Of a stretch of 12,225 nt of DNA, positions 1 through 12,225 are shown in pieces. The translations under genes and the position numbers were made by a program. Origin of the DNA: Hydrogenophaga sp. Lineage in GTDB: Bacteria; Pseudomonadota; Gammaproteobacteria; Burkholderiales; Burkholderiaceae_C. How positions within the stretch are numbered: the stretch's first letter is position 1; every line of letters starts with the position of its first letter. The DNA lies in assembly GCA_030684755.1 (NCBI GenBank), contig JAUXXN010000295.1:1-12225 (forward strand), in the 5' to 3' direction. The notes below the pieces were generated by a model. It worked only from the letters and a program-made list of their open reading frames with translations, made no database searches and was not told the origin of the DNA.

Positions 1-549
1 GCCAAACAGCAACACCGGTGCCTGCGCGTGGTGCAGGGCGGCCAGCGCCTGGCGCTGTTCATCGCTCAAATCGTGGCCGTCGCTGGCGGCCTGGGCTGGC
101 GCGGAGGTGGTTGGGTTCTGGTTTGGGGTGTGGGTTGCTGCGGTGGTTGGTGCGGTGGTTTTGACGGCCTGGGCGGCCTTGGCCTGCCGTTTCAAGCGCC
201 GCGCCAGTTGTTCGTTGCTCAGCTCGCGCAGCTGCGGCGGCAGCGCGGCCAGGGCCACCTCGCCCAGGCTGCGCTGGTAATACTGCGCGGCAAACTTCAC
301 CAACTGGCGCCAGCGCGCGTTCAGCGGCGGCACGTCCAGCACACTGGCCACGTCCTTGGTTTGCGCTTCGGTCAAGCCCTCGGGCGGCTCGGTGGCGCAT
401 TCCCACACCACGCCCAACACCTCGCGCTTGCCCAGCGGCACGCGCACCAACGTACCCGGCGCAAGCAACAGCTCACTTCGGTAACTGAGGCTCGCACCCA
501 CACCGCTGTGGGCCGGGGTGGCCACCACCACATTGGGCCAAAAAGTCAT
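1..549 (-). CDS. priA: Primosomal protein N' (PriA helicase), N-terminal part, cut by window edge
   Basis: PriA is the DNA helicase that recognises stalled or recombination-made forks and reloads the replisome. 183 codons are visible. Residues 6-52 match the 3'-DNA-binding domain (core VRVPLGKREVLGVVW at 35-49). Residues 76-118 look like the winged-helix region, with LVKFAAQYYQRSLGEVALAALP. Residues 119-160 are a low-complexity Ala/Thr/Pro linker, after which LSDEQRQALAAL (161-172) opens the helicase domain. The sequence stops at VLLFG, where the Walker A motif should follow. The ATG at 549 is the only ATG in frame nearby. The frame stays open upstream and encodes FDSSTEEDPLN just before the Met, but without another start codon. 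The ribosome binding site is weak. hemE lies upstream in the same orientation, 790 bp away, which is unusually far for neighbouring housekeeping genes. Family assignment is confident from the motif and domain order. Confidence 0.88.
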   Translation of the reverse strand, partial: MTFWPNVVVATPAHSGVGASLSYRSELLLAPGTLVRVPLGKREVLGVVWECATEPPEGLTEAQTKDVASVLDVPPLNARWRQLVKFAAQYYQRSLGEVALAALPPQLRELSNEQLARRLKRQAKAAQAVKTTAPTTAATHTPNQNPTTSAPAQAASDGHDLSDEQRQALAALHHAQAPVLLFG

Positions 550-574
550 GTTGAGCGGGTCTTCTTCGGTCGAA

Positions 575-609
575 CTGTCAAAGAACGATGCAAGTCGTTG
601 ATTTGACAG
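575..609 (-). promoter_or_regulatory. Hairpin in the priA 5' leader
   Basis: CTGTCAAA (575-582) pairs with TTTGACAG (602-609). Inside it AACGA (584-588) pairs with TCGTT (595-599) around a six-base loop. The result is a two-part stem interrupted by a 1x2 internal loop, 26 bp before the priA ATG. Its right arm is also the beginning of repeat copy A; copy B keeps that arm but not the left one. It could be a leader structure or a protein-binding palindrome. Function is inferred only from position. Confidence 0.4.
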
Positions 610-634
610 GGGATCCAGACATATCCAGAAATTC

Positions 635-643
635 TGTGGATAA
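635..643 (-). promoter_or_regulatory. DnaA box (copy A, proximal)
   Basis: TGTGGATAA here is TTATCCACA on the minus strand, the exact high-affinity DnaA 9-mer. It is conserved with its flanks at 1036-1044 in copy B. Confidence 0.7.
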
Positions 644-684
644 CTTTGTTGATAGATTGTGTTGGAGCCTCTGAAGGCCTTACG

Positions 685-697
685 AATCAAGGGCTTG
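685..697 (+). promoter_or_regulatory. IHF-consensus site (copy A, first)
   Basis: AATCAAGGGCTTG fits WATCAANNNNTTR exactly. It is unchanged in copy B at 1086-1098. IHF bends DNA at many origins and promoters; its action here is inferred. Confidence 0.5.
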
Positions 698-740
698 CTT
701 AAACTGCCTGAATAACGGGCAAAAAAGCAAAGTCTATATA

Positions 741-753
741 AATCAATAGCTTA
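741..753 (+). promoter_or_regulatory. IHF-consensus site (copy A, second)
   Basis: AATCAATAGCTTA fits WATCAANNNNTTR exactly. The matching bases are kept in copy B (1142-1154) although three of the unconstrained positions changed, as selection for the site would predict. Confidence 0.5.
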
Positions 754-822
754 CACAACTTCATGACCATGGCCTGTTCGGTTGCTGGCGGAGCGAAAGC
801 GGCTGGGGCGGATCAAGAATTT

Positions 823-831
823 TGTGTATAA
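823..831 (-). promoter_or_regulatory. DnaA box (copy A, distal)
   Basis: TGTGTATAA is TTATACACA on the minus strand and fits TTATNCACA. It starts 188 bp from the proximal box. Copy B has its own TTATNCACA box at almost the same distance, 189 bp (1225-1233). The flanks resemble each other: TTTTGTGYATAAGTG followed by a TCAAGYCC block. Confidence 0.6.
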
Positions 832-1035
832 GTGTGACCCCTCAAGTCCGACCGTTGCGTTCTGTGCTACGGACCCACACGGTTGCGGGGCTTTGCACAT
901 GAAAACAGCGTTGCCGACTTGGGCCTGCTGTGCTTTGCGCTGTTTGGTATCCAACCCGGTCCATCTTCAGGTTGACGTGCAGAAAGCGCTGTAAGTCATT
1001 GATTTGACAGTGCATCCCGACATATCCAGAAAATC

Positions 1036-1044
1036 TGTGGATAA
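1036..1044 (-). promoter_or_regulatory. DnaA box (copy B, proximal)
   Basis: TGTGGATAA, which is TTATCCACA on the minus strand. Identical to the copy A box, with the following 12 bases (1045-1056) also identical. Confidence 0.7.
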
Positions 1045-1085
1045 CTTTGTTGATAGCTTGTGTTTGCACCCCGGGAGCCCTTACA

Positions 1086-1098
1086 AATCAAGGGCTTG
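1086..1098 (+). promoter_or_regulatory. IHF-consensus site (copy B, first)
   Basis: AATCAAGGGCTTG, an exact WATCAANNNNTTR match identical to copy A 685-697. Confidence 0.5.
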
Positions 1099-1141
1099 CT
1101 TAAACTGCCTTTTTTAAGGGCAAAAAAACAAATCCTATATA

Positions 1142-1154
1142 AATCAACCACTTA
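1142..1154 (+). promoter_or_regulatory. IHF-consensus site (copy B, second)
   Basis: AATCAACCACTTA, an exact WATCAANNNNTTR match. It is the counterpart of 741-753 with changed spacer bases. Confidence 0.5.
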
Positions 1155-1169
1155 GGGTGTTGCTCTGTC

Positions 1170-1192
1170 TTTCAGCAAAGCCTTTGCTGAAA
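1170..1192. repeat. Perfect 10-bp inverted repeat in the priA-hemE intergenic region
   Basis: TTTCAGCAAA (1170-1179) and TTTGCTGAAA (1183-1192) are perfect reverse complements around a GCC loop. No T run follows on either strand, so it is a poor intrinsic terminator. It lies between the A+T-rich part of copy B and its distal DnaA box, and has no counterpart in copy A. A binding palindrome, or a transcript end for hemE 147 bp upstream, are both possible. Confidence 0.5.
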
Positions 1193-1224
1193 CAGCTTGG
1201 CTGGGCGCCCCGCTGGCAAAGTTT

Positions 1225-1233
1225 TGTGCATAA
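1225..1233 (-). promoter_or_regulatory. DnaA box (copy B, distal)
   Basis: TGTGCATAA is TTATGCACA on the minus strand and fits TTATNCACA. It is the fourth such box in about 600 bp, all in the same orientation. Confidence 0.6.
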
Positions 1234-1300
1234 GTGGGGTTTGTCAAGCCCAGGATTTGCAAATTTTTGTGTTAAGAGTTGCTCGGTCGCTGTTGCAGGC

Positions 1301-1327
1301 TGGCCCAGCTTGCTGTGGCTGGGGCCA
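1301..1327 (-). terminator. Possible hemE 3' hairpin
   Basis: TGGCCCAGC (1301-1309) pairs with GCTGGGGCCA (1318-1327) with one bulged G and an eight-base loop, 12 bp after the hemE stop. There is no T tract after it in the direction of hemE transcription, so it is at best a hairpin that stabilises the message end. Confidence 0.3.
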
Positions 1328-1338
1328 GTCGGGCGGTT

Positions 1339-2442
1339 TCAGCCCTGCGCGCGCAAGCGTTTGGAATGGTTGTGCACAGCATCCACTAGGGCCGACACAT
1401 GCTCGGGCGGTGTGAACTGGCTGATGCCATGGCCCAGGTTGAAAATATGCGTAGCACCAACGCCCGGGCCTTGGTGGGGCTTGCCAAAGCTCTCCAGCAC
1501 GGCGGCCACTTCGGCGTCAATCTGCGCGGGTTGGGCAAACAACACGTTGGGGTCGATGTTGCCCTGCAAGGCCTTGCCGTTCGGGCCTTCGCCCACCAAG
1601 GCGCGGGCTTTGGCCAGGTTCACCGTCCAGTCCAAGCCCAGCGCGTTGCAGTCCAAGTCCTTCATCTCGTCCAGCCACAGGCCGCCGCCCTTGGTGAACA
1701 CAATGCGCGGAATCGTCACGCCGTCTTTTTCGCGCTTCAGTTGCGCCAACACCCGCTTGGTGTAAGTCAAGCTGAACTGCTGGAACTTGCCGTCGGCCAG
1801 CACGCCGCCCCAGCTGTCAAACACCATCACCGCCTGCGCGCCGGCGTCAAGTTGCGCGTTCAGGTACGTGGCCACCGCGTCTGCGTTGATGGCCAAAATG
1901 CGGTGCATCAGGTCCGGGCGGCTGTACATCAGTGTTTTCACCGCGCGGTAGTCGTCCGAGCCGCCGCCCTCCACCATGTAGCAAGCCAGCGTCCAGGGGC
2001 TGCCCGAAAAACCAATCAGCGGCACCCGGCCATTCAAGGCCTTACGGATGCTGGTCACCGCGTCAAACACGTAGCGCAGCTTCTCCATATCGGGCACAGC
2101 CAGCGCGTCCACGTCGGCTTCGGTGCGCACCGTTTTCTGAAACTTCGGGCCTTCGCCCAGCGCAAAAGACAGGCCCAGGCCCATCGCGTCGGGCACCGTC
2201 AAAATGTCCGAAAACAAAATCGCCGCGTCCAGCGCGTAGCGCTCCAGCGGTTGCAGCGTCACCTCGGTGGCGTAGTCCACGTTGGTCGCTAGCCCCATGA
2301 AACTGCCCGCTTGTGCCCGCGTGGCGCGGTATTCGGGCAGGTATCGCCCGGCCTGGCGCATCAGCCACACGGGCGTGTAGTCGGTGGCCTGGCGCAAGCA
2401 AGCGCGCAAAAAGGTGTCGTTCTGCAAGGGGGCGAAGCTCAT
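1339..2442 (-). CDS. hemE: Uroporphyrinogen decarboxylase
   Basis: This cytoplasmic enzyme removes the four acetate carboxyls of uroporphyrinogen III to give coproporphyrinogen III in haem synthesis. It has 367 residues, near the usual length for the family. The first family signature, [15 protein letters not shown], is at 24-38. The catalytic Asp is D79 in ILFSDIL. The second signature, GFSGSPWTL, is at 144-152. The conserved C-terminal FNLGHG motif is at 334-339. The protein looks complete and functional. The start at 2442 gives the expected N-terminus [15 protein letters not shown], although no good ribosome binding site precedes it. hemE and priA share orientation but are separated by the DnaA/IHF-rich repeats. 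In alphaproteobacteria hemE is the classical neighbour of the chromosome origin, which makes the flanking DNA notable. Confidence 0.97.
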
Positions 2443-2657
2443 GGGGGTATCCGGTTGCGGTCGTCGAAGGGAAGGGGGGATTATCCCGCGTGGGGCGGGA
2501 GGCGGTTTTGCGCTGGCGCAGAACGGGTGCTTCAGGGTGTACGCAAGCCGCAGCCCTTACGCACACCCGGCAAGGCCGGGCAACAGCGCCATGGCAGTTT
2601 TTGCAAACCCTGTTTGGCGGCAGACGAAGCAAGACATCACTGGGCGTTTCAACCGGG
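2443..2657. other. Gene-free hemE upstream region with a perfect hairpin
   Basis: I see no gene here. CCCGGC (2566-2571) and GCCGGG (2575-2580) form a perfect six-base stem around AAG, about 125 bp before the hemE start on its leader side. CCCGC (2485-2489) and GCGGG (2495-2499) form a weaker one. The hemE promoter should lie here, but no convincing -35/-10 pair is visible. The region also marks the border between housekeeping DNA and the decayed restriction locus. Confidence 0.4.
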
Positions 2658-2669
2658 TCAATAACCCGG
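2653..2669 (-). terminator. Hairpin over the stop codon of the res remnant
   Basis: CCGGGT (2653-2658) and ACCCGG (2664-2669) form a perfect stem with loop CAATA, and the stem includes the TGA stop at 2658-2660. No U tract follows, so termination is uncertain. Confidence 0.25.
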
Positions 2670-2963
2670 CAAATTCTCAACCCGAAAAATCTGGTCTTCC
2701 TCATTTCTTCCCGTGCTTGGGAAGTGTTTGACGGTCATGAATCGTCCACCAGCGTCTTGCACCAGCATCAGGGGCACGCCATACAACTTGTGTCTAGCCA
2801 GCACTTTGTCGATGGTGTTGTCACCGTTGAGGATGTGATTGCCCTTGGTCTCGACCAATATCAGGCCACCGCCCGCCGTGCGCCCTGCGACCTTGATGGC
2901 GAAGTCGGGAAAATAGCGGTCACCGCTGGGCATCACAATGCCCAGCGCCAGCGCTGGCGTGCA
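2658..2963 (-). pseudogene. C-terminal remnant of a type III restriction (Res) helicase-nuclease
   Basis: About 92 residues read from a GTG at 2936; the frame is open from 2963. They resemble the C-terminal nuclease end of DEAD/DEAH-box Res subunits. YFPDF (8-12) and LVETK (27-31) form an intact PD-(D/E)XK pair, followed by NHILNGDNTIDKVLARHK, a stretch typical of that end. The helicase motor that should precede it is absent, and a TGA at 2964-2966 closes the frame, so this is a 3' fragment. It overlaps the tail of the DUF2442 gene by 44 bp, which suggests a deletion joined the two. Alone it has no DNA-translocation motor and probably no restriction activity. Assignment rests on motif recognition and on the mod remnant upstream in the same operon order. 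Confidence 0.7.
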
Positions 2964-3192
2964 TCAATTCCAGCAAAAACTCAGGCGCCAAATCAGCACC
3001 GTTTTGCCAAGCCACCGTGCGCATGACCGGATGCTGATAAGCTGTTGAAAACAATTCTGGCGCGCGCAGCGCCTCAAACACCTCGCCCTCCAACTCGTTG
3101 GACAAATCAACCACACCAGCCTCGCCATTGTTAAAGCGCAGGGACAAGCGGTAGCCGGGGAGAGGGGTCACTTCGGTGGTGTGCAAAATCAT
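2920..3192 (-). CDS. DUF2442 family protein
   Basis: This 90-residue protein has the DUF2442 pattern: YRLSLRFNNGEAGVVDLS near the N-terminus, a variable middle, and WQNGADLAPEFLLEL at the end. The core is complete through LLEL. The last 14 residues (from MHASAGAG) run into the res remnant and may be a junction-made tail in place of the original end. The ATG at 3192 has GGAG about eight bases upstream and starts five bases after the DUF4160 stop, so the two are one transcription unit. DUF4160-DUF2442 gene pairs recur in bacteria and have been suggested to be toxin-antitoxin-like. No activity can be read from this sequence. Confidence 0.8.
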   Translation of the reverse strand: MILHTTEVTPLPGYRLSLRFNNGEAGVVDLSNELEGEVFEALRAPELFSTAYQHPVMRTVAWQNGADLAPEFLLELMHASAGAGHCDAQR

Positions 3193-3197
3193 GGTGT

Positions 3198-3455
3198 TTA
3201 CTCCAAAGGTTCAATGGGATTCAGAGGTTTTTTGGCCAAGGCCAGTTCCCAATCTGCCGCCAGTTCGTCGCGGTGCAGAGCCAGCCATTCGCGTACCAAG
3301 GACAAGGCGCGCCGTGGCAGATCGCCGGCATAAACCTTGCCATCCAGCGTAATCAGTGCCTCGTGTTCACCGTACACGGCATGAAAGTGCATGGGCGGGT
3401 GTTCACGCCAGTTCATGTAAATCACGATGCCAAAAAAGCGAGAAATTTCGGGCAT
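3198..3455 (-). CDS. DUF4160 family protein
   Basis: This 85-residue protein starts MPEISRFFGIVIYMNWREH, then PPMHFHAVYGEHEALI, the hallmark of DUF4160 with its HPPMHFH core. I chose the ATG at 3455 over one 60 bases upstream because AGGAGGT lies five bases before it and because the family begins with MPEISRF. That ribosome binding site is the strongest in the window and sits in the gap after the mod stop codon (3469). The gene looks intact while both flanking restriction-modification genes are destroyed. With the DUF2442 gene it forms a tight pair, possibly toxin-antitoxin-like. The His-rich HPPMHFH motif could bind metal or be catalytic, but this is inference. Confidence 0.83.
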   Translation of the reverse strand: MPEISRFFGIVIYMNWREHPPMHFHAVYGEHEALITLDGKVYAGDLPRRALSLVREWLALHRDELAADWELALAKKPLNPIEPLE

Positions 3456-3468
3456 GACGCACCTCCTT

Positions 3469-4124
3469 TTAAATGTCCAGGCTTCCCGCCAACTTTCCGC
3501 CAGCGCGGGCACCAAAGCGGTTCACCAAAAACGCCGGAATCGGCTCGAACGACACACGCGGATCGGTCATGCGCTGCGCCAGCAAGGCCGGTTGCCAGGA
3601 ATACACCACGGCCTGCCCAGCGCCATGGATGGCTGTTTGCAGTGCCTCCAGCATGGCTTCAGACACCTTGGGTAAATAGACCACCAAAGTGCGTTTGCCT
3701 TGTGCCGTTTGCATGGGCCATGCGGCCTGATAGGGTGACAGGGCCATGTCGTGAATCAGTTGCAGCGCTGTCCATATTTGCGCGTGCTGGATGCCGCGAA
3801 ACACCGTGGCCGCCGGAATGCGCCGACACCGCAGGTAGGCAAAACCACCGCCCAGCCCGGCGGTCGCTTCACCCTTTTTGGTGGTGTAGCCGGTCACCAC
3901 GCGCCGCACCCGTTCGGCGCACACGTCACGGCACAAATTTTTGTCGGGTGCGTCTGCTGTGGCCTCGGTGCTGGACACCAGAATGAAGCGGCGCCCATTT
4001 TGATCGACAGATCATGGTCAATTTCGTCACGCTCCCAGACCAAACCAAAATGGGGCCTGCGGTCCCGTTCGCGCAGCAGGCGCACGAGTTGTTCTTTGGA
4101 ATAGTCGTCGTAGTTGTCGGCCAT
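3469..4124 (-). pseudogene. Type III DNA methyltransferase (mod) gene with catalytic core deleted
   Basis: Two pieces of one adenine-specific methyltransferase lie in different frames. From the ATG at 4124 the N-terminus reads MADNYDDYSKEQLVRLL then FGLVWERDEIDHD, a typical Mod start. It leaves homology at about 4010. From there another frame reads NGRRFILVSSTEATADAPDK, CRDVCAERVRRV and GLGGGFAYLR through to the TAA at 3469-3471, a typical Mod C-terminus. The several hundred residues between are missing, including the DPPY and FxGxG methyltransferase motifs. The junction region contains GATC twice, 8 bp apart, so short-homology deletion is possible. No methyltransferase activity is expected. 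It is the first gene of the mod-DUF4160-DUF2442-res order. Confidence 0.8.
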
Positions 4125-4221
4125 CGAAGGGCAATCAGAAGGGTTGAAGCCGAGGCAGTTTAGCCCAGCCCTACCGCAGGATTGGGCTGTCTTGGCGGTG
4201 AACCCGCGCCGAGAAACCACA

Positions 4222-4245
4222 TGGGGGTGGTTGCATGTGCCCCCA
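4222..4245 (-). terminator. Possible terminator hairpin after the diguanylate cyclase gene
   Basis: TGGGGG (4222-4227) pairs with CCCCCA (4240-4245) over a 12-base loop, 11 bp after the stop at 4256. The stem is perfect, but no T tract follows in the direction of transcription. Confidence 0.3.
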
Positions 4246-4255
4246 GCCATGGCGG

Positions 4256-5538
4256 CTATGCATTGGCCACGGTGGTGCCTGGCTCGTCGGTGGCGTTGTG
4301 TTTGAGCGGGAGGCCGTTGCCTGCATCTCTATCGGACAGCACCACCCGGTTGCGTCCTTGGTTTTTGGCTTGGTACAGGGCCGCATCTGCGGCCTGCATT
4401 TGGCTGTTGCGTTCGTCCCGGTTGGTGGGAATTTTCACCGCCACGCCCAGGCTGACCGTGACCACCTTGGCCACGGGTGAATGGTTGTGCTCCATACCCA
4501 TGGCCTCGATGTTGGCGCGTATGGCCTCGGCCATGGCCAGGGTCTGGAGCACGCTGGCCCCGGCATCACCACCACAAATTCTTCCCCGCCGTAGCGGGCC
4601 ACAAGTTCACCGGCCCGGCGCACCGTGGCCCGCAGCACTTCGCCCACCCGGCGCAGGCATTCGTCGCCTTGCTGGTGTCCGTAATGGTCGTTGTAGGCTT
4701 TGAAATGGTCCACGTCGAGCATGATGACCGCCAACGGCGATGTCTGGCGCAAGGCGCGTTGCCACTCTTCGGCCCACACCACATCGAAGCGGCGGCGGTT
4801 GGCCAGTTGGGTCAGACCATCGGTGACGCTCAGGATTTCCAGCTGGTGGTTCACCGCCTTCAGCGCCTGGGTGCGCTGTTGCACCTTGTTCTCCAGTTCG
4901 GTGTTGGACAAGGCCAGGGCCGCGCGCAGCCGCGACTGCTCGGTCAACTCGGCCTGCAAGCGTTTGGAGTAGCGCCAGCCGGTCCACAGCAACAGCAGCA
5001 CCGCAGCCAACCGCAGTGCCAGGGTGAGCAGGCGCATTTGCTTGTGCTCGCGGTCGGTGTTGGTCAGCTCAATGGTCAGTGCTCCCACCGCCGATTCGCT
5101 GTTGATTTCGTAGAGTTTGAGCGCCATGCCGTAGTCATTGGCCAACAGCGTTTGAAAGGCCTCGGACCAGCGGTCTTGCCGCATGAGTTCAAACACCGCC
5201 GTTTCCACCGCTCGCAAAGCCCGCTGCTCCTCGTTCAGGGCTTGCACATCGCTGGCCAGCACCATGGACTGGGTCTGATCCATCATTTCTCGCATGGTGG
5301 CCTCCAGCTCGGCCAGCAACGAGGGGTAGCTGGCCGCGCGCAGGCTGTTCTTTTCCAGCACGGCCGTGGCCACGGCATTGGTGAGCCCTTGGTTGAGTCG
5401 GAGCATGCGCTCCAACCCCAGCTGGATGCGCACAGACTGGTTGTGGCGCTGTTCGGCTTTGAAGTCGGTGTAAAAGCCGCCCGCAAAAGCCAGCAACAAC
5501 AAGCCGATGGCCACATGGATACTGCTTATAAAGCGCAT
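4256..5538 (-). pseudogene. Membrane diguanylate cyclase (GGDEF), split by a single-base frameshift
   Basis: The gene would encode an enzyme making cyclic di-GMP from two GTP. From the ATG at 5538: TM helix 6-23, a periplasmic sensor region of about 140 residues, TM helix about 169-188, a coiled-coil linker 193-236, then the GGDEF domain from SVTDGLTQLANRRRF. Metal-site residues are in LDVDHF (D275). The active-site motif is GGEEF (317-321). The inhibitory site has RAGE (308-311) where RxxD is usual. After VVVMPG the frame turns to Trp/Pro-rich nonsense. The proper continuation, ASVLQTLAMAEAIR to ALYQAKNQGRNRV, lies one frame over and ends at 4256. Adding one C to the run at 4558-4561 restores 427 residues with normal domain spacing. 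So it is either a recent mutation or a sequencing error. It lies 40 bp after the substrate-binding protein gene, in one operon. Confidence 0.88.
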
Positions 5539-5578
5539 GGCGTGCGGGCCCGCAATGGACCAGAGGAGGGGTGGAGCG

Positions 5579-6607
5579 TCAGTTGATGATCTTGTCGGCC
5601 TTGGCCAGCAGTTCGGCAGGCAGGGTGACGCCTTGGGCCCGCGCGGCCCGCAGGTTGATCAGCAGGCTGAACTTTTCGACCGGACCCCAGGGCACATCGC
5701 CAGGGGGAATGCCTTTAAGCACCAGCGCGGCTTTGCGACCTGCGGAGTAGCCCACCAGAAAGTAGTCGAGTCCGTAGGCCATGACCGCACCGCGCGCAAC
5801 GCTGTCGATGTCGCCAGCAAACAGGGCAATCTTGCGTTCGTCGCAAACGCGGGCGATGGCTTCGAGCGCGGCCACGGTGGTGTTGTCGGAGGTGATGGTG
5901 ATGGCTTGCACCCTCTCGGCCAGTTGGGCTGCCACCCGCCCCACCTCGGCGCTGTTGCCCACAGTGGCTTCGATCAGGGTCAGGCCCAAGCGCTTGGCGG
6001 TCTCCCGCATGGCCTGCACGTGGGTGAGCGAGTTGCTTTCTTGCGGGTTGTAAATGGTGCCCCACACCTTGGCTTGGGGCACGGCTTTGGCGTAGGTTTC
6101 CATTTGCAACTGCACGGGCCACAGGTCGCTCAGGCCGGTGACGTGGGTGCCGGTTTTCTGGCCAGGTGCGCTGTTCGGTGGCACCAGCCCGGCGCGCACC
6201 GGGTCGGTGACCGATGAGAACACCATGGGAATGCGGCTACCGGTGCGCATCACCGCCTGCGAGGTGGGCGTGGCAATGGTGTGGATCAGATCGACTTTGG
6301 CCTGCACCAGTTCGCGGGCAATGGCCTCGGCGCGGGCCATGTCGCCTTCGGCGTTGCGGCGCAGGTAGGTGACGTTCACGCCTTCTTTGAAACCGGCATT
6401 GGCCAGGCCCATTTCAAAGCCTTTTTCGTCGGCGTCCAGCGCCGCGTGCGAGACGATTTTGGTGACGCCAATGCGCAGCATTTTGCTGCTCTGCGCCTGC
6501 ACGGCGGTGGGCCAAGCCCAACCGAGGCTGGTTGCCAGACCGAGTCCGCACCAGTGGCGGCGCGAGACGCGGACTGGATCGTGCGTGTGTGGCGAATGTT
6601 GTGTCAT
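5579..6607 (-). CDS. ABC-type substrate-binding protein (ABC_sub_bind/TrpX-like), periplasmic
   Basis: The protein has 342 residues from the ATG at 6607, which has AGGG ten bases upstream. An ATG 42 bases earlier is in frame but poorly placed. A signal segment follows, with SRRHWCGLGLA (15-25), a Tat-like twin-arginine motif, and a likely cut after AVQA (about 38). The mature part reads IGVTKIVSHAALDADEKGF, IHTIATPTSQAV, VFSSVTDPVRAGLV and IYNPQESNS, characteristic of the ABC_sub_bind family, whose members bind small ligands such as tryptophan. No permease or ATPase gene is adjacent. The diguanylate cyclase gene follows at 40 bp in the same direction. I infer that it reports ligand to that membrane enzyme instead of feeding a transporter; a transporter elsewhere is the alternative. 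Confidence 0.88.
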   Translation of the reverse strand: MTQHSPHTHDPVRVSRRHWCGLGLATSLGWAWPTAVQAQSSKMLRIGVTKIVSHAALDADEKGFEMGLANAGFKEGVNVTYLRRNAEGDMARAEAIARELVQAKVDLIHTIATPTSQAVMRTGSRIPMVFSSVTDPVRAGLVPPNSAPGQKTGTHVTGLSDLWPVQLQMETYAKAVPQAKVWGTIYNPQESNSLTHVQAMRETAKRLGLTLIEATVGNSAEVGRVAAQLAERVQAITITSDNTTVAALEAIARVCDERKIALFAGDIDSVARGAVMAYGLDYFLVGYSAGRKAALVLKGIPPGDVPWGPVEKFSLLINLRAARAQGVTLPAELLAKADKIIN

Positions 6608-6649
6608 CAGATTACCCTGAAACAATGTGTAAGCACCATGTTGACACAA

Positions 6650-6924
6650 CCCGGGGTGGTATATGCAGCCGTTTTAGTGGCCGCAGGGTTTCGATGCAGA
6701 TTCCAGAAGCTGCGTTGTGGCCCTTGCGGCGCAGCACCCGGCGGCTGGCGGTGAACGGGGGACCTGAGCAGGTCGGTGGGCTGTTGTCAGGTGGGGGCGG
6801 TAATTGGTATTAAAAATCGATACCTGAAGTATTTATTTGCGTATATAGATCATATTTTTGCTGTCTTTTCACGGTGCTGGCCACGAACATTGCGTCCATG
6901 TTCAACAAGTTCACGAGGTTTCAC
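6650..6924. other. Intergenic region between divergent genes
   Basis: No gene is supported. The first half is GC-rich. 6800-6870 is markedly A+T-rich, with TATTAAAAATCG, TATTTATTTGCG and TATATAGATCATA, and probably holds the promoter of the rightward yiaA-type gene cluster. I could not find a -35/-10 pair with correct spacing. The promoter for the leftward substrate-binding protein should also lie here. Confidence 0.4.
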
Positions 6925-7422
6925 ATGGCCCACAGTTCCCGTTTCCCCCTTGGCGTGATGCGCGACACCCGTGCCTGGCAGCTCCAGGTGTGGGTGTCTT
7001 TCGGCCTTGCGGTGTTTCTCTGCGCCACCGGCCTGGCCTACCTGCCGGGGCAGGCGCTGGACCGGGCGTTCATGGTGATGGGTTATGTGTTTTGCCTGTC
7101 CACGGTGTTCGTGTTGTCCAAAGCGGTGCGCGACACGCAGAAGGCCCGCTTGGCGGGGGAGGCCGAGACGCCGATGTGGCGCGCGGTGGTGTGGGGCAGT
7201 TTCGCGGTGGCCATGGGCTTGACGCTCTGGGGTCTGCTGCGCATGCAAGTGGACCAGACCTACAAGGCCTATCTGGGCGTGAGCTGGTTGTATTTGGTCA
7301 CATCGGCGTTCACCCTGGCCAAAACGCTGCGCGACCGCCACGAAGCCGATCTGGCCGACGCCTTGCTGGCGGGCCGCCAGCAGGCGCTGGCCGAGCGTGC
7401 GGCCACCCCATCGCAGGGTTGA
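6925..7422 (+). CDS. YiaA/YiaB two-helix-domain inner membrane protein
   Basis: The protein has 165 residues. I chose the ATG at 6925 because ACGAGG sits six bases upstream and the family similarity starts soon after; an in-frame ATG at 6874 has no ribosome binding site. It holds two copies of the YiaAB unit, DTRAWQLQVWVSFGLAVFL and a second copy from PMWRAVVWGSFAVAMG, giving four membrane helices at about 22-40, 47-67, 86-106 and 114-134. Each unit ends in a basic helix (KAVRDTQKA, KTLRDRHEA). The family is an integral membrane family of unknown function found in the enterobacterial yia locus and elsewhere. It is the first gene of a four-gene rightward cluster. Confidence 0.85.
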   Translation: MAHSSRFPLGVMRDTRAWQLQVWVSFGLAVFLCATGLAYLPGQALDRAFMVMGYVFCLSTVFVLSKAVRDTQKARLAGEAETPMWRAVVWGSFAVAMGLTLWGLLRMQVDQTYKAYLGVSWLYLVTSAFTLAKTLRDRHEADLADALLAGRQQALAERAATPSQG

Positions 7423-7470
7423 TGCGATCAGGCATTCATTTTTGAACCGATTTCTTTCAGGAGCGATGAC

Positions 7471-7929
7471 ATGACACGGACTTTCTGGACCCACACCTGC
7501 CTGGCGGTCAGCCTGGCGCTGACCCTGGCGGCGAGCCCGGCGCGGGCGCAGAGCGAGGCTTCGCTGGTGCTGTCGGCCTTGCCGGTGGCGTCGGTGGTGG
7601 GGGTGGCGGGCAGTGCAGCGGCGGGGGTTGTGGCTGCGAGCGCGCTGCCGGTGGCGCTGTCGTTGGGCGGCTCGGTGCTGGTGGTGAAAGCGGTGGAGGT
7701 TTTGGCGCGCGGCACGGTGCTGTTGCTGGAGCGGGCGTCTGACGGTGCGCGGGCCAGTGTGGCGCTGAGCGGACGCGCGGCCTCGGCGGTGGCGGCGGGT
7801 GTGGGCACGGTGGTGGCGGTGAGCGTGATCGGCACCGGCGTGCTGCTCTCGGTGGCGGGTGAGGTGCTCTGCTTCATTCCGAACGAGCTGGGCCGCGCGC
7901 TGCTGCACAACGAGCGCATCACCGATTGA
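7471..7929 (+). CDS. Small exported Ala/Val-rich hydrophobic protein, function unknown
   Basis: This 152-residue protein starts at an ATG with AGGAG seven bases upstream. A clear Sec signal peptide (1-26) ends SPARA. The mature part is dominated by Ala, Val, Gly, Leu and Ser, with hydrophobic stretches at about 31-70 and 108-132 separated by VVKAVEVLARGTVLLLERASDGARAS. The second half ends in a short polar tail, ELGRALLHNERITD. I do not recognise the family. It lies 48 bp after the YiaA-type gene and 15 bp before the DUF2145 gene, so co-expression is likely, perhaps as a membrane partner of the DUF2145 protein. Confidence 0.75.
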   Translation: MTRTFWTHTCLAVSLALTLAASPARAQSEASLVLSALPVASVVGVAGSAAAGVVAASALPVALSLGGSVLVVKAVEVLARGTVLLLERASDGARASVALSGRAASAVAAGVGTVVAVSVIGTGVLLSVAGEVLCFIPNELGRALLHNERITD

Positions 7930-7944
7930 CGCCAGGAGATCGCC

Positions 7945-8754
7945 ATGAAGCTTCCGTTTTCCATCCGAACCGCCGCCGTGGCCTTGACAGCAGCGCTGTG
8001 GCTGGCGCCCGCCGCGCACGCCGGGCGTTCCTGTGAACAGCGGCCTTTGACGATGCAGTCACTGACCCAAGGACTGGCGCTGGCGCAGCAGACGGCTCAG
8101 GCGCTGGACGCCGAATTCGCCCGCAGTGGTGCGCGTGTGGTGGTGCTGGGCCGGGCCGGGCAAGACCTGAGCCCATACCAGTTGCGCTATTCGCACCTGG
8201 GCTGGGCCTACAAGACCGACGCTGGCCCGTGGCGGGTGTTGCACAAGCTCAACGCCTGTGGCACCGGTGTGGGCGCTCTCTACCGCCAGGGCCTGGGCGA
8301 GTTTTTCCTGGACGACCTGTGGCGCCAGGAAGCGGTGTGGTCGGTGCCCGCGCCCGCGCTGCAGGCGCCGCTGCTGGCGCTGCTGACCGACCCGGTGCGC
8401 AGCCTGCGCCTGCACGAGCGCGCCTACAACATGGTGTCTTATGCCTGGGGAACGCGTTACCAGCAGTCCAACCAGTGGGCGCTGGAAACCCTGGCCATGG
8501 CCGCCGAGCCCGGCATAGCCACCCGGGCGCAGGCCCAAGCCTGGCTCGGTTTCAAGGCCTACCAGCCCACCACGCTGCGCCTGGGCGCATTCACCCGGCT
8601 GGGTGCCAGTGCGACATCGGCCCATATCCGCTTTGACGACCACCCCAACAGCAAGCGGTTTTCTGACCGCATTGAAACGGTGACGGTGGACTCGGTGCTC
8701 GATTGGCTGGAGCGCACCGGCTTGGGCGGGCCTGCGCAACGGCTGGCGCTGTGA
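7945..8754 (+). CDS. DUF2145 family exported protein
   Basis: The protein has 269 residues, with AGGAG seven bases before the ATG. A signal peptide (1-26) ends in AHA. The DUF2145 core follows: LSPYQLRYSHLGWAYK (75-90), WRVLHKLNACGTG (96-108) and LYRQGLGEFFLDDLW (112-126). Conserved His84, His100, Asn103 and Cys105 could form a Cys/His active site like those of papain-fold (NlpC/P60-type) proteins; that is inference from residue pattern, not established for this family by me. The C-terminal part includes NMVSYAWGTRYQQSNQW, also conserved-looking. It probably acts in the periplasm. It sits between the small exported protein and the zinc-ribbon membrane protein genes in one rightward cluster. 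Confidence 0.85.
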   Translation: MKLPFSIRTAAVALTAALWLAPAAHAGRSCEQRPLTMQSLTQGLALAQQTAQALDAEFARSGARVVVLGRAGQDLSPYQLRYSHLGWAYKTDAGPWRVLHKLNACGTGVGALYRQGLGEFFLDDLWRQEAVWSVPAPALQAPLLALLTDPVRSLRLHERAYNMVSYAWGTRYQQSNQWALETLAMAAEPGIATRAQAQAWLGFKAYQPTTLRLGAFTRLGASATSAHIRFDDHPNSKRFSDRIETVTVDSVLDWLERTGLGGPAQRLAL

Positions 8755-8800
8755 GCGGGCTCACAATGGCTTCGATCCCTTTGTCTTGCAAGGAAACAAC

Positions 8801-9868
8801 ATGAGCAAAACCCTGCGTCTGTCTGAAAAATGGTTCCACCGTGGCCTGTGGCTGGTGGCGTTTCTGTTCGCGTGGTTCCTAACCGGGCTGGGCAGCACCA
8901 TCGTGGGCGACCTGCCCCGGGTGGAGCAGACCCGCTCGCTGGAAGATTTCATGGACCCGGCGCGCACGCCCGCGCTCAAGGCGACCATCCAGGCCGCCGA
9001 GCGCAGTGCCGAAGCGGCCCAGGCCGAGCTGGATCAGGCACAACTCAAGCTGCAGACGGCGCGGGCCGACAACCGCGCCGCACGCGAAACCTTCGACAAC
9101 TGGCTGGCCACACGCAGCGTGACGCAGCGTTCGGAGCAAGACGACGAGGTGCTCAAGCGCACCCGCGAGCTTGATGGGCTGCGCCAAGCCGAACGCACCG
9201 CATTCTCAGCGGTAGAGTTGCAGCAGCAGGCAGCGCTGAACGCGCGGCAGGCGCAAGACCGTGCGCAGGCCGAACTGCAAAGCCTGCAGAACGAAGCGCG
9301 CGGTGCCTTTGTGCAGGCGCAGCGTGCGCAAGAATTGCGTGTGTTCGGTTACCGGCTGGCCCTCACGCTGCCCTTGCTGGTGCTGGCTGGTTATTTGTTC
9401 AAAAAACACCGCAACGGCGCGTCGTGGCCCTTCGTCTGGGGCTTTATCTTCTTTGCGCTGTTTGCTTTCTTTGTGGAGCTGGTGCCCTATCTGCCCAGCT
9501 ACGGCGGCTATGTGCGCTACATCGTCGGCATCGTGCTCACCGTCATCGGCGGGCGCTACGCCATCCAGGCGCTACAGCGCTACCTAGAACGCCAAAAAAT
9601 TGCCGAGGCCCAACCCGCCCAGACGCGCCAGCGCGAGATGGACTACGACCAAGCCCAAGCCCGCATGACCAAGAACATTTGCCCCGGCTGCGAACGCACG
9701 GTGGACATGAAAGACGGCAAAACCGACTTTTGCCCGCACTGCGGCCTGTGCCTGTTTGACCACTGCGGCCATTGCAGCACGCGCAAAAACGCGTTTGCGC
9801 GTTACTGCTTTGCGTGCGGCACGTCGGCCAAGGCGGTAGCGACGGTAGCCCAGGCCAAGGCGGAGTAA
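8801..9868 (+). CDS. Coiled-coil membrane protein with C-terminal zinc ribbons
   Basis: The protein has 355 residues. The ATG at 8801 has AAGGA eight bases upstream; an in-frame TTG 15 bases earlier is an artefact. One membrane helix at 16-35 is followed by a long Ala/Gln/Glu-rich coiled coil (about 55-180), then three helices at about 183-200, 209-229 and 236-255. A charged linker leads to a C-terminal cysteine-rich region with CPGC (294-297) and CPHC (311-314), then CGHC (322-325) and CFAC (336-339), two likely zinc-ribbon knuckle sets. The ribbons are probably cytoplasmic, because four helices would leave both ends on the same side with the coiled coil in the periplasm. No enzyme motif is seen. 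It is the last gene of the yiaA-like cluster, 46 bp after the DUF2145 gene. Confidence 0.8.
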   Translation: MSKTLRLSEKWFHRGLWLVAFLFAWFLTGLGSTIVGDLPRVEQTRSLEDFMDPARTPALKATIQAAERSAEAAQAELDQAQLKLQTARADNRAARETFDNWLATRSVTQRSEQDDEVLKRTRELDGLRQAERTAFSAVELQQQAALNARQAQDRAQAELQSLQNEARGAFVQAQRAQELRVFGYRLALTLPLLVLAGYLFKKHRNGASWPFVWGFIFFALFAFFVELVPYLPSYGGYVRYIVGIVLTVIGGRYAIQALQRYLERQKIAEAQPAQTRQREMDYDQAQARMTKNICPGCERTVDMKDGKTDFCPHCGLCLFDHCGHCSTRKNAFARYCFACGTSAKAVATVAQAKAE

Positions 9869-9946
9869 TGGGTTGTTCAGCTTGTGCCACACATTCCCTC
9901 ATGTGGTTGAATTGGCTATTCGTCAACAGTTTTTAAGGGAGCCATC

Positions 9947-10039
9947 ATGTCAAACACATCAAAAGCACCGCCCGCACCGCCACCGCCACCGCCACTGCTC
10001 GCGACGACGCGATCTGGAGCCAGCGCTGCATGGTCCTGA
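9947..10039 (+). other. Proline-rich 30-codon frame at the head of the two-helix membrane gene
   Basis: An ATG at 9947 has GGGAG five bases upstream, a better start signal than that of the longer frame behind it. It encodes MSNTSKAPPAPPPPPPLLAT and stops at 10037-10039, eight bases into the following gene. The following frame, read backwards past its own ATG, gives ARDDAIWSQRC, which looks like genuine protein. So this is either the true N-terminus separated by a one-base loss in the GC-rich repeat-like tract (about 9990-10011), or a short leader peptide coupled to the next gene. I favour the frameshift. Confidence 0.55.
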
Positions 10040-10503
10040 ACCGGGCCTGGGTCCAAGTTCGATACCACCGCCGTCGGCAAAGATTCTTTGACCTGATGGA
10101 CAAGCTCACCAAGTCTGTGACAGTGGCATTGGGTGCGTCTCTCTTTGGTGGGCAGTTAAGCGAGTATTTCCCGGAGGCTGCGCCCTGGCTTGCTGCAGCC
10201 ATCACAGTGACAGGCCTCATGGCGCTGATATTCGGATATGGCGACCGCAAGCAACTCCACAAAGAGCTAAGCGAACAAGCCGCAAAACTGGCAGGAGATA
10301 TTGAAGGCGTGCCTGTCGGACGTCTTGATTACGAAACCACCGCTCGCTGGGCAGCTGAATTCGCACGCCTTGCTGCCAAGTGCCCTCCAGCACTCAAAAC
10401 ACTGACCATCATGTGCGAACACGAGCAGGCGTCCGCAGAGGGGCATCCCGGGCACGTTCATTTGCCTTGGTTACCTCGACGCTTAATCTCTCAATTTTTT
10501 TGA
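10030..10503 (+). CDS. Two-helix membrane protein (SLATT-like layout), frameshifted at both ends
   Basis: The open frame has 157 residues. A basic, aromatic N-terminal part, RAWVQVRYHRRRQRFFDLMDKL, precedes two membrane helices at about 30-46 and 51-69. A charged cytoplasmic helix, DRKQLHKELSEQAAKLAGDI, then leads to a soluble tail with CEHEQASAEGHPGH. This arrangement recalls SLATT-type membrane sensors of defence systems, but I cannot show homology. The ATG at 10030 has no ribosome binding site, and coding-like sequence continues upstream in the same frame to 9997. At the 3' end, T7 (10495-10501) is followed by TGA. With six Ts the protein would continue ENGYEATPPYELGKNL to a TGA at 10604-10606 that overlaps the next ATG as ATGA. 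The intact gene is probably 9947-10606, about 219 residues. A partner of the following gene. Confidence 0.65.
   Translation: MVLNRAWVQVRYHRRRQRFFDLMDKLTKSVTVALGASLFGGQLSEYFPEAAPWLAAAITVTGLMALIFGYGDRKQLHKELSEQAAKLAGDIEGVPVGRLDYETTARWAAEFARLAAKCPPALKTLTIMCEHEQASAEGHPGHVHLPWLPRRLISQFF
10495..10501 (+). other. T7 homopolymer at an apparent frameshift
   Basis: Seven Ts immediately precede the TGA of the upstream gene. Removing one joins the frame to an open stretch of 34 codons that ends exactly at the start of the next gene. Homopolymers of this length are known sites of replication or transcription slippage and of sequencing error. Confidence 0.6.
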
Positions 10504-10602
10504 AAATGGATACGAGGCCACGCCGCCGTATGAGTTGGGGAAAAATCTGCCGCCTGCCCGGCAGAGGAAACTGAATACACCAAGAACCGCAGGGAACATA
10601 AA

Positions 10603-11517
10603 ATGAAAGACATGAGCGCTAAGTTTCACTTTTCGATCAAGTACGACGGACCGGCGCTGGCCAGTCATCAGATGGATGTTCGCGAGCTGGCGCCAGCCCT
10701 GATCGCGCTGTCTGAACTGCTTGAGCACGCCAACAAAGCCGCTTACCCCGACGCAAACGAAGTGCGCGTCAACGTCCAGGGAAACTTCAAGGGCGGTTCG
10801 TTTGGGGTTGATCTCATTGCCGTGCAAACGGTGGCCCAACAAATCGTCAGCCTTCTGAATGGTGACGATGCTACCGCTGCATCCAATCTCCTAGGTATCT
10901 TGGGTGGTTTGGGCTTGATTGGCGGCGGCGGTGTGATTGGCCTTATCAAATGGCTTCGTGGGCGCAAGCCCAGCACCATCCGAACAGTAGGAGGCAAGGT
11001 CGTTTTTGAGCTGCTTGACGCAGAGCAAAAAGAAACCTTCGAAGTGGATCTGATTGCTGGCAAGCTGTATCAAACAAGAGTGGTGCGCCAGACGCTTGCC
11101 AGGGTGGTAAAGCCCCTGGAGCGCGAAGGCGTTGATGTCTTTGCCTGTGGCAAAGACGGCACTACCCAGTCGGTAGTCACCAGCGATGAGCGTGTATGGT
11201 TTGACATGGCCGCCAGTGAAGCCGACGTTGTGTCCAACACCGTTCGTCAGCATGTCCTACTTCAAATCGAGTCGGCGGTTTTCAAAGACGACAACAAATG
11301 GCGATTTCACGACGGCTCGAATGCATTTTTTGCCGAGATCGCGGATCGCGCATTTGTTGATCGAATCAATGCCGGTGATGAGCGCTTTGGCAAGGGCGAT
11401 GTACTGATTGCGGACTTGAGAATTATTCAGAGCGTTACAGACAGCGGGCTCAAACAAGAGTACTTGATTGAAAAGGTCCACGCACATCGCGACCCGTTGC
11501 AGCAAAAGCTGACCTAG
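10603..11517 (+). CDS. Accessory protein with central glycine-rich hydrophobic segment, unknown function
   Basis: This 304-residue protein has AGGGA about eight bases before the ATG. The N-terminal part (1-90) reads FHFSIKYDGPALASHQMDVRELAPALIALSELL then VRVNVQGNFKGGSFGVDLI, resembling proteins I associate with prophages and accessory islands but cannot name. Residues 95-117 (LLGILGGLGLIGGGGVIGLIKW) are strongly hydrophobic and glycine-rich, bounded by charged KWLRGRKP, as in membrane-inserting hairpins. The rest is soluble-looking, with a beta-rich stretch RTVGGKVVFELLDAEQKETF and a C-terminal half without recognised motifs. Base composition is less GC-rich than the flanks, consistent with transfer. 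With the preceding membrane protein it forms a two-gene module between unrelated chromosomal genes. Confidence 0.75.
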   Translation: MKDMSAKFHFSIKYDGPALASHQMDVRELAPALIALSELLEHANKAAYPDANEVRVNVQGNFKGGSFGVDLIAVQTVAQQIVSLLNGDDATAASNLLGILGGLGLIGGGGVIGLIKWLRGRKPSTIRTVGGKVVFELLDAEQKETFEVDLIAGKLYQTRVVRQTLARVVKPLEREGVDVFACGKDGTTQSVVTSDERVWFDMAASEADVVSNTVRQHVLLQIESAVFKDDNKWRFHDGSNAFFAEIADRAFVDRINAGDERFGKGDVLIADLRIIQSVTDSGLKQEYLIEKVHAHRDPLQQKLT

Positions 11518-11554
11518 GCCCATATTCGGGCTGATTAACGGATAGTTCAGCCGC

Positions 11555-12225
11555 TCAGCGCGGGGTGAGTCGCTCTTCGCGCAACAGCCCCCGCATGGCC
11601 CACAGCCCTAGCGCCGGGCCTAGGGCCAGCCAGGGCAGCAGCGCGCCCAGGCTCACGGTTTGCGAGAGCGACACAAACAGCAAAATGCTCACGATAGACA
11701 GCGCAAAACCCATGCTGTTGGTGAGGGTCAGCACACTGCCAACGGCCTGCGGTGGCGCGTTGCGTGCGGTCAGGGTAGAAAACTGCGGTGAATCGCCCGA
11801 CACGGTGATGCCCCACAGCACCAGCCAGCCATAAAACACCAGCGTGGGCGCACCGATGACGAACGGCGTGGCCAGACAGCACAACCCGCTGAGGCCCAAT
11901 TGTGTGCAGGCCACACGTGCGCTGCCCCAGCGCAGCGCCACCCAGCCCCCGCCAGCGCAGCCCAGTGCACCCGCGCTCAGCACCCAGAAAGCCGCCCACG
12001 ACAGATCCGTGCCTTGCAGCCGCGTGGCCAACACCAGCGGCACCATCACCCACATCGTGTACAGCTCCCACATGTGGCCAAAGTAGCCCAACACCGAGGC
12101 GCGCACCCGGGTATCGGTCCACACCGTGGCCAGTGCGCGCCATTGCAGCGTGGTCACGCGGGCGTGGGCGTTGGGTGGGTCGCTGGTGCCAAAGAACAGC
12201 AACAAGCCACCGCCGGCGGCCAGCG
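11555..12225 (-). CDS. MFS transporter, C-terminal half, cut by window edge
   Basis: The visible 223 codons run from LAAGGGLLLFFG at the right edge to a TGA at 11555-11557, so the start and the first six helices are outside. The cytoplasmic central loop (TSDPPNAHARVTTLQW...) is followed by about six hydrophobic helices: around FGHMWELYTMWVMVPLVLA, WAAFWVLSAGALGCAGGGWV, LGLSGLCCLATPFVIG, LVFYGWLVLWGITVSG, SMGFALSIVSILLFVSL and LGALLPWLALGPALGLWAM. The conserved GALGCAGGGWVALRWG and the Ser/Gly/Asp-Pro turn SGDSPQFSTL fit the major facilitator superfamily. The substrate cannot be told. It converges on the accessory module, 37 bp away. Confidence 0.82.
   Translation of the reverse strand, partial: LAAGGGLLLFFGTSDPPNAHARVTTLQWRALATVWTDTRVRASVLGYFGHMWELYTMWVMVPLVLATRLQGTDLSWAAFWVLSAGALGCAGGGWVALRWGSARVACTQLGLSGLCCLATPFVIGAPTLVFYGWLVLWGITVSGDSPQFSTLTARNAPPQAVGSVLTLTNSMGFALSIVSILLFVSLSQTVSLGALLPWLALGPALGLWAMRGLLREERLTPR

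Follow-up and report, generated by a model that had tools for sequence, protein, structure and literature searches.

A duplicated DnaA-box and IHF-site element upstream of priA in Hydrogenophaga resembles the DnaA-reactivating sequences of Escherichia coli

The spacer between priA and hemE in a Hydrogenophaga sp. contig carries a duplicated set of DnaA boxes and IHF sites, and the question is whether this locus is a chromosome origin, as a preliminary description of the sequence proposed, or another kind of DnaA-binding element. The window analyzed here is the whole 12,225-bp contig, which belongs to a 689-contig draft (82.6% complete, 3.62 Mb). Its first gene, cut by the contig end, matched models of primosomal protein N' (best 78 bits), and a 790-bp spacer separates this minus-strand priA from hemE on the same strand (Table 1). 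The remainder of the window encodes a small protein like the DhiT toxin family (3198-3515, minus strand; 63.7 bits, under its 100-bit cut-off), a GGDEF-domain protein (4435-5538, minus strand; 116.6 bits), a TrpX-like substrate-binding protein (5579-6649, minus strand; 213 bits, under the cut-off of 390) and a member of the LAPAL-motif putative phage structural protein family (10603-11517, plus strand; 280.6 bits, cut-off 60).

The two direct repeats, located at 592-753 and 993-1154, are 401 bp apart and identical at 137 of 162 positions (84.6%), in agreement with the roughly 85% first reported; a longer comparison over 198 bp gives 157/198 (79.3%). Four TTATNCACA boxes, all on the minus strand, are the sole ones in the window (the whole draft contains 36), and the two boxes of each unit are spaced by 188 and 189 bp, respectively, as had been described. 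First-order Markov resamples of the window contained a mean of 0.109 boxes each, and none of 1000 placed four or more within 600 bp, which bears out the earlier judgment that the cluster is hard to attribute to chance. Both units read CTATCAACA-aag-TTATCCACA-5 bp-TCTGGATAT, in which the weak box CTATCAACA, with two mismatches, starts 12 bp from the strong box; this pair had been recognized, and the inverted third box had been missed. Perfect matches to the IHF consensus WATCAANNNNTTR are indeed present in each copy, at three per unit rather than the two originally counted. The sites are better conserved between copies (61/66) than the spacers (76/97), again as claimed. BLAST found no further copy of the repeat in the draft, and no known RNA of Rfam was matched at E up to 1 in 500-1400.

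Table 1. Features of the priA-hemE region of the window. Offsets place box II at 0.
Feature	Position	Strand	Basis or remark
priA, N-terminal part, cut by contig end	1..548	-	start taken as ATG at 548
Unit 1, priA-proximal, DARS-like element	590..845	-	profile R1, 135.7 bits; sequence itself in training set
Unit 1 IHF3 consensus site, offset +40	591..603	-	consensus match
Unit 1 box I, ATATCCAGA, inverted, 2 mismatches, offset +14	621..629	+	read from sequence; offset profile
Unit 1 box II, TTATCCACA, offset 0	635..643	-	box search
Unit 1 box III, CTATCAACA, 2 mismatches, offset -12	647..655	-	read from sequence; offset profile, 86 anchors
Unit 1 IHF2 consensus site, offset -54	685..697	+	inside AGCCCTTGATT palindrome region; kept less often in relatives
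Unit 1 IHF1 consensus site, offset -110	741..753	+	consensus match
Unit 1 far box A, TTATACACA, offset -188	823..831	-	box search
Unit 2, hemE-proximal, DARS-like element	990..1247	-	profile R1, 139 bits; sequence itself in training set
Unit 2 IHF3 consensus site, offset +40	992..1004	-	consensus match
Unit 2 box I, ATATCCAGA, inverted, 2 mismatches	1022..1030	+	read from sequence; offset profile
Unit 2 box II, TTATCCACA	1036..1044	-	box search
Unit 2 box III, CTATCAACA	1048..1056	-	read from sequence; offset profile
Unit 2 IHF2 consensus site, offset -54	1086..1098	+	consensus match
Unit 2 IHF1 consensus site, offset -110	1142..1154	+	consensus match
Unit 2 far box A, TTATGCACA, offset -189	1225..1233	-	box search
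hemE, uroporphyrinogen decarboxylase	1339..2442	-	TIGR01464, 404.5 bits (cut-off 302.95); upstream neighbor, probably incidental

Conservation was assessed in 80 hemE loci from named genomes, mostly of genera labelled Comamonadaceae. In the 1.5 kb downstream of hemE, 68 loci have two or more consensus boxes, 2 have one and 10 have none; boxes are absent near hemE in L034 and L043, yet each has two units about 1.6 kb downstream. The gene priA is downstream of hemE in 73 of the 80 loci, always on the same strand, and at least one core was found in 71 of these 73 (one in 57, two in 13 and four in one), so that the conservation the preliminary description had asked for in related spacers is present. 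When the layout is searched strictly, as a far box, 160-190 bp and then TATCAACAAAGTTATNCACA, 92 of 299 family genomes match (44 of 126 genera, the genome of the window counted), and the backward control of this pattern matched none of the 299.

The layout is rigid among 86 units, namely those of the window and of 70 loci. An exact far box is found at -185 to -189 in 66 units, at -197 to -199 in 8, at -178 to -180 in 4 and at -165 in one; six of the seven units without one have a box with a single mismatch. IHF1 falls at -109 to -111 in 82 units (exact in 67 of the 86) and IHF3 at +39 to +41 in 70, and IHF2 is present within one mismatch in 39. The jumps of about 10 bp in far-box position arise between the far box and IHF1, whose own offset stays constant, which suggests helical phasing. 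In many related units the spacer between box A and IHF1, the one length-variable stretch of the unit, harbors a recurrent GCTANNAAANNNATAGC palindrome, which we take to be a dispersed Comamonadaceae repeat.

A scan over the 86 anchors returned -12 as the best direct offset, and -11, which overlaps box III, followed by +14 as the best inverted ones. Boxes II and III are kept nearly always in relatives, and box I is within two mismatches in 19 anchors. With the broad motif HHMTHCWVH, as it stands in the accessible text of PMC12371093, 22 anchors fit at +14, and no other inverted offset that was tried has more than 5; these counts indicate that box I sits where predicted but is weak. The place of box III fits the same motif in only 2 of the 86.

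Beyond the family, the core pattern TNNACANNNYTATNCACANNNNNNNTGRAT is found in 180 of 370 class genomes and 140 of 272 genera, and in 0 of the 370 as a backward control. Among 17 scanned core-pattern loci, priA is a neighbor in six, and others include lptG, hemW, proS, lon and ppnN. Proximity to priA was measured in 80 of 99 genomes among the matches listed, of which 78 have priA, with 120 core sites in total. In 35 of these 80 genomes, among the matches listed, a core lies 504-976 bp upstream of the start of the priA domain, and all 35 are on the priA strand, in 20 families by the labels of the tool. Taking one locus per family, a far box with at most one mismatch is present at -186 to -201 in 18 of 20, and IHF1 with at most two mismatches at -108 to -111 in 19 of 20 (exact in 7). 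The place of a DARS-type element (DnaA-reactivating sequence) upstream of priA is probably ancient. E. coli priA has no such element in the approximately 290 bp upstream by pattern, nor in 6.5 kb there by the profile described next.

The profile, R1, models sequence alone; it is 260 positions long and was built from 39 sequences: 18 gammaproteobacterial loci (from 20, leaving out the truncated L219 and L229, which has no far box), the two window units and 19 of 20 loci picked from the 80 hemE loci (L015, which had been aligned by a wrong box, left out), with no E. coli sequence. At E up to 0.01, 352 of 370 class genomes have an R1 match (261 of 272 genera), a count in which at least 19 genomes supplied training sequence and the weakest matches, with E near 0.01, may be partial. 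In a further set of 38 family genera plus Comamonas testosteroni, all 39 genomes match, with a best E per genome of at most 2.7e-8. The Hydrogenophaga draft has four matches, two of which are the window units. We observed priA in 42 of 60 fetched R1 loci, but the training copies of R1 were themselves priA-linked; copies also adjoin rapA, metG, xseA and a putA-like gene. Outside the gammaproteobacterial training genomes, 51 R1 loci (overlap with the named training records is possible) include 47 with the double box, of which 42 have IHF1 at -112 to -108, 44 a far box and 32 a box I with at most two mismatches, although these layout counts are not free of selection because R1 chose the loci.

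Five hemE loci (L049, L054, L057, L076 and L077) have a long downstream flank with no priA match and give no profile match, which disfavors a hemE-linked element. The element is absent from L039 and L055, where the hemE-priA gap is 27-37 bp; L022 and L046 are cut by contig ends, L046 with two profile matches. The adjacency to hemE therefore looks incidental, and of the DnaA-controlled hub for priA and heme genes envisaged earlier, the association with priA holds and that with hemE does not appear to.

R1 was run on 500 kb of E. coli chosen to hold oriC, datA, DARS1 and DARS2. Only DARS1 (30.0 bits, over 159 model positions) and DARS2 (29.6 and 21.4 bits) exceed 12 bits, followed by datA at 12.0, the oriC flank at 10.6 and two matches under 4. 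In MG1655 the boxes of DARS1 are at 2108+, 2122- and 2134- (L178) and those of DARS2 at 1136+, 1150- and 1162- (L179), such that boxes III, II and I lie at 0, +12 and +26, with I inverted, identically in DARS1, DARS2 and both window units. A review, in the portion available, describes the same core arrangement in words (PMC5742627). Both window units thus have the three boxes of a DARS core at its fixed spacing with box I opposed, boxes I and III being weak with two mismatches each.

The resemblance to DARS2 extends past the core, as an IHF region lies on the box III side (IHF1 at -110 in both units, a site predicted by sequence match) and more DnaA boxes follow beyond it. In the R1-DARS2 alignment, the IHF1 of the model is placed over the IHF region of DARS2, with a gap of 11 positions. 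The two IHF sites that we located in DARS2 are 3 bp apart, the separation given for IBS1-2 in the sections available of PMC4245941. The second DARS2 match (L179 1440-1606), 316 bp from the core and reminiscent of tandem units, contains a double box bound by DnaA in ChIP-seq according to the accessible part of PMC11317965. By sequence, DARS2 may itself be a worn tandem pair like that of the window. There are also differences: the DARS2 IHF sites are at -99/-83 instead of -110, its -197 box is oriented opposite to the far box of the window, and it is situated upstream of rppH/mutH (the rppH-mutH locus) rather than priA. DARS2 is Fis-dependent, and the Fis sites FBS2-3 are essential. The distance of the DARS2 IHF sites from the core is phase-sensitive, and shifting them by 10 bp leaves partial to moderate activity, as stated in the text available of PMC4245941. 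DARS1 (bioD-uvrB) likewise has another gene neighbor than the window element, and it works without IHF according to the portion available of the review (PMC5742627).

We favor the interpretation, at a probability of roughly 0.6, that the repeat is a tandem DARS-type pair upstream of priA that would recharge ADP-DnaA and probably also affect priA expression. In this scheme the double box (III and II) would be the loading place for DnaA, and IHF bound at IHF1 would bend the unit of about 190 bp so that DnaA at the far box meets DnaA at the core. ADP-DnaA molecules placed head-to-head at boxes I and II would then expel ADP, and the apo-DnaA could leave and bind ATP, so that the locus would recharge the initiator between rounds. 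Head-to-head contact of DnaA is held to expel ADP in E. coli (PMC5742627, in the part available). Because the element is oriented towards priA from about 100 bp upstream, occupancy by DnaA and IHF probably alters priA transcription too. Several observations speak against a DARS: box I of the Comamonadaceae units is weak (19 of 86 by mismatches, 22 of 86 by the broad motif), box III rarely fits that motif, the C. testosteroni unit has no recognizable box I (8 mismatches, the R1 match ending before its place), the far box is reversed relative to DARS2, and the box-IHF-box order is shared with datA.

In favor of such recharging, Hda is encoded in Limnohabitans parvus (L089); DnaA-like matches in L088 and L090, at first Hda candidates, were identified as IstB. 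In E. coli, Hda makes ADP-DnaA.

The shared box-IHF-box order gives a datA-like site, at which IHF-dependent hydrolysis of DnaA-ATP or titration of DnaA would lower the active initiator, its claim, although we consider it unlikely. In datA, a box(+)-IHF(-)-box(+) array has 65 and 97 bp between starts, and in each unit box A(+)-IHF1(-)-box II(+) has the same order and orientation with 78 and 110 bp. The datA locus too begins with a weak-strong double box; in E. coli the first box is often weak (PMC11317965, accessible part). The distance from dnaA is 0.25-0.86 Mb in 22 of 27 genomes with both on one contig, some sizes being rounded, and an origin-proximal place suits E. coli datA as portrayed in the text available of PMC5010248. 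However, the R1 score on datA covers the double box only, as against about 30 bits on DARS1 and DARS2, and the inverted box at +14 is DARS geometry; datA has no such core, its inverted box being at +12 of another box. datA is therefore not kin to the element by sequence, and of the earlier suggestion of a datA-like locus, what holds is a predicted DnaA/IHF element other than oriC, for which the best E. coli match is DARS, a class that the suggestion did not name.

Transcriptional control alone, with DnaA and IHF acting on priA and the element taking no part in the DnaA cycle, is in our estimate improbable. The median distance from the start of core II to the estimated first codon of priA is 104 bp in the 71 loci, the priA-linked cores are uniformly co-oriented among the matches listed, and DnaA binding upstream of genes for repair and replication is known from E. 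coli (PMC11317965, in the part available). Nevertheless, a rigid unit of 190 bp that includes a far box and an IHF site is more than a simple operator, and the E. coli matches of the profile, DARS1 and DARS2, are not at priA. The copies beside rapA, metG, xseA, lptG, hemW and other genes likewise make the element more than a priA operator.

The proposal that the element is the chromosome origin can now be set against GC skew, and it is highly improbable. In its favor, no group in the draft has more consensus boxes than this locus (4 within about 600 bp) and a cluster on contig 172, the element is the sole close box pair on the 4.39-Mb G106 chromosome, and GC skew in Hydrogenophaga is weak. In alphaproteobacteria oriC is beside hemE, and the neighbor and the DnaA boxes are a likeness to it; the element here differs in going with priA and lying away from the skew switch. 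The complete C. testosteroni genome (CP044131) has dnaA at 0.4 kb, and its copy of the element follows at 336 kb. We sampled 40 stretches of it, each of 20 kb but for one of 14 kb. Between 20 kb and 1.88 Mb they have positive skew, with the exception of -0.004 at 360 kb; those from 2.07 Mb onward, across the chromosome start to 20 kb, have negative skew, and the cumulative minimum, scanned from -20 to +40 kb, is at 17-18 kb. The switch is hence 14-19 kb from dnaA and about 320 kb from hemE-priA, where the stretch holding the element has a skew of +0.058. R1 scores at most 14.1 bits in the switch region. The C. testosteroni unit, having no box I, is an imperfect stand-in for the window genome.

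Two further genomes give weak and noisy skew. In G106, of the same genus (20 stretches), the values are -0.074 at 4.0 Mb, between -0.03 and -0.01 over the initial 60 kb and +0.053 at 100 kb, and near the element at 511 kb they range from about zero to +0.015. In G289 (17 stretches), the initial 40 kb has -0.03 to -0.04 and the element (622 kb) +0.04, but the value at 4.56 Mb is also positive, at +0.03. In both, the change from minus to plus occurs within about 100 kb of dnaA, and none of the sampled stretches places a minimum at the element. Thus, one genome clearly excludes the origin reading, and the two others are compatible with that but noisy. A tblastn search found no dnaA in 30 core-pattern loci (the window and G106 among them), and the same query recovered 27 of 27 known dnaA loci. 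The duplicated element is real and conserved and, on the evidence at hand, not the present origin; conservation of its boxes in related spacers marks it as constrained for something else. A chance cluster or a decayed functionless repeat, favored by nothing beyond the duplication itself, is rejected by the resamples, the fixed offsets and the spread of the strict layout with its empty backward control.

Candidate origin-like regions do score modestly with R1, at 19.5 bits at 14.5 kb in G113 and up to 18.6 bits on draft contig 172. In C. testosteroni (L091 14200-19000), the skew minimum lies in AT-rich DNA, where four TTATCCACA boxes flank dinG (14959-17124, 819 bits); the Comamonas oriC likely adjoins dinG. 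The second four-box cluster of the draft (contig 172, 3199-3835; L320 2190-2915) is flanked by a YlqF GTPase gene on one side and a fabG-like gene on the other and includes several partial profile matches of 12-19 bits. On draft contig 94 (L319 345-381), head-to-head perfect DnaA boxes are 28 bp apart beside a menA-like gene, and the box pair 14.5 kb from dnaA in G113 has the same spacing.

The DARS2 core has been called specific to gammaproteobacteria related to E. coli (PMC4245941, in the sections available), and the review, in its accessible part, widens DARS to beta- or gammaproteobacteria close to E. coli (PMC5742627). DnaA recharging beyond the relatives of E. coli is little explored in the portions of the literature covered. 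No DARS beside priA or in Comamonadaceae is described there, weak evidence of novelty given the partial coverage. The element suggests that initiator recharging and replication restart meet at a common locus. It is possible, though doubtful, that a DARS2-like element upstream of priA is an ancestral DnaA-recharging site, near-universal in Gammaproteobacteria (as delimited by GTDB, with Burkholderiales), which would couple initiator reactivation to expression of the replication-restart helicase, with DARS1 and DARS2 as relocated members and with dosage tuned in some lineages by tandem duplication. The R1 matches across the class provide loci for deletion and assay, and DnaA-box clusters beside hemE or priA should not be annotated as origins.

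The second unit of the window would be a lineage-specific duplication, which should raise dosage. Two copies are likewise present in the closest relative (L003), at a distance of 480 bp compared with 401 bp here, and the other loci labelled Hydrogenophaga have one. Acidovorax-like genomes carry pairs that are mostly 325 or 335 bp apart; because pairs occur in separate lineages at differing spacings, the duplication probably arose more than once.
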